The translations under genes and the position numbers were made by a program. Shown piece by piece: positions 1-64,000 of a stretch of DNA of 64,000 nt. This stretch comes from Taeniopygia guttata. Its lineage: Eukaryota > Chordata > Aves > Passeriformes > Estrildidae. The stretch's first letter is position 1. The number at the start of each line of letters is the position of its first letter. The DNA lies in NCBI RefSeq assembly GCF_048771995.1, contig NC_133028.1:687001-751000 (forward strand). Reading direction: 5' to 3'. The notes under the pieces were generated by a model, which was not told where the DNA came from, ran no database searches, and was given only the letters and a program-made list of their open reading frames with translations.

Positions 1-179
1 CTTCAGAACACTCCGAGTGCTGCCAGCCTTTGCCGAGCACAGGGGCACAGCCCTGCTCCTCGCTCCCGCGTCTCAAAGGTCTGCTCAGGGCCACTAATCC
101 CCCGGGAGCAATGTCCAGCCTGTGCCACCCCGTGACACCGCTCCTGCAGCCAGGGACATCCCCAGGGCCTTGGGAAGGC

Positions 180-480
180 TTCAGGGACACCTTCCAGCAC
201 CTTCCGGGGCCTCCAGGAGAGCTGGAGAGGGGCTGGGGACAAGGGACAGAGGGACAGGAGCCAGGGAATGGCTCCCACTGGGAAAGGGGAGACTGGGCTG
301 GGGTCTTGGCAAGGAATTCCTGGCTGGGCTGGAATTCCCAGCTTTGCTGTGGCTGCCCCTGGATCCCTGGCAGTGCCCAAGGCCAGGTTGGATGGCTCTG
401 GAGCAGCCTGGGACAGGGGAAGGGATGGAATTGGATGATCCTTTCGGTCCCTTCCAGCCCAGCCCCATTCCATGATTCTC
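180..480 (+). mobile_element. CR1 LINE 3' fragment
   Basis: The sequence has the typical avian CR1 3' end. A block about an aggregated gain (gccagggaatggctcccact, then a ttggcaaggaattcctgg block) is followed by a terminal cccattccatgattct tail. It is truncated at the 5' side, as usual for CR1. The same consensus recurs at 15,000, 18,300, 48,110 (reverse) and elsewhere in this window. Confidence 0.8.
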
Positions 481-890
481 TCATTTGCTGCCTCCCTCCC
501 TCCCTTCCTGTAGCTTTGCTTGCATAAGGAAAATTCACTTCCCCTTGTGGCAGTCAGGATCACAGGAGCTTTTAAAACCTTTTAAAACTCCATTTTCGAG
601 CACCGAGGGAAGCTCTCACCCTGTGCCTGAGGGGGGTGGCACCTCTGCAGCCTGGAGGGGCCACACTGGTTTTTGGAGGAGAATCCCAGGGGCTGGAGCT
701 GGTCCAGCCAGGTGGGAGAAGGATCACAGGGAGCTCAGGGGCTTTTGGCTCTTTGGGAGCTTCCAGCCACCTCTGGAAACAGCTTTGGTCAGGAGGAAGC
801 TTTGAGTCCCAGATTAGAAAGAGCAAAACAAACAGAGGCTCCCACCCCCGGGGCTGGCCCTGCTGGGCCCAGCCAGGCCTGTGCCGGGGA

Positions 891-970
891 GATAAGGGGG
901 CTGTGGGGCTGAGGGGGAGATAAGGGGGCTGTGGGGCTGAGGGGGAGATAAGGGGGCTGTGGGGCTGAGC
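891..970. repeat. 28-bp minisatellite, about 3 copies
   Basis: Three nearly identical 28-bp units starting gataagggggctgtggggct follow one another without interruption. Confidence 0.85.
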
Positions 971-1714
971 CTCTGCCCCTCGCCTGCTTTGGGATCCCGT
1001 CCTCGCCCTGCTGCCAGCTGGAGTGGGAGCCTGCTCAGGCAGAGGATCCCCTGTCAGTGTGCTGACCTTGCTCTCATTTCCCTGCAGGTTTTTATTGCAC
1101 AGAAACTTCCCCAGTGATAATTGTTATCCTTGTTTTGGGCTGGGTGGAAAATGTTCCGTCAAACTTGGACTCTTCCCCGGGCCGGGGGTGTTTCCGAGCT
1201 GCCTCGTGCTGCTCAGCCTGGGTCATTTCAGGGGAAAATCGACTCCTGGAGTTGCACAAGAGCAGCCTGGGAGCTCTCATGGCCTTTTTGGCCATCCCAG
1301 GCTTTGCCCCGCGCTCAGGCGGCTCTGGGGTTGGGTTTGGCAGGCAGAGCATCGTTTCCCCCTTTGCACTGAGCCTCTGTGCATGCAGAGAGCCCTGGGC
1401 AGGACCTCCTGCTCCTCACCTCCCTCCCCTGACCTGCTCCTGCACTTCCCTGCCCTGTGCTCAGTCTGCACAGCCAGGCTCCAGCCCAGGAAAAGGGATT
1501 TTGGGAACTCACCAGGCAGCTGTTGCTTCTGCTTCCCAACATGCAGGAAATGCCCTTGGAGTCCCCGTGGGGCTCATCCTGCGGGGTGGCAGCGAGCCAG
1601 GGACTGTCCCTGCACCCCCAGCCCACAGCTGGCACCTGGGGAAGCTGGGGGGCACCCAGAGAAACAGGGTTCCCTGGTTCTGAGGTTCCGAGGCACCGGC
1701 TGGGTTTGCGTGGG

Positions 1715-1985
1715 TCAGAGAACCCCAGAGCGCTTTGGGTTGGAAGGACTGTGAAACCACCCAGTGCCACCCCTGCCATGGGGACACCTCCCACTGCCCC
1801 AGCTGCTCCCAGCCCTGTGTCCAGCCTGGCCTGGGCACTGCAGGGGCAGCCCCAGCTGGGAATGCTCTGGGAATTCCAGCTCAGCCCCTCCCCACCCTGC
1901 CAGGGAACAATTCCCAATGTCCCATCCATCCCTGCCCGCTGCAGCTGGGATCCATTCCTGTGTCCTGTCCCCTGTGGAGACCTCT
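1715..1985 (-). mobile_element. CR1 LINE fragment, reverse orientation
   Basis: The left side reads tttgggttggaaggactgtg and then the reverse complement of the usual CR1 3' blocks (ccatggggacacctcccact, ggaattccagctcagcccct). It is diverged and lacks the terminal octamer repeats. Confidence 0.65.
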
Positions 1986-3551
1986 GGCCCAGGAGTGGCA
2001 CCCCGGGTGAGCAGCGGGGCAGGGGACACTGGGGGGGACAGGAGGAGCCTGGCAGCACCTGCAGGGCTGGGCCTTGGCTCTCCCTGCCTGGGAGCCCCTG
2101 GGGACCCCTGGTTTGCAGTGTGGGGCTGAGCAGGCAGCAGCTGAGGTTCAGGATTTCCTGGGCTGGCTGGAGCTGGCCCTGAGCTGGCACTGAACCGTTT
2201 CCATGTGCCGTGTGTCCCAAAGGTGACAGGGAGGGGTGAAGGTGCAGGCAGGGAGCTGCCATGGCTCCAGCCCAGGCTCCGTGTGTGAGGCCCAGTGGGT
2301 GCAGCAGCACTCAGCATTCCTGCCTCTGCTGCTCCTGCAGTGACTTGCACTCGCTCCCGACAGGGAACTGGGCTGGGGGAGTTGTTTCTGCTGCAGAATT
2401 AGCTCAGCTCAGACTTCCCCAAAGCCCTTCCGTGCTGCACTTCCCTCCTGTGGTTCCCCTTCCTGCCCAGCTGTGGGGCAGCTGCTGCTGGGGGGGCTGC
2501 CCGGGGCTCTCCTCCTCCCACCAAGGGACCTTTCCTCGCCTGCTGCTCTGCTCCCTGTGCTGATGGAGGGGAGGGGACAGGGCATTCCTTGGGTCTGGGG
2601 GAGATGCCAGGGGGGCAGAGGGCAGAGAAGGAGCTGTGAGCCCCATCACACGTGGGCAGGGAGGAGCAGAGGGCTGATCCAGAGGCTCTCCCAAGGGCCC
2701 ATCCTGCCCAGGGGTGGGTGCTGCCCATCTGCTCAGTGTGTGGGACCTTGCAGGGGTGAGAAGCTCCCTCAGAGCCAAGGAGGCTCCCAAATCCCTGTCC
2801 TCAGTGGGCCCCCACCAGGCACTTGTCCCCTGCCGGACTGGTGGGACCCATCCCGTCCCCTCCTTGCTTCCCTGGCACTGTCCTCGTGTTCCCCCTGGCA
2901 TGGACGCGCTCTCATCTCCTCCTCCAGCCCCTCTGGAGCTCTGCCAGCCCAGGCTGTGCCTGTGCTGTGTCCCTCCCTCATTTAATGAAGATCAGGACAT
3001 CATTAGCACTGCCATGGGGCTGTGGCAGCCATGGGCTCGGGGCTGTGCCACCTCCCTGAGACCTCCTCATGGTCATTCCCAGCCTGGCCTTGGCTCCCTG
3101 TGCCAGGGGGGACTGTCACAGCCAGGCTGAGCCCCTCTGCTCCCTGGGGAGCTGAGGCCAGCCCAATCCTGCAGCCCTGGCCTTGGCACGCTGTCCTCAG
3201 GCCCAGGAGAGGGAGACCTTGCGGTGGGGCAGGAGGCAACTGCTGCTCTGGGCTGCCTTTGGGGTGGGGGGTTTGCACCAAGGGCAAAGAGCCCTTTTCA
3301 GCCCTTTTCCCCGTGGGCAGAGTGCCCAGCAGGGCTGGTGAGGGTCTGTGGGTGGCCAGGAGCACCAGGGAGCTCCAGGGATGCCCTGAGCTGGGATGGC
3401 TGGGGCTGAGAACGCAGCTGGAGGCAGAAAACGCCCCGGAGTGTCGAAATGCTGCAGGGGAGGAGGGGCTGGAGCTGCAAAAACTGGGTCAGCATGCTCT
3501 GCTGTGGGGCACGGGCACAGCCAGGGCTGGGGGGCGTCTGTGGTGGCCAGG

Positions 3552-3755
3552 AGGGGATGGCACCCTTGGTGACCAGGATGGGATAACAGCCTTGGTGACC
3601 AGGATGGGATGGCACCATTGGCACCAGGATGGGATGGCACTGTTGGTGACCAGGATGAGATAACAGCTTTGGTGACCAGGATGGGATGGATCTGTGGTGG
3701 CCAGGATGGGATAACAGCCTTGGTGCCAGGATGGGATAACACCCATGGTGACCAG
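3552..3755. repeat. Degenerate minisatellite of about 26-29 bp
   Basis: Units of the form gtgaccaggatgggataaca recur about seven times with small length changes. No gene is seen here. Confidence 0.8.
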
Positions 3756-4739
3756 CTGACCCCAGGCAAGCGTTTGCCCTGAGCTGGGAGCCCAGGGCAG
3801 AGGCCCCAGGTGCTCCCCAGGGTGTAATTTTGCTCCTACCTGCCCAGCTAACCCCATTTTCACCAGCTGCCATTGCTGGTTTCAGGAGTTGAAGGCCCTT
3901 GCTCTGCTCTCCTGCAGGAAAACTCTGCTTTTTTTTTGTTTTTAAGATATTTGAGCAGTCTGATCCCAGCATAGCTAACCTGGCACGTCGAGTCTGGTGT
4001 GTTGGTGGCTGAGAGCGCTGCCCCATCACCCTCCACCCTCTTACACCCCAAAAAGCTGCAGACTCAGGCTGCTTGCTGCTTCACATGGATTTTCCAGGAA
4101 CCTGAAAATGCAGGTTTTCTCCCAGCAGCTGGGCAGAGCCCTGAGTCCTGCTGGTGCAGGGGCAGCTGGTGCTGAGCCTGTGCTGAGCTCAGCTGAGCTC
4201 AGCTGAGCTGAGCCTTCCTCCCTCGTGGCCCTCCAGACCTGGCTCAGCCCTTCCTGGCTGCTGCTGAGCAGGGGGAGGGTGGGGTCTGCTCCCCTCCTTT
4301 TGGGAATGCTCCTCTGGCTCCTGGAGGAACCTGCCCGGTGGTGGAGGAGTCCAGGGAAAAGCTGGCATGCTCTCCAGTGCCAGGTGGGACTGGCCTTGGA
4401 GCCACTGCTGTGCCCCTCTGTGTGCCTGTCAGAGCCTGTGCTGGCTGAGCTGTGCTCAGACCTGCCCTGGAATTCTCCTGCCTGGGACGTGGGCTTTGGG
4501 AACTCCATCCCTGCAGCAGCATCCCGGGGCTCCTCCCCAGCTCTGCGTGTCCAGGGGGTCTCTTCCCTGCCAAATCCACGGGGATGAAGCAGTGGAGCTG
4601 CTCTGGGCTCGGGATTCGTTCCCTTCTCCCTTTTCTCATGTTTGGCTCACTCCTGAGCATGGCTTGGTGGGATGGATGAGCAATCCACGTGTGGCCTGTT
4701 CCCAGAGCGGGTGTAGCTGCTGCCTGGGGCTCTGTGGAG

Positions 4740-4935
4740 CCTGGGGCTGCTGTCCCTGCCCTGGGGTTGGTGTCCCTGCCCTGGGGCTGCTGTCCCTGCC
4801 CTGGCACTGCTGTCCCTGCCCTGGGGCTGCTGTCCCTGCCCTGGGACTGCTGTCCCTGCCCTGGCATTGGTGTCCCTGCCCTGGCATTGGTGTCCCTGCC
4901 CTGGCACTGCTGTCCCTGCCCTGGGGTTGGTGTCA
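4740..4935. repeat. 20-bp minisatellite, about 9 copies
   Basis: Tandem units of ctgctgtccctgccctgggg and variants have a 20-bp period. The same tgtccctgccc core appears in an unrelated array at 60,385-60,612. Confidence 0.85.
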
Positions 4936-5984
4936 TGAGCCCAGGTGCCAGCCCGTGCTGGGATTTTCTCCTGGTGGTCCCAGTGGGGCACCAGCACCAT
5001 GCCAGGGCTTCCTGCCCTGCCAGGCAGCTCCTGCTCTCCCTGGAGCCCTTTGGGGGAGCAGGGCTGGGCTGTGGGCTGTGTCAGGGGCTGGGCTTGCTTC
5101 CTTCCAGCCTTGTTTGTGGGCACACTTGGAGAGATGAACTTCCTTCCTCGGCTGCTCGGTCCGATGTTTTCCATCTGTGCCTTTAGAGCTCGCAGGGATC
5201 ACCTGGCAGCATCAGCCACCCAAACCCAGCACGGGAACCAGCCCTGCAGAAGCAGGAACACGGAGCCAGACAAAAAAGCACAAAATTCCCCGGGGCTGGG
5301 TTGTTTTGCAGCCTGTGCTTCCCCTCCCGGGTAGGTGAGCTTCCTCTGGGCTGCAGGCTCAGGAGATGTCTGTGCCGGGCTCTGGGGGTGGGCTGTGCCA
5401 AGGGGAGCTGGCCCCCGTTTCCCTGGATTGCTGCTCCCTGCCCTGCCCTGCCCTGCCCTGCCCTGCTCTGTCTCTGTACCAGCACGGGGGATCCTTGATT
5501 TGAGGCTTGGGGCTCTTGGCTGAGCTCGCTGCAGGGATGAATCAGCAGGAAATGCCAGCCTGGAGCGCTGGGCAGAGCCTCTGGGCTGGCATGTGGCTGT
5601 GGCTGCTGCTGCAGCTCCCAGCAGTGCAGGGCACGCTGCAGCTCCAGCAGTGCAGGGCACACTGCAGCTCTGGGCTGTGCAGGGCACGAGGGTTTCTGCT
5701 GCTGCCAGGTGAACCTGGCCCGCCCTGGCAGTGCTCAGTGCTCCTGGGAGGCTTTGGGGAGCACCTGAAGTGGAAGCGCCCCAGAAATGCTCCAGCTGGG
5801 CCTCCTTCCCCGTGCATCCCTGAGCCCCAGGGGCCACCAGGAACGTCACTGGGACCAGTCTGAGAGGGAAACTGGAGGTTGGTGCCCAGGGTGTGCTGAG
5901 CAGGGCTGGTGGGGCACTTGGGGCTCTGTGGAGCCTGGCCTTGGTGTCCCTGCCCTGGGGCTGATTTCCCTGCCAGTCCCTGGA

Positions 5985-6245
5985 GGTGTCCCATGGGTGT
6001 GTCACCCTGGAGGTGTCACCCTGGAGGTGTCACCCTGGAGGTGTCCCTGGGCTCTCCATTCTCTGGATGTGTCCCATGGGTGTGTCCCATGGGTGTGTCC
6101 CATGGAGGTGTCACCCTGGAGGTGTCCCTGGGCTCTCTATTTCCTGGAGGTGTCCCATGGAGGTGTCCTGGTGTCACCCTGGGGGTGTCCCTGGGCTCTC
6201 CATTCCCCGGAGGTGTCCCATGGATGTGTCCCATGGAGGTGTCCG
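5985..6245. repeat. Minisatellite built on a GGTGTCNC core
   Basis: Units alternate between ccatgggtgtgtc and ccctggaggtgtc. The arrangement is a mixed-order tandem array of 15-18-bp units. Confidence 0.75.
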
Positions 6246-7769
6246 TGCGTCAGCAAGGACATGGGCTGGCAGGGCAGGGGGCAGGAGCTGGGGAAAGGAG
6301 CAGCTCCTGACAGAGCAGGGGATGCTGCTCCGTGCTGCTCCATGCTCAGGGAAGCACCGTGCAGCTGCAGGAAGCAGGGAAGAGGGGCACATCCCCTCAG
6401 CTGGAGCAGTCCTGCTCCCCAGCTCAGGCCCTGGGACAGTTTCACTGCATTTCACTGAAATTCTGTAACCAGCAAAGGCTCTGCGGGCTGGGACCCCTCC
6501 GGGAGGGTCCCTCGGGGCGGGTGGCTGGTGTGGGTGCCTTGTGCTGGGTGTCCTGTGCAGCCAGGAGCTGCATCCCAGCTGTGGCCTCCGAATCCTTGTG
6601 GATTCTGGATGTGCTCGGCACAGCTCCCTCCATCCCCTCCCTGCCCCAGAGCTGACCGAGGGAACCCACTTCTGCTCCTTCACACCTGCAAAAGGGATTT
6701 TGTGTCTGTTTCCCAGGTGTGTTGCTATTCCCATAAAAACGAGATGTGACCTTGGGTGGCCTCAGTCCAAAATGCCCCCCAGGATTCCCCCAGGGCAGCT
6801 CCTGGAAGGAATTTGGGAAACAGAGAGCTGTGGGCTGGGGTTGCTGTGAGAAGCTGCTGTGGGAGTCTGTGTGTGGCTGCCTGGGACTCGCTCCCTCCCC
6901 ATCCTGCTGTCCTGCTGCATCCCAGGGCTTGGCACTCCTGTTTCCACTGGGCTGATTCACAAAAAACCCAAGCACACGACAGGGAACAGCTGAATCCTCC
7001 CAACCTCGTCCTGTGCCATAAACCGAGAGCTCAGCCTAAAAATAACCCCGTTGCCTGTTGGAGGTGCAGCCCCGAGTGTCGAGGAGGTCTTGGGGCCAGA
7101 AATAGCTGCTGAGCCCAGCAGCAGCAGGGGCTTTGCCTTGGATATCTGCTTTTGGAGCAGCTCAGGCCCAGCAGCCCCATTCCCTGGGATGCTCCCGGGG
7201 CTGGGAGAGGCTGGGGGCACATCCAGCTCCTCCTGGGCAGCTCCTGCCTTTCCCTGTGGGAACCCACCCACGTTCTTGCTGTTTTTTTCCATGGGATGAT
7301 GTAAGTACACAAGCTCCTTTCAGGAGTTCTCTCTTTTTCCTGTGCAGTGATTCAGCCCCCAGGCTGTGCAGCCCTTCCCTCCTGAGCTGCTTCCAGCTCC
7401 TGCATTCCAGGGCAGGATGAGCTGGGGGATGTTCCAGCAGCCTTTTCCCCTCCAGTCCTTTGGGAAGTGCTCTCCTGCTGCTGCTCCCCGGCAGCTCTAA
7501 GGGGTCAGTGCTGCCTTTTCCCATGGGTTTTTTCTTTTTCCTGCCTGGATATTTTCAAGCTGGCAGCCTGAGCACTGAAAGTTTTGCGGTGGGCATTGGA
7601 TGGGGTGGGATAAGCGAGTGGTGGGAATAGCAGTGGATCCACTGGGATTTAATTCAGCAAATCCCAGGCATGTCCCTCCTGCCTTTGTGTGGCGAAGGAC
7701 CTGGGTGCTGCCAGCTGTAACCTGGGATATTCAGCAGGGAATGAGGGCATTTTGTGCCCCCTTCATGGG

Positions 7770-7980
7770 ATCCCAAACTGGTTTGGGTTGGAAGGGTCCT
7801 TAAAAGACATCCAGTCCCACGGGCAGGGACACCTCTCACTGCCCAGCTCCTCCAAGGCCTGTGTGGTGTAGCATTCCCAGCCTTCCCAGCTTCTCCCTTC
7901 ATCCAGGCTGTGATAACTTCCCTGGCAGCAATTCAGGAGCTCCTGGAGGACACAATTCCAGTTTTTTCCTCACCCTGGTG
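7770..7980 (-). mobile_element. CR1 LINE fragment, reverse orientation
   Basis: It begins with the inverted CR1 end (aaactggtttgggttggaag), followed by catccagtcccacgggcagg. It directly abuts the CATCC array at 8,006. Confidence 0.7.
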
Positions 7981-8005
7981 ATTCCAGCATGGTCACACCT
8001 GCCCC

Positions 8006-8274
8006 CATCCCATCCCATCCCATCCCATCCCATCCCATCCCATCCCATCCCATCCCATCCCATCCCATCCCATCCCATCCCATCCCATCCCATCCCATCC
8101 CATCCCATCCCATCCCATCCCATCCCATCCCATCCCATCCCATCCCATCCCATCCCATCCCATCCCATCCCATCCCATCCCATCCCATCCCATCCCATCC
8201 CATCCCATCCCATCCCATCCCATCCCATCCCATCCCATCCCATCCCATCCCATCCCATCCCATCCCATCCCATT
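8006..8274. repeat. (CATCC)n pentanucleotide microsatellite, about 54 copies
   Basis: This is a pure, uninterrupted array of the pentamer CATCC over about 269 bp. It has no stop codons in several frames, so it creates spurious open reading frames on both strands. The same pentamer, as GGGAT, recurs at about 14,014-14,090 and 39,315-39,465. Confidence 0.97.
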
Positions 8275-9382
8275 TTCCTTCCCTATTTTTTTTCTTCTCA
8301 GTGAAGAAGAAAAGTCCCTCTCTTTCACTCTCCAGGTGGATGTAAGACACCACTGGGATTTTTATTTTCTGGGAAATTGTTAATGCGTGTCGGAAGTGTC
8401 TTCACCTCCCGTTGCTCCCAGGAAGCACAAGGTGGAGAAGCAGGATCTGTCCCGAGCCTGCAGCTTTCCCTGGGCCTTGTTAAGGGGAATTTGAATCAGA
8501 AATTCATTTCATCCTTGGATCTGGTGTCCCCATTCCCAGTGTTCCTCCCCACTGGCAGCAATCCAGACCCGTTCCAGAGGCTGCCCCGTGCCCTGCCAGC
8601 TGCCAGGCCGTTCCCTGGGGCAGCATCAGCACTAAAGGGAGGCTGGGGTGGTTCTGCCTGGTGCAGTGAACGGTTTGGAGGCTTTTCCAGTGTTCCCCCA
8701 TTTCCATGGGCAGCTCTGGAGCAAAGGCTGTGTCCTGTGTGGGGTGGGACAGTGGGCAGCATTCCCAGGAATCCTCTGGAATCAGTGGGAGCTTTGTGCT
8801 GGACGTGGCCGATGGCTCCTCCTGGAGCTGCCCCCATGAACCTGCCGTGGGGATGTGGGAATTGCCCCAGATCAGCAGCCTGGGGAGGGTGGGCTTGTGT
8901 TGGGTGGGGCTGGAACTGCTCAGAGCTGCTGGAGTTCACCCCAGAGAGCTCCTGGCATGCGTCACCATTTAAAGAAAGTGATCCAAGGACACTTGCAGGC
9001 AATGCTGAGCATCCTTGTTGGGGTGAGACACAGCAGGTCTGGCAGGAAGTTGATTTAATGGATGCTGTCGAGTTCCTTTGCTGTTCTGGGTCGGTCTCTG
9101 CCGAGAGGATCCCTGAGTCACCGGCTCTGGGACATTCAAATCATGAGCTCTGTCTCCTCCCAAGCACTGCTGCCAGCTCTGCCTGGGGAATCGGGGGTGT
9201 CTGGCAGGCTCAGTGAGGTGCTGTTTTCCAGGTGATTCAGTGCCAGGGCAGTGCTTGGGGTGAGGACAGGGATGGAGATGGAGCTGCAGGTGTCCCAGGG
9301 AGGGTCAGGTCCTGTGTCACCTCTGCGTGGGGTGTTTGTATTTCTGACTTGGGGTTTAGGTGATATCTGGGACACTTGGCTT

Positions 9383-9570
9383 AGAATCACAGCAGCAGTG
9401 AGGTTGGAAAAGCGCTCCTGGATCATCCAGTCCAAGCTGTGCCCAATGCCCAAAGCACTGAGTGCTGCATCCACTCGTTCCTTGGACACCTCCAGGGATG
9501 GGGACTCCAAACCTCCCTGGGTACTTCCAGCATTTTCCAGCCCTTTCCCTGGAGAAACTGGTGCTGGATA
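9383..9570 (-). mobile_element. CR1 LINE fragment, reverse orientation
   Basis: It starts with agaatcacagcagcagtgag and continues with gttggaaaagcgctcctgga and atccagtccaagctgtgccc, a common CR1 3'-end variant read in reverse. It ends about 100 bp before the first coding exon of the window. Confidence 0.75.
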
Positions 9571-9667
9571 ACCCTGGTGCTTTCTCCCAGCAGCAGCAGC
9601 TCCTCCGAGCTCTCCTGGCTCTGGGAGGTGACAGAGGGCCCTGTCCTTGTGTCTCCCCTGGCTGCAG

Positions 9668-10107
9668 GTGGCACAAGCTGCACTCCAAGGCTGGGAAGAA
9701 GGAGAAGGAGCGGGGTGAGATCCTGGTGAGCATCCAGTTCACGCGGAACAGCCTCACGGCCAGCATGTTCGACCTGTCGGCCAAGGACAAGGCGCGCTCG
9801 CCCCTGGGCAGGCTGAGGGACAAGGTGACAGGCAAGAAGAAGTACGACCTGGAGTCGGCCTCTGCCATCATCCCCAGCAGCATGGGGGCCCTGGACATGG
9901 AGGATGACTTCGAGCTCGGGGGCAAGAAGTCCAAACTGAAGGGCTTCTTCCTGAAGAGCAAGCTGCGCAAGTCCTCCCTGACGCAGTCCAGCACCTCCCT
10001 GGGCTCCGACAGCACCGTCTCCTCTGCCAGCCTGAGCCTGGCAGCCAGCGCCCCCGAGGTGCCCAAATCCCCCAGCAGACACGGCAGCCTGGCCACGGAG
10101 CACTCTG
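9668..10107 (+). CDS. RAB11FIP5: RAB11FIP5 coding exon: C2-domain end and adjacent linker
   Basis: RAB11FIP5 (Rip11/Gaf-1) is a Rab11 effector that works in apical and recycling-endosome traffic. This exon follows a clean acceptor (tcccctggctgcag) and ends at a GTAAGA donor. One base of a split codon remains at the start and one at the end. It encodes the last C2 strand (WHKLHSKAGKKEKERGEI), then SIQFTRNSLTASMFDLSAKD, a basic KKKYDLESASAIIPSS segment and the serine-rich KLRKSSLTQSSTSLGSDS block. I recognise all of these from vertebrate RAB11FIP5. The preceding residues of the C2 domain must come from an exon outside the window. The exon is embedded between CR1 fragments and is read clearly by its local codon bias. 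Confidence 0.93.
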
Positions 10108-10254
10108 GTAAGAGGATCAGGGATAATCCCCCAGGGCTCCCTCTGCAAGGGACTGCTGAGACCTCCTCGCAGCTCTGGGGACCGATTGCTTGCCCAGCAC
10201 AGAATCAGGAATTGTGCACTTGGTTATTCCAGTTCTGGGAAGGTGGAATGTGCA

Positions 10255-10585
10255 ATTGGTTAGGTTGGAAAAGCCCTCCAGGATCGTGGAGTGCAGCTGT
10301 TCCCTCAGCACTGCCAAGGCCACCGCTCACTGTGTCCCCCAGTGCCACTTCCACAGGGCTGGGAAATCCCCCAGGGATGGGGACTCCAGCGCTGCCCTGG
10401 GCAGCTGTGCCAGGCTGGGCAGCCCTTCCCATGAGGAATTTCCCCAATTGCCACCCTAGGGCTCCCCTGAGGCCATTCCCTCTCCTCCTGTCCCCTGGGA
10501 ACAGATCCCAAATCCCCCCGGCTGTCCCCTCCTGGCAGGAGCTGTGCAGAGCCACAAGGTCCCCCTGAGCCTCCTCTGCTCCAGG
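10255..10585 (-). mobile_element. CR1 LINE fragment, reverse orientation
   Basis: The reverse CR1 end (ttaggttggaaaagccctcc) leads into cagggatggggactccagcg and then cccctgggaacagatcccaa. The last 90 bp closely match the copy at 45,529-45,842, so both belong to one subfamily. Confidence 0.8.
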
Positions 10586-11079
10586 ATGTCACTGCGAGGT
10601 GACATCCTGCACAAACCCCCCAGACCTTGCGTGTGCTGGCACTGAGGTGTTTGCTGGAGCAGGAGGAACATCCCAGGTTTTGCATTTCCAGGCCTGCACC
10701 CCGAGCTCCCGGGATCTGAGGGTTCTGCAGGGCTGCTCCGTTCAGCCCCTCGGAGCAGTCCCTGCCAGGAGGGCCCTGCTGGGCCGGGCCGGGCCGGGCT
10801 GGGCTGGGCCAGGCTGGGATGAGCTGCTGGCCCTGCCCTGGGTCACTGCTCTCTCTAATGAGCCGCCTCCAGCTCCCAGGCAAAGCCCAAACGGGCCCGG
10901 CTCCGGTGATTAAAACAATCTGAGCTCTTGGCACTCCCAGGGCAGTCATTTACAAACAAAAAAGGCCCTTGTAGGGAATTAATTCTCCCTTGGAAACAAA
11001 TTAAATGGTTCAGTTGGCTGAGACAGCACATTGCCAGGTTGGGTGGGAGTCCCTGGGGAGGCCGTGTGGCTCCTGCTGG

Positions 11080-11215
11080 TGATGTTCCTGTGCTGGTTCC
11101 ATCATCCTTGGGATGGGCCTTCCAGCTACTGGGAGCTTCCGTTCCCATGGCAGGGGGGTGGAACTGGGTGATCTTTAAGGTCACTTCAGCCCAAACCATT
11201 CCGTGATTCTGTGAA
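11080..11215 (+). mobile_element. CR1 LINE 3' terminus
   Basis: The segment ends ctttaaggtcacttcagccc, aaaccattccgtgattctgt, the normal CR1 3' terminus. Confidence 0.75.
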
Positions 11216-11298
11216 GGAAGCAGCATCTCCAGCTGGGAGTTGTTTTCCTTGGGTCCTCCTTGACTTTTACCTCCAAAAATTGGCAGTAGCCACGAGGT

Positions 11299-11480
11299 CA
11301 TAGAATCACAGAATTGTTCAGGTTGGAAAAGATTTCTAAGATGATCAAGTCCAGCCCTCAAGGCAGTAGGAGGGAGGTGCAGGCACTGAACCCTCCTGGC
11401 TCGTCACACCGAGCAGTGGCCCCATCACCTCGTGTTCAGTGCAGTAAGTCACATGGAAGCTTTAAAACCCTTTAAGGAGC
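11299..11480 (-). mobile_element. CR1 LINE fragment, reverse orientation
   Basis: It starts catagaatcacagaattgtt, followed by caggttggaaaagatttcta and gatgatcaagtccagccctc. It lies tail to tail with the plus-oriented copy ending at 11,215. Confidence 0.8.
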
Positions 11481-11756
11481 TTCTGAGGAGTTCCTTGCAT
11501 TTCTTACAGGCTCAGATCCTGTCAGACGATGGGTTTGTCATCTTTCAGAGCCTCCTCTCGGGGTGCTCCCCTGCTGTGCTCGAGGACAATTTTGTGTCCC
11601 CTGTGTGGCCGCACACCAGTGAGCTGTGCTTTGCATTTCCAAGGATTTAACCCTGATCCCGTGGCAGGGAGAGGCCGGGGTGATGGCCCAGCTCTGGCTG
11701 CTGTTTGAGGGTGGAAGGTGAGGGTGGCCTCAGCTGCTGTGTGTTTGTCCCCGCAG

Positions 11757-12390
11757 GGAAGGAGCTGCTGGCCTCGCCCCAGCTGGGCCACAAGAGAGCA
11801 TTCAGCGAGGACGTGTCCCCGGCCAGCCCCGGCAGAGCCCCGCAGAGCCCCGGCCCGGGGAAGGAGCCCGTGTCCCGCTCGTCGCTGTGCATCAACGGCA
11901 GCCACGTGTACGGCGAGGAGGCAGCGCCCAGGAACCCGCCCGTGCCCGCGCCCCGCCGCCAGGAGCAGCCCCTGGCCTTCGCCCCCCTGCCCCCCGAGCC
12001 CCAGCACGGCTCCTGGGGGCTGGACAGGGCCCAGCACAGGGACGAGCCCAGGTTCATCCCCTCCCCTCCCAGCCTGGCCCTGCAGGAAGAGCTCAAGGTG
12101 TCCACCAAGGCCGTGACCCTCAGCAACCACCTGGGCAGGGCCAGGCTGGAGGAGAGCCATCGCCTGGAGGGCAAACACAAGGATGGAGCGCCTGAGGACA
12201 CCACAAAGGAGGAGAAGAAAGCCAAGGGAGGCTTCTTCCACCACGGGGGCGGCCGCAGCGACGCGGGGGACAAAGGCCAGGGGGACACGGGGACCCCCGT
12301 CCACGCCGCGGCCACGGGGGATGAGAGGAGTAAGAGCAGCGGCTGGTTTGGGTCCAAGGAGCCCAGGGAGTGCCCTCCTCAGAAACCCAG
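11757..12390 (+). CDS. RAB11FIP5: RAB11FIP5 coding exon: disordered middle region
   Basis: The acceptor is gtttgtccccgcag and the donor is GTCAGT after cccag. The exon takes one base from the previous exon, completing a Gly codon, and ends with two bases of a Ser/Arg codon. It encodes GKELLASPQLGHKRAFSEDV, SRSSLCINGSHVYGEEA, a proline-rich stretch, KEEKKAKGGFFHHGGGR and KSSGWFGSKEPRECPPQKP. The SSLC-NGSH-Y, FHH and K-SSWFG blocks are landmarks of vertebrate RAB11FIP5. The rest is low-complexity and probably unstructured. The two-base end joins in frame either to the large exon at 21,042 or directly to the exon at 29,129. Confidence 0.93.
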
Positions 12391-13599
12391 GTCAGTGGAA
12401 GGGGGTGTGGAGGTCCAGGCTGGTGATTCCTGCCCCAGGTCCCGTCTCCGGCGGCTCCTCGGTGCTCCTGGGAGTGCCCAGGCAAGGGCAGAGCAGGGAA
12501 ATGCTTCCTTGCTCTTGAATGTCTCAGAGGGACGGGGATTTTCCTGTGTCCTGTCCTGGCTGCTGCCAGAAAGCACCTCTGCTGGGTGTGGGATGTGTTT
12601 TCTTCTCAGGGAGGGGAGGGATCCCCTCCATGGAGAGGTTTCCCTCTGCAGAGGTGAGGCTCAGTGTGGTCACACCAAGTGGTTCTGTAGCCTCACAATG
12701 CAGATTCATTATCCTTTAATGAGCTGAAAAGGCTTCCCTGGCAGTCTGGCTGGGATGTGGGATAATCACATTCTTGTTCTGAACCCCACACCCCGCTGCA
12801 GGGTCTGGCCAGGGTGCAGCACTTTGGTTACATGAGATATCATTAATATTCCCAAAGTAACTAATCCCAACCCTGCTCTTTCCTCTTCCCATCCCACCCA
12901 GCCTTCCCTTCTCCCAGTTACCAATCTCTAGCTGTTCTTGCTTTGTGTGGTGATTCATCCCTCCAAATCCTCGGGGTTTGTGGTGTTTGTGCTGTTCCTG
13001 AGAGGAATTTATCATCCCTGCAGCCCCTGGGGCTGAGCTGGCAGTCCAGAGGTCGAGGGTGGTGTCAGTGAGAGGCAGGAAATGGGGTTCAAATCAGCCA
13101 GAGAAAACAAGCAGAAAACAACTCAGAGCTGGGGCAGTCTGCAGCCTTGGTTTATGAGAGGGATTTTCTAATCTGGGCTGACTTTAACCTAATTTATTAA
13201 GCAGAAGGATTTGAGTTCAGTCTGAGCCTCCTTTAATGAACAGGGCACTCCTGGTTTATTCCACGTAGCCTGGCTCCCACATGGGTCAAAGCTGGGAAGG
13301 GATGAGCACGTCCCTCAGCCAGGCTCCAGCGCCAGCCCCAGGATTGCTCCTGTCCACAGGCAGGTGTCATGCCCCTGGTGGCCTTGAGGCAGAGCTGGGG
13401 ACACTGGGACAGGCAGGAGCTGCTGCCCTGGGCCAGGAGCATCAGGAATATCCCATCCCACAGGCCTGGATGGGATGTGTCCATCACTGTGTCCACAAAG
13501 TCCATCCCTGGGGAGGAGAGGCAGGATGTGGGAGCTCTGCCCTGTCCCAGCAGCAGGAGAGACAGGGGTGAGGTCTGGGGCCTGCTGAGCTGCATCCCT

Positions 13600-13748
13600 G
13601 GCATTCCCTGTCCCTGGAGGTGTCCAAGGCCAGCTTGGACGGGGCTTGGAGCCCCCTGGGATGGTGGAAGCTCCTTGTCCATGGCAGGGGTGGAATGGGA
13701 TGGGCTTTAAGGGCCCTTCCAACCCTCACCATGCTGGGATTCTGTGAT
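13600..13748 (+). mobile_element. CR1 LINE 3' fragment
   Basis: The block tggaggtgtccaaggccagc is followed by ccatggcaggggtggaatgg and a tail ending gggattctgtgattcc. Confidence 0.75.
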
Positions 13749-14013
13749 TCCCAGGAGTCTCAGAGCCCTGGCAGTGGCTTGGTGTCACATCCCAGGGCAG
13801 GATTTGTGCAGGAGCCTGAAAAACTCCGGTCTCTGTGCCCTGTCCTTGGGCAAGGACAGAGTATTCTCGCTCAAGATCTTTCTTTTAATTTTTCTTTCTA
13901 ATTTTGGGCTGAGATACCTGCTGGTTAAGGCCTAGAATAAAAAAAATATCAAGGCTTAAAAATCCTGCTGTATCCAGGCAGAGACTCAAGTGCCTGAGGC
14001 AGCCAGGGAAGCT

Positions 14014-14090
14014 GGGATGGGATGGGATGGGATGGGATGGGATGGGATGGGATGGGATGGGATGGGATGGGAAGGGATGGGATGGGATGG
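14014..14090. repeat. (GGGAT)n microsatellite, about 15 copies
   Basis: A GGGAT array with one GGGAA interruption near 14,072. It is the same pentamer as at 8,006-8,274, in the opposite orientation. Confidence 0.93.
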
Positions 14091-14999
14091 AGCTGCCCTT
14101 GGCGTCTCTCTCTGGGGCCTTTTCCTTGGGAAATGGGTGAGAAGCCAGCAGGTTTTCCCCTCTTGGCAGTCCTGGGGTGTCAGATCCGGCTGGAATTCAG
14201 CTCCTGGTCCATCCAACCCGGTGGATGATCACCAGGAGTGCCCCTGAGCTGCTGCTTTCTGACAGCTCCCTTCCTCCTGGACTCATTGCCAGAGGCTCCA
14301 GTCCATGGCTTTGTTTAAATCCCCTCCGTGCTGGCAGTTCAGTCCCAAGCCCAGCCAGAGCTGAGCTCTGCCCGGAGCTGCCGTGCCAGGGACTTTGTCT
14401 GTCCTGGCAGGAGGGACTGGGATGAGCTGTGTGGCAGCAGCTCCTCTGGATTGTCTGGGATTTTCTCTCCCAAACCCAGGAATGGATTCCAGGCAGCAGG
14501 AGCTGCAGGGGAGGAATTCACAGAAGCCCTTTGGGCTGTTCAGGAACATCTGAGTGGGCTTTAAGTGCAGCTTGCAATTGAGAATGGGAAATCATGAGGG
14601 GGGGTTGAGAGGAGGAGCTGGGAGAAGTGGCTCCTGGAGGATGGGGAAATGCTGGAGCTGCCTGGCTGGGAAGGGATTTCTCCCTCCCAGTGTCCAGGGA
14701 TTTGGCACTGGGATAGCTGAGAGCCCTTGGGGAACATTACAGGAATGACTGAGCCTGATTTGCTGCAGAAAGGGACAGGGTTTGTCTCTGCCCTGCTTTT
14801 CCCTGCTTTTCCCAGTGCTTCAGTTTTCCTGGCCATTCATTGGGACATCATTATCCATTTTAATTATACAGAACTGATTCCTCTGATTGTATCTCACTTC
14901 CTTACACTGAACAACCTCACGGACCAAGCTGGTGATGCAGGTCAAAGCTGTGGAAGAGCTTTTAGGTCTTGATGGCTTCAAAGTGCCAGAGGGCAGGGT

Positions 15000-15212
15000 C
15001 AGATGGGATCTTGGCAAGGAATTCCTGGCTGGGAGGGTTGGAGGGGCTGGCACAGGTGCCCAGAGCAGTTGTGGCTGCCCTGGATCCCTGGAATGTCCCA
15101 AGCCAGGCTGGACACTGGGGCTGGGAGCAGCTGGGACAGTGGGAGGTGTCCCCATGGCAGTGGTGGCACTGGAGGAGCTTTAAGGTTCCTTCCAGCCCAA
15201 ACCATTCCAGAT
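15000..15212 (+). mobile_element. CR1 LINE 3' fragment
   Basis: The CR1 block gatcttggcaaggaattcct is followed by gctgccctggatccctggaa and a terminal ttccagcccaaaccattcca. Confidence 0.8.
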
Positions 15213-17859
15213 TCTCTGGTCTCTGGGGGTTCTCTGATGCCCATTTGTGGCTGTTCAGGAGCAGTGTCACTCCTAGAGCTGAATTAAGCCTTGCTCTGGA
15301 GAGAAGCAGCCTCTGAACTGAGCAGTTTTAAGTCTTGGCTTACTTTCAGAAAGGACTTTTCCCCTCCTGCTCTCCTGACTCTGGATATTTCTGCCAGCAG
15401 CACCTTCTCACCTGTTTGGCCACCTTGGATAACCCAGAGCTGAACGTGGTGAGAAAGCATCAAAATCAGTCACTTTGCCAGCCCAGAAGCCTCAGCCTGT
15501 AATTAGTTAAAAGGTCTGTAATTAGAAGGATGGTTTGAGTTTGTCTGCAGCAAAGCCCAGCCTGGCACAGCTCATCTTTACCCACTTGCTCTGCCAAACA
15601 CACCCTTCCCAAAATAGGGAGCTGCTGCTTTGGGCTGGGTTTAACTTTATAAAGCTTTATAAAGAGGGTTTTGTTGTGTTCTGGGAGGGTTTAGCTGAGC
15701 CCTCAGTGTGGGAGCTGGCTCTGCAAACCTGTCTGTGCTCTCGCTGGGGACAGAACTGGGCATTTCTTATTCACACCCTGATTCTTCCCAGGGAAGCAGG
15801 TCCCAAGGGCTCTGCCCGTCATCCCTGGCTTTGCTAATCCCTGGGAGCTCAGGCTTTGATGGGAGCAGTAGGAAGATGGTGTTTGCTCTTCGGAGGCTGC
15901 ATAAAAGCCTGGTTGGGGGTTGTTTTGAATGTCAGTGGTTAAGGGCTGTATGCAAGGAAGAAGCTCAGCAGGTTTATTTGAGGCAAAGCCTGGGCCTGGA
16001 ACAATCCTTTACATGTTTCCAGGGTTTCCTCCAGTGTTATCAGAGCTCTGCAGCTCCTGCTTCCTGTGGAGAATCCCGATGATAAAATGGGGCTGCATCT
16101 AAGGCCTGGCAGCAGGAGAAAGAGGGAATTGTGCCCTGTCCTATAAAAACAGGGGCATCAGTTCCATTTTCAGGTTCAGGTCCCTTCCCAGAGTCCATTC
16201 CCTTGGATCCAGCAAATATTGATGGCTCAGTTCCTCCCTGCTCCTCACGTGCTGCTAAAAGGTGCCTTTGCTGAGGGCTGGGAACGGGTGGAGCAGAGTC
16301 CCTGGCCAGGCTGGCAGTGCTGGCATGGGGCACAGAGCTTGTGGCAGCCCCCCCAAAGCCAGCAGGGCTCCGGGAGCAGAGCCTGGCAAGCTGCAGGCTT
16401 TGAGGAAGAGGGAGATGAAGGCCACGAGGTGAAAGCAGGGCGTTGTGGCTAACAGGGATGTGTCCATGGGAGCCAGCGGGGTCCCAGGGATTGTAGCCAG
16501 GAGAGTGCAGCTCTGCCCTGCCTTGGAGCAGCCCCAGGGATGGAGTGGGATCAGTGAGAGGAGCCTGCAGGGCTGGGGATGGCTCCTTGTGCTGCTGAGC
16601 CTGCCTTTCCCAGGGTGGGCACCAGGCAGGGTGGGAGCTGGGTCCAGAGCTGGCACCAGCTCAGCCCTGATGTGCTTTGGAGGCGTCCAGGAAAAGCACA
16701 GCCCCACTCCTGCTCCTAAAAGTGGGAATTGGGGCTTGAAGTTTGCATCTCCCTGAGTTCCTACTGCCCAGATCTCTCCTGTTTTTAAAAATCCCTGTGG
16801 TTTTGAGGGCAAATGTCTGTAAAGGAAGATTTGTCCATTTGAATGGGGGTGATGGACAGGTGAGGCCCAAGGGAAGAGCAAAGTGGTTATTGTACATATA
16901 ATTATTATAGATAATATAGGTTTTTATGGGTGATTTATTAGAGAGAAATCCAGTCCTTCCACCTCTGGAATTCCTATTTAAAACTTATTCCCTGACTCCT
17001 TCCCTCAGGTGCTCCCACCTGTACAAAAATGTCCTGGGCTGCTGTTCCCATCTCTTCCCAGCCCCGTCCTGCCCTGGGAGGAGGTTGCTGACCCCTGCCA
17101 GCTCTGAGGTGCTGCAGGGTGCTCCAGCAGCACCTCCACGCTGTGCTTGTCTGCCCCAGGGAGCCCTGCCCATGGGAGAACACACGGCACATCCCGGCTC
17201 CAGCCCTCCCGGGATGGATTTCCCCTTGAGCTCCAGCACATGGGGCTGGCTCCATCCCTGCCCTTCCAGAAATGTGCTGCAGAGTGCCCAGGCTCCTGCA
17301 GCCAGGCTGGCCCTGCAGAGCCCTGCCCTCAGCCTGCTGCCTCCCTGTGCTGAACAAGCTGTTTCCAATAGCCTCTTTCCATCAGGGGGTTGCTGAGCAA
17401 TATTTTACTTCCTTTTTTTAAAATTTTATTTTATTGCTGCGAGGCTCAAAGGCGTCTGTGAAGTGCTGCCAAACAAATAAATGAGGGCAGGGAGGTACCC
17501 GAGATTTATTTTGGCTGGCGGAGCTGTACTGGGAAGGGGAGGAGGAGGAGGAGGAGGAGGAGGAGGGTGAATCAGCATTTCAGAGCTGCACAGAGCTGCT
17601 GCCATCAGGCAAGGGTAGGCTTCCCTCTAGAGGAATCGGCTGTGCTCCTCTCCTGCTCTCACCCAGCACTTGCAGCATCCTCCTTCCTCAGAGAGGGTGG
17701 GGAAGGGCCTTTTTGGGGGGTGGGGAAGGTGGGGAAGGGCCTTTCTCGGGCAGAGCAGGGCTCCTGCCAGCACCAGAGCAGGGTGTTCATCCCAAGGAAC
17801 GCGCTTGGAGGGTGACGCTGCAGTTTGAAATCCCCGTGGAAAGTCACAGATTCTCAACA

Positions 17860-18090
17860 ACCTCAGGCTGTGCCAGGGGAAGCTCAGCTGGGATATTGGG
17901 AAAATTTCTTCTTGTGAAGGTTTGTCCAGCCCTGGCACAGCTGCCCGGAGCACGGGTGGAGTCGCCATCCCTGGAGGGCTTTAAAAGCCCTGTGGATGTG
18001 GCACTTGGGGACATGGGGCAGTGGTGGCCTGGGCAGTGCTGGGAGTGGTTGGACTCGATGGTCTTAGAGGGCTTTTCCAACCTGGACATC
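17860..18090 (+). mobile_element. CR1 LINE 3' fragment (a second subfamily)
   Basis: The block gccctgtggatgtggcactt is followed by gggacatggggcagtggtgg and gttggactcgatggtcttag. This is the other widespread avian CR1 terminus. A close relative lies at 57,590-57,745. Confidence 0.8.
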
Positions 18091-18299
18091 CCATGCTGCT
18101 TCTGCCTGGAATTTTCAGCCAAGAGCCCCTGAACAAACCCCGGTGGGTCCCAGCAGGAATGGGGTGGAGAAGCAGAAAGGAAATTTCCACAGTGGAGTTG
18201 AAGGAGGAAAATGAGAATCCAGCAAAGATGGATTCAAGTTCTGTCTTTATATATTTAGCCAATATGAGCAGGTCCAGCTCCTCATGAGCCCCACCGAGA

Positions 18300-18560
18300 C
18301 TTTACAAGGCCTGGAGGGACCAGAGCCAGGGAATGGCTCCCACTGGGAAAGGGGAGACTGGGCTGGGATCTTGGCAAGGAACTCCTGGCTGGGCTGGAAT
18401 TCCCAGATTTGCTGTGGCTGCCCCTGGATCCCTGGCAGTGCCCAAGGCCTGGTTGGACACTGGGGCTGGATCTACCTGGGACAGTGGGAGGTGTCCCTGC
18501 CCATGGCAGTGGCCCTGGATGGGATTTGGGGTCCCTTCCAACCCAAACCATTCCATGATG
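18300..18560 (+). mobile_element. CR1 LINE 3' fragment
   Basis: Nearly the same sequence as at 240-475: gccagggaatggctcccact, ggatcccattggcag-type block, and a terminal cccaaaccattccatgatga. Confidence 0.85.
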
Positions 18561-21041
18561 ACCTGGGGAATGAAGACAAAATCATCTCGGGGCTTTGAGG
18601 AGGCCTTGAAGCTGTTCCTGCAGCTGTGCAGGTGGGGATTGGTGCAATCCCAGGTGCCTGGCATCAGCCACCCCTGAGGAGGGAACTTCACCCACTCAGC
18701 TTCTGGCAGCTGGCAGGTCGTTAGCAGCCAGTGCTCATTAATGAGTGCAGCTGATTAATGCTCTGCAGCCTTTTGGAGCTGGAGCAGGCCCTGGCTGCTC
18801 TTACTCAGCACAAAGGATGGATCTCTGTCTGGAGCAAACCAGTGCCAGCAGGACAAGCAGAGGTGGGGCAGGGCTGTGTGCCCCTTGCAGCCACCCTGGG
18901 ATCGTGGTGGTCAGACCTTGTCACCTTCCCTTGTCACCTTCCCTTGTCACCTTCCCTCGTCACCTTCCCTCGCCAGCTGGGAAGGAAGATTTGCCATGGT
19001 GTGCCCTGTTGAACTCTATTTGTGGGTGTTGTGAACTCATGCAGCTGAGGGGTCAGGTGCTGAGCAGCTGCTCTCCTCTCCTGGGGAGCTCAAATTCGAG
19101 GGGGATTGGGGAAAAAGGTCCAACCCTCTGCTGATCTCCCGGCTGGGAATGCCAGGAGAGGTTTCTCTCCCTGCAGAGAGTGGCTCCAGGCTGGAGTGGT
19201 TTGTGCCTCAGGGTCCATCAGCTTCTCCCAAAGCTCCTGGAGACTCTGAGCGCTCCCCCAGAGCTCCAAGGCCCCGGCAGGAGCTGGGCTGCAGCTGCAG
19301 GGTGTTCCTGGCTGCTCCTCCCTGGGCCAAGCAGAGCAGGACACGGAGCAGGGCAGGACCATGTGGGGACCAGGCTGGGCACGGCCCCACGGCTGCTTTG
19401 TGACAGCAGGAGAGGGCACCCACGAGCTGTGTGTGCCCCAAAGGCAGCTCCAGCCCGAGGCAGGATGAAGGGCTCGAGGCTTTTCTTTGTGCCTGGGTTG
19501 CCAGGTCTCTTCACTGGTGTCCCATGGGTGCTGCAGTGGAGCTGGGAGTGTTCCCTGCCCCCAGACTGGCGTGGGAGACTTTGGGGGCATGGATGGCTTC
19601 AGTGGGCACCTTTCCAAGGAGCTGCTCAGAGGAGGATGAGGGAAGGGGCTGTGGAGCTGCCAGGAGAAGGAGCAGGGGGTGCTCATGGTGGGGACATCAC
19701 TCCTGGGCCGAGGTGCTGCCAGCCCAACGCCCTCCCTGCTCTGGGACCGACCAGCAGCACCACCGCCAGCCTCAGCTTTTGCCTCAAGATGGCATTTTGT
19801 GCTTTAAAATGTCTCTGAGGCGTTTGGTGGGTGCACAATAACACGGAAATGGGTGTCCAAGCAACTCTGTGATCTTGCAGTGCCACCTGCAATCCCTCCC
19901 AGCAGCTGGGTAGGAAATCCCAGAGTGCAGCCCCAGGGCTGGACATGCCCTGGGCACCTTGGCAAAGCAATTCATTTATTCCTTCCTCTTAAAGCTCGCT
20001 GTGCCCAGAGCTGGCTGACCCATGCCCATATTTCTGCCCAGCTGAGATGGGAACTCTCTGGAGCTCTCTGGTGCAGGAGGCATCAATCCCATGGGATCTG
20101 CTGTGGGGCAGGGCCAGGTGCCCCTGTCCTGGGGACGGGATTGCTCCTCCCAAGGGTGAGGCAAGGGGAGCGTGGCAGTCAGAGCACCAGGTGGATGTGG
20201 GGTGTCCACGCCACACCCCTCTTTGTGATGTGCAAACCTCTGAGCCTGGTGAGCCTCCTCGGGCTGGTGACTCCACACTGCTGGAGTTGTTCCCAAAGGA
20301 AGATCAGTGAAATCCCGAAGGAAGGTCCCTCAGTCCTGCTCGAACAGGCAGCAGGGCGCTGTCAGCTTCTCTTGGGGTGAGGTTCTGAGTTCCAGGTGTG
20401 CTGAATCCCTTCCACCTTGGGATCCCTGGGGGGTTTCAGGCATCTCGGGCAGAAGTGGTGTGACAGAGGGCATGTGGGAGGCAGGGCAGAGTCCAGAGTG
20501 GGGACAGGGCCACGTGCTCCTTCCTGCTGGGCTCTTGTTGCTCGGCCTCCCTCAGCCCCGTCCCTGCCTCCTGTGCAAGCACCAGCTCCGTGTGAGCTCC
20601 CATGCTGGTCGTGCTGGCAAACCAGTGAGGAGCACTGGGGTGAACTGGGAGAGACTCCTCTGTGAGCCTGCACTGGTACAAGTAACCCTGATCCAAGGGC
20701 CCGGGCTGCTCCTCGTGCTCCACCTGCCACCAGCACCAGGACAAACTCCCCGGGCGAGCCCTTGGGCTGCAGGAGGTGGGGAGACCTCTCTGGCTTCTGG
20801 GCGTGCTGCTGAGGCAGAGAGGGGAGCATGGAGGAGTGTCCCGGGAGCAGGGCTGCCCCTTCCTGGGTGTCGTGCATGCCCTTTCCACGCCGTGACTCCA
20901 TAATCATTGCTCTGCCTAACAAGAGCCAGGCATGGATTTGGTCATTGCGCTGCTTGGAGCAACGTCTGTGGTGTGTGTGGTGTGTGCTTCCAGCCCTGTC
21001 ACGGCATTAACCAGGAGGACTGTTCTGTCTTCCCTCCACAG

Positions 21042-23726
21042 CCTGGAAGTGTCTCCTCAGGTAGAAACCAGCTCAGATGCTCCTTCTCATTCTGCTCCCC
21101 GCTCCCCTGCCCCGTGCCCTGCCGCCCTTCCCGCTAGCATGCCGAGCTCTAACCTCCCTGCCGCTCCTGGAGACAGACAGGCCGGGTGCTTGGCCCCCAC
21201 CAACCCATTCCTCAACTCCCTGCAGAGCAATCCCTTCTTTGAGGAGCTCCTCGCTGACCAGGTACTAAATTCTCCTTCACCTACTCACTTTCTCTCTAGC
21301 TTCCCGCCTGGGCCGCGTGCTGCGCCAGAGGTCGCTGGGAGCTTTTGTTCCTCTGAGGATTGCAGTGCCTCTGCCTCCCCAAGGCAGGCAGACCCCGAGA
21401 GGGAGTCTCCAGCCCAAAGCGTTGGTGTGCCCGTGCCAGAAACCACTCCCCCAGCACCAGGAGAGCTCCCTCCTGCCGACAGCGACCCCGCCGTCCCCCC
21501 GCTGCCCTCGGAGTGGGACGATACCTTCGACGCCTTTGCCACCAGCAGGCTCAAACCCGAGCGGAAGAAGGAGAACTTCTTTGCCTCGGTGGCAGCAGAG
21601 GGCATGGCTTTCATCGACGACCCCAACAGAGCCAGCCCCACGGAGAGCTCAGCAGAGCCTCCCTGCCAGAAGGGCTCCAAAGCGTTGGAAAAGGCCGAGT
21701 CGCCCGTCGGCGCCGAGATCCCTGCGGCTCTCCGCTCCTGGACAAATTTCTCCGCTTTAGACGTGGGGGCCAACCTGGTGAGCACCACCCAGGAGGCCAC
21801 GGTGATCGAGGATGTGCTGAGCCCCGTGTCCGCGGGCTCCATGGCCAGGAGGAGGAAAAGCAGCACGCCCACGGTCTGGACAGCGTTTTCCTCGGGCAAG
21901 CCGGGGGACAAAGAGGCGTCAGCGGCCCCGAGCGCTGCAAACAGCGCTAGGGAGGAGGGGGACAGCGGTGAGGAGGAGTCCCGCGGCGCAGGGACCAACG
22001 GCTGGATGACCATAGCCACGGAGACCGCCGCCGACCCCTCGGCGAGCGCGGCCGAGGAGCGCGCGGGGCCCTTCGGCCCGCTCCCGCCCTTCCTCGCCGA
22101 GGGCACCTCGGAGGCGCAGAGCTCGTCCCGTGCCGCCACCTGCGTGCTGCCCCGGAGCTCCTTCCCCCCGGAGCTGGCGCCCGAGGCCCGGCCCGGCGGC
22201 GCCGTGGCGGCCGTGCCCCCGCGGGTGCTGGGGGCCGCGGCGGGGCGGAGGTTCCCCGCGGCGGGCGCGGAGCCCGGGGGCGGCCCGGAGGGCGCCTTGG
22301 ACATCCGCAGCTCGGTGTTCCGGCTGCAGGCCAGCATGCGGCTGGAGGCCGGCGAGGGCCTGGTGCAGTTCAGCTCCGACATCCACGAGAGGCGCGTGGT
22401 GCTGTCCCCGTGGGCCGGGCCCCGCGGCCCCGAGGAGCCCGGCCTGGCCGTGCCGCCCCCCAAACCGCCCCGGCGGTTCACGGCCACGGGGGCTGTGGGG
22501 GACAGCGAGGAGGAGGAGCCTGCTGGCGCCCAGCGAGGCAAACAGGAGCCACGGGAAGACCCAGAGGGCCCAAGAGCAGAGGTGGAGTTGCCAAGGAGGC
22601 GTGGGAGCGGCGAGCCCTCCGTGCCAGCGCCTCCCAGCCTGCCCACGCCGCGAGCGGACGCCGCTGGAGCCGGGAGCGAGTTCCCAGCCTCGGAGGGTGC
22701 CGGAGCTGCCGCTGTGCACTCAGCAGCTGGCCTGGAGACAGGAGCTGGCCAGCCGGGGACAGGGCACACCTCTGTGGGGGAACAGCCATCAGAGATGAAT
22801 GAGACAGATGTGGCCGACCAGTTTGAGACTTGCACATCCAAGTTCTCCCTGGATGGACTGGAGCAGTCGGGTGCTGAGGAGAGCTGGAGCCAGCCCCGGT
22901 TATCCCCTCAGGGGGCCACAGACGGTGCCAAGTGGGAAATAGCCTCCAAACAGGAGCTGCTCCCTGAGGAGCTCAGTATTTCAGGACTAAACCCACCTTC
23001 CAAGCTAGACCTGGGCCAGCCGACCAGCTGGACAGCTCTGGAAGAGCAGGAGGCAGCTGGGCATCCCCACCCGCAGCCCCAAAGGTCAGAACGCGGGCAG
23101 AGCCCATCCCCGCCGGAGCTGGCGTGCCAGGATGGTGAGGGGCGAGCAGGAGAGCAGCCCGAGCCCCGTGCCCCTCCCGAGGAGGCAGAGCAGGGCAGGG
23201 CCCCTGCCAGCGAGGAGCCCGAGGGGCATTGGGCAGAGAGCAGGATAGACTTCAAGAAAGCAGATTTCTGGAAGCCAGACAGGGCGGTGGAGAGGCACAC
23301 CCGGGCAGCTTCAGCCCTGAGAAATCCCTTTACCCTGGCAGTGAGCCCGCATTCCCCGAGCAATCCCTTCGTGGAGAAGCCCCCAGCCCCTCTGCCTGTC
23401 CAAGCTGTGCTGCCCGAAAAGCTTGAGCAGGGCCACCTCAGCTTCCTCAGCCTGCAGGAGGAAGCCCCCGGGCACGGCTTGCAGCCCACTAACGCTACCC
23501 CCCTGCATGCCAGCCAGCCCCTGGCCTTCTCCACCCCTCTCCTGGTGGCTGCCACTAACCCCGAGCCGTGTGGCCACCCCCGGGCCCCCGCGGGGGTCCC
23601 CGCCAGCCGCGCCGCCGCCCGGCCCTGCCCGTGCCCGCAGCCCGGGGACGCACAAGCTGCAGCGCTCCCGGCTCTGCCCAGGGAGACACGGCCGGCTGGG
23701 AAGCCCCTTGGCCAGCAGACGAGCAG
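21042..23726 (+). CDS. RAB11FIP5: RAB11FIP5 large cassette exon with four NPF motifs (long isoform)
   Basis: This is a single open exon of 2,685 bp, exactly 895 codons. It is bounded by a strong acceptor (gtcttccctccacag) and a GTGAGC donor. It accepts the two-base overhang left at 12,390 and leaves the same overhang for 29,129, so inclusion or skipping keeps the frame. The protein is acidic, Ser/Pro/Glu-rich and mostly disordered. It contains four Asn-Pro-Phe motifs, at 21,202, 21,229, 23,323 and 23,362, plus the block EWDDTFDAFATSRLKPERKK and a conserved-looking SSVFRLQASMRLEAGEGLV segment. NPF motifs bind EH domains, and the related RAB11FIP2 uses them to bind EHD proteins. The canonical short RAB11FIP5 lacks this exon. 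Use of the exon is inferred from phase, splice sites and lack of stops. Confidence 0.88.
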
Positions 23727-25319
23727 GTGAGCACTGCGGGGAAGGCGAAGGGCGTGTGTGTGGGAGAGGGGAGCCCCGGCCCCTTCTGCTCCTGGCCCCT
23801 TCTCCCTGCTCCCGGCAGGGCTGCACCCAGCTGGGCTGGCTCCGAGGAGGCTGCTCCACGCTGTGCTGCAGCTCCTGTTCCCTCACCTTGCCCCGGTCCC
23901 AGAGAGCCCAGCCCCAGCTGCTGGGAGCTCTCTGGGATGCTGGGGGCATCCCACAGGGGTCCGGTGTGTTCCCCAGCCAGGGCAAAGGGTTCCGTGCACG
24001 CACGACCTGCCCCAGCTGGAAATTCAGGGCTGCACCCACATTGCACCCAGTGCTGATTTTGGCTCCATCATCCTCCCCGTGCTTGCAGGAGAAATGCCTT
24101 TCCCGTGCCTGCCAGGAGAGCTTGTGGCTGTCTGTGCTCTCCTGAGCTCCCTCACGGCATGTGCACAGCTGCTGCCCCTGCCATCCATCCAGCTTTGGCC
24201 GCTTTCCTCCCAAGTGCCCATTAGGTACTGGAAACCTTCTCTCCATAGCCAAAAAAAGAGTTTTTTCACCAGGGCGAATGCCCCTCTCCCCTCCCTCCTG
24301 CCAGATGCCCATTGGTGATGAAGCACGTGGGGTTTAGCCTTGAGGCTGGTGGGAATGGGAAGGGTGGAAAGAAGGGGCTGTTCCTCCTCCCAGGTCAGTC
24401 GTGGCTCTGTACAAATGCCATGAAGCAAAGCTGGTGAGTTCAGGGCATGGAGTCTTTCTCTGTGTCCTTCAGTTCATCTCATTTTCCTGGTGCTCCTTCC
24501 CCCGGGCTGCTGGGCTCTGCCTGCCCAAGGGGTTTACCAAGCTCCAGCAGGGATTCATTGATCAGCCTCACTGATCATGAGGCAAATGGAGCTTCCTGGG
24601 GGCACCAAAATGGTAAAAATCCCACCTGCCCCAAGAGCAAGATTGGTTGTGGCCCTGGGGAGAGGAAGGGAGGGAGGATGGGGCCAGCAGAACTCACTGG
24701 GCTCCAGTCCTTCCACAGCAGGATCCCTTCTTGGGTTGAGCATGAGGTGCAAAGTGATCTCGGGAGCAAAGACAGCATCTGGCTGTGTCTGTCAGATGAT
24801 ATTTTTTCTTCTTTTTTAAGCCAGCTCCTCCAACCATTTTAAATTGGATTATTCATCCACCAGCAGATAGCCTTCTTCAAAATTTGCAGGGATGATGCAT
24901 AGAAACATGGATTTTAATATGTTTCATGGAAAGAGAAGTGGCCTGCAATCCCAAAGGGGCAGCTGAGGCAGTGAGGGAAGTAGAGGAGTCTCTGTGTTGG
25001 TAGTACCTGCTCGTGGTCATCCCCAGCCATGCCTGTGTATCCATCCAGGCTGGCTCCTGGCATGGAATGGGCTGGGATCCAAGAGCTGGATGTCCTGGAT
25101 ATCAGTGCTGGCTTCTGTCATGACACGTGGCCAGGAGCTCCTGAACCTCCCTGCTTGGGTTCCTCCAGCACATTTTGGATACTTGCTGTGACTGAAGAAC
25201 CTCCTGGGAAAGGGCAGGATGGTGCCTCCACTGCTGGGGACGCGGCACATCCCCGGGACAGGACAGACCCCAAGGACAGCCCGGGGCTGTGCCTTGGGAG
25301 CTCCACTGCCTGAGGAGCC

Positions 25320-25715
25320 CGGCGGCTCTGCAGCTCCTGCTGCTCCTCTGGAGTCCTGCAGCTGTGCAGCTCCTGCTGCTCCTCTGGAATCCAGCAGCTG
25401 TGCAGCTCCTGCTGCTCCACTGCAATCCAGCAGCTGTGCAGCTCCTGCTGCTCCTCAGGAGTCCAGCAGCTCTGCAGCTCCTGCTGCTCCACTGCAGTCC
25501 AGCAGCTGTGCAGCTCCTGCTGCTCCACTGCAGTCCAGCAGCTCTGCAGCTCCTGCTGCTCTGCAATCCAGCAGCTGTGCAGCTCCTGCTGCTCCTCTGC
25601 AATCCAGCAGCTCTGCAGCTCCTGCTGCTCCTCTGCAATCCAGCAGCTGTGCAGCTCCTGCTCCACTGCAATCCAGCAGCTGTGCAGCTCCTGCTGCTCC
25701 ACTGCAATCCCCCCT
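25320..25715. repeat. Minisatellite of about 39-42 bp, 9-10 copies
   Basis: Units contain the cores ctgcagctcctgctgctc and cagcagctgtgcagctcc, with internal triplet changes that leave three frames open. It is a classic VNTR array. Its translations (CAAPAAPLQSSS and similar) are not a protein family. Confidence 0.9.
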
Positions 25716-27025
25716 TAGATGTGGGGCTGGCCCAGCATCCTGTGGCACCTGCAGGTGACAGGAGTGGGGATGTCACAGGTACCCAGGTGGTGGCACGGGC
25801 CGTGCCTCCCTCGTGTCAGGAGTGCAGAGAATGGCTGTGTCTGAAGATGAGCTGTCAGGTTAAGTCACCTCATCTTGGTGATCCTCCTGGAGCCCCTGGA
25901 GCTGGGAGTGTGGCTTGGCCCACCCAGGGCCAGAGCTGGAGAGCTGATCCCGAACCCAGCCATTCCCCTTCCTCCTCCAGGCCCTTGCTCCATGGAGAGC
26001 TGGCCCTTGGGTGCTGGGTGGTGCTCCAGGCACAGAGCTGGGCCATGGGAGAGGGTTTCCCTGGATTTCTGCTCTGTGAGGAGCATTGTGATGAGCATTT
26101 AAAGGGAAATGTTCCTGGTTTTTCCCTGTGCTCTGCAGTGACCTTGGGAGCAGCACTGAAAGCTGGGACAGGGCAAGGCTGGCTCAGAGCAGGGGACAGG
26201 GCTGGGCTAGCATCACCCTGAGGTGTTCTACCTTGGCCTTAAGCTCCATCATAACTCAGATCCACTTGGGATGCAGTTCTGGATTAGGAGCCGGTGAGCA
26301 GCTGATTCCACGCTGGAGTTGATGTTCATGGACCAGGAGAGGAAACTGGTCCAGCTTCTTGGCAGGTCCACCAGACCTTCAGACCTGGCTGTGGGGTGTG
26401 AAGCTCCCCTGCTCCTCTGGAAGGACCTGGTGCCACCATCCCAGAACAAACAGCTCGAGGAATGTCTCCAGCTCTTGGATCCTCCAGAGACAAGTGGAGG
26501 AGGCAGACCCTGCTCTGCTCAGCCGAGCCCTGCGTGCACCACCCAGTGGGAAGCAGTAGGAGAATGATTTCTTTTCAAAAGTGCCTTTTCCAGCCCTGCA
26601 GCAGCGACTGTTCCCACTGGCCGTGGGGCTGGCAGCTGTCTGTGACCACCCCTGGGTGGGAATATCCCCCTGCTTTCAAACACATCCAAGCATTGCCACT
26701 GACTTCCCAGGGAGGTTCCCAGGCACGCTCTGCTTGTGGCCTCAGTGCTGGCTGTGGGGATGCAAAGGTGACAGTGACATCTGGGGCTCAGGCCTGGCTG
26801 TGATGAGCAGCCCTGGTAGCTCCCCCAGCCCCCTCCTCACTCCTGTCCTGGTCAGGGTTTAGTCCCAGTGGGCAGTGCTGGAGCCTCATGTGCAGAGCAG
26901 CAGCTCCTCCAGCCCCTGGCACTGTCCGTGAGTCCCCCCGAGGGCTGTGGGATCCCTCTCCATCCTTTCCAGCTGCCCAGGAATCCTGGGCTCTGTCCTT
27001 GTGCTTGGACAGCTCTGCCAAGGGA

Positions 27026-27260
27026 TCAGAGAATCACAGAGTGTGCTGAGCTGGGAGAGACCCACCAGAGTCCTCCACCCAACCCCTGTCCCTGCCCAGA
27101 CCCCCAAAATCCCACCCTGGGCATCCCTGGCAGCGCTCTCCAAAGGCTCCTGGAGCTCTGGCAGCCCCGGGGCCGTGCCCATTCCCTGGGGAGCCTGGGC
27201 AGTGCCAGCACCCTCTGGATGAAGAACCTTTCCTGATCTCCTAAACCTCTCTGGCCGAGC
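27026..27260 (-). mobile_element. CR1 LINE fragment, reverse orientation
   Basis: It begins agagaatcacagagtgtgct and continues gagctgggagagacccacca, a diverged inverted CR1 3' end. It lies just before the 27.5-kb minisatellite. Confidence 0.6.
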
Positions 27261-27544
27261 TCCAGAATTCCCTGGTGCTGCCCCTGGTCACCAGAGGGGA
27301 GAGATCAGAGCTGCCCCTGTGCTGTCCCTTGGGAGGAGCTGATCCTTTGGCTTGTTGCAGCAGGTTGGTGGCTGCCAGTGCTGTCCCCTGCCAGCACACG
27401 GACAGCAGGAGGCATCGTCGTGGCTGAAGAGGATTTCCACATCCGTGGTATGTCCTGATCCCATCAGCATGGCTGAGGCACGAGGACACGGCGCGGCTGG
27501 GACACACAGCTGGGGGGGCTGTCACCCGTGAGAGGCTTTGCAAA

Positions 27545-28490
27545 GGTCCCAGCTGGAGGTTTGGGTGTTTCCATCCCGATGGATGGAGGTTTGGGTGTTT
27601 CCAATCCCAATGGATGGAGGTTTGGGTGTTTCCCTCCCAATGGATTGAAATTTGGATGTTTCCATCCCAATGGATGGATGTGTTTGGGTGTTTCCATCCC
27701 AATGGATACATTTTTGGATGTTTCCATCCCAATGGATGGAAGTTTGGGTGTTTCCATCCCAAGGATGGAGGTTTGGGTGTTTCCCTCCCAATGGATGGAT
27801 GTGTTTGGATGTTTCCATCCCAATGGATGGATGTTTGGGTGTTTCCATCCCAATGGATGGAGGTTTGGATGTTTCCATCCCAATGGATGGATGTTTGGGT
27901 GTTTCCATCCCAATGGATACATTTTTGGATGTTTCCATCCCAATGGATGGAAGTTTGGGTGTTTCCATCCCAAGGATGGAGGTTTGGGTGTTTCCCTCCC
28001 AATGGATTGAAATTTGGATGTTTCCATCCCAATGGATGGATGTGTTTGGATGTTTCCATCCCAATGGATTGAAATTTGGATGTTTCCATCCCAATGGATG
28101 GATGTTTGGGTGTTTCCATCCCAATGGATGGAGGTTTGGATGTTTCCATCCCAATGGATGGATGTTTGGGTGTTTCCATCCCAATGGATGGATGTGTTGA
28201 TGTTTCCATCCCAAGGATGGATGTGTTTGGATGTTTCCATCCCAATGGATTGAAATTTGGGTGTTTCCATCCCAAGGATGGATGTTTGGGTGTTTCCATC
28301 CCAAAGATAGATATTTGGATGTTTCCATCCCAATGGATTGAAATTTGGATGTTTCCATCCCAATGGATAGATGTTTGGATGTTTCCATCCCAATGGATTG
28401 AAATTTGGATGTTTCCATCCCAATGGATAGATGTTTGGATGTTTCCATCCCAAGGATGGATATTTGGGTGTTTCCATCCCAAGGATGGTG
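27545..28490. repeat. Minisatellite of about 27-37 bp, nearly 30 copies
   Basis: Each unit combines tttgggtgtttccatccc with aatggatggatg and variants (ggttg, ggatgt, aaatttgg, acatttttgg). Blocks of units are themselves repeated in the same order, for example near 27,700 and 27,900. This points to higher-order duplication of several units at once. Confidence 0.92.
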
Positions 28491-29128
28491 CACAGCTGTG
28501 CCTGCTCCTTGCAGGAAGGGAGCATCAGGTCACTTCTCTTTCCATCACGCTGAGAAGGAACTGGATTTTGTTCAGGCCCAGAAAGAACCTTTTTTTGGGT
28601 GAAAAGTGAGGCAAAAATAAATGAAAATCGAATTCCCCCTTAACTGGCTCCTCACCCTCCTTTTGGCCTTGTGGAGGGGACAAATTGTGTGGTGGCTTTC
28701 AGGCAGGTGACATTCAGCTCTTGGGCTGGAGCATCAGTGGTGACCCCAGACTAAGCTGGGGGTCCCTGGGCAGCAGAAAGCTGCTCTGGGCAGTGGGTGC
28801 AGCAGGCTCTGGTCACGCTGGAGCTGTGCTTGAACCCCTGGCAGCCGGGAGTTGTGACCACGGCGTTCCCAGTGAGGATGGGCAGTGCAGGTGTGGGAAC
28901 GGGGATCTCAGCCAAACTCATCTGCTGGGGCCCTTCTCTCCTGTCCGGGTGGGAGCGGCTCCATGGGCCCTGCCCTGCCCTGCTGGCTCTCTCCAGAGCA
29001 GGAGAGCTCTGGGTGGCACAGACAGCGGGTTCGGCTGTTCCTCATCTCCTGGGTGGTGCCATCCCCGTACAACGCCGGGGAGAGGGAGCAGCTGGGGGTG
29101 CTGATCGTGCCACCCTTGTTGCCCACAG

Positions 29129-29312
29129 CCCTCACCCCGTGAAGCCCCTGAGTGCTGTGCAGGAGGGCTCCAGCCAGAGGAAGCAGCAGCACAGGGCCAG
29201 CCTGAGCTCGGCACTCAGCAATGGCCTGGAGAGGCTGAAGACGGCGACCACGAGCAGCGTCCAGCCCGTGGCCACGGCCGGACAAGGCCAGGCGGACAAA
29301 AGCGACCCCAAG
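29129..29312 (+). CDS. RAB11FIP5: RAB11FIP5 coding exon: SPHPVKPLS linker
   Basis: The acceptor is ttgcccacag and the donor is GTAAAG. The exon completes a split Ser codon and encodes SPHPVKPLSAVQEGSSQRKQ, then ASLSSALSNGLERLKTATTS and SVQPVATAGQGQADKSDPK. It ends in phase 0. The PHPVKPLSA and LSSGLEKLKTVTSGS-like blocks are characteristic of RAB11FIP5 just upstream of the Rab11-binding domain. Its start phase is compatible with either preceding exon (12,390 or 23,726). Confidence 0.93.
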
Positions 29313-30128
29313 GTAAAGGTGGGAGGCTGTGCCAGACCTGCTGCAGGTGTGCTGCTGGCAGGGAGCTGCTCTGGGGGAGGCAGAGCGGGGCCTCCATGGG
29401 GTGGGTGCGGGTCCAGGCCTTGGGCTGCTCTGCCTCCCTTCTCCCGTGGGCTCTGCACCTCCTGACCCCGTCGTTCTCCCATCACCTGCTTTGGGCTGGG
29501 GCTGCTGTTGTGCAGTGTGGGGTGAATCCCTGCTTATAGAAACATGGAATGGCTTGGCTTGGAAGGGACCTTAAATCCCATCCAGAGCCACCTCTGCCGT
29601 GGCAGGGACACCTTGCACTGTGCCAGGCTGCTCCAAGCCCCTTCCAACCTGGTCTCCACAAGGTATGGAAGGTGGAAGGTGTAGTAGCTGCCCGAGTGAT
29701 GCTCTGACGGGTTCCTAATCCTGGCAGGGGGAAGGTCCTTCCTGGAGCTTTGCTGACCTGGATATATTCCAGCAAAGCTCCTGTGGCACCTCTGAGAACA
29801 CAGGGGGTGTTCTGAGGGTGACCCCTCCATCCCTCTGTCCACTCCCACTCCGTTTGCCTCCCCAGTGTCACATGGAAAATGCTGCTGGGGTTCACCTGAT
29901 TGAAGGACAAGCACAACCCTGCGGGTCTCAGAGGCCCTGTGGGTGCTGCAGGGAGTTCAGCTGGTGCTTTTTGAGCACACGAGTTCTCTGTGGGTCCCTG
30001 TGCTGCTCCTGCCTCTCCAGCTTAGAAAGACAGACACGGAAAGTAGGAGCACTCTGCCTGCATCCTGCAAACATTACCAGGAGAAGAGGTTTTAATTCCA
30101 GTCCCTGAATGTCCCTCTTGCTTCCCAG
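29313..30128 (+). other. RAB11FIP5: RAB11FIP5 intron 5
   Basis: An 816-bp intron. It carries a reverse CR1 fragment at about 29,536-29,770, starting catggaatggcttggcttgg. No further exon is visible. Confidence 0.85.
29536..29770 (-). mobile_element. CR1 LINE fragment, reverse orientation
   Basis: The inverted CR1 end (ggcttggaagggaccttaaa) is followed by catccagagccacctctgcc and gtggcagggacaccttgcac. Confidence 0.75.
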
Positions 30129-30131
30129 CAG

Positions 30132-30341
30132 GACCCCGCCCAGCTGGACCAGTCAGCCAAGTATTACCACCTGACCCACGACGAGCTGATCCAGCTGCTG
30201 CTGCAGAAGGAGGGCGAGCTGAGCAAGAAGGAGGAGCACATCCACGAGCTGGAGAACTACATCGACCAGCTGCTGGTGCGCATCATGGAGCAGTCCCCCA
30301 CGCTGCTGCAGATCCCGCTGGGTGGGGGCCAGGCCCCGTGA
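30132..30341 (+). CDS. RAB11FIP5: RAB11FIP5 last coding exon: Rab11-binding domain and stop
   Basis: This exon encodes DPAQLDQSAKYYHLTHDELI, then QLLLQKEGELSKKEEHIHEL and ENYIDQLLVRIMEQSPTLLQ, ending IPLGGGQAP and a TGA stop at 30,339-30,341. It is the C-terminal coiled coil that forms the Rab11-binding domain of the FIP family, including the YIDxLLVRIME core. The ending SPTLLQIP separates RAB11FIP5 from FIP1 and FIP2. The acceptor is a tandem NAGNAG (cccagcag), so splicing can start at 30,129, adding one Gln, or at 30,132. The coil dimerises and binds GTP-loaded Rab11 on recycling endosomes. Confidence 0.95.
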   Translation, partial: DPAQLDQSAKYYHLTHDELIQLLLQKEGELSKKEEHIHELENYIDQLLVRIMEQSPTLLQIPLGGGQAP

Positions 30342-31536
30342 GCCTGCCTGGGCCCTGTGAGCCTGCCTGGGCCCCGTGAGCCTGCCCGGGCCCTGTGAGC
30401 CTGCCTGGGCCCCGTGAGCCTGCCCAGGGCAGCAGCACCCAGCGCAGCCGTGCCCCAGCAACCGCGCTGCCAACACCCCTGCGCCCCTCCTCGCACCCGA
30501 GGGCTCCAGTGGCTTCTGTTCCCAGAGCTAGCAGGAAGGGTTACCTGCTCCTTCCCAGCCCAAGCTCAGCCCGGCTCGGCTCCAGGGAGCTGTAGGGTGC
30601 TGGCAGCCCAGCGCCCTATGGGGAGGAGCAGAGCCCTCCCCACGAGGCAGGCGCCTCCGCAGGTTCCCGTTGCTGTGACCGAGTGCCACCTCCCGGGCAC
30701 TCCTGCTGCCAGAGCTTTAAGTGACCCCTGGACATCTGAGAGCTGGAAAGCATCTCCTCGTGACTTCATCCTGCTGCTGCTCCTCTGCCCACACTCCTCC
30801 TCCTGTCTGCCCCGAGGGTGGTGTCCCTGCCTGCCGGATGCTGTTGGGCTGGTGGGTGATGCTGGGGACACTGAGACCCAGTGGGGCTCCCCCAGCACGT
30901 TCCTGACTGGAGCCTGTGGGGCGCCCCTTCCCCTCGTGCCTCAGTTACCCCAGTGAAGGGTGAAGAGCCATCTCCAGTTGTGCCACACTTGTGGGAGATG
31001 CTCCACGAAGGGACAGCGCCAGACCCAGCTGGTGTCAGAGCCTGGCTGGGCCACGCTGGCTCCGTCACAGCACCAGTGCCAGGGTGACACTGCCTCGTGG
31101 CTGGGCTGGGAATACGGCAGAGGGAACGTGGGATGGTGCCCCAGGAGTGCTGCAGGAGATCCTCCGCAGGGCCCACCCAGCAGGGGCTGCTGTGCCCTGG
31201 AGGGACTGGGGATGCAGAATCCACACTGAATGCCCACTCAGTATTCCAAGGAATGCCTGCTCACGGCTGCCCCGCCCTGCCTCTGCCTCATCTGTCCAGC
31301 ACAGCCGGAAAATGCCCCCAGAGCGAGGTCTGGGGGGGTCTGACCCCTCTGCAGGGCCCCTGCGGGGTCAGGCACCCCAAACACTCCTGGCACAGCCCAG
31401 AATTCCCAAATCCTGGCAGGGCAGTGCCCAGCCTGCTCCCTGATCACATCCACATGCTGGGATCAGCTCTCCGGGGCAGTGCCCAGCCTCAGGGGCAGCT
31501 CTGTCCACTGCTGACCCCTGAGTGACCACCCAAAGT
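30342..31536 (+). other. RAB11FIP5: RAB11FIP5 proximal 3' UTR (extent uncertain)
   Basis: The DNA following the stop codon starts with a short tandem repeat (gcctgcctgggccccgtga units to about 30,425). No AATAAA or ATTAAA was found before the ERV boundary near 31,537. The transcript therefore either uses a weak signal here or runs on past the ERV, with a good AATAAA candidate at 41,751. Confidence 0.5.
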
Positions 31537-31830
31537 GTAGCAGCGTGAGACCGCGACTGTTTTCTTTGTTCCCCTTGTAAACTCGTCTATTGCAATTTTC
31601 ATCAAATTCAGTATATGATCTCTTTTGGCGTGCCAATTTCCCTTTTGTTTCCAATTGTGAAGTAATGGTTGGGGTGAGGGTAGAAAGCTGGCCAAGGCTA
31701 CAGGAACCCCCTTGAGGTGTGAAGGATCCCAGCCCATACTCAGCCTCCACAGATAAGGAACGCTCCCCGGGGCAGCATTTTGGGATGGAGTGAGGATGGA
31801 GAAAGCGTAGGACTGGTGTAATTGCACCAA
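31489..31830 (-). pseudogene. Possible ERV env remnant, distal part
   Basis: An open stretch of 113 codons follows the env-like fragment in the ERV sense direction. I recognise no diagnostic motif in it. It is placed here only by position, and it crosses the proposed left edge of the element. Confidence 0.3.
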
Positions 31831-31893
31831 TTTGGGGGGGTGTAATTTTTGTTAAGTGGGGTTACATCTTTCCTATGGGTAGACAGAACAAGT

Positions 31894-32238
31894 TCAGGGC
31901 AGGTCAGGTGTTGGTTGGGAGGTTGATGTTGAAGTTGGACACAGCAATGAGCTTTGGAGGATCCCAACAGCTCTAACCCTGGGGTTCCTCTGGTGCTTGA
32001 GGTAGAGTCTTGGTCCACCCATCCCAAGCATCTGCCAGATTGGGTTTCTTACTGTACGTGGGTACTCATTTCTGCTAAAGGAGCCCCTAGCAGGCAGGTC
32101 GACAGCGGGCTGTCCACGCTGCCCACGGACAGGCAGAGATTGTCTTGCAGTAAAGTCTTGGCCAGTGTGACCCAGATGTTCTGACTGGGCTGGGGGACAA
32201 TCCATGCACCAGCTGATGGAAAGGTGAGGAACATCCAA
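31894..32238 (-). pseudogene. ERV envelope surface-subunit remnant
   Basis: The overlapping minus frames show a WVTLAKTLLQD segment followed by NLCLSVGSVDSPLSTCLLG, a pattern like the N-terminal region of retroviral envelope proteins. The frame is shared between two registers, so at least one frameshift is present. It is a dead fragment without signal peptide or transmembrane segment in one frame. Confidence 0.5.
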
Positions 32239-32239
32239 A

Positions 32240-32995
32240 TCCTGTCTGGAATATCTGGGGATTCCCTGCCGCTGGAGACATGGCAGGATACTTGGGGATG
32301 AGTTGATCTGTGGGTTTGGAAAAACGGATTTTTAGACTTGTATTACTTTAATAGTCCCTCATATCTTCCCATCTTATCCCCTCAGTTTTTACTGAGTAGA
32401 AAAGGTGTGGGAAAACAAGAGGGTATAACAGTGCAACAAACTAAGGAGAGGTAGCAGTAAAACCAACTAAAGAGGTGCAACAATGCAAAACAATGAGCGA
32501 ATGAAACTCAACAGAGAGTCTTAGCATCTTCTGGAGCAGTGCAGAATCATCTTCTGTGGTGAACGTCTGTGTTTACACTCCTCTTCCTTCTCCACACCAC
32601 CTGAGCTTGATGTCTTTGCTGTCTCTGAGGTCCAGGAGTGTCTCTGGATGCTGCATTCCATGTACAGCTTGACATTCCTGCCGGAATCCACCTTGGGCCA
32701 GATCCTGTAGATATGCAAGCATGAACTCTCCCCGAGGAAACTAAAAAAAACCACCTGAAATGGGCCCATTATTTGTTTGGATTTGGGGGCTTTGATCAGC
32801 ACAGGGCGTTTCTCAGTGAGCTGAGCTCTGCTGGTGTTGGAGAAGCACCTGATAATGGGAGGGTTTGGCTCTGTGAATGAATTATTAAGAAAGCTGATGA
32901 CATAAAGAGCCTTACATAATCATTCTACATTTGGTAGTGTTCCACCTTCCCCATGCTGCTGGTCAAGGGCTCTCTTGGGTGTGTGGTGAACCTCT
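32240..32995. other. ERV interior without recognisable coding
   Basis: About 750 bp between integrase and the env remnant. It contains one 93-codon minus frame (32,521-32,802) with no motif I recognise, and otherwise AT-rich decayed sequence. Confidence 0.5.
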
Positions 32996-33427
32996 CTACA
33001 ATGGATTGCCCTGTTGGTGAGTGGGGTATGCCAGTATGCTGATATCACCTCCCACTGATCTGCCTAGGAACTGTTTGAAATTTTTGGCAGTGTAAGCTGG
33101 ACCATTATCTCTTTTGATGCCTTGGGGAATGCCCAGAGTAGCAAACACTAGGAGAAAATGTTGGATGACATCTTTTGTCTTGTCTCCTGCGTGGGCTGAT
33201 GCAAATACAGCCCCAGGGAACGTATCTATGGACACATTAATGTATTTTTGTCTCCCAAAAGGTGCACAGTGTGTGACATCTGCCACAGCTGTAAACTTTC
33301 GAGGCCTCGGGGTTAACCCCAGCCCCCATGGATGGCAAAGCAAACTCCTGGCAATTGGGGCAGGAGCCCGTGATTGCTCTTCCTTGTTCCTTTGTGAGTT
33401 TAAACATCCAGACAAAGGCTGGCACAT
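32996..33427 (-). pseudogene. ERV integrase remnant
   Basis: The zinc-binding region is visible as CPNCQEFALPS in one frame. The catalytic core is visible in another as TAVADVTHCAPFGRQKYI, HFLLVFATLGIPQGIKRDN and GPAYTAKNFKQFLG. The first two acidic residues of the D,D-35-E triad are recognisable (ADVTH and RDNGP). The stretch that should carry the glutamate is degraded and followed by a stop. The frame changes between the zinc region and the core. Confidence 0.8.
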
Positions 33428-33837
33428 TTTGGTGGAAAAACTGATGGCTCAGTTTGGCCTGATTGAAAATCAGGTAGGGTGGTCTGCACTGCCATGGCTG
33501 GGAGATCTGCTCTCCAGCTACCCTCAGTGACTGGTCCTGGGAGGTCAGTGTGTGACCCCACGTGCATGATGTGATATGGTTGCTCTCGGTGGGAGAGGAG
33601 GTATATTAATTTTGAAAGTAATCTATATAGATCTGGATTTGGCACTTCCTTTAACAAAGAATGTTCTGCTCTTTCAGCTATCCCAGCAACACAGGCTGAA
33701 TCAGTAACTAAATTTAAGGGTTGTTTTAATTTCTCAAAGGCTCTGACAACAGCTGCTAATTCTGCAGTTTGTGGGGATCCTCGAACAATTTGAACATCAG
33801 ACTCCCACTCTTGAGTGTCAGGATCCTTCCACGTCAT
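33400..33837 (-). pseudogene. ERV RNase H remnant
   Basis: The frame shows SPQTAELAAVVRAFEKLKQP, LNLVTDSACVAGIAERAEHS and a later HVGSHTDLPGPVTEG. These correspond to the E-helix, the TDS active-site Asp and the HxxxH-like C-terminal segment of retroviral RNase H. It runs out of frame at the integrase border. Confidence 0.85.
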
Positions 33838-33905
33838 AACTGACTTGTGGGATCCCCCTGAACCATCAGTAAATCCAATCTATGCCTTTAGAGCAGTTCT
33901 AGTTT

Positions 33906-34220
33906 TTAATGAATCTGGGACCAAATTGAAGCAAGCATTAAATGGTTCATGTTTTGGTGGGTGAACGGAGATCTGGCCTGGCTGGCTGTCAAGAGCAAAC
34001 TGGAGGTGTTCATTGGTTTGGATAAAGCCTCTAGACGGTTTGATGTCACTGGAAGATTTATGGATGTGAATTCACACCCCACTAGGGTCCCGAGGTGAGC
34101 TCTGGCCTTTATGATAAGCTGGGCCATAAACTCCTGGGGTGTTGTGATGGTCTTGTTTGGTTTGTGTGACTGAAACACCCACTCTGTGATTAGGAGCTGA
34201 TCTCTTGAGTGGGGTCCCAC
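33906..34220 (-). pseudogene. ERV RT connection-domain remnant
   Basis: This open minus segment lies between the RT palm and RNase H in the expected order. The WVFQSHKPNKTITTPQEFMA part looks like the connection or tether region. Assignment is mainly positional. Confidence 0.5.
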
Positions 34221-34450
34221 TGGAAAACGAGCCCATGGAACTTGGGTGACTTACCCAGGATGGCAAATTGGAAGGGCAGGGTAGGATCAGCGTGGTGGGC
34301 TTGTCTTGCGGAGAATGCTTCTGATACCTTCTGGATCTCTACCTGGGTTTCTGGTGTGGTGGTTTGTGTGGAGTCAAGGTCATCAGGGCCTCTCAGAAGG
34401 TTGAAAAGGGGTGACAGGTCCTCGGTCCTGATCCCCAGCAGTGTACAAAC

Positions 34451-35160
34451 CTAGCTGATGCTCCCACAGAGCTGGTGGATGTCCCTCAGGGTTGTCCTTG
34501 AGGGTGAGCTGCTGGGGTACGATGGTCCGCTCGCCGATTCGGAATCCAAGGTAGGTGCACAGGCAGCTGTGCTGAATCTTCTCCGTAGCAATTTCAGATC
34601 CTGCTCCTTTGATGGCCTGAATTGTCTCTTTGAGAGCAGTCTACAGATAATGGTCACAGTGCAAATTAGAATATCGTCCATGTAGTGAAAAATGATGGCA
34701 TCAGGAAATCTTTCCCAAATGGGCGAGAGAATGTGGGCAACGAACACTTGGCAGATGGCTCATGAATTTTCCATCGCCTGAGGAAGAACTTGCCATTGTT
34801 ACCTTTTTAGAGGGGCTTGTCTATTAATTGATGGCACAGAAATTGCAAAACTTGGGGCATCTGTGGGATGGAGCGGGATGTTAAGAAGGAATCTCTGATA
34901 TCAATGACTGCCAATTTCCAATCTCAGGAGCGCTGAAGGTGAGGGCAGGCCAGGCTGTAAAGAGCCCATGTCCTCAATGACCTCGTTGACCTTTCTGATG
35001 TCTCGTAGGAGCCTCCACTTGTCTTTGCCTGTTTGCAAATGACAATGACGGGGCTGTTCCAAGGGCTGGTGGATGGTGCTGTGTGGCCCTTAGATAGCTG
35101 CTCCTGCACTAGGGATTCAAGCGCCTTTGTTTTGAGTTCTGCCTGGGGCCACTGTTCCAC
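34451..35160 (-). pseudogene. ERV reverse transcriptase remnant
   Basis: The RT entry segment (EQWPQAELKTKALESLVQEQ, then [17 protein letters not shown]) lies at 34,924-35,160. The catalytic palm with FHYMDDILI lies at 34,451-34,747. The intervening segment shows stops and frameshifts, so no functional enzyme can be made. The YMDD box and the [10 protein letters not shown] block are standard retroviral RT signatures. Confidence 0.85.
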
Positions 35161-35235
35161 CCAAGTGGCATCATCCGATTTCCGTGTGAGCGGTGAGGTG
35201 GGGCACTCTACAGTGGCCCCACGGGATTTCTACAG

Positions 35236-35740
35236 CTAGACATCCTGTGGGTGGGAAGGGATTTCTAGTCTGGCTCCCCATTGTGACAACAGATCTGTTC
35301 CCCAAAAGATGACAGGTGCCTTTACCACAAAAGGTCTTGCTGTGGCAATTTGACCCTCAGGACCTTTAATAAGGATTGACCTTTTACACCACACAGAGGT
35401 GGCAGCTCCTCCAATCCCAGAGATGACTCCATTGGCTGGCACAAATTCCCAGCCGAGTGGTGATGGTGGCATCTGTCCTGCTGTCAGCCATACCTGGAAG
35501 AGAAACTTTGATACCTTTGTTAGACACGCCACATTCTGTAAGAGGTCTGTCTTGGCCTAGCATCTCTGCCCAAAAAACCAGAGGATTTTCTGGCCAAACA
35601 TCAGCCCAGGTGGGTGCAAGAAAAGCTTGGGCAATGAGTGTGCCCTTAGTCAGACACCAGGGTGGGTCTGTACGTATTACAGCCACAGCGATCTCATCCA
35701 TCGGCCCCACAGTCTGGACTTCTGTAAGCACGTGTAACTC
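35236..35740 (-). pseudogene. ERV protease (and possible dUTPase) remnant
   Basis: The segment WGTDLLSQWGARLEIP near 35,245-35,300 is the C-terminal protease block (normally G-R-D-L/I-L). Upstream, MADSRTDATI resembles a diverged aspartic-protease active-site loop. The preceding DEIAVAVIRTDPPWCLTKGT and LIAQAFLAP look like a dUTPase-type tail. At least two frames are needed, so the region is broken. Confidence 0.7.
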
Positions 35741-36179
35741 GTTAACAGTGTCTCCTGTGATTAAAACGTCTCTTGGCCCATCAGGAGGTCCAGTTTGCCA
35801 GCTGGAATTCAGCAGATCGCCTCATCCTCGGATGCAAAGGAAAGGGCGCTCACCAGCGTTCTCCGTGTCCTGCCTGACGGCCTGGGTAGGCCTCGGAGAG
35901 TCAGCGCCCTTCCTCATAGTCAGTGTTGTCACAGGTGATTTCCCAGTGCCTCGATGCTCCGAGATTGTGGGAAAAGAGGGACAAAACAGCTCAAAAGAAA
36001 GATCTTGCAGGAGATTGGCTGGGTCAACCAGACCTCGAGGTCTTGAGGGTTGTCAGTGGGCCTCTGAGGAATTCCCCAGAAAATTTGGCTTTCTCCCCTC
36101 AGAGATCTGGAGCACTTGACTGTGACTTAAAATCCAGTGGCTGGCCAGTGGAGACGCTTTCAAAGGGCTAACGAGAAGC

Positions 36180-36197
36180 CCCGTGGTCAAGGTGCCA
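36180..36197 (-). promoter_or_regulatory. Primer-binding-site-like sequence of the ERV
   Basis: On the minus strand the LTR end ...CTGCTACA is followed by three bases and then TGGCACCTTGACCACGGG. A TGG directly after the LTR CA is the hallmark of a tRNA primer-binding site. The tRNA cannot be named with confidence from this diverged copy. Confidence 0.65.
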
Positions 36198-36200
36198 ATT

Positions 36201-36308
36201 TGTAGCAGCATGGGGTTTAGAAGGAGGAAGCTGCTACCTAATTCCCAAGAAGCATCTCCTATGGAAAAGCTGCTGCTTGGGTAGGAATTCAGCAAAGCAG
36301 TCAAGTCC
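36201..36308 (-). repeat. Inner partial LTR copy (likely R-U5)
   Basis: About 108 bp starting tgtagcagcatggggtttag and ending cagcaaagcagtcaagtcc. It is a diverged direct copy of 37,653-37,709 joined to 38,183-38,216. On its left is the PBS-like sequence and on its right the poly(T) that is the retrocopy's poly(A) tail. Read on the minus strand the order is poly(A), then R-U5, then PBS. Confidence 0.75.
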
Positions 36309-36446
36309 TTTTTTTTGTTGTTGTTGTTTTTTTTTGGGGGGGGTTTTTTTGGTTGTTTTTGGGTTTTTTTTTTTGTTTTTTTTGTTGTTTTTTTTTTTTT
36401 GTTTTTTTGTTTTTTTGGGGTTTTTTTCTGCCAGATCCCATTTATT
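36309..36446 (-). terminator. YJU2: YJU2 retrocopy poly(A) signal and poly(A) tail
   Basis: On the minus strand, AATAAA (36,441-36,446) is followed after 13 bp by an A-rich tract of about 119 bp (36,309-36,427), broken by C runs. Signal, spacing and tail together are what a reverse-transcribed mature mRNA leaves behind. The tail is unusually long but eroded. Confidence 0.88.
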
Positions 36447-36643
36447 CTAGAGCTGTGGCTGCTGGAGCCCAGCAGGCTCGGAAGAGCGGGGAGAGGTTTA
36501 TCCCAGGTTTGTCCCTGAGCTCCAGGGGACATCTGAGGGGGCTGGTGGTGGCAGGACAGCCCTGTCACCACAGTGTGGGGCTCCAGGAGCATCAGGGAGT
36601 GGGGACAGCCCCGTCCCTGCTCTGTCCCTGCCCTGCTGGCTCC

Positions 36644-37588
36644 TCAGTCGCTGGCACTGTCCTCGTAGGCTCCCAACAACCCCAGTGAAGACGTGGCTGC
36701 TGCTGCTGCTGGAAGCGAGCCGGTGGTGGCCGTGGTGCCTCGGGATTCCATCCCATTGTCCAGGGCAGGACCTGGCTTCTGCTTCCTGCGGGCCACCAGC
36801 CCAGCCAGCTGGGCCTTGGTGCTGAGCTTGCCCACGCTGCGCCCCCAGCTCGCCGGCCTCGGCCTCTTGCTCTGGGGGTGCTCCTGCAGGGTGTCCGTGG
36901 GTTTTCTTTGGGCCGTGGGATTTGGGCAGCGTTTTGCCAGTTCCTCGTCAGAGTCGGGATCCACCAGGAGCCGGCGGTTCTGGGCCTGTTCCAGCACGGC
37001 CTTCATCTCCTGCTTGTCCTCCTCCTGCTCCTTGCGCCTCTGCTCCTCCTCCAGCTCCTTGAACTGCTTCAGCATGGCCTCAAAATCCACGCTGGCCTGG
37101 CGCTGGTTGAGCTCCTTCAGCTCCTGCAGGTTCTCCAGGACCTCCATCTCCAGCTTGGAGTCCTTGGTTCGGTTCTCCAGGACCTTCATGGGATTGTTGA
37201 GCTCCTTCTCTTCCCTCTCCTTCTGCATCCTCTTCTCCTCCTCCTGCAGGAGCTTCTCTGCCTGGAAGTTCCTCGTGGCGCCGTGCTCCACGGCGTAATC
37301 CGCGTTCTCGGGGTCTGTCCTGAAGGTGATCTCAGCCAGGCAGCGCGTGCACTTGATGTAGAAGCGGAAGATGGGCAGCCCCAGGTAGGGCTCGCTCTGC
37401 ACCGTCTCCTTGCGGGCGTTGAACTTCTTGCCCTTGCAGATGTTCTCCCCACACGTCCTGCACCTCATGTTGAAGGGGGCCATGAGCCTCACCACGTACT
37501 GCCGCTCCTTCGGGAGCTTCAGCTTCGGGATCTTGGCCGGATCGAAGGCCGGGGGGTGATATTTGTTCAGCACTTTCCGTTCTGCCAT
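36644..37588 (-). CDS. YJU2: YJU2 (CCDC94) intronless retrocopy, intact reading frame
   Basis: This is an uninterrupted 314-codon frame that starts [19 protein letters not shown] and matches the splicing factor YJU2/CCDC94 over its whole length; the human protein is about 323 residues. YJU2 joins the spliceosome at the branching (first catalytic) step with the NineTeen-related proteins and acts in the nucleus. Visible landmarks are [20 protein letters not shown], the zinc-binding cysteines C43, C46, C80 and C83 (MRCRTCG and YIKCTRC), [32 protein letters not shown], and a long Glu/Lys coiled coil around residues 110-205. The tail is Ser/Ala-rich. Known YJU2 genes are split into several exons, but this copy has none and ends in a poly(A) tract, so it is a processed retrocopy. 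There is no stop, frameshift or lost zinc ligand, so it is either young or kept by selection. It lies between LTR copies of an ERV in the same orientation. Confidence 0.92.
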
Positions 37589-37650
37589 CGCTGCGGCTTC
37601 TCCTGGCCCCCGGTGCTGCCCCCGCGCCGCTCAGCCCACACTGGGCTGAG
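37589..37650 (-). other. YJU2: YJU2 retrocopy 5' UTR and junction hairpin
   Basis: About 60 bp of GC-rich leader lie between the start codon and the LTR end. The last 21 bp form a perfect inverted repeat with 9-bp arms (CTCAGCCCA / TGGGCTGAG) around a 3-base loop, exactly at the join to the LTR. This may be a fold-back formed during reverse transcription. Confidence 0.7.
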
Positions 37651-38350
37651 TTTGTAGCAGTGTGGGGTTTAGGTGGTGGAAGCTGCTGCCTAATTCCCAA
37701 GAAGCACCTTGTCTTGGTTTGAAACGTCCGATAAGGGAGGTGGGAGCCTCCCCTGAAATGGAAAATGTAAACAGCTGTGCTTCTGCTGGAGCAGGATCCT
37801 GCACAAGGGGGGAGTTTTCCTCTGCAGCTCCAGGGCTGGGGGAGATGGGCCTGGGCTCCTCTGGGAATGCAGTGGGAAGAAAGCTGCTCCTCTGGGAATG
37901 CAGGGGGCAAAGGCTGCTGTGCTGTTCCCAGATCAGATTATATCCAGGTAGGAATGCTCAGCTCCTCCCCTGGGTGGGGTGTCTCACAGTGGGACGATTG
38001 AATTTTATCAGTGTGACTCAATGGCCCGTGAACAGAAGAGATCTCCTGGAGGGAGGATTGGTTTGTGGAAGAGATAAAGAGAACTGCCCAATTAGCAGAA
38101 GATAATTGCCCCAGCTCTGACAGATGGAAACAGAACACACAACTAAATCTTTCAATCTAAGACACAGTGCCCTGTGTAAAGTGCTTGGGTAGGAATTCAG
38201 GCAAAGCAGTCAGTCCACACACCACGCTCACCGTGGCTAGCGCTGCCAAGAGAGGCAACAGGGGCCTTTTGTAGGATATATTCCAGTGAGGTTTATTCCA
38301 GCACGCCGAGGGACAGCCAGGGACAAAAGACAAGACCATGTGGTGTGCAT
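37651..38350 (-). repeat. Outer LTR copy of the ERV, interrupted by a younger LTR
   Basis: Positions 37,653-37,709 and 38,183-38,216 match the inner copy at 36,201-36,308 (tgtagcag...ggggtttag; gcttgggtaggaattcag). Beyond 38,216 the outer copy continues into sequence absent from the inner one, including a minus-strand AATAAA at about 38,291 and an ATATAT tract. This is probable U3/R. The outer edge is unresolved and could reach about 38,820. Read on the minus strand this LTR stands directly upstream of the YJU2 leader and could supply a promoter. Confidence 0.65.
37710..38166 (+). mobile_element. Solo LTR inserted in the outer LTR copy
   Basis: The insertion starts tgtcttggtttgaaacgtcc and continues gggagcctcccctgaaatgg and aaaatgtaaac, the start of a common passerine ERV LTR as I know it. 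It ends near ...ctttcaatctaagaca. It is present only in the outer copy and so arrived later. The target-site duplication could not be fixed by eye. Confidence 0.7.
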
Positions 38351-39314
38351 AATCTTAAATTTGGGTCAGCAGGCACAGGGGCACGGGGGCAGCACAAAGG
38401 GCAGGGCAAAGGGCAGCTGAGGCTGGCACCGGGGATACCACAGCCAGTGAGGAAACGGGGAAAGCAGAAACCCCTAGAATCTGGGGCATATGGGGAGGGC
38501 AAGCTGGGAGGATCAGTGTTGTGAGGCTCCATGGGGAAGTCTTCTCTGTGGTAGATGTTTCCAGGGTGAAGCCTGGAGGTTTCGAAGGGTTCTGCACAAA
38601 GGGCTCTGATTTACCTGGCTGAACTGGAGGTACTGTGGAAAGGGATAGGAAGGATGTTGCTCCCTCCCTCATCTGGCCGGGATTTTGGCTGGAGAAGGTG
38701 TCCGTGCAGGCAGAGGTGCGGTTGGAGTGGGATTTCAACATGAAAGGCATCTTCTCCCTCTTCTCCCCCTCCCAAAGTCACTGGGTCCTTTTAAAACCTC
38801 CCTGCTCTTCACTTGCTGCAGTGTAGACCATGACTTTGAAGAATGGTGCCTTTTGCCATAGGTTTCCTACCCCCAAAAGGCTCTGCAGCCCAATTCTCAG
38901 TCCCACACAACCTGCCTGGGGCAGGTTCCTCCCCTGTTTTCCTTCTCATGCAAGAAAAGGGAGTTCATGGTCACCCACAGACAGCAGAGCCTCCCCACCA
39001 CCGGAGCTCCGGCTCCTTCCAGGAGCTCTGCACAGCAGCTCAGAGAAGTGGGGGCAGAGATCAGGAGCTGACACGGCAGGGAAGGGCAGGCTGAGCATCC
39101 CAAGCTGAAATACAGCTGGAGACAGACAGAGTTGGGTCTGGTCCTGTCCAACCCTGGACCACTGCACGAGGCGGAGGAGGATTTGTTCCCTGGGAGCAGA
39201 GCAGGCATGAGCCTCGTGCTCCTTCCTGCCTCTGCCCTCGTGGCAGATCCCTGAGGCTGTGCACCGCTCCAGCTGTGTGTTCTGCTCTCCTCCCTCTGCG
39301 TTTCTGGGCTGGGA

Positions 39315-39465
39315 TGGGGTGGGATGGGGGTGGGATGGGATGGGATGGGATGGGATGGGATGGGATGGGATGGGATGGGATGGGATGGGATGGGATGGGA
39401 TGGGATGGGATGGGATGGGATGGGATGGGATGGGATGGGATGGGATGGGATGGGATGGGATGGGC
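39315..39465. repeat. (GGGAT)n microsatellite, about 29 copies
   Basis: A nearly pure GGGAT array with variant units at both ends (GGGGT, GGCTG). It is the third occurrence of this pentamer in the window. Confidence 0.95.
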
Positions 39466-40049
39466 TGGCTGGGATGGGGGTGTCCAAGGGAAGGTGTTTC
39501 TCCCATTTCAGAAAGCACCAGCAGCCTCTGTGCCCGTGGGATCGGCTCCCGTGGTCTGGCAGCCCCAGCCCCTCTCTGGCTGCCCAGCTGTGTCCCTGGA
39601 GCTGCAGGCAGTCCGCAGGAGCTGTGGGCACTGGGAAAGCAGCAGGGCATGGGAATGAGCGCTGGGAAAAGGGAGAGGAATTCCTCAGGTGGGCATTAAC
39701 AGGGGAGCCAACATCTCCCACGGGAGCCAGGGCCCCTCTCTGGCTCCCACCCACACAAACATCCCGTTCTTGGCCCTGTGCCCCTGCAGGGACGGCTGCT
39801 GGTGCTCCCCACACAAGTGCCAATGTTTGTATGGATCCCACGGCCCCTCCTTCCCACCTCTCCCTCCTCTCCCGTCGTGTCTCACCGCCTCCCTCAGCCC
39901 CCTCTGCCTTAGTCAGCTCTGCCTTCTTTTGCTCCAAAAGCCTGAATGTTTTGCACTCGAATATAAAAAGTTCCTCTCAGAGCTCAGGAGGTTGTGCCAG
40001 GTGTGCAGCCCTGCCAGCAATAGGTGCTTCCACATCTCCTGTTCCCAGC

Positions 40050-40720
40050 AATCCCTGTTCTGTTCCCTTATCTCCTTTCTCAGCAGTCCCTGTTCTGTTC
40101 CCTTATCTCCTTTCTCAGCAATTCCTGTTCTGTTCCCTTATCTCCTTTCTCAGCAATCCCTGTTCTGTTCCCTTATCTCCTTTCTCAGCAATCCCTGTTC
40201 CCTCCTTTCCTGCCTTTCCAGCAATAGGTGCTTCCACATTTCTTGCCTTTCTAGCAATACCTGTTCTCCTCCCTCACCTCCAGCCTTTCCAGCAATTCCT
40301 GTTCTATTCCTTCATCTCCTGCCTTTCCAGCAATGGGTGCTTCCATAGCTCCCATTTCCAGCAATATCTGCTCTTTCCATCTCCTGTTTCCAGCAATACC
40401 TGTTCCTCATCTCCAGCCTTTCCAGCAATAGGTGCTTCCACACCTCCTGCCTTTCTAGCAATACCTGTTCTGTTCCCTCACCCCCTGCCTTTTCAGCAAT
40501 TCCTGTTTTATTCCCTCATCTCCTGCCTTTTCAGCAATGGGTGCTTCCACTCCTCTGCCTTTCTAGCAATAGTGGTTCTGTTTCCTCTCTCCTACCCCTG
40601 CAGCAGTGGTGTTTTCCTCTCTCCTGCCCTTGCAGCAGTGGTGTTTCCCTCTCTCCTGCCCTTGCAGCAGTGGTGTTCCCTCTCTCCTGCCTCTCCAGCA
40701 GAACTGTTCCCTCATCTCCC
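40050..40720. repeat. Degenerate minisatellite of about 36-46 bp
   Basis: Blocks such as ttcccttatctcctttctca and gcaatccctgttctg recur more than ten times. They become less regular to the right, where tgcagcagtggtgtt units take over. Confidence 0.85.
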
Positions 40721-41750
40721 CTTTGCAGCCATCCCTGCCCCTCCCAGCCCCAGGAGCCCAGGTGAGCAGGGGTCCCTTCCCTTGCTGCTGGAGCTCAGTG
40801 GGGCAGCGATGGAGGCTCCGTGTCTGTCCCGCAGTGACAGGACCAGCGGGTCCCTCCCAGTTCAGCGGGTCCCTCCCAGTTCAGCAGGTCCCTCCTGTGC
40901 TGGGAAAGGTGTCTGACAGATGCTCCTGTCTCTGTTCTCTGTTTCCCCGCCCTGCTGGGCTGGAGATTTGGGGTTCCCCCTCAGCACACAGAATTTTTGT
41001 GCAGAAGAGCAGCCCAGCAGCACTGGGGTGGAGGCTGTAGTGCTGCTGTTAAACCCCCACCTCCCAAGGGAACGCTTTGGAGGACCTAAGTGCTTCCTCA
41101 GAGCGGGAGGGGATGGGGAAGAGAACTGGGAATTGTGCTCAACTTGCCCATGTGGGATTTATCTCTGTGGTTAGTGACTGAATCTCCCATTCAGTGATTT
41201 ATTTGGGATCCTGGGGCAGGAGCAGCGTTCCTGCTCTGTGCCCTGAGCTCTGTCCCTCTCTGCTGGGCCCAGCACACCCCCGGGGTTCTCTGGGCCAGGC
41301 AGCTTCTCCCTGGTCTGTTTTAATCACATCCGTGACCATCCCTGTGCTTTCGCCTTTCTCCTGGTGTTTGTTTTCCCAGCAGGCTGCAGCAGGGTGCTGT
41401 GCTCTGCCTTTGCTGCCGGCCCACAGCGGGGTTTGTTTCTCTGTGCTTTAGCCAAATTCTTTTCCCCTTGCCTGAACCACCCAGGTTCATCCTCAAGCTG
41501 GAACAAAGCTGGGGCATGTGGATTCTCCAGTGTGACGCAGCCTCAGCCGTGTCTGGGAGGGAACCGCCGTGTTTGGGGTTAAAAACCTGGAAAAACGTCC
41601 CAGGTGGGAGAAGTGTTGGGGTTTTTGGAGTTGTTGGTTTCCCTGTTCTTCACGTCCGTGGGAAGCGGGTTCTGTGTGTCTCACGTTTTAAGAGCTGCAA
41701 CTAATGTTTATAAAGAGCTTGTTATTTACGTTTTAAGCACTTTAAAAAAA

Positions 41751-41756
41751 AATAAA
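41751..41756 (+). terminator. Candidate poly(A) signal AATAAA (possible RAB11FIP5 3' end)
   Basis: AATAAA follows an A/T-rich run and is followed after about 50 bp by a GT-rich stretch (gcgtctgtgctgacgg). The preceding 700 bp have the mixed composition of a 3' UTR. It is the only well-formed plus-strand signal I saw between the RAB11FIP5 stop and SFXN5. The link to RAB11FIP5 is inference. Confidence 0.4.
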
Positions 41757-41851
41757 AGTTGTTCAAGCTGTTCCTAGACACTTCTGATTCATTGACAACA
41801 GCGTCTGTGCTGACGGCGCCTGGACACCGAGTGACATCTCTGATTGTCTGC

Positions 41852-41913
41852 AGCACGAGGAGGAGGAGGAGGAGGAAGAGGAGGAGGAGGAGGAAGAGGA
41901 GGAGGAGGAGGAT
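41852..41913. repeat. (GAG)n/(GAA) trinucleotide run
   Basis: GAG triplets interrupted by GAA over about 60 bp. It begins a purine-rich domain that continues at 42,031. Confidence 0.9.
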
Positions 41914-42030
41914 GGTGCCCAACTCCTCCTGCAGTTTTTCCACCTGCCCTGCCAGTCCCTGGGCGCTGTGCAGTGGGAATGCTGCAGGAACCTCGAGTTC
42001 CACCCCAAATCCTGCTCCTGGCCCAGGTGT

Positions 42031-42476
42031 GGGGAGGGGAGGGGAGGGGAGGGGAGGGGAGGGGAGGGGAGGGGAGGGGAGGGGAGGGGAGGGGAGGGGA
42101 GGGGGAGGGGAGGGGAGGGGAGGGGAGGGAAGGGAAGGGAAGGGAAGGGAAGGGAAGGGAAGGGAAGGGGAAGGGAAGGAAGGGAAGGAAGGGAAGGGAA
42201 GGGAAGGGAAGGGAAGGGAAGGGAAGGAAGGGAAGGGAAGGGAAGGGAAGGGAAGGGAAGGGAAGGAAAGGAAAGGAAAGGAAAGGAAAGGAAAGGAAAG
42301 GAAAGGAAAGGAAAGGAAAGGAAAGGAAAGGAAAGGAAAGGAAAGGAAAGGAAAGGAAAGGAAAGGAAAGGAAAGGAAAGGAAAGGAAAGGAAAGGAAAG
42401 GAAAGGAAAGGAAAGGAAAGGAAAGGAAAGGAAAGGAAAGGAAAGGAAAGGAAAGGAAAGAAGGAAAGGAAAGGAA
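42031..42476. repeat. Graded polypurine array GGGGA to GGGAA to GGAAA
   Basis: About 446 bp are purine-only on the plus strand. The unit changes in steps: GGGGA from 42,031 to about 42,126, GGGAA (with shorter GGAA units) to about 42,267, and GGAAA to about 42,460. The period stays mostly 5 bp. Open frames of over 300 codons here are artefacts of the repeat. Confidence 0.96.
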
Positions 42477-43004
42477 GTTTGGGCTGTGGGCTGAGCTGGG
42501 CCCCCTGTGAAAGCGGATCCATGCCAGGACACAGGACAGGCACCCAGAGCAGTCCCTGGGAGAGCTGGGCTCTGGAATCCGGGCAAACAGAGGATTTAAA
42601 GCCCCGTGCTGCTGCAGCCCTGCCTCCGTGGCTGCCTGGAGCACAGAACAATTCCCAGCCCTGCAGAGTGCCTGCCGTGCTGTGCCAAGCTGGAGTTTGC
42701 TGCCCAAAGCGAGTTTGCTCCAAATCTGCCTCTCCAGACAGAGGCTGACAAGGAATGTTCTGTGACTTCGTCCTGCAGCCAGCCCGGCCCCACACCCGCT
42801 GTCCCCTGGGGGGCTGGGACCCCCAAAACTCCCTCGTGGGGTGGGGGGACCCTGGGTGGGCCCCAGGCGCCCCCAAAACTGCTCTCACTGCCCTCCTCAG
42901 CTGGGCAGGGAGAGAAAATACAACAAAAATCCCATTTGGGGATGAGGGCAGGGAGAGATCCCTCTGAACCCACAGGGACTGGAACGGGAACAAGGGATGG
43001 AGGA

Positions 43005-43190
43005 AATCAGTTCAATTTATTAATTCAATTTATTGCCAATCCAACCAGAGCAGGACAACGAGAAATAAATCAGTTTGATTTATTAATTTAACTTATTGCA
43101 CATCAAACCAGAGCAGGGCAATGAGAAATAAATCAGTTTGATTTATTAACTTATTGCACATCAAACCAGAGCAGGGCAACAAGAAACAAA
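43005..43190. repeat. 63-bp tandem repeat, 3 copies
   Basis: The units start at 43,005, 43,068 and 43,131 with aatcagtt and contain aaccagagcagg. They are A/T-rich, unlike the surrounding GC-rich DNA. Confidence 0.9.
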
Positions 43191-43335
43191 CTCCAATCTT
43201 AAATCGTTTTTTCCCCACTCCTCCTTCCTTCCCAGGCTCAATTTCCCTCATGCTTCTCTCCCTCCTCCTTCCAAGTGGTGCAGGGGGGCAGGGAATGGGG
43301 CTGTGCTCAGTCCCTGACACTGTCACTGCGCTCCT

Positions 43336-43406
43336 TCCTCCTCCTCCTCCTCCTCCTCCTCCTCCTCCTCCTCCTCCTCCTCCTCCTCCTCCTCCTCCTC
43401 CTCCTC
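43336..43406. repeat. (TCC)n trinucleotide run
   Basis: About 23 pure TCC/CTC triplets. Confidence 0.95.
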
Positions 43407-43439
43407 ACACTCTGCCCTGCTCCAGCGTGGGCTTCCCAT

Positions 43440-43850
43440 GGCTTCAAACTTCTTCAGGGGCTTCCCACGGGGTTCAGTCTCCTTCAGGGGCCTCTTATGG
43501 GGTCACAGCTCCTTCAAGGGCTTCCCACGGGGTCACACCCCCTTTGGGGGCTTCCCTTGGTGTCACAGTTCCTTCAGGGCTTCTCATGAGGTTCAATCTC
43601 CTCCAAGGGCTTTTCATGGAGTCAGACCTTCTTCAGCAGCCTCTTATGGGGTCACACTCCCTTCAGGGGCTTTTATGGGGTTACAGCTCCTTCAGGAGCT
43701 TCTCATGGGTTCAGTCTCCTTCAGGAGATTCTTATGGGGTCACAGCTCCTTCAGGGACTTCCCTTGGGGTTCAGTTTCCTTCAGGGTCTTCTTATGGGGT
43801 CAGACCTCCTTCAGCATCTTCCCTTGGGGTCACAGCGTCCGGGATCTCCT
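43440..43850. repeat. Degenerate minisatellite of about 30 bp
   Basis: Units carry the cores ccttcaggggcttcc and tatggggtcacagctc about 13 times. There is drift between units and no higher-order pattern that I could see. Confidence 0.8.
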
Positions 43851-44399
43851 CACAGGAGCCACCCTGGAGCCCCCCCCAGACCCCATTTCTGGACGAGCTC
43901 ACACCATGGCTGGGGGGTTATTCCCCCCCCCAACCCCAAAAATTGGAACAAGCCAGGATTTTAGTGTGGGGAAGCACCCCCCTCCTCCCCAGAGCGGGGA
44001 AACACAAGTTGTCAGCCGGGATGGATCTGCTGGGGCTGCTATCAGCCAAAGAATTGATATTCTTTCTGGGATTTCACCAAAAAAGTGATAGTCTTATGTC
44101 ACTCCAAATGGGCTCGGAGATAAACAGATTCTCTCCCCTCTGTTGTTACCAAACATTTCGTGTGTCAACACTGGGACTGCAGCAGCGCCTGGCTGGGCTG
44201 TGGGAGGGGGGGGGAGGGAGGGAGGGAAGGAGGGGGTCCCAGGAGCTGGGGTGGCTCCATCCCACCCGGATTTGGGGCAGCTCCATCCCACCCGGATCCT
44301 GGCAGGGAACCTTTGGGGAACGGGGAGTGGCTCTGAGCTTTTGGCAGGACTGGGGTTGGGTTTACGGCTTTGTTCTTCCTGTGGGGATGGAGCTGGGGG

Positions 44400-44500
44400 G
44401 AAGAGAAGGAGCCTGAATGGGGCTGAGTTTGGGGTCAGGATGAGTTTGGGGTCAGGGATGAGTTTGGGGTCAGGGCCGAGTTTGGGGTCAGGGCTGACCC
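44400..44500. repeat. 20-bp repeat, about 4 copies
   Basis: The core gagtttggggtcaggg is repeated with a period near 20 bp. Confidence 0.8.
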
Positions 44501-44614
44501 CGCAGCCCCAGGGGTGTCCCTGCAGAGCTCTGGGGCAGCTCGGAGCCTCCAGCAGCAAACCCCAAACTCCAGGAAGGGCAGTGCCGGGGTGGGAGCAGAA
44601 CACTGCTCCTCATG

Positions 44615-44872
44615 CCCTGTCCCTGTCCCTGTCCTTGTCCCATCCTGGTCCCATCCCTGTCCCTGTCCTTGTCCCTGTCCCTGTCCCATTCCTGTCCCTG
44701 TCCCATCCCTGTCCTGTCCCTGTCCCTGTCCCATCCCTGTCCCTGTCCTTGTCCCTGTCCCTGTCCCATCCCTGTCCCTGTCCTGTCCCTGTCCCTGTCC
44801 CATCCCTGTCCCTGTCCTTGTCCCTGTCCCTGTCCCATCCCTGTCCCTGCCCCATCCCTGTCCCTGTCCCCC
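44615..44872. repeat. (CTGTCC)n hexamer array
   Basis: CTGTCC hexamers are broken at intervals by CATCC or TTGTCC. They form longer repeated blocks of about 60-65 bp. Confidence 0.9.
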
Positions 44873-45528
44873 AGCCCCACAGGGGACACGGAGCTGGCAC
44901 CCCGAGGAGCACCAACGGCTCCGAAGCAAAGCAAACAGTGATGATCAAACCCCATTTCCCTGCTCTTCCCTATTCCACTTTTCACCCCTCAGAGCCCTTT
45001 TCCCTCCCGGAGCTGCAGATTTGGGGTTCGCTGGATGGGATCAGTGCCGAGATAGCTCAAAATCAGAAACTGCTTTTGCAGGTGGGAAGGAGAGAGGAAA
45101 ACAGGGAATTATGAACTCCCACACTTTTCCCTGGGTGCCAAAAAGACGGGATATTTTGTTTCAGGTGTATTTATTAGCCTTCCTCCTGGATTTCCAGCGC
45201 TGCCTTCCCACTCCTGCCCTTCCTCCCTCCCTGCTGCAGCCGCGTTCCCTCTGTTTGCTGTCCCGGGGAATTGATCCTAATCCTCCCAACGATTTCAAGG
45301 TCCGGACGCTTCTTACCGCACTAATCTGGGCGAGAGGATTCCGCGGAGGGCTCGGCGTGCCCAGCGCCGCGACCTTGGCGTTATCTGCCCGCTGTTATCA
45401 GCGCTCCCGGATCGTTATCAGCGCTCCCGGATTATTGTCACAGCTCCGCAATCCTTATCCCATCCTGCATCCCACATCGGCTCCTCAAAGGTCACCGCCA
45501 CCGCAGCGCGGATCTGCAATTCCACCAG

Positions 45529-45842
45529 GAGCTCATGGAATTGCTGGGATGGGAAAAGCTTCCAGTGGGGCCACTGCCAGCACCGCCAGGGGACACTGCC
45601 CGTGTCCCCCAGTGCCACAGCACAGGGCTCTGAAATCCCCCCGGGATGGGCACCCAAACCTCCCTGGGCACTGCCAGTGCCTGAGCACCCTTCCCATGAG
45701 GAATATTCACAATATCCACCCTGAGGCTGTTCCCTCTCCTCCTGTCCCTGTTCCCTGGGAACAGATCCCAAATCCCCCCGGCTGTCCCCTCCTGGCAGGA
45801 GCTGTGCAGAGCCACAAGGTCCCCCTGAGCCTCCTTTGCTCC
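45529..45842 (-). mobile_element. CR1 LINE fragment, reverse orientation
   Basis: It carries gggatgggcacccaaacctc, cccatgaggaatattcacaa and ccctgggaacagatcccaaa, the same subfamily as at 10,255-10,585. Its right end passes directly into the 31-bp array at 45,842. Confidence 0.8.
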
Positions 45843-46142
45843 AGGCTGAGCCCCCTCAGCTCCCTCAGGAACTCTCCAGCCCCTCTCCAGCTCCCTCAGG
45901 AACTCTCCAGCCCCTTCCCAGCTCCCTCGGGAACTCTCCAGCCCCTTCCCAGCTCCCTCGGGAACTCTCCAGCCCCTTCCCAGCTCCCTCAGGAACTCTC
46001 CAGCCCCTTCCCAGCTCCCTCAGGAACTCTCCAGCCCCTTCCCAGCTCCCTCGGGAACTCTCCAGCCCCTTCCCAGCTCCCTCAGGAACTCTCCAGCCCC
46101 TTCCCAGCTCCCTCAGGAACTCTCCAGCCCCTTCCCAGCTCC
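45842..46142. repeat. 31-bp minisatellite, 9-10 copies, about 180 bp from the SFXN5 CpG promoter
   Basis: Perfect 31-bp spacing is seen between successive aactctccag starts (45,901, 45,932, 45,963). Units differ mainly by cagg versus cggg. The first unit looks like CR1 sequence (cagctccctcag) and continues the element to its left. Confidence 0.93.
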
Positions 46143-46317
46143 TTTCTGCCCTGGCCACGCTCCAGCCCTCTCACGTCCTATCTCTCACGGGTGTCACTCG
46201 GCAGCACCGGGGGTGCTGTTTCGGAGGTTTTTGGGTTTCAGCACTGCACAGTTGAGGTCAATCTCTTCTCTCCGTGTCCCCCCTGGGTTCCCCTGTCCCC
46301 GCTCGCTCCCTGCCGGG

Positions 46318-46343
46318 ACTACATTTCCCATGGTGCCCTGCGG
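46318..46343 (+). promoter_or_regulatory. ZNF143/SBF-like element 1
   Basis: ACTACATTTCCCATGGTGC, then CCTGCGG, matches the long ZNF143 (Staf) consensus ACTACA-TTCCCA--ATGC--TGCG closely. THAP11 shares this site. Confidence 0.7.
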
Positions 46344-46404
46344 CCAGCGCGCTCCCCATTGGCTGGCGGATCCGGCGCGGCCCCGCCCCCGGCTGCGGCC
46401 GGCG

Positions 46405-46431
46405 GACTCCATGTCCCGGCGTGCCCCGCGG
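46405..46431 (+). promoter_or_regulatory. ZNF143/SBF-like element 2
   Basis: GACTCCATGTCCCGGCGTGC, followed by CCCGCGG, is a more diverged match to the same consensus. It lies 87 bp downstream of element 1. Confidence 0.5.
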
Positions 46432-46522
46432 CAGCTGCGGTTGGGCGCAGCCAATCAGCGCGGGCCGGGCCGGGGGGCGGGGCCCGGCGGCGGGGGAGGC
46501 TGTTTAAAGTGGCGCTTGCGGG

Positions 46523-46579
46523 ATGGCGGAGCCGGCGGACTATCCCCCGTTCCAGCTGGGGAAGCCCCGCTTCGAGCAG
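46523..46579 (+). CDS. SFXN5: SFXN5 coding exon 1
   Basis: SFXN5 is a sideroflexin, a multi-pass inner mitochondrial membrane carrier. Family members transport serine, and SFXN5 has also been linked to citrate. The exon encodes MAEPADYPPFQLGKPRFEQ and stops at a GTACGG donor in phase 0. The PPFQLGKPRF motif is diagnostic. The start codon is the first ATG in the CpG island and is followed directly by the motif. The leader before PPFQ is 7 residues, much shorter than the Ala/Ser-rich leader of human SFXN5. Confidence 0.95.
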
Positions 46580-47699
46580 GTACGGCCGGCGGCGGGAGGC
46601 GGCGGGGAGACCCCGGGAGCGGCAGCGGGAGCCGCTCCCGCCCCGCGCGTGCCATCGCCCCCCCCACCCCGCCAGCGGAGCCCCCCGCTCCCCGCTCCGC
46701 CCCGCCCCTCCCGCGGCGCCGCGCGCTGATTGGCCCGCAGCCCCCGCGCCATTGGCCGGCCGAGCTGTCAGTCAGGGCCGCCGCCCCCTGCCCGCGGCCG
46801 CGCCGGGGTCCCTGTGGTCCCTGTGGCGCGGGGCGCAGCGCGGCGGCCGCGGGGCCCGGGGGTCGCGGGTTCGAGCCCCGCGGGGACGCGCAGGGTCCGT
46901 TCCCCGGGGGGCTGCTGCGAGCTCGGGCTGTGCCCGAGGGGCTCGGGAGGGCAGGAGCAGCTCTGGCAGGAGCAGCTCTGGCAGGAGCAGCTCTGGCAGG
47001 AGCGCGGCTCCCACAGCCAGCTGTGCTCCAGGTGGGCGCTGTGCCAGCATCACCAGGCAATGCCCGGCTTGGTGCCAAAGGATGGAGGGGTGGTTGTGAC
47101 CGCCCAGTGTACAGTACAGGGTGTGACTGTCCTGCACCCCTGCAGCTGGGCTGGGGAGAGCAGCCCCTGGTCACTCACACACCTGTCCCCAGGTGAGCAG
47201 GGCAGGGGAGGTGGTCCTTGCTGACACCACGCAGTGTGGATGATGTGGTGGCTGACCAGAGGGGATTCTTGTGCTTGTGGAGCTGCTTAGGCTGGTAGGA
47301 AGGCTCATAAAGCCTCTGTCAGTCCCTCCAGAGCTGGGCAGGACTCCTGGAGGAGCTGCTCCTTACCTTGGGCATGTGAACGTGTCCCACCAGAGGGACA
47401 ATCCCCATGGAGAGACCATTCCTGCTATCCACAGCAGTCCAGAGCCCCTGTTCAACCCCAGTGTCACTCCACACCGGTGCTTGGCTTGGCCCAGCCACCC
47501 TTTGGGCTGAGCTGTGGCTTTCCAGGCAGCCATTCCGTGTGGATCTTTCCCATTCCGTGATGGATCTTTCCCATTCCATGATGGATCTTTCCCATTCCGT
47601 GATGGATCTCCTGCCCTGGGGAATGGGGAGGGCTGTGAGGTCCCACAGGTGACATCCTCGGAGCCACAGGGATGGGGTGACTCCAGTTGGGCAGCTTTT

Positions 47700-47850
47700 T
47701 CTGAGGAGGAGGAGGAGAGGCTTCCAGAGTGTTCCATGGGGAGCCCAGCCCCTCCATCCCTGTTCCAGAGTGTTCCATGGGGAGCCCAGCCCCTCCATCC
47801 CTGTTCCAGAGTGTTCCATGGGGAGCCCAGCCCCTCCATTCCTGCCCCAA
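47700..47850. repeat. 44-bp tandem repeat, 3 copies
   Basis: The block agtgttccatggggagccca plus gcccctccatccctgttcc is repeated three times with a 44-bp period. Confidence 0.85.
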
Positions 47851-48109
47851 ACTCTCCCAGTTCTTTATTTCCCCCATCCTGGCCTTGGTGTTTCCTTCCA
47901 AACTTTGTGCTGGAGGAGCCCCAGGGTGTTCCCATGGGATCAGCATTCCCAAACCTTCCCTGCTGGGTGTTCTGTGCTTCCCCCAGCCCTCCCTGCCTCT
48001 GCCTGCTCTTCCCAGGTTTTGTGCAGCTTCGGGGTGAGGCTCTGTTCAATAGGTGGGAGCAAACTCCTCTCTCCCAGAGGGGTGTCCCTGTGAGCGAGGA
48101 AAAGGGCCA

Positions 48110-48420
48110 TGGAAGCACAGCCTGGGTTGGCCTGGGAGACCCTAAATCCCATCCCAGTCCCACCCCATCCATGGGCAGGGACAGCTCCCACTGCCCAGGG
48201 GGATCCAGCCCGGCCTTGGGCACTGCCAGGGATCCAGGGGCAGCCACAGCAAATCTGGGAATTCCAGCCCAGCCAGGAATTCCTTGCCAAGATCCCAGCC
48301 CAAGCTCCCCTTTCCCAGTGGGAGCCATTCCCTGGCTCCTGTTCCTCTGTCCCTTGTCCCCAGTCCCTCTCCAGCTCTCCTGGAGCCCCTTCAGGGACTC
48401 TGAGCATTCCCTGGAATTTT
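48110..48420 (-). mobile_element. CR1 LINE fragment, reverse orientation
   Basis: It reads in reverse the same blocks as 180-480: gggacagctcccactgccca, ggaattccttgccaagatcc and gtgggagccattccctggct. Confidence 0.85.
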
Positions 48421-49419
48421 CCCTTCTCCAGGGGAACATTCCCAGCTCTCCCAACCTGGCTCCAGCCCTGGAGCAGCTCTGGGGTCTCCTCTGGATTTAT
48501 TCCAGCAGCTCCACATCCTCCTGCTGTTGCTGTTTTCCACCTCCATCACTCAGGACTGGATTTAAAGGGGAATTTGTTGGGTTTTGTGCCGTGTTATGAG
48601 TTTTAATCTCCTGAGAGGTTCCTGTGCCCTGTCCTGGCCCTGCCTGTGGTGCAGGAGCTTCTCCCATTGGAATCCTGGCTCCTAAACTCTGGAAAACCAA
48701 ATTAAAGCCACCAAAGGGATCCCACAGTTTTAGCCCAGACTTGCAGACTTGTCACAGCCCCGTTGTTCAATGGCTTCACTTGTCTTCAGTCTGTTTGCTG
48801 CAGCTTAAATATCTCCTAATTAATGTAAAGCTGACATGAGCCTGGTTTTGAGCTCAACCTCACCCCAAGCCTGCATGTTTTTTGCTCTGGCTTAATTAAA
48901 TCCTGTTTAAAATCAGGCTGTAATTAAAGTGCTGAAGTTCTCCGTGCCTCTGCTCTTCCCAGGGCTGCCCAGCACAGGCTCCCTGGAATTCTTTTCCTCC
49001 TGCAGGTGATGAGCACCTCGCTAATGGACCCTTACCTTCTCCCAGATCCCTGCAAGTGCTTCCTTGTGGTTTTTGGGACATCCAGGGTGCTGCCGAGCTG
49101 CTGTGCCCGGGAAGGGAATTCACATTCCCCAGCAGCTCCTGGTGCTGCAGGCTGCTGAGAAGTGGTCCCAGAATAGCCCTGGTTCATCAGAGGAAATTGG
49201 TGATATTCACTTTGCTGCAGCTGCTCCAGGAAAAGCCCAGGGATGGGATTTGGAGAGGAAGGGCAGAGTTCTGAGCATGAGGGTGAGGGCAGGGCTGGAA
49301 TGGAGCCTGGGACACGGAACCAGCTCCAGTTCTCAGCGAGGTGTGGGCTGGGCTGCCAGGGAGGGCACAGAGCTGTTCCTGCATCCTCTCCTCCCAGTTC
49401 CATCTCCTGACACGATGGA

Positions 49420-49625
49420 TCCCGGAATCCCAGACTGGTTTGGGTTGGGAGGGACCCTAAATCCCACCCAGTGCCCCCCTGCTATGGGGACAGCTCCCAC
49501 TGCCCCAGGTGGGATCCAACCCCAGTGTCCAGCCTGGCCTTGGGCACTCCAGGGATCCAGGGGCAGCCACAGCAAAGCTGGGAATTCCATCCAGCCCCTC
49601 CCCACCCTCCCAGGGAAGGATTTCC
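49420..49625 (-). mobile_element. CR1 LINE fragment, reverse orientation
   Basis: cccagactggtttgggttgg is followed by gagggaccctaaatcccacc and the reverse CR1 blocks, ending at cccaccctcccagggaagga. Confidence 0.85.
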
Positions 49626-49974
49626 CCCAAATTTCTGAATTATCGGGAATTGCTGTGGCTTTTTTTTTTGTTGCCATTGTTGTTTGCTTGGGGTTTTTTA
49701 ATTGGTTGGGGGTTTTTGGGGTTTTTTTGCCTTGTGTTTCGTACGCAGCTGTGAAAACCAACCTTGAATTGAAAAAATTCCTTTGGCTTCCAGTCAGGAG
49801 AATAAACTGGGAAGGAGGAATGGCCGGGATGGTGGGATGCCAAGCAGTGAGGCAGCTCTCCTCGCTTTCTGAAGGGGAAGCAGGGGTGCCAGGGCTGCAG
49901 GGCAGCAGCACAAAGGAGGCTGTGTGCAGAGCTGGCACGGGGGAGAGAGGGGAGAGCTGGGGCCCGAGGGGCCC

Positions 49975-50930
49975 TGGTGGCTGTGGGGCTGAGCCCGGCT
50001 GTGGGGCTGAGCCTGGCTGTGGGGCTGAGCCTGGCTGTGGGTTTGAGCCTGGCAATGGGGCTGAGCCTGGCAATGGGGCTGAGCCTGGCTGTGGGGCTGA
50101 GCCTGGCAATGGGGCTGAGCCTGGCTGTGGGGCTGAGCCTGGCAATGGGGCTGAGCCTGGCTGTGGGGCTGAGCCTGGCAATGGGGCTGAGCCTGGCAAT
50201 GGGGCTGAGCCTGGCTGTGGGGTGAGCCTGGCAATGGGTTTGAGCCTGGCAATGGGGCTGAGCCTGGCAATGGGGCTGAGCCTGGCAATGGGTTTGAGCC
50301 TGGCAATGGGGCTGAGCCTGGCTGTGGGGCTGAGCCTGGCAATGGGGCTGAGCCCGGCTTTGGGTGAGGTGGAGCCTTCATGGTCTGAGTTTGAACCTGG
50401 CTCTGGGGCTGAGCCCGGCTCTGGTCTGAGCCCTCATGGTCTGGGTTTAAGCCCAGCTCTGGGTCTGGGCCCAGCTCTGGGTCTGAGCCTGGCTCTGGTC
50501 TGAGCCTTCATGGTCTGGGGCCGGGCCTGGCTCTGGGTTTAAGCCTGGCTCTGGATTTGGGCCTGGCTCTGGGTTTAAGCCCAGCTCTGGTCTAAGCCCT
50601 CATGGTCTGGGGCTGGGCCTGGCTCTGGTTTGGGCCCGGCTCTGGTCTGAGCCCAGCTCTGGGTCTGAGCCCAGCTCTGGTCTGAGCCCTCATGGTCTGG
50701 GTTTGAGCCCATCTCTGGTTTTGGGCCCGGCTCTGGATTTAAGCCTGGCTCTGGGTCTGAGCCCTCATGGTCTGGGGCTGGGCCCAGCTCTGGGTTTGGG
50801 CCTGGCTCTGGTTTGGGCCCGGCTCTGGGTTTGGGCCTGGCTCTGGTCTGAGCCTGGCTCTGGGTTTAAGCCTGGCTCTGGTTTGGGCCCAGCTCTGGGT
50901 TTAAGCCCAGCTCTGGTCTGAGCCAGCTCT
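49975..50930. repeat. 18-bp minisatellite grading into a degenerate array
   Basis: From 49,975 to about 50,350 regular 18-bp units (gctgagcctggcaatggg and gctgagcctggctgtggg) alternate. From 50,350 to 50,930 the array continues as irregular ctctggtctgagcccagc units. Both parts clearly derive from one core. Confidence 0.9.
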
Positions 50931-51089
50931 CAGAGCACTCTTGCTGTGGTGAAATGAGGCCCTGGCCCATCAGAGCTGCCCCAAACCTGTTCAGACCCAG
51001 CTTCCCCGAGGGCTTTGGGTTCTCTGAGCACAGGATGGACAAGTTCAGGCAGCAGCACCTAGAAACAAATCCCACATTGTTTCCTGCCC

Positions 51090-51245
51090 TGGGCTGGAAT
51101 TCCCAGAGCAGCTGGGGCACCCTGGGGTGCCCAGGCCAGGCTGGACACCGGGCTGGAGCAGCCTGGGGCACTGGGAGGGGTCCCTGCCCTGGCCGAGCGG
51201 CTCTGGGTGGGATTTGAGGTCCTTCAATCCCAAACATTCCCTGAT
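51090..51245 (+). mobile_element. CR1 LINE 3' fragment
   Basis: gggctggaattcccagagca is followed by gctggagcagcctggggcac and the terminal caatcccaaacattccctga. Confidence 0.75.
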
Positions 51246-51689
51246 TTCAGGATCTGGGCAGTCCCAGCTCTGGGTGTGACTCTGGGCAGGAGAGCAGCAG
51301 GGAATGTGAGACTGGGATGGCACCAGGCTGGGGCTGGGCTGCTCAGACCTGTCCTTAAGCTGGGCCTTGCTGAGCTTGGCTGGGCAGGAGCTCAGTGCCA
51401 GCCAAAGCCTGGCCTGGGATGCGGGAGCAGCCTCCCGAGAGCCTGGGCAACTGGGAAATGGGTGTTGGTAACTCCAAATGACATTTCTGTTCTGCCCCTT
51501 GGAACCTGAGCTCTCCTTCCCCCCCTTGTCATTCACTGCTTGGTCAAGTGGGTGTAAAACACTGATGTTCCATTAAATAATTCCATTTAATTCAATTTGG
51601 TGTTGCTTTTCTCAGTGTGGCACAGAGATAAAGGCAGGGGGAAGTCAAGGCCACGCAGGTTTAGAATCCCCCCATCCTGCTGTTGATGA

Positions 51690-52665
51690 AGGCAGCAACT
51701 CCAGCTGGTTGGCAGTGATTCCAACTGGTTAGCAGCAATTCCAGCTGGTTATCAGAAATTCTAGCTGATTCCAACTGGTTAGCAGTAATTCCAGCTGGTT
51801 ATCAGAAATTCTAGCTGATTCCAGCTGGTTAGCAGTAATTCAAAGTCTTTAACATCAATTCCAGCTGGTTAGCAGTAATTCCAGCTGGATAGCAGTAATC
51901 CCAAGTCTTTAGCAGCAATTCCAGCTGGTTAGCTGTAATTCCAGCTGGTTATCAGCAGTTCCAGCTGATTATCAGCAATTCCAGCTGGTTGGCAGCAATT
52001 CCAGGTGTTTAGCAGCAGTTCCAGATGGTTATCACTAATTCCAGCTGGTTAACAGTAATCCCAAGTCTTTAGCATCAATTCCAGCTGGTTATCAGTAATT
52101 CCAGCTGGTTAAAAGTAATCCCATGTCTTTAGCAGCAATTCCAGCTGGTTGGCAGCAATTCCAGCTGGTTATCAGTAGTTCCAGCTGGTTAGCAGCAATC
52201 CCAGGTGTTTAGCAGCAATTCCAGATGGTTATCACTAATTCCAGCTGGTTAATAGTAATCCCAAGTCTTTAGCAGCAATTCCAGCTGGTTATCAGTAATT
52301 CCAGCTGGTTATCAGTAATCCCAAATCTTTAGCAGCAATCCCAGCTGGTTAGCAGCAATCCCAGGTGTTTAGCAGCAATCCCAGGTGTTTAGCAGCAATT
52401 CCAGCTGGTTATCAGTAACTCCAGCTGGTTAGCAGTAATCCCAGGTGGTTTAGCAGCAATCCCAGTTGGTTATCAGTAATCCCAGGTGTTTGGCAGCAAT
52501 CCCAGGTGTTTAGCAGCAGTCCCAGTGTTTGTTTGGCAGCAATCCCAGCTGGTTATCAGCAATTCCAGCTGGTTATCAGCAATTCCAGCTGGTTATCAGC
52601 AATTCCAGCTGGTTATCAGTAATCCCAGGTGTTCAGCAGCAATCCCAGGTGTTTGGCAGCAGTTC
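51690..52665. repeat. 20-bp minisatellite, nearly 50 copies
   Basis: The unit ttccagctggttagcagcaa and variants (atcagtaa, tcccaggtgtttagcagc) repeat with a 20-bp period for about 975 bp. This is the longest VNTR in the window and is A/T-richer than its surroundings. Confidence 0.95.
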
Positions 52666-53944
52666 CAGCTGCCCTGGCTGCTGTGGGATGGGCAGTGGCT
52701 GGGCTGTGGCTCTGTGGGGTTGCTCAGGGCTGGCTGAGGCAGGAATTGCTCAGTCCCCTCACCCCTGGCACATGTTGGGGGGTGCTGCCATCTGCAGCAG
52801 GGACCCCAAACCCAAAATTAAAGGGAGGCAGCAAAATGTCAAGCTCAAAACTGCTCGAAAGTACCAGAATTAGCATTAATTAGATCCGTGCTAATTAAAA
52901 ACCACTGTGCTTTTTTCCTGGAGTTGTGTGGAGCTGTTTTGTTCCATTGGGGTTTTTTTGGCTTTTTTTTTTTATTTGTTTGTTTTGTTTTGGGGTTTTT
53001 TGGGGTTTTTTTTTGTGCAGAATGTGGAAGAATGATGGAGTTTGGTGAGGTCAGGTTGCAGTGGGCAGTCAGCAGTGTCCTGGACAGGGCCCTTGGAGAG
53101 GGATTCCTGCAGGAATCAGGGCTGGGATCCCTGGGTGAGCAGGGCAGCAGCAGCAGCACGCTGTGGGAAGAGGTGCCAGCAGTGATTAAACGCCCTTCCC
53201 GCTGCTCCAGCCTCACTCCAGGCCTTTATTTATAGCCCATCCCTGCAGAAGGAGCCCAGCAGGAGATGGGCCACGTGAGGATGGAGAATTCCCAGGATCC
53301 CAGAGCTCCCTGATGTCCCTGGCCATGATCCAAGTCCCTGATGGGCTCTGGGTGATGGGGAGAGGCCACCAGGGCTGGGCTGGGCTGTCCTGTGGCCACT
53401 GGAATTCACCTGCCCCTGGATCCTGGCATCCAGCTGGTGTAGGAGTGACGATGCTCCTGTATCCCAAGGGTTCCCAGTCCCTCAATATTTCCTGGTCTGG
53501 TGCTTGGAGTTGGTACAAACTCTGCTGAGATTTTTTTTTTTCACTATCTAAATGCTGAGTCCTGTTTTCTCCTTGCCTCTGGAGCTGCCCATGACCTTCC
53601 CCCTCTGTTTCACAGATCCTTTCCCCTCCTCTCAGACTTTTCCTGGCTCAGGGTGGAGCCCTGAGCAGCCTAGGCTGGCTCTTGGTGGCACTTTGGGAAC
53701 AATCCAGGCTGACTGTGTTTGTGTAGGGATGAAAAAACTGAAAAGAGCCTGAAGAGGCTTTTCCTGGGAGCAAAATGAGGGATCCAGGGAGCCCTGGAGT
53801 GCTTTGGCTTTCCTATCCCAAATTACCAGTAAAGACCTCCTGTATTATTTATTGTCAGTTGATGCTTCATGCTGCAAAGGAAATAAACCCTGAAAGGCAG
53901 TTTCTCACTGAACATGGTTTGTTTTTTTGTCTCCTCTTTTCCAG

Positions 53945-54013
53945 ACTTCATTTTATGGCAGATTCAGGCACTTCCTGGACATCATCGACCCCCGCACTCT
54001 CTTTGTGACCGAG
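53945..54013 (+). CDS. SFXN5: SFXN5 coding exon 2
   Basis: The acceptor tcctcttttccag precedes [20 protein letters not shown] and VTE, with a GTAATG donor. It is 69 bp, 23 codons, phase 0 at both ends. The [14 protein letters not shown] block is the hallmark near the N-terminus of sideroflexins and agrees with known SFXN5 essentially residue for residue. Confidence 0.96.
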
Positions 54014-55119
54014 GTAATGTGTGCACACCTCTGTTTTGGACAGGGCTGGTTATTAGACAGCTGGAGGTGAAAAGCAATCTCTGCTGTGAGCAGCAGAAGT
54101 AATGAGCCCGTGTGTGCAGCGGGTTTGTGTCTCACAGGTGATCGATGCCCCAAGGAGCGCTGTGAAATCGGGAACAGGAGCTTGCCTCGCACCAGCCACC
54201 AGTGACTCCACAGCCCCAGCTCCCTCTGCCACCCGAGCTGGGTTTTGGCAAAACTGCCAATGATTTCGTCTCCTCAGGAGGAAAACTCCTGCAGGTTTTC
54301 ATGGCAAAAATGCAGCTGGGGGGATGAGAGAGCAAATTTGAATTCCATGGGGGAGTGAACGGGGTGGGTTGTGGTGCAGCTCTGCAGGGGCTGCACTCCA
54401 GAAGATCTTGGCTGTGATTTTTCCTCAGTTCCTGCCCTGTTTGCAGCAGGATTTGGGGATCCTGCCCCTTTATTTCCATTTAGTCTTGTCCAGCTTTACT
54501 GCAGCTTCCACGAGGTAATGGCTGAGGCTGATGGGGAGCCCTGCTCCTGCTCTGGAGCTCTGCCCTTTGCCCAGAAAACTTGGGAAATTCAGTGAAGGAC
54601 AGCTGCTTTTCCCTTTTTATTGTATCTTTCCCCACAATATCCACCCTGAACCTCCTTTCCCTGTTCCCTGGAGCAGAGCCTGTCAAAGTGGGCTTTGAAT
54701 TCCATGGCAGGGATGCCCCAGGAGGCCCGAACATCTCTGGTGATGTCCCCACGAATCTCTTGGCAAAACAATCACCAGGGTGACTTCTCGGGGCACGAAA
54801 TCTGCTCTTGGCTCGTCCTGCTCACTCTGCTCTGTGTGTGTACAATAATTGGGGTGTGCAGAGGTAGAATTTGGAGTTTTTGTGCTTTCCTTTGGTAACT
54901 GAGGGGGCAGACGAAAGCCAGGGAGGGTTTGCTGAGCCCCAGCCGTGTGCAGGGAGCTCCATCCCTCTGACAGATGGCTGCATCTCCAGGCCGGGGCTCC
55001 CAGGGAACAAACAAATCCCTGCTGGCCTTGGAGGAGCTTGCTAGCAGAAAAAAGAGGAGATAAATGAGTGTCTAACAGGAGTGGAGGTGAATCCCATGGA
55101 AAATGCCAGGAAGTGTGCT

Positions 55120-55515
55120 TATTGTAAGTGTAGGTGAATTTGGTGGGAGGAAATGATGATGTTTGATTTTAGTTTAGAAGGTTGAATAATTTCTTTATTA
55201 TAACTGTATTATAATACATTAATATATTATTTAAAGGAGATATTAAAATGATAGACTTGTTTTTTCTAACTACCATATCTGACTAACAACTTGTGACACT
55301 CTCTCAAGAGTCCAACCACAGGATTGGATTGGTTATTAGGTTCAAACAATCTTTACTAGAACCTAATCAAGTAATTACTTCAAGTAAACAATCATCTAAA
55401 CACATTCCCCATGTGTGGGAAAACAAGGAGCAGAAATAGAAATTGTCTTCTTTTTTTTTCTTCTGTGCTCTCCTATGAAAAAATCCTGAGAGAGAGAAGA
55501 ATGTGTCTGCCGCAG
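55120..55515 (-). mobile_element. ERV LTR, copy A
   Basis: Read on the minus strand it ends in an AATAAA-like region followed by the complement of aggtgaatttggtgggagga. This is the ending of a widespread passerine ERV LTR as I recall it. It is A/T-rich in the middle and shares order and most bases with copy B. Confidence 0.7.
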
Positions 55516-55784
55516 GTGGTGATGTTTAATTTTATTCCATGCCGTTTTTGGTGGCTGTGTGGTGAGCAGGGAGGATGGAGGGGTCTGTCCCAGTGGGGGT
55601 TGAGGTGTGCTGAGGATGGCAGTGACACTCCTCCCCTACTCATTTAATTTTTCTATTATAAAGCAGATTCTTAGCCCAATTAGAAACTTCCTCGTGTTCC
55701 AGGGGTTCTTGAGGAGGGAATCCTGGGGGATGGCACTGGGTTGTTGTACCTGTGCTTTTTTCTGCTGGGGGGACTTCACCTGTT

Positions 55785-56165
55785 GTAGATGCAGGTGAAC
55801 TTGGTGGGAAGGAATGGTGATGTCTGACTCAGTTCAGAAGGCTGAATGATTATTTATTAACTATACTATAATACATTAATACACTATTTAAAAGAGATAC
55901 TAAAACTACAAACCTACTTGTTCTAACTACCATATCTAACTCACTGCCAACTCGTGACCCTCTCTGAGAGTCCAGCCCCAGGTGGGTTGGATTGGCCACA
56001 ATGCTCAAACAATCCTCACCAGAACCCAACCAAGCATCACCCCAGGGAAACAATTCTCCAAACACATTCCTCATGGGAAAACAAGGAGCAGAAATAGAAA
56101 TTGTTTTCTCTTTCTTCTCTCTGTGCTGCTGTATGAGAAATCCTGAGAGAGAGAAGGATGTGCCT
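55785..56165 (-). mobile_element. ERV LTR, copy B
   Basis: It starts gatgcaggtgaacttggtgg and ends gagagaaggatgtgcctgcc. A minus-strand AATAAA lies at about 55,853-55,858. The same orientation as copy A and about 80% similar by eye. The intervening 270 bp show no retroviral coding. Confidence 0.75.
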
Positions 56166-57529
56166 GCCCCAGCTGCCCCATGGCAGTGGGCACAGCAGAG
56201 GGGCTGCAGCACAGCCCTGGCCTTGGCACTGCCTCAGCCCCCCGGGCACGAGGTTTGGGGGCTGCCCCTCCAACAAAACCCTCCCTGGGCAGCTGCAGGT
56301 GTGCAGAGTCCTCTGAGAGGTGGGAAATGTGTCCTGGCAGGGGTCAGGGCTGTCCTGGGCTGGCACTGGGAGGCTCAGACCATTGGAATCACACTTTTAA
56401 TTGGGTGTGATGAACAGGGTCCATCGGGGGCAGCAGGTTTGGATCAGGGGCACTCAGCCCGTGTGGCACCAGGCTGGGCACGCTGTTGGCACTCTGGGGG
56501 AGTTAACAGCCTGGTAATAATGCCAGGGAAATCAGAACCCGGGAGAGCTCCGAGGGCTGCCTGTTGTCTGCCTGTGCTCCATCTCATTGTTCAGAGCCCG
56601 GATCTGCAGAGCATCTTGCATTCCCATATTTGGGGCTGAGATGGAAGCAGGATTAGATGTATGTTATTTATACGAGCCATACCTTCTTACTCAGCAGATT
56701 GACTGTCTGTGTTTATTCAGTGTCACATCTGCTGGCTCCACTCGAACAAAAAGTTTCTGGCTCCTGTTGTCTGTCACTGTGGATCCAATACAATGGGGCC
56801 AGCTGGAGCGGAGTCTGCCGTGTGTGCCATCCCCGGGAGCAGGAGACACCACCCGAACGGGGCTCTGGCCACAGCTGCATCTCCAGGGCCACAGCTGTGC
56901 TGCTGCTGGCCACCCTCGGGCTGGGGGACATCCCCTGAGTCCTGCTGGCCTGGAGGTGGGACCGTGGAGCTCAGGGCACGCAGAGCTGGGATCCCAGTAT
57001 TGTGCTGGCAAAAAAAAAAAGGGGGAAAAAGAAGAGATAAATGAGTGTGTAACAGGAGTGGAGGTGAATCCTGTGGAAAATGCTGGGAAGTGTGGTGATG
57101 TTTGGGCTCACAGAGCCCGGAGTGGCAGTGCGAGCCCAGGGTGACAGCCAGGCTGTCCCCAGAGCCCCGTGCAGCCCTGGGGCTGGGAGCAGCGTGGTGC
57201 TGCTGGCACAGGGACCTGCCTGGCTCTGTGTGCCACAGATGGGCTCTGCAGGCTGCTCCCAGCCATACGCAGGCACCCGCTGGCATCGAGGGGAGGCACG
57301 GCTCGGATCTGCCAGGCAGGGACAGCCCTGAGCCAGGGGACAAGGTGACAGCCCAGGCCTGGGCGTGCACAGGGCTGTGGGACCCAGCTGAGCTGGCCAG
57401 CAGCCCAGGCCTGGGGCTGCTCTCCTGCTGGGGTTCTTCCTTCTCCTCCTGAGCACCAGCCTGGGGAAAAGGAGGCTCAGGGGGAATTTCTGGCTCTGCA
57501 CAACCCCCTGAAAGGTTGGAACCAGGGGG

Positions 57530-57760
57530 GAGCTGGGATCTGCTCCCAGGGAACGGCCTCAGGGTGGGCATCGGCAGCAAAGGGTGGCCAGGAGCTGGGA
57601 TTGCCCAGGGAGGTTTGGAGTGCCCATCCCTGGAGGGATTTCAGAGCCCTGTGGATGTGGCACTTGGGGACACGGGCAGGGCTGGCCCTGGCAGTGCTGG
57701 GGATGGTTGGACTGGCCTCAGAGGGCTTCTCCAGCCTGGGCAGCTCTGGGATTGTGTGCC
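57530..57760 (+). mobile_element. CR1 LINE 3' fragment
   Basis: ccctgtggatgtggcacttg, then ggacacgggcagggctggcc and ggttggactggcctcagagg, the second CR1 subfamily also seen at 17,860. Confidence 0.8.
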
Positions 57761-58009
57761 TCTGTCCCTCACGCTGCTCAGGGGCTGGGTGAGGGTGCAG
57801 CAGCTGGCAGGGCTTGTTCCATGCTCTCCTCTCCAGAAGGTCCCTGCAGGTGCTGTCCTGGCCCCCAGTGACCCCAGCCTGTGCCCAGGAGCCCCTATGC
57901 ACAGAGCTGGAGGGCTTGGATCAAAACCCCACCAGAGATCCCATGGATGGAGGCTCATCCCAGCTGTGGTGGCACATGCACAGCCACCCCCCAGGCTGAG
58001 GGACCTGCC

Positions 58010-58465
58010 CTGCCCCATTCCCTGTCCCATCCCAGCTGGAATCCCAGCCCTGCCCCATTCCCTGTCCCATCCCAGCTGGAATCCCATTCCCTGCCCCATT
58101 CCCTGTCCCATCCCAGCTGGAATCCCAGCCCTGCCCCATTCCCTGTCCCATTCCAGCTGGAATCCCATTCCCTGCCCCATTCCCTGTCCCATCCCAGCTG
58201 GAATCCCATTCCCTGCCACTTTCCCTCCCCATTCTCAGCTGGATCCTATTTCCTGCCCCATTCCCACCTGCAATCCCATTCCCAGCCGGATCCCATTCCC
58301 TCCCCATTCCCAGCCGGATCCCATTCCCAGCTGCAATCCCGGCCCCATTCCCTGCCAGATCCCATTCCCTCCCCATTCCCAGCTGCAATCCCGGCCCCAT
58401 TCCCTGCCAGATCCCATTCCCTCCCCATTCCCAGCTGCAATCCCGGCCCCATCCCCAGCCGGTCC
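58010..58465. repeat. Mixed minisatellite of CCCATTCCCTG-type units
   Basis: Units combine cagctggaatcccattccc and ctgccccattccctgtccc in changing order. The right half switches to ccagctgcaatcccggccc. Confidence 0.88.
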
Positions 58466-59299
58466 CGCTCCCAGCTGTGCCCAGCTGTGCCCAGCTGTGC
58501 CGCTGCTGCCCGGGCGCTGTGCCCGGCTCTGGCGCTGGCTGGGCGCTGCGGGGCTGCGCTCCGGGAGCATCCCCGCTGCAGATGGTCTGTCTGGCACCCT
58601 ATTGTGAGAGCTGAGCCCCCAGCAGCCGCCACTAGAAGTGCTCGAGGTTTTTTCCTCCGAGGAAAGGGGGTAAGGAAGGAATGAGACACTCCGGGGGAAA
58701 AAAAAAACAAAAAAAACCGTGGTTGTGATTTTTTTTTTTTTTTAAATCGGGGATGCTGTAAAATCTCGAGTGACACTTCATCCCACAGACAGCAGCAGAG
58801 AAAGCAAGCAACAACAAATATTGAAACAGTGGCACAACCCTGCAGACAGAGCTGGGGTTGCTGTTAGAAGGAGCTGGAGTGAAATCCCTGCAGAGAGCGA
58901 TGGAGCGGAGCTGATGGAGCTGAAAGGCGGGATGGAGCTGGCAGCGCTTGGCTTTGGAGCTGCTGCACGGGCAAAGTTTGCTCTGGCTTTTTCTTGGTTC
59001 TGGGTAAAAGAACGTGCCTGACTTTTCCAGAAGGAATAGGAGGCAGCCCTGGATGTTCCCTGAATTTGGAGGCTGGAGGTTCCCGAGCAGCTCAGAGCTC
59101 GATTTAACACTTTATTTATTCACTTTCTGTGCCACTCTTTTGTCCCCCTCAGGACCCACTGGCAGTGCTGGTGCAGCACTCCTTTCCCTGCAGAAGCTCC
59201 CTGCTGGAGATATTACAATATATTTTTCACAGTTCTATTTTCTTAAAGTATTTAGTCTTATTTGTAAAGCCATCTTTTGAGACTTATCTCTAGTTCTAT

Positions 59300-59540
59300 T
59301 TTTCTCTCAACAATGTCTGTCCTATTCTATATATTTTTAAGTTAGTCTTTCTTACCTTAAAGTTTGCATACAGATATATATGTTTTCTCTCTCAACAGCG
59401 TCTGCCTTATTCTATATATTTATAAGTTAGTATTTCTTACCTTAAAGTTTGCATGCAGATATATATGTTTTCTCTCTCAACAATGTCTGCCTTATTCTAT
59501 ATATTTTTAAGTTAGTCTTTCTTATCTGAAAGTTTGGGTG
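59300..59540. repeat. Tandem repeat of about 85 bp, 3 copies, A/T-rich
   Basis: tctctcaacaatgtctgtcc, then tattctatatatttttaagt and taaagtttgcatacagatat, recur at about 59,309, 59,393 and 59,479. Confidence 0.9.
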
Positions 59541-59929
59541 CAGATAGATGCGATGTGAACTTTCTGTTAAGTTTTGAACATTTTTTTGCAAATCTGTTTT
59601 CCCCAGTTCCCCTCTGTCCCACGGAGCTGGGAGAGGGAATTTGTGGAGCCTGTGATTTTTCAAAGCCGGCCCGAGCTTTTTTGTTTGCTGTTTGTTACCG
59701 TTCTAAACAAGATGGGATCTGGCCAGGGTTGTTATAGTAACTGCTCAGATTTCCTCAAGAGAAGGGAAAAAAAATAGCAGCGGGCCCCATTCATGCCTTG
59801 CTGCAGCTCTCCATTCAGAGAGCTCTGGAGAGGGGAGGTGATTTCGGTGATTTCAGGGACAAAACCACATCCCTGTAACGAGCACAGTTATAGAATTATT
59901 TATATTGAATTGTGCATCGTCATATATGG

Positions 59930-60357
59930 GTGTATTTATAGATAGAAATAGTAGTTAATGTAACAGAATGTAATATAAATAATGGTTAGTATAATGTAAT
60001 GCAATATATAGAATAGATACATAATATAATAATATAATCTAGTGTATAATAATATAATATGGTGTAATAATGTAGTATAGTAAATGTAATGTGATGTAAT
60101 ATGTAATGTAATGTGATGTAATATATAATGTAATGTGATGTATATATAATATAATATATAATATAATACAATACAATATGTAATGTAATATACAATGTAT
60201 AATATAATATAATATAATATAATATAATATATAATATAATATAATATAATATAATATAATATAATATAATATAATATAATATAATATAATATAATATAAT
60301 ATAATATAATATAATATAATATAATATAATATAATATAATATAATATAATATAATAT
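59930..60357. repeat. (ATAAT)n AT-rich microsatellite domain
   Basis: Degenerate TAATATAATG repeats from about 59,930 become a pure ATAAT pentamer array from about 60,198 to 60,357. Confidence 0.95.
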
Positions 60358-60384
60358 GTGTGGGGCGCCCTGGGGCAGCGGGAG

Positions 60385-60612
60385 CTGTCCCTGCCCACCC
60401 TGGGGTGCTGTCCCTGCCCACCCTGGGGAGCTGTCCCTGCCCACCCTGGGGAGCTGTCCCTGCCCACCCTGGGGTGCTGTCCCTGCCCACCCTGGGGAGC
60501 TGTCCCTGCCCACCCTGGGGTGCTGTCCCTGCCGTGGCTCTGTGGGTGCTGTCCCTGCCCACCCTGGGGTGCTGTCCCTGCCCACCCTGGGGTGCTGTCC
60601 CTGCCCACCCCC
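60385..60612. repeat. SFXN5: 23-bp minisatellite, about 10 copies, just upstream of SFXN5 exon 3
   Basis: The unit ctgtccctgcccaccctggg plus gtg or gag has a 23-bp period. It starts 27 bp after the ATAAT array and ends about 47 bp before the exon 3 acceptor, so it covers the branch-point region. Confidence 0.9.
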
Positions 60613-60659
60613 GGGTGATCCGTGTTCTGGGTGCTCAGCTCCCTGCTGTTCCCTTGCAG

Positions 60660-60737
60660 AGCCGCCTGAAGGAGGCCGTGCAGCTGCTGGAGGATTACAA
60701 ACACGGCACCCTGCCCCCAGGAGTCACCAACAAAGAG
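60660..60737 (+). CDS. SFXN5: SFXN5 coding exon 3 (last in the window)
   Basis: The acceptor is ctgttcccttgcag and the donor GTCAGA. It encodes [20 protein letters not shown] and GVTNKE, 26 codons, phase 0. This matches the [17 protein letters not shown] block of known SFXN5. The next exon, expected to start LWxAQKIKQAILHPDT, was not found before 64,000, so the gene continues outside the window. Confidence 0.95.
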
Positions 60738-61674
60738 GTCAGAGGGGAAAACTCAATTTCTGCTTCTTCCTGCGGCTCGGAGGGGAGGGCTCTGCTGAGG
60801 GTGTTTCTGTGCTCAAATACCCGCTGCTCACACAATTAAAGGGGGAAAAAGTCATTTTTTCAGGGGGATGAAAGCTTTTGTCACTCCTGTGAGTTCTCTA
60901 GCAACAGCTGTGTGGCCTCTACCCCTGTTATTATTATTATTATTTCTGCGCAATAATTCCCATTTCTGCCCAGATGCCAGCCTGGTTTGGGCTGCTGCAG
61001 CCCCTGCTGCAGCTGTGGCAGTGATCTCTCCCAGACCACATCACTCCTGTTCCCTGGACTTTTCCCCAGTACTCCTCTGCACATGGAACTTGTGGGAGCA
61101 GCGATGAGGATTTCAGAGGAATCAAACTGCTTTGGAGTATTTTACCTCCAAGTCAGTGCCATGAAACAAAAAACGGCAATTTTTTTTGGTGGGTGTTACC
61201 TCAAACTCTTCCCCGTTCCTGTCCATGACCGTGACACCAACCCAGGGTTTTTTTATGGCTCTGTTTGTGCATCCAGGACAAAAGGAATCAGTTCTGTGTG
61301 ATTTAATGTCCTATAACGGTGGATTGATGTCAGGGCTGCCTGAGGGGATGTACGGAGCAGCAGTTCCTGTGCACTCCCAAATAATTCGGGATGGAAGTGC
61401 TGGGGAGCCTTTCCCCCACACCCTGTAGGTCAGAAAACCTCTTTTACCTTTTTTCTCTGCTCACAAGTGACAATTTCTTCTCATCAAAGACAAATACAGG
61501 AGGTAAATGAAGGAAATTAAAATTCCTGCTCACTTCAGAAAGGGACAGCTGGTGTGGTAGGTGCTGTGCTGGGGAAGAGGAACAGCTTCCAGAAAAAATA
61601 AATGGGAAATTGTCACAAGGCAGTGGCCTGCTGCTCTCCTGATGTCACTGTGCTCTTCCCAGCAGCATCCGATG

Positions 61675-62065
61675 GGAAGGAGGGGCTGGGGAGGAGGGAA
61701 GGACTGGGGAGGAGAAGGGGTTGGGGAGGAGGGAGGGATTGGGAAGGAAAAGGGATGGGCAGGAGAAGGGCTTGGGAAGGAGGGAAGCACTGGGAAGGAG
61801 AAGGGGTTGAGAAAGAGGGAAGGATTGGGAAGGAGAAGGGGTTGGAAGGAGGAGGGGTGGGAAGGAGAAAGGATGGGGAGGTTGGGAAGGAGGGAAGGAC
61901 TGGGAAGGAGGGAAGGATTGGGAAGGAGAAGGGGTTGGAAGGAGGAGGGGTGGGAAGGAGGGAAGGACTGGGAAGCAGGAGGGATTGGGAAGGAGAAAGG
62001 ATGGGAAGGAGGGAAGGACTGGGAAGGAGAAGGGGTTGGAAGGAGGAGGATTGGGAAGGAGGGAG
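61675..62065. repeat. GA-rich degenerate minisatellite
   Basis: Units such as gggaaggagaaggggttgg and gggaaggactgggaaggag recur about 20 times with changing length. Confidence 0.88.
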
Positions 62066-62424
62066 GCAGCAGCAGTGACTCAGCCCCATCTGCCCGAGGC
62101 AGATGACACACAGCATCTCTCGGTGACAAACCACGCAGACTTTTGACCTACATTTCACAGAGCCCGACAAAGCCAGGCTCTTCCCAGAGTTCATTCAGAA
62201 TTCCAGAGGGGGAGAGGCAGCAGAGGCCCCCTGGGTGGAGATCCAGGTGAGGGAGGGGAAGGAAAAAAGGCCTTTTCTGGGAAAAGCTCTATGGTGAGGA
62301 CGGTGGGTGAGTGGTGACACTGTGCCCATGCCCTTTGGTGTCTGAGGGGTTTGGGTGGGATTGCAGCAAGAGCTGCTCGTGTTTAATAACTGCATTAATT
62401 AAACCAAAGCACAGCAGGCCCTGA

Positions 62425-62560
62425 GTGAGCACCTGCACCCCTGCAGTGTCCCAGGCCAGCAGGACAGGGCTTGGAACACCCTGGGACAGTGGGAGCTGTC
62501 CCTGCCGTGGCAGGGCTGCAACAACCTGAAGGTGCCTCCAACCCAATCCATTCCCGATTC
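62425..62560 (+). mobile_element. CR1 LINE 3' fragment
   Basis: ccctgggacagtgggagctg is followed by tccctgccgtggcagggctg and ctccaacccaatccattccc. Confidence 0.75.
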
Positions 62561-62829
62561 CATGGGCAGCTCCCGGGCTGGGATGGGGGAATGGGGCTGG
62601 AATGATGTCCCAGGGTGCCACAGCCGCTGTGAAGGGGGTGAGGATGGAGGGACAGGCGGCAGGTGACCCCAGGGAGCCATGGGACACACAGAGCCGTGGT
62701 TCTGGGGTGGCTGCAGCTGCCTTGGGGACCTGGGGAAGGATCCCTGGAGCAGCAGGGCTGGTCCTTCTGTGCCCCTGGGGCTGTGGAAACTGGGAAGTGG
62801 AATCCCGGTTTCCCAGGAGGGAAATTGGG

Positions 62830-63060
62830 CAGTAGAGTCATGGAATTGTTCAGGTTGGAAGAGCCCTCTGAGATCACCCATTCCAGCTGTTCCCCAGCAC
62901 TGCCACCGCTGCCCCATGTCCCCAAGGGCCACAGCCACAGGGTTCTGAACTCCCTCCAGGGATGGGGACTCCACCCTGCCCTTTCCAGGATGGATCTCCC
63001 AATGGAATTCTCCCCTGAGGCTGTTCCCTCCCTCCTGTTCCCTGGGAGCAGAGCCCCAGG
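62830..63060 (-). mobile_element. CR1 LINE fragment, reverse orientation
   Basis: agtagagtcatggaattgtt, caggttggaagagccctctg and gagatcacccattccagctg mark the inverted CR1 end. Confidence 0.8.
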
Positions 63061-63769
63061 CCTCTCACTCCCATAGTCCCCACCCCAAATTTGATCCAAA
63101 GCCACCTGAAAAATGCATTTTTGCTTTCCTGGAGCTGAGACTGGCAGATTTGCTCACTTTTCCATGCATCACTCTGCAGGATGGGCTCTGGCTGAGAGGC
63201 AGCAACCATTTGCAGGTTTCTGGTGCTAATTTGGGGAAGGGGAGCTCTGGAGAGGAGCCTGGTGTGTGGCACACCTGCAGGGGTTGGTGCTGGAATAAGG
63301 GACTGAGCCACATCCTGTGTCACAGCCGAGCGTGCCACTGCTCTGCTGCACTGCTGAGGTGGCCACGCGTGGCAGGGCACCAGCAGATGGAGGGAAATGT
63401 GATTTTGGACTGATTTTGGGGGGTTTTAGCCCTCTCTGACCGGGATCTGAGGTGATCCCTGTGTGTCCCCGTGGGCGAGGAGTGGGTGCTGGAGCTGTGA
63501 CCTGGGAACACGGAGTGTGAGTGAGGATAAACTGCAGCTCTTGCTCCTCAGAAGGGCTGGTGGCACTTCAGCGATCTCCAGGCAGAATTGGCTTTATCTC
63601 CTTCAAGAGCTGCTTTGGTGGCTCGAACCCCTCGCCTGAGAAACACTGCTCACCTTCAAAAATGTAAAAGCTTTAACACAACCTGATCCAAAATGCAGGA
63701 GAAGGCTGAAGGGAGGAGACATTCCGGGAGCAGAGGGCTCTTTCCCATGGGTGCTGATGCACAGCAGTG

Positions 63770-64000
63770 GGGTTTGGAGTGATCTGTGGGATCCACAACA
63801 GGGAGGTTTGGGATCCACAGCAGGGAGGTTTGGAGTGAGCTGTGGGATCCACAGCAGGGAGGTTTGGGATCCACAGCAGTGGGGTTTGGAGTGAGCTGTG
63901 GGATCCACAGCAGTGGGGTTTGGAGTGAGCTGTGGGATCCACACTGGGGAGGTTTGGGATCCACAGCAGTGGGGTTTGGAGTGAACTGTGGGATCCACAG
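63770..64000. repeat. 33-bp minisatellite, extends past the window
   Basis: Units combine ggtttggagtgagctgtggg and atccacagcagtgggg with about 7 copies visible. Confidence 0.9.

Follow-up and report, generated by a model that had tools for sequence, protein, structure and literature searches.

An old processed YJU2 copy embedded in an endogenous retrovirus of the zebra finch and apparently shared with related songbirds

The minus strand of the window (the whole 64,000-nt stretch of Taeniopygia guttata DNA that was analysed) carries at 37588-36644 a processed retrocopy of the YJU2 gene. This copy is embedded in an endogenous retrovirus (ERV), a setting that is new here and that the first-pass annotation had missed. 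In kind, the locus is an ordinary processed retrocopy; it is old and apparently shared with other songbirds, and its retroviral setting fits a retroviral origin. We consider it rather probable that the old copy was made by the retrovirus and carried in its leader.

The retrocopy consists of the following parts:

37630..37650, minus strand: inverted repeat CTCAGCCCA-GTG-TGGGCTGAG at the 5' end of the retrocopy, the arms being perfect reverse complements
36644..37588, minus strand: YJU2 open reading frame (ORF), 314 codons plus stop, ATG to TGA, intronless
36428..36643, minus strand: 3'UTR, aligned to the parent, with AATAAA at 36446-36441
36309..36427, minus strand: A-rich tract, the remnant of a poly(A) tail, as read in the sequence

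The uninterrupted 314-codon copy described by the first-pass annotation was confirmed. Its ORF matched Pfam PF04502 (Saf4_Yju2) with 344.5 bits against a cut-off of 27.8 over residues 9-312, near full length, and a YJU2 family search of the genome recovered it with 342.5 bits over positions 1-331 of 332, far above chance. The four cysteines said to be retained (C43, C46, C80 and C83), which we take to be zinc ligands in YJU2/CWC16, were all present. The AATAAA and the eroded poly(A) tail also stood as described: the A-rich tract starts at 36427, directly 3' of ...GATCTGGCAG, and ends at 36309. The same ...GATCTGGCAG occurs in the parent YJU2, 3' of the parental AATAAA; that is, poly(A) follows just 3' of the parental polyadenylation signal, as in a processed retrocopy, with the parental cleavage site read from the retrocopy sequence and not from transcripts. 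The span 36309-37650 ends exactly at both junctions of the retrocopy, and the 9-bp inverted repeat separates the cDNA from the upstream long terminal repeat (LTR).

A multi-exon parent elsewhere in the genome, the first thing that the annotation had proposed to look for, was found by the family search (1.14 Gb, 41 contigs) on contig C30, whereas the retrocopy lies on C5, where the window occupies 687001-751000. The parent YJU2 has eight exons with GT/AG introns, and its spliced product of 321 residues is identical letter for letter to the T. guttata YJU2 record P0004, which may derive from the same assembly. All eight exons are represented by pieces in the retrocopy, in order and with zero introns, which bears out the reading of a processed YJU2 retrocopy in a bird genome. 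Two exon matches belonged to another family member on C32, presumably YJU2B. When the genome was searched for other YJU2 copies, the 15 matches were the retrocopy, nine on C30 (the parent) and five that were short and weak. Aligning the copy with its parent gave 55 differences over 942 coding bases (dS 0.082, dN 0.055) and 24 over 195 bases of 3'UTR, the latter a proportion exceeding dS. The 3'UTR of the copy is without 400 bp found in the parent, a segment bounded by 14-bp direct repeats; such a difference would result from a jump during reverse transcription, from a subsequent deletion or from sequence that the parent gained afterwards.

The retroviral setting was resolved into the following features:

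38167..38598, minus strand: first part of an ERV LTR, starting with TGTGCAG and in sense orientation to the retrocopy, 72-79% identical to the LTR copies L038-L040
37710..38166, minus strand: second, unrelated LTR-like repeat within the first LTR, with a relative in L023 and its 5' limit at about 38166
37651..37709, minus strand: last 59 bases of the first LTR, with TACAAA directly at the junction to the retrocopy; 52 of the 59 agree with 36257-36199
36199..36308, minus strand: the final 110 bases of the LTR in a second copy, directly abutting the end of the poly(A) and recurring in the genome
36180..36197, minus strand: stretch TGGCACCTTGACCACGGG resembling a primer-binding site (PBS), in position and with similar letters as in L038
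35239..35556, minus strand: decayed protease (Pfam RVP, 24.9 bits, cut-off 20.7)
34193..34759, minus strand: decayed reverse transcriptase (RVT_1, 19.4 bits, below the cut-off of 29.6; RVT_thumb, 29.5 bits, above the cut-off of 27.6)
33403..33879, minus strand: decayed RNase H (Pfam RNase_H, 28 bits, cut-off 25.8)
32999..33448, minus strand: decayed integrase (Pfam rve, 41.9 bits, cut-off 32.6)

Upstream of YJU2 thus lies a complete LTR of the family, running from 38598 (a start placed by comparison among family copies) to 37651 and interrupted by the second LTR-type repeat. The segment 37651..37709 includes up to two bases past TACA; the family LTRs end at TACAA. Downstream of YJU2 lie an LTR end, the PBS-like site and pro-pol, so the cDNA has LTR or retroviral sequence attached at each end. 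Protease, reverse transcriptase, RNase H and integrase follow in that order on one strand, with Pfam matches in five of the ten pieces submitted. The region 34300-36150 matched 39 other scored places in the genome, many at 66-70% and the longest at 77%. For 36308-36199 there were 27 genome matches, including its own site and the upstream partner, and 19 of these ended at query base 108-111. The inserted repeat at 37710-38166 belongs to a very common family (55 matches from 40 scored of 2087 candidates) and separates the old promoter region of the LTR from YJU2. Further upstream, dense minisatellite and simple-repeat arrays occupy 39305-43832.

Other family copies show what the element looks like without YJU2. 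In the provirus-like copy L038, the LTR is directly followed by TTGGTGCC, with no insert; in the window, the 110-base LTR end is followed by TTGGCACC and then by L038-matching sequence to 35991. L039-L041 are LTR ends in other flanks. A 6-bp duplication, ATACCT, surrounds the TG...CA LTR of L040, and L039 was similar with one mismatch (by eye). The two LTR ends in the window share three bases missing from four family copies. If the insert edge is disregarded, 7 of 90 positions separate them, a value similar to the parent-copy dS and the lowest for either end, with the pairs upstream-L039 and downstream-L038 one base behind at 8 of 91 each. With the insert edge included, the downstream copy differs from L038 and L039 at 11 of 107 positions each and from its upstream partner at 15 of 106. 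By these comparisons the two window ends are likely, though not firmly, sisters.

In retroviruses, the minus strand is begun at the PBS and extended over U5 and R, after which it has to transfer to a 3' end adjoining poly(A). On the reading that we favour, a viral particle would have co-packaged YJU2 mRNA, and minus-strand DNA primed at the PBS would have copied 110 bases of U5 before jumping onto the poly(A) tail of the YJU2 mRNA instead of the viral 3' end. The mRNA would have been copied through to its 5' end, after which the strand would have jumped back onto viral RNA where U5 meets the PBS, the site of the primer tRNA, and been completed in the normal way. The first jump would give the order cDNA-poly(A)-U5-PBS, as observed downstream, and the return jump would give LTR-cDNA, as observed upstream. 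The host at integration would have been an early passeroid living some 20 million years ago, and a promoter for the YJU2 copy could have come from the LTR. This model is favoured by one junction lying at the U5/PBS edge and the other flush with the poly(A). Against it, the jump would have begun 110 bases into the LTR end, where there is no obvious RNA end, and a 110-bp target-site duplication (TSD) would look identical, bar the coincidence with the LTR end. A pattern search of the genome for other poly(A)-U5 joins yielded 27+5 against 20+41 in the control, which is no excess; the pattern missed the broken A tract of this very locus.

The duplication figures in an alternative that we hold possible but doubtful: YJU2 mRNA would have been inserted by LINE-type target priming into a provirus already in place, within its LTR, and the 110-base repeat would be a long TSD. 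Poly(A), flush direct repeats and a near full-length cDNA are the usual traces of such an event, and in a cell assay some L1 insertions are noted to carry extremely long TSDs (PMC2912911). The same source puts the peak of human L1 TSDs near 15 bp, whereas the repeat flanking the insert here measures 110 bases and forms the terminal part of an LTR. A TSD would also need to have stopped, by coincidence, no more than a base or two from the LTR/PBS edge, and the sequence at the first junction has no T-rich cleavage site. Moreover, published accounts portray CR1, the principal LINE of birds, as in general incapable of producing retrocopies (PMC3136929, PMC8232201). A 110-bp TSD in unique host DNA had also been considered and was dropped because the 110 bases are the end of a repeated LTR.

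The scarcity of retrocopies in birds, stated by the annotation, agrees with the 78 given for chicken (PMC3136929). Birds have few of them because their main LINE works poorly on poly(A) messages. With a retroviral reverse transcriptase as the enzyme, the presence of a poly(A) retrocopy in a bird would be accounted for, and the retroviral embedding suggests a way out of the CR1 paradox. Some 20 million years on, the locus retains junctions that point to a retrovirus as the source of the enzyme. Chicken retrocopies are described as arising by both LTR- and non-LTR-mediated routes (PMC5408686), and a vertebrate-wide retrocopy screen covers birds (PMC13320880). The locus resembles LTR-mediated retroposition (Tan et al. 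2016, as cited in PMC5408686 and PMC8232201), in which an intronless host cDNA is flanked by LTR and for which chicken is among the reported species. Compared with those review descriptions, the insert here differs in lying between LTR and PBS-like site, with poly(A) and a repeated LTR end. The DYNLRB1 retrogene on the parrot W is, by its description, likewise an intronless bird retrogene ascribed to LTR-mediated retroposition, but it concerns another gene in another lineage and is seemingly not expressed from the W (PMC8854603). The literature search on YJU2 and retrogenes returned only an Arabidopsis paper, and that on YJU2 and zebra finch returned nothing; the former describes three unexpressed retrocopies of CWC16b, a CCDC94/YJU2-type gene, which are similar in kind but are plant copies from unrelated events (PMC5473141).

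In retroviral oncogene transduction, host mRNA poly(A) can be joined to viral sequence at the 3' junction. Here, by contrast, the poly(A) junction lies upstream of a PBS-like site and the element is endogenous. We think it unlikely that a passeroid retrovirus carried YJU2 within its LTR as viral cargo, giving an LTR-driven gene that served several songbird families over millions of years and then decayed in the zebra finch line. In such a case, the first strand transfer would have gone astray and left YJU2, its poly(A) and a second U5 in each of the two LTRs. No further LTR copy of the family, a 3' LTR included, was found within the window, and the predicted second chimeric LTR is thus not visible there.

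We traced the copy in other birds using a protein search (best 120 of 3024 matches listed; numbers prefixed with P denote its proteins) and a profile search (best 120 of 5062 matches listed, 8000 candidates scored). On a main tree of 38 chosen rows, the window copy and 12 other rows formed one clade with support 99/90, and 11 of these 12 partners came from named songbirds. The partners were the T. guttata YJU2-like protein P0001 (97%), the assembly record P0002, and proteins of Hypocryptadius, Motacilla, Serinus, Coccothraustes, Ammospiza, Calcarius, Agelaius, Rhodinocichla, Peucedramus and Prunella. A faster 66-row tree recovered the clade with P0003 added (14 rows, support 92). P0003, nearly equal to P0002, and Pyrgilauda P0032, which fell outside the clade, were left out of the clade counts. 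We take the eleven named species to be Passeroidea by current phylogeny; NCBI taxonomy places Peucedramus in Passeroidea and Rhodinocichla in Thraupidae, with no superfamily. Hypocryptadius cinnamomeus (P0009) is listed there under Zosteropidae (Sylvioidea), yet its protein falls within the passeroid retrocopy clade. A placement of Hypocryptadius with the sparrows would presumably predict this position.

Clade members share several changes. Two residues of a PQPQ stretch are missing in 13 of 13 clade rows, a loss also seen in the parents of three tits and Chamaea and in Pyrgilauda. T99A was present in 12, K44R in 11 and K244R in all 13 of the rows, K244R occurring also in several parents. C5 measures 73.8 Mb, and the clade proteins of Motacilla, hawfinch and Ammospiza lie on contigs of 72.6, 76.0 and 77.8 Mb, as expected from one shared site; the remaining rows come from much shorter contigs or have none listed. 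Related songbirds thus appear to share the same old copy, judging from proteins and contig sizes and not from flanking DNA. A recent estrildid retrocopy, independent of the other passeroid copies, seems quite improbable to us. It would account for the ancestral K24, T81, E94 and N280, which are kept here and changed in most clade members, and the AU test was barely below 0.05 when the window pair was forced to group with the parents of T. guttata, Vidua, Anomalospiza and Chloebia (worse fit, p-AU 0.0475). The clade support, the same chromosome size, the two-residue loss and the substitutions common to most or all clade rows speak against it.

Neutral change proceeds near 2e-9 per site and year, at which a dS of 0.082 corresponds to an age of about 20 million years; an age from 3'UTR divergence would come out higher. 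The annotation had offered that an open copy is either very recent or selected. Given this dS and the closely related proteins of other songbirds, the copy is not young. The annotation had also raised a second, lineage-specific YJU2 gene; the grouping with other songbird proteins indicates that the copy is not peculiar to the zebra finch. A YJU2-like protein was already on record for T. guttata (P0001), differing from the window ORF by nine residues and an alanine count; the two may represent alleles, subspecies or a second copy. No exact match to the window ORF was present among the 120 proteins listed (best 120 of 3024). P0002 and P0003 (source lgn) come from contigs of 1477 and 1424 bases, about the length of an mRNA, and carry clade ORFs. 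They could be transcripts; genomic reads of an intronless locus would look alike. An assembly artefact or contamination is hardly credible: no point supporting it was found, the contig measures 73.8 Mb, nr holds a 97% identical T. guttata protein, and the flanking repeats belong to families of the same genome.

We assessed selection by counting changes private to each tip at invariant sites, defined as those at which 11 non-oscine rows agree (205 of 321 sites); the neutral expectation for the share of changes at such sites is 0.642. Oscine parents (19 rows) had five changes at invariant and 42 at variable sites (5/47), and the retrocopy clade (13 rows) had 60 of each. Without the zebra finch rows, 57 of the 116 tip changes in the clade fell at invariant sites (p-value 0.00065), and on also removing Prunella, the row most opposed to constraint, 39 of 94 did so (p-value 6e-6). 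The clade relatives are thus under significant but weak constraint, in a set of intact copies that is biased, since open copies have a better chance of entering protein annotation. On the zebra finch stem, 13 of 19 changes hit invariant sites, among them Y49, Y51 and D14; where the two zebra finch rows disagree with each other, the figure is five of nine. The total of 18/28 matches the neutral share.

Between parent and copy, dN/dS was 0.67 (bootstrap 0.39-1.36). This ratio, which the annotation had proposed to compute, gave no clear selection in the zebra finch, while weak constraint was seen in relatives. Neither it nor the invariant-site test indicated purifying selection on the zebra finch copy, and the idea that the open copy is a selected one received no clear support there. 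The copy is readable, with no clear sign that selection still protects it. A working second YJU2 gene under selection in the zebra finch is accordingly unlikely in our view. Its case rests on the retained zinc cysteines, on the constraint in relatives and on a frame still open after about 49 expected substitutions. For a neutral copy, the chance of no stop is 0.21-0.29, assuming 33 nonsynonymous changes on the branch (our own estimate), and that of no frameshift is 0.006-0.15, varying with the assumed indel rate. Opposed to this are the dN/dS interval spanning 1, the 13 invariant sites altered on the zebra finch stem, Y49, Y51 and D14 among them, and the two T. guttata copy versions differing at nine residues while the parent equals its T. 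guttata record (maybe of the same assembly). An open frame by luck alone is unlikely, and earlier constraint may be another reading. On the favoured model, the ORF would have stayed open under weak constraint in other passeroids, and the zebra finch copy would now be drifting, its intact frame being luck or a leftover. Selection inferred from the open frame alone was weakened by the invariant-site test, and three in-frame coding indels were set aside as evidence of selection on the frame because they lie in short repeats (alignment by eye).

As an apparently shared and datable retrogene, the copy allows its fate to be traced, from weak constraint in some songbirds to drift in the zebra finch. 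The analysis suggests that songbird YJU2-like records, and some YJU2 records, are retrocopies rather than the parent gene. A second fast-evolving set of songbird YJU2 proteins comprised 14 rows (P0027, P0039, P0043, P0044, P0047-P0052, P0056, P0074, P0080 and P0086), marked by E94K in 10 of the 14 and by other changes, with support 91 on a quick tree. It had 88 changes at invariant and 96 at variable sites (p-value 4e-6) and included a Catharus YJU2-like protein on a 165.8-Mb contig. These proteins possibly stem from one or more further retrocopies at other sites. Further YJU2-like records were P0068 (Prinia, on a 107.8-Mb contig), P0083 (Cyanocitta) and P0032 (Pyrgilauda); going by their proteins, they may be separate retrocopies, and songbirds may have seen repeated retroposition of YJU2 mRNA.
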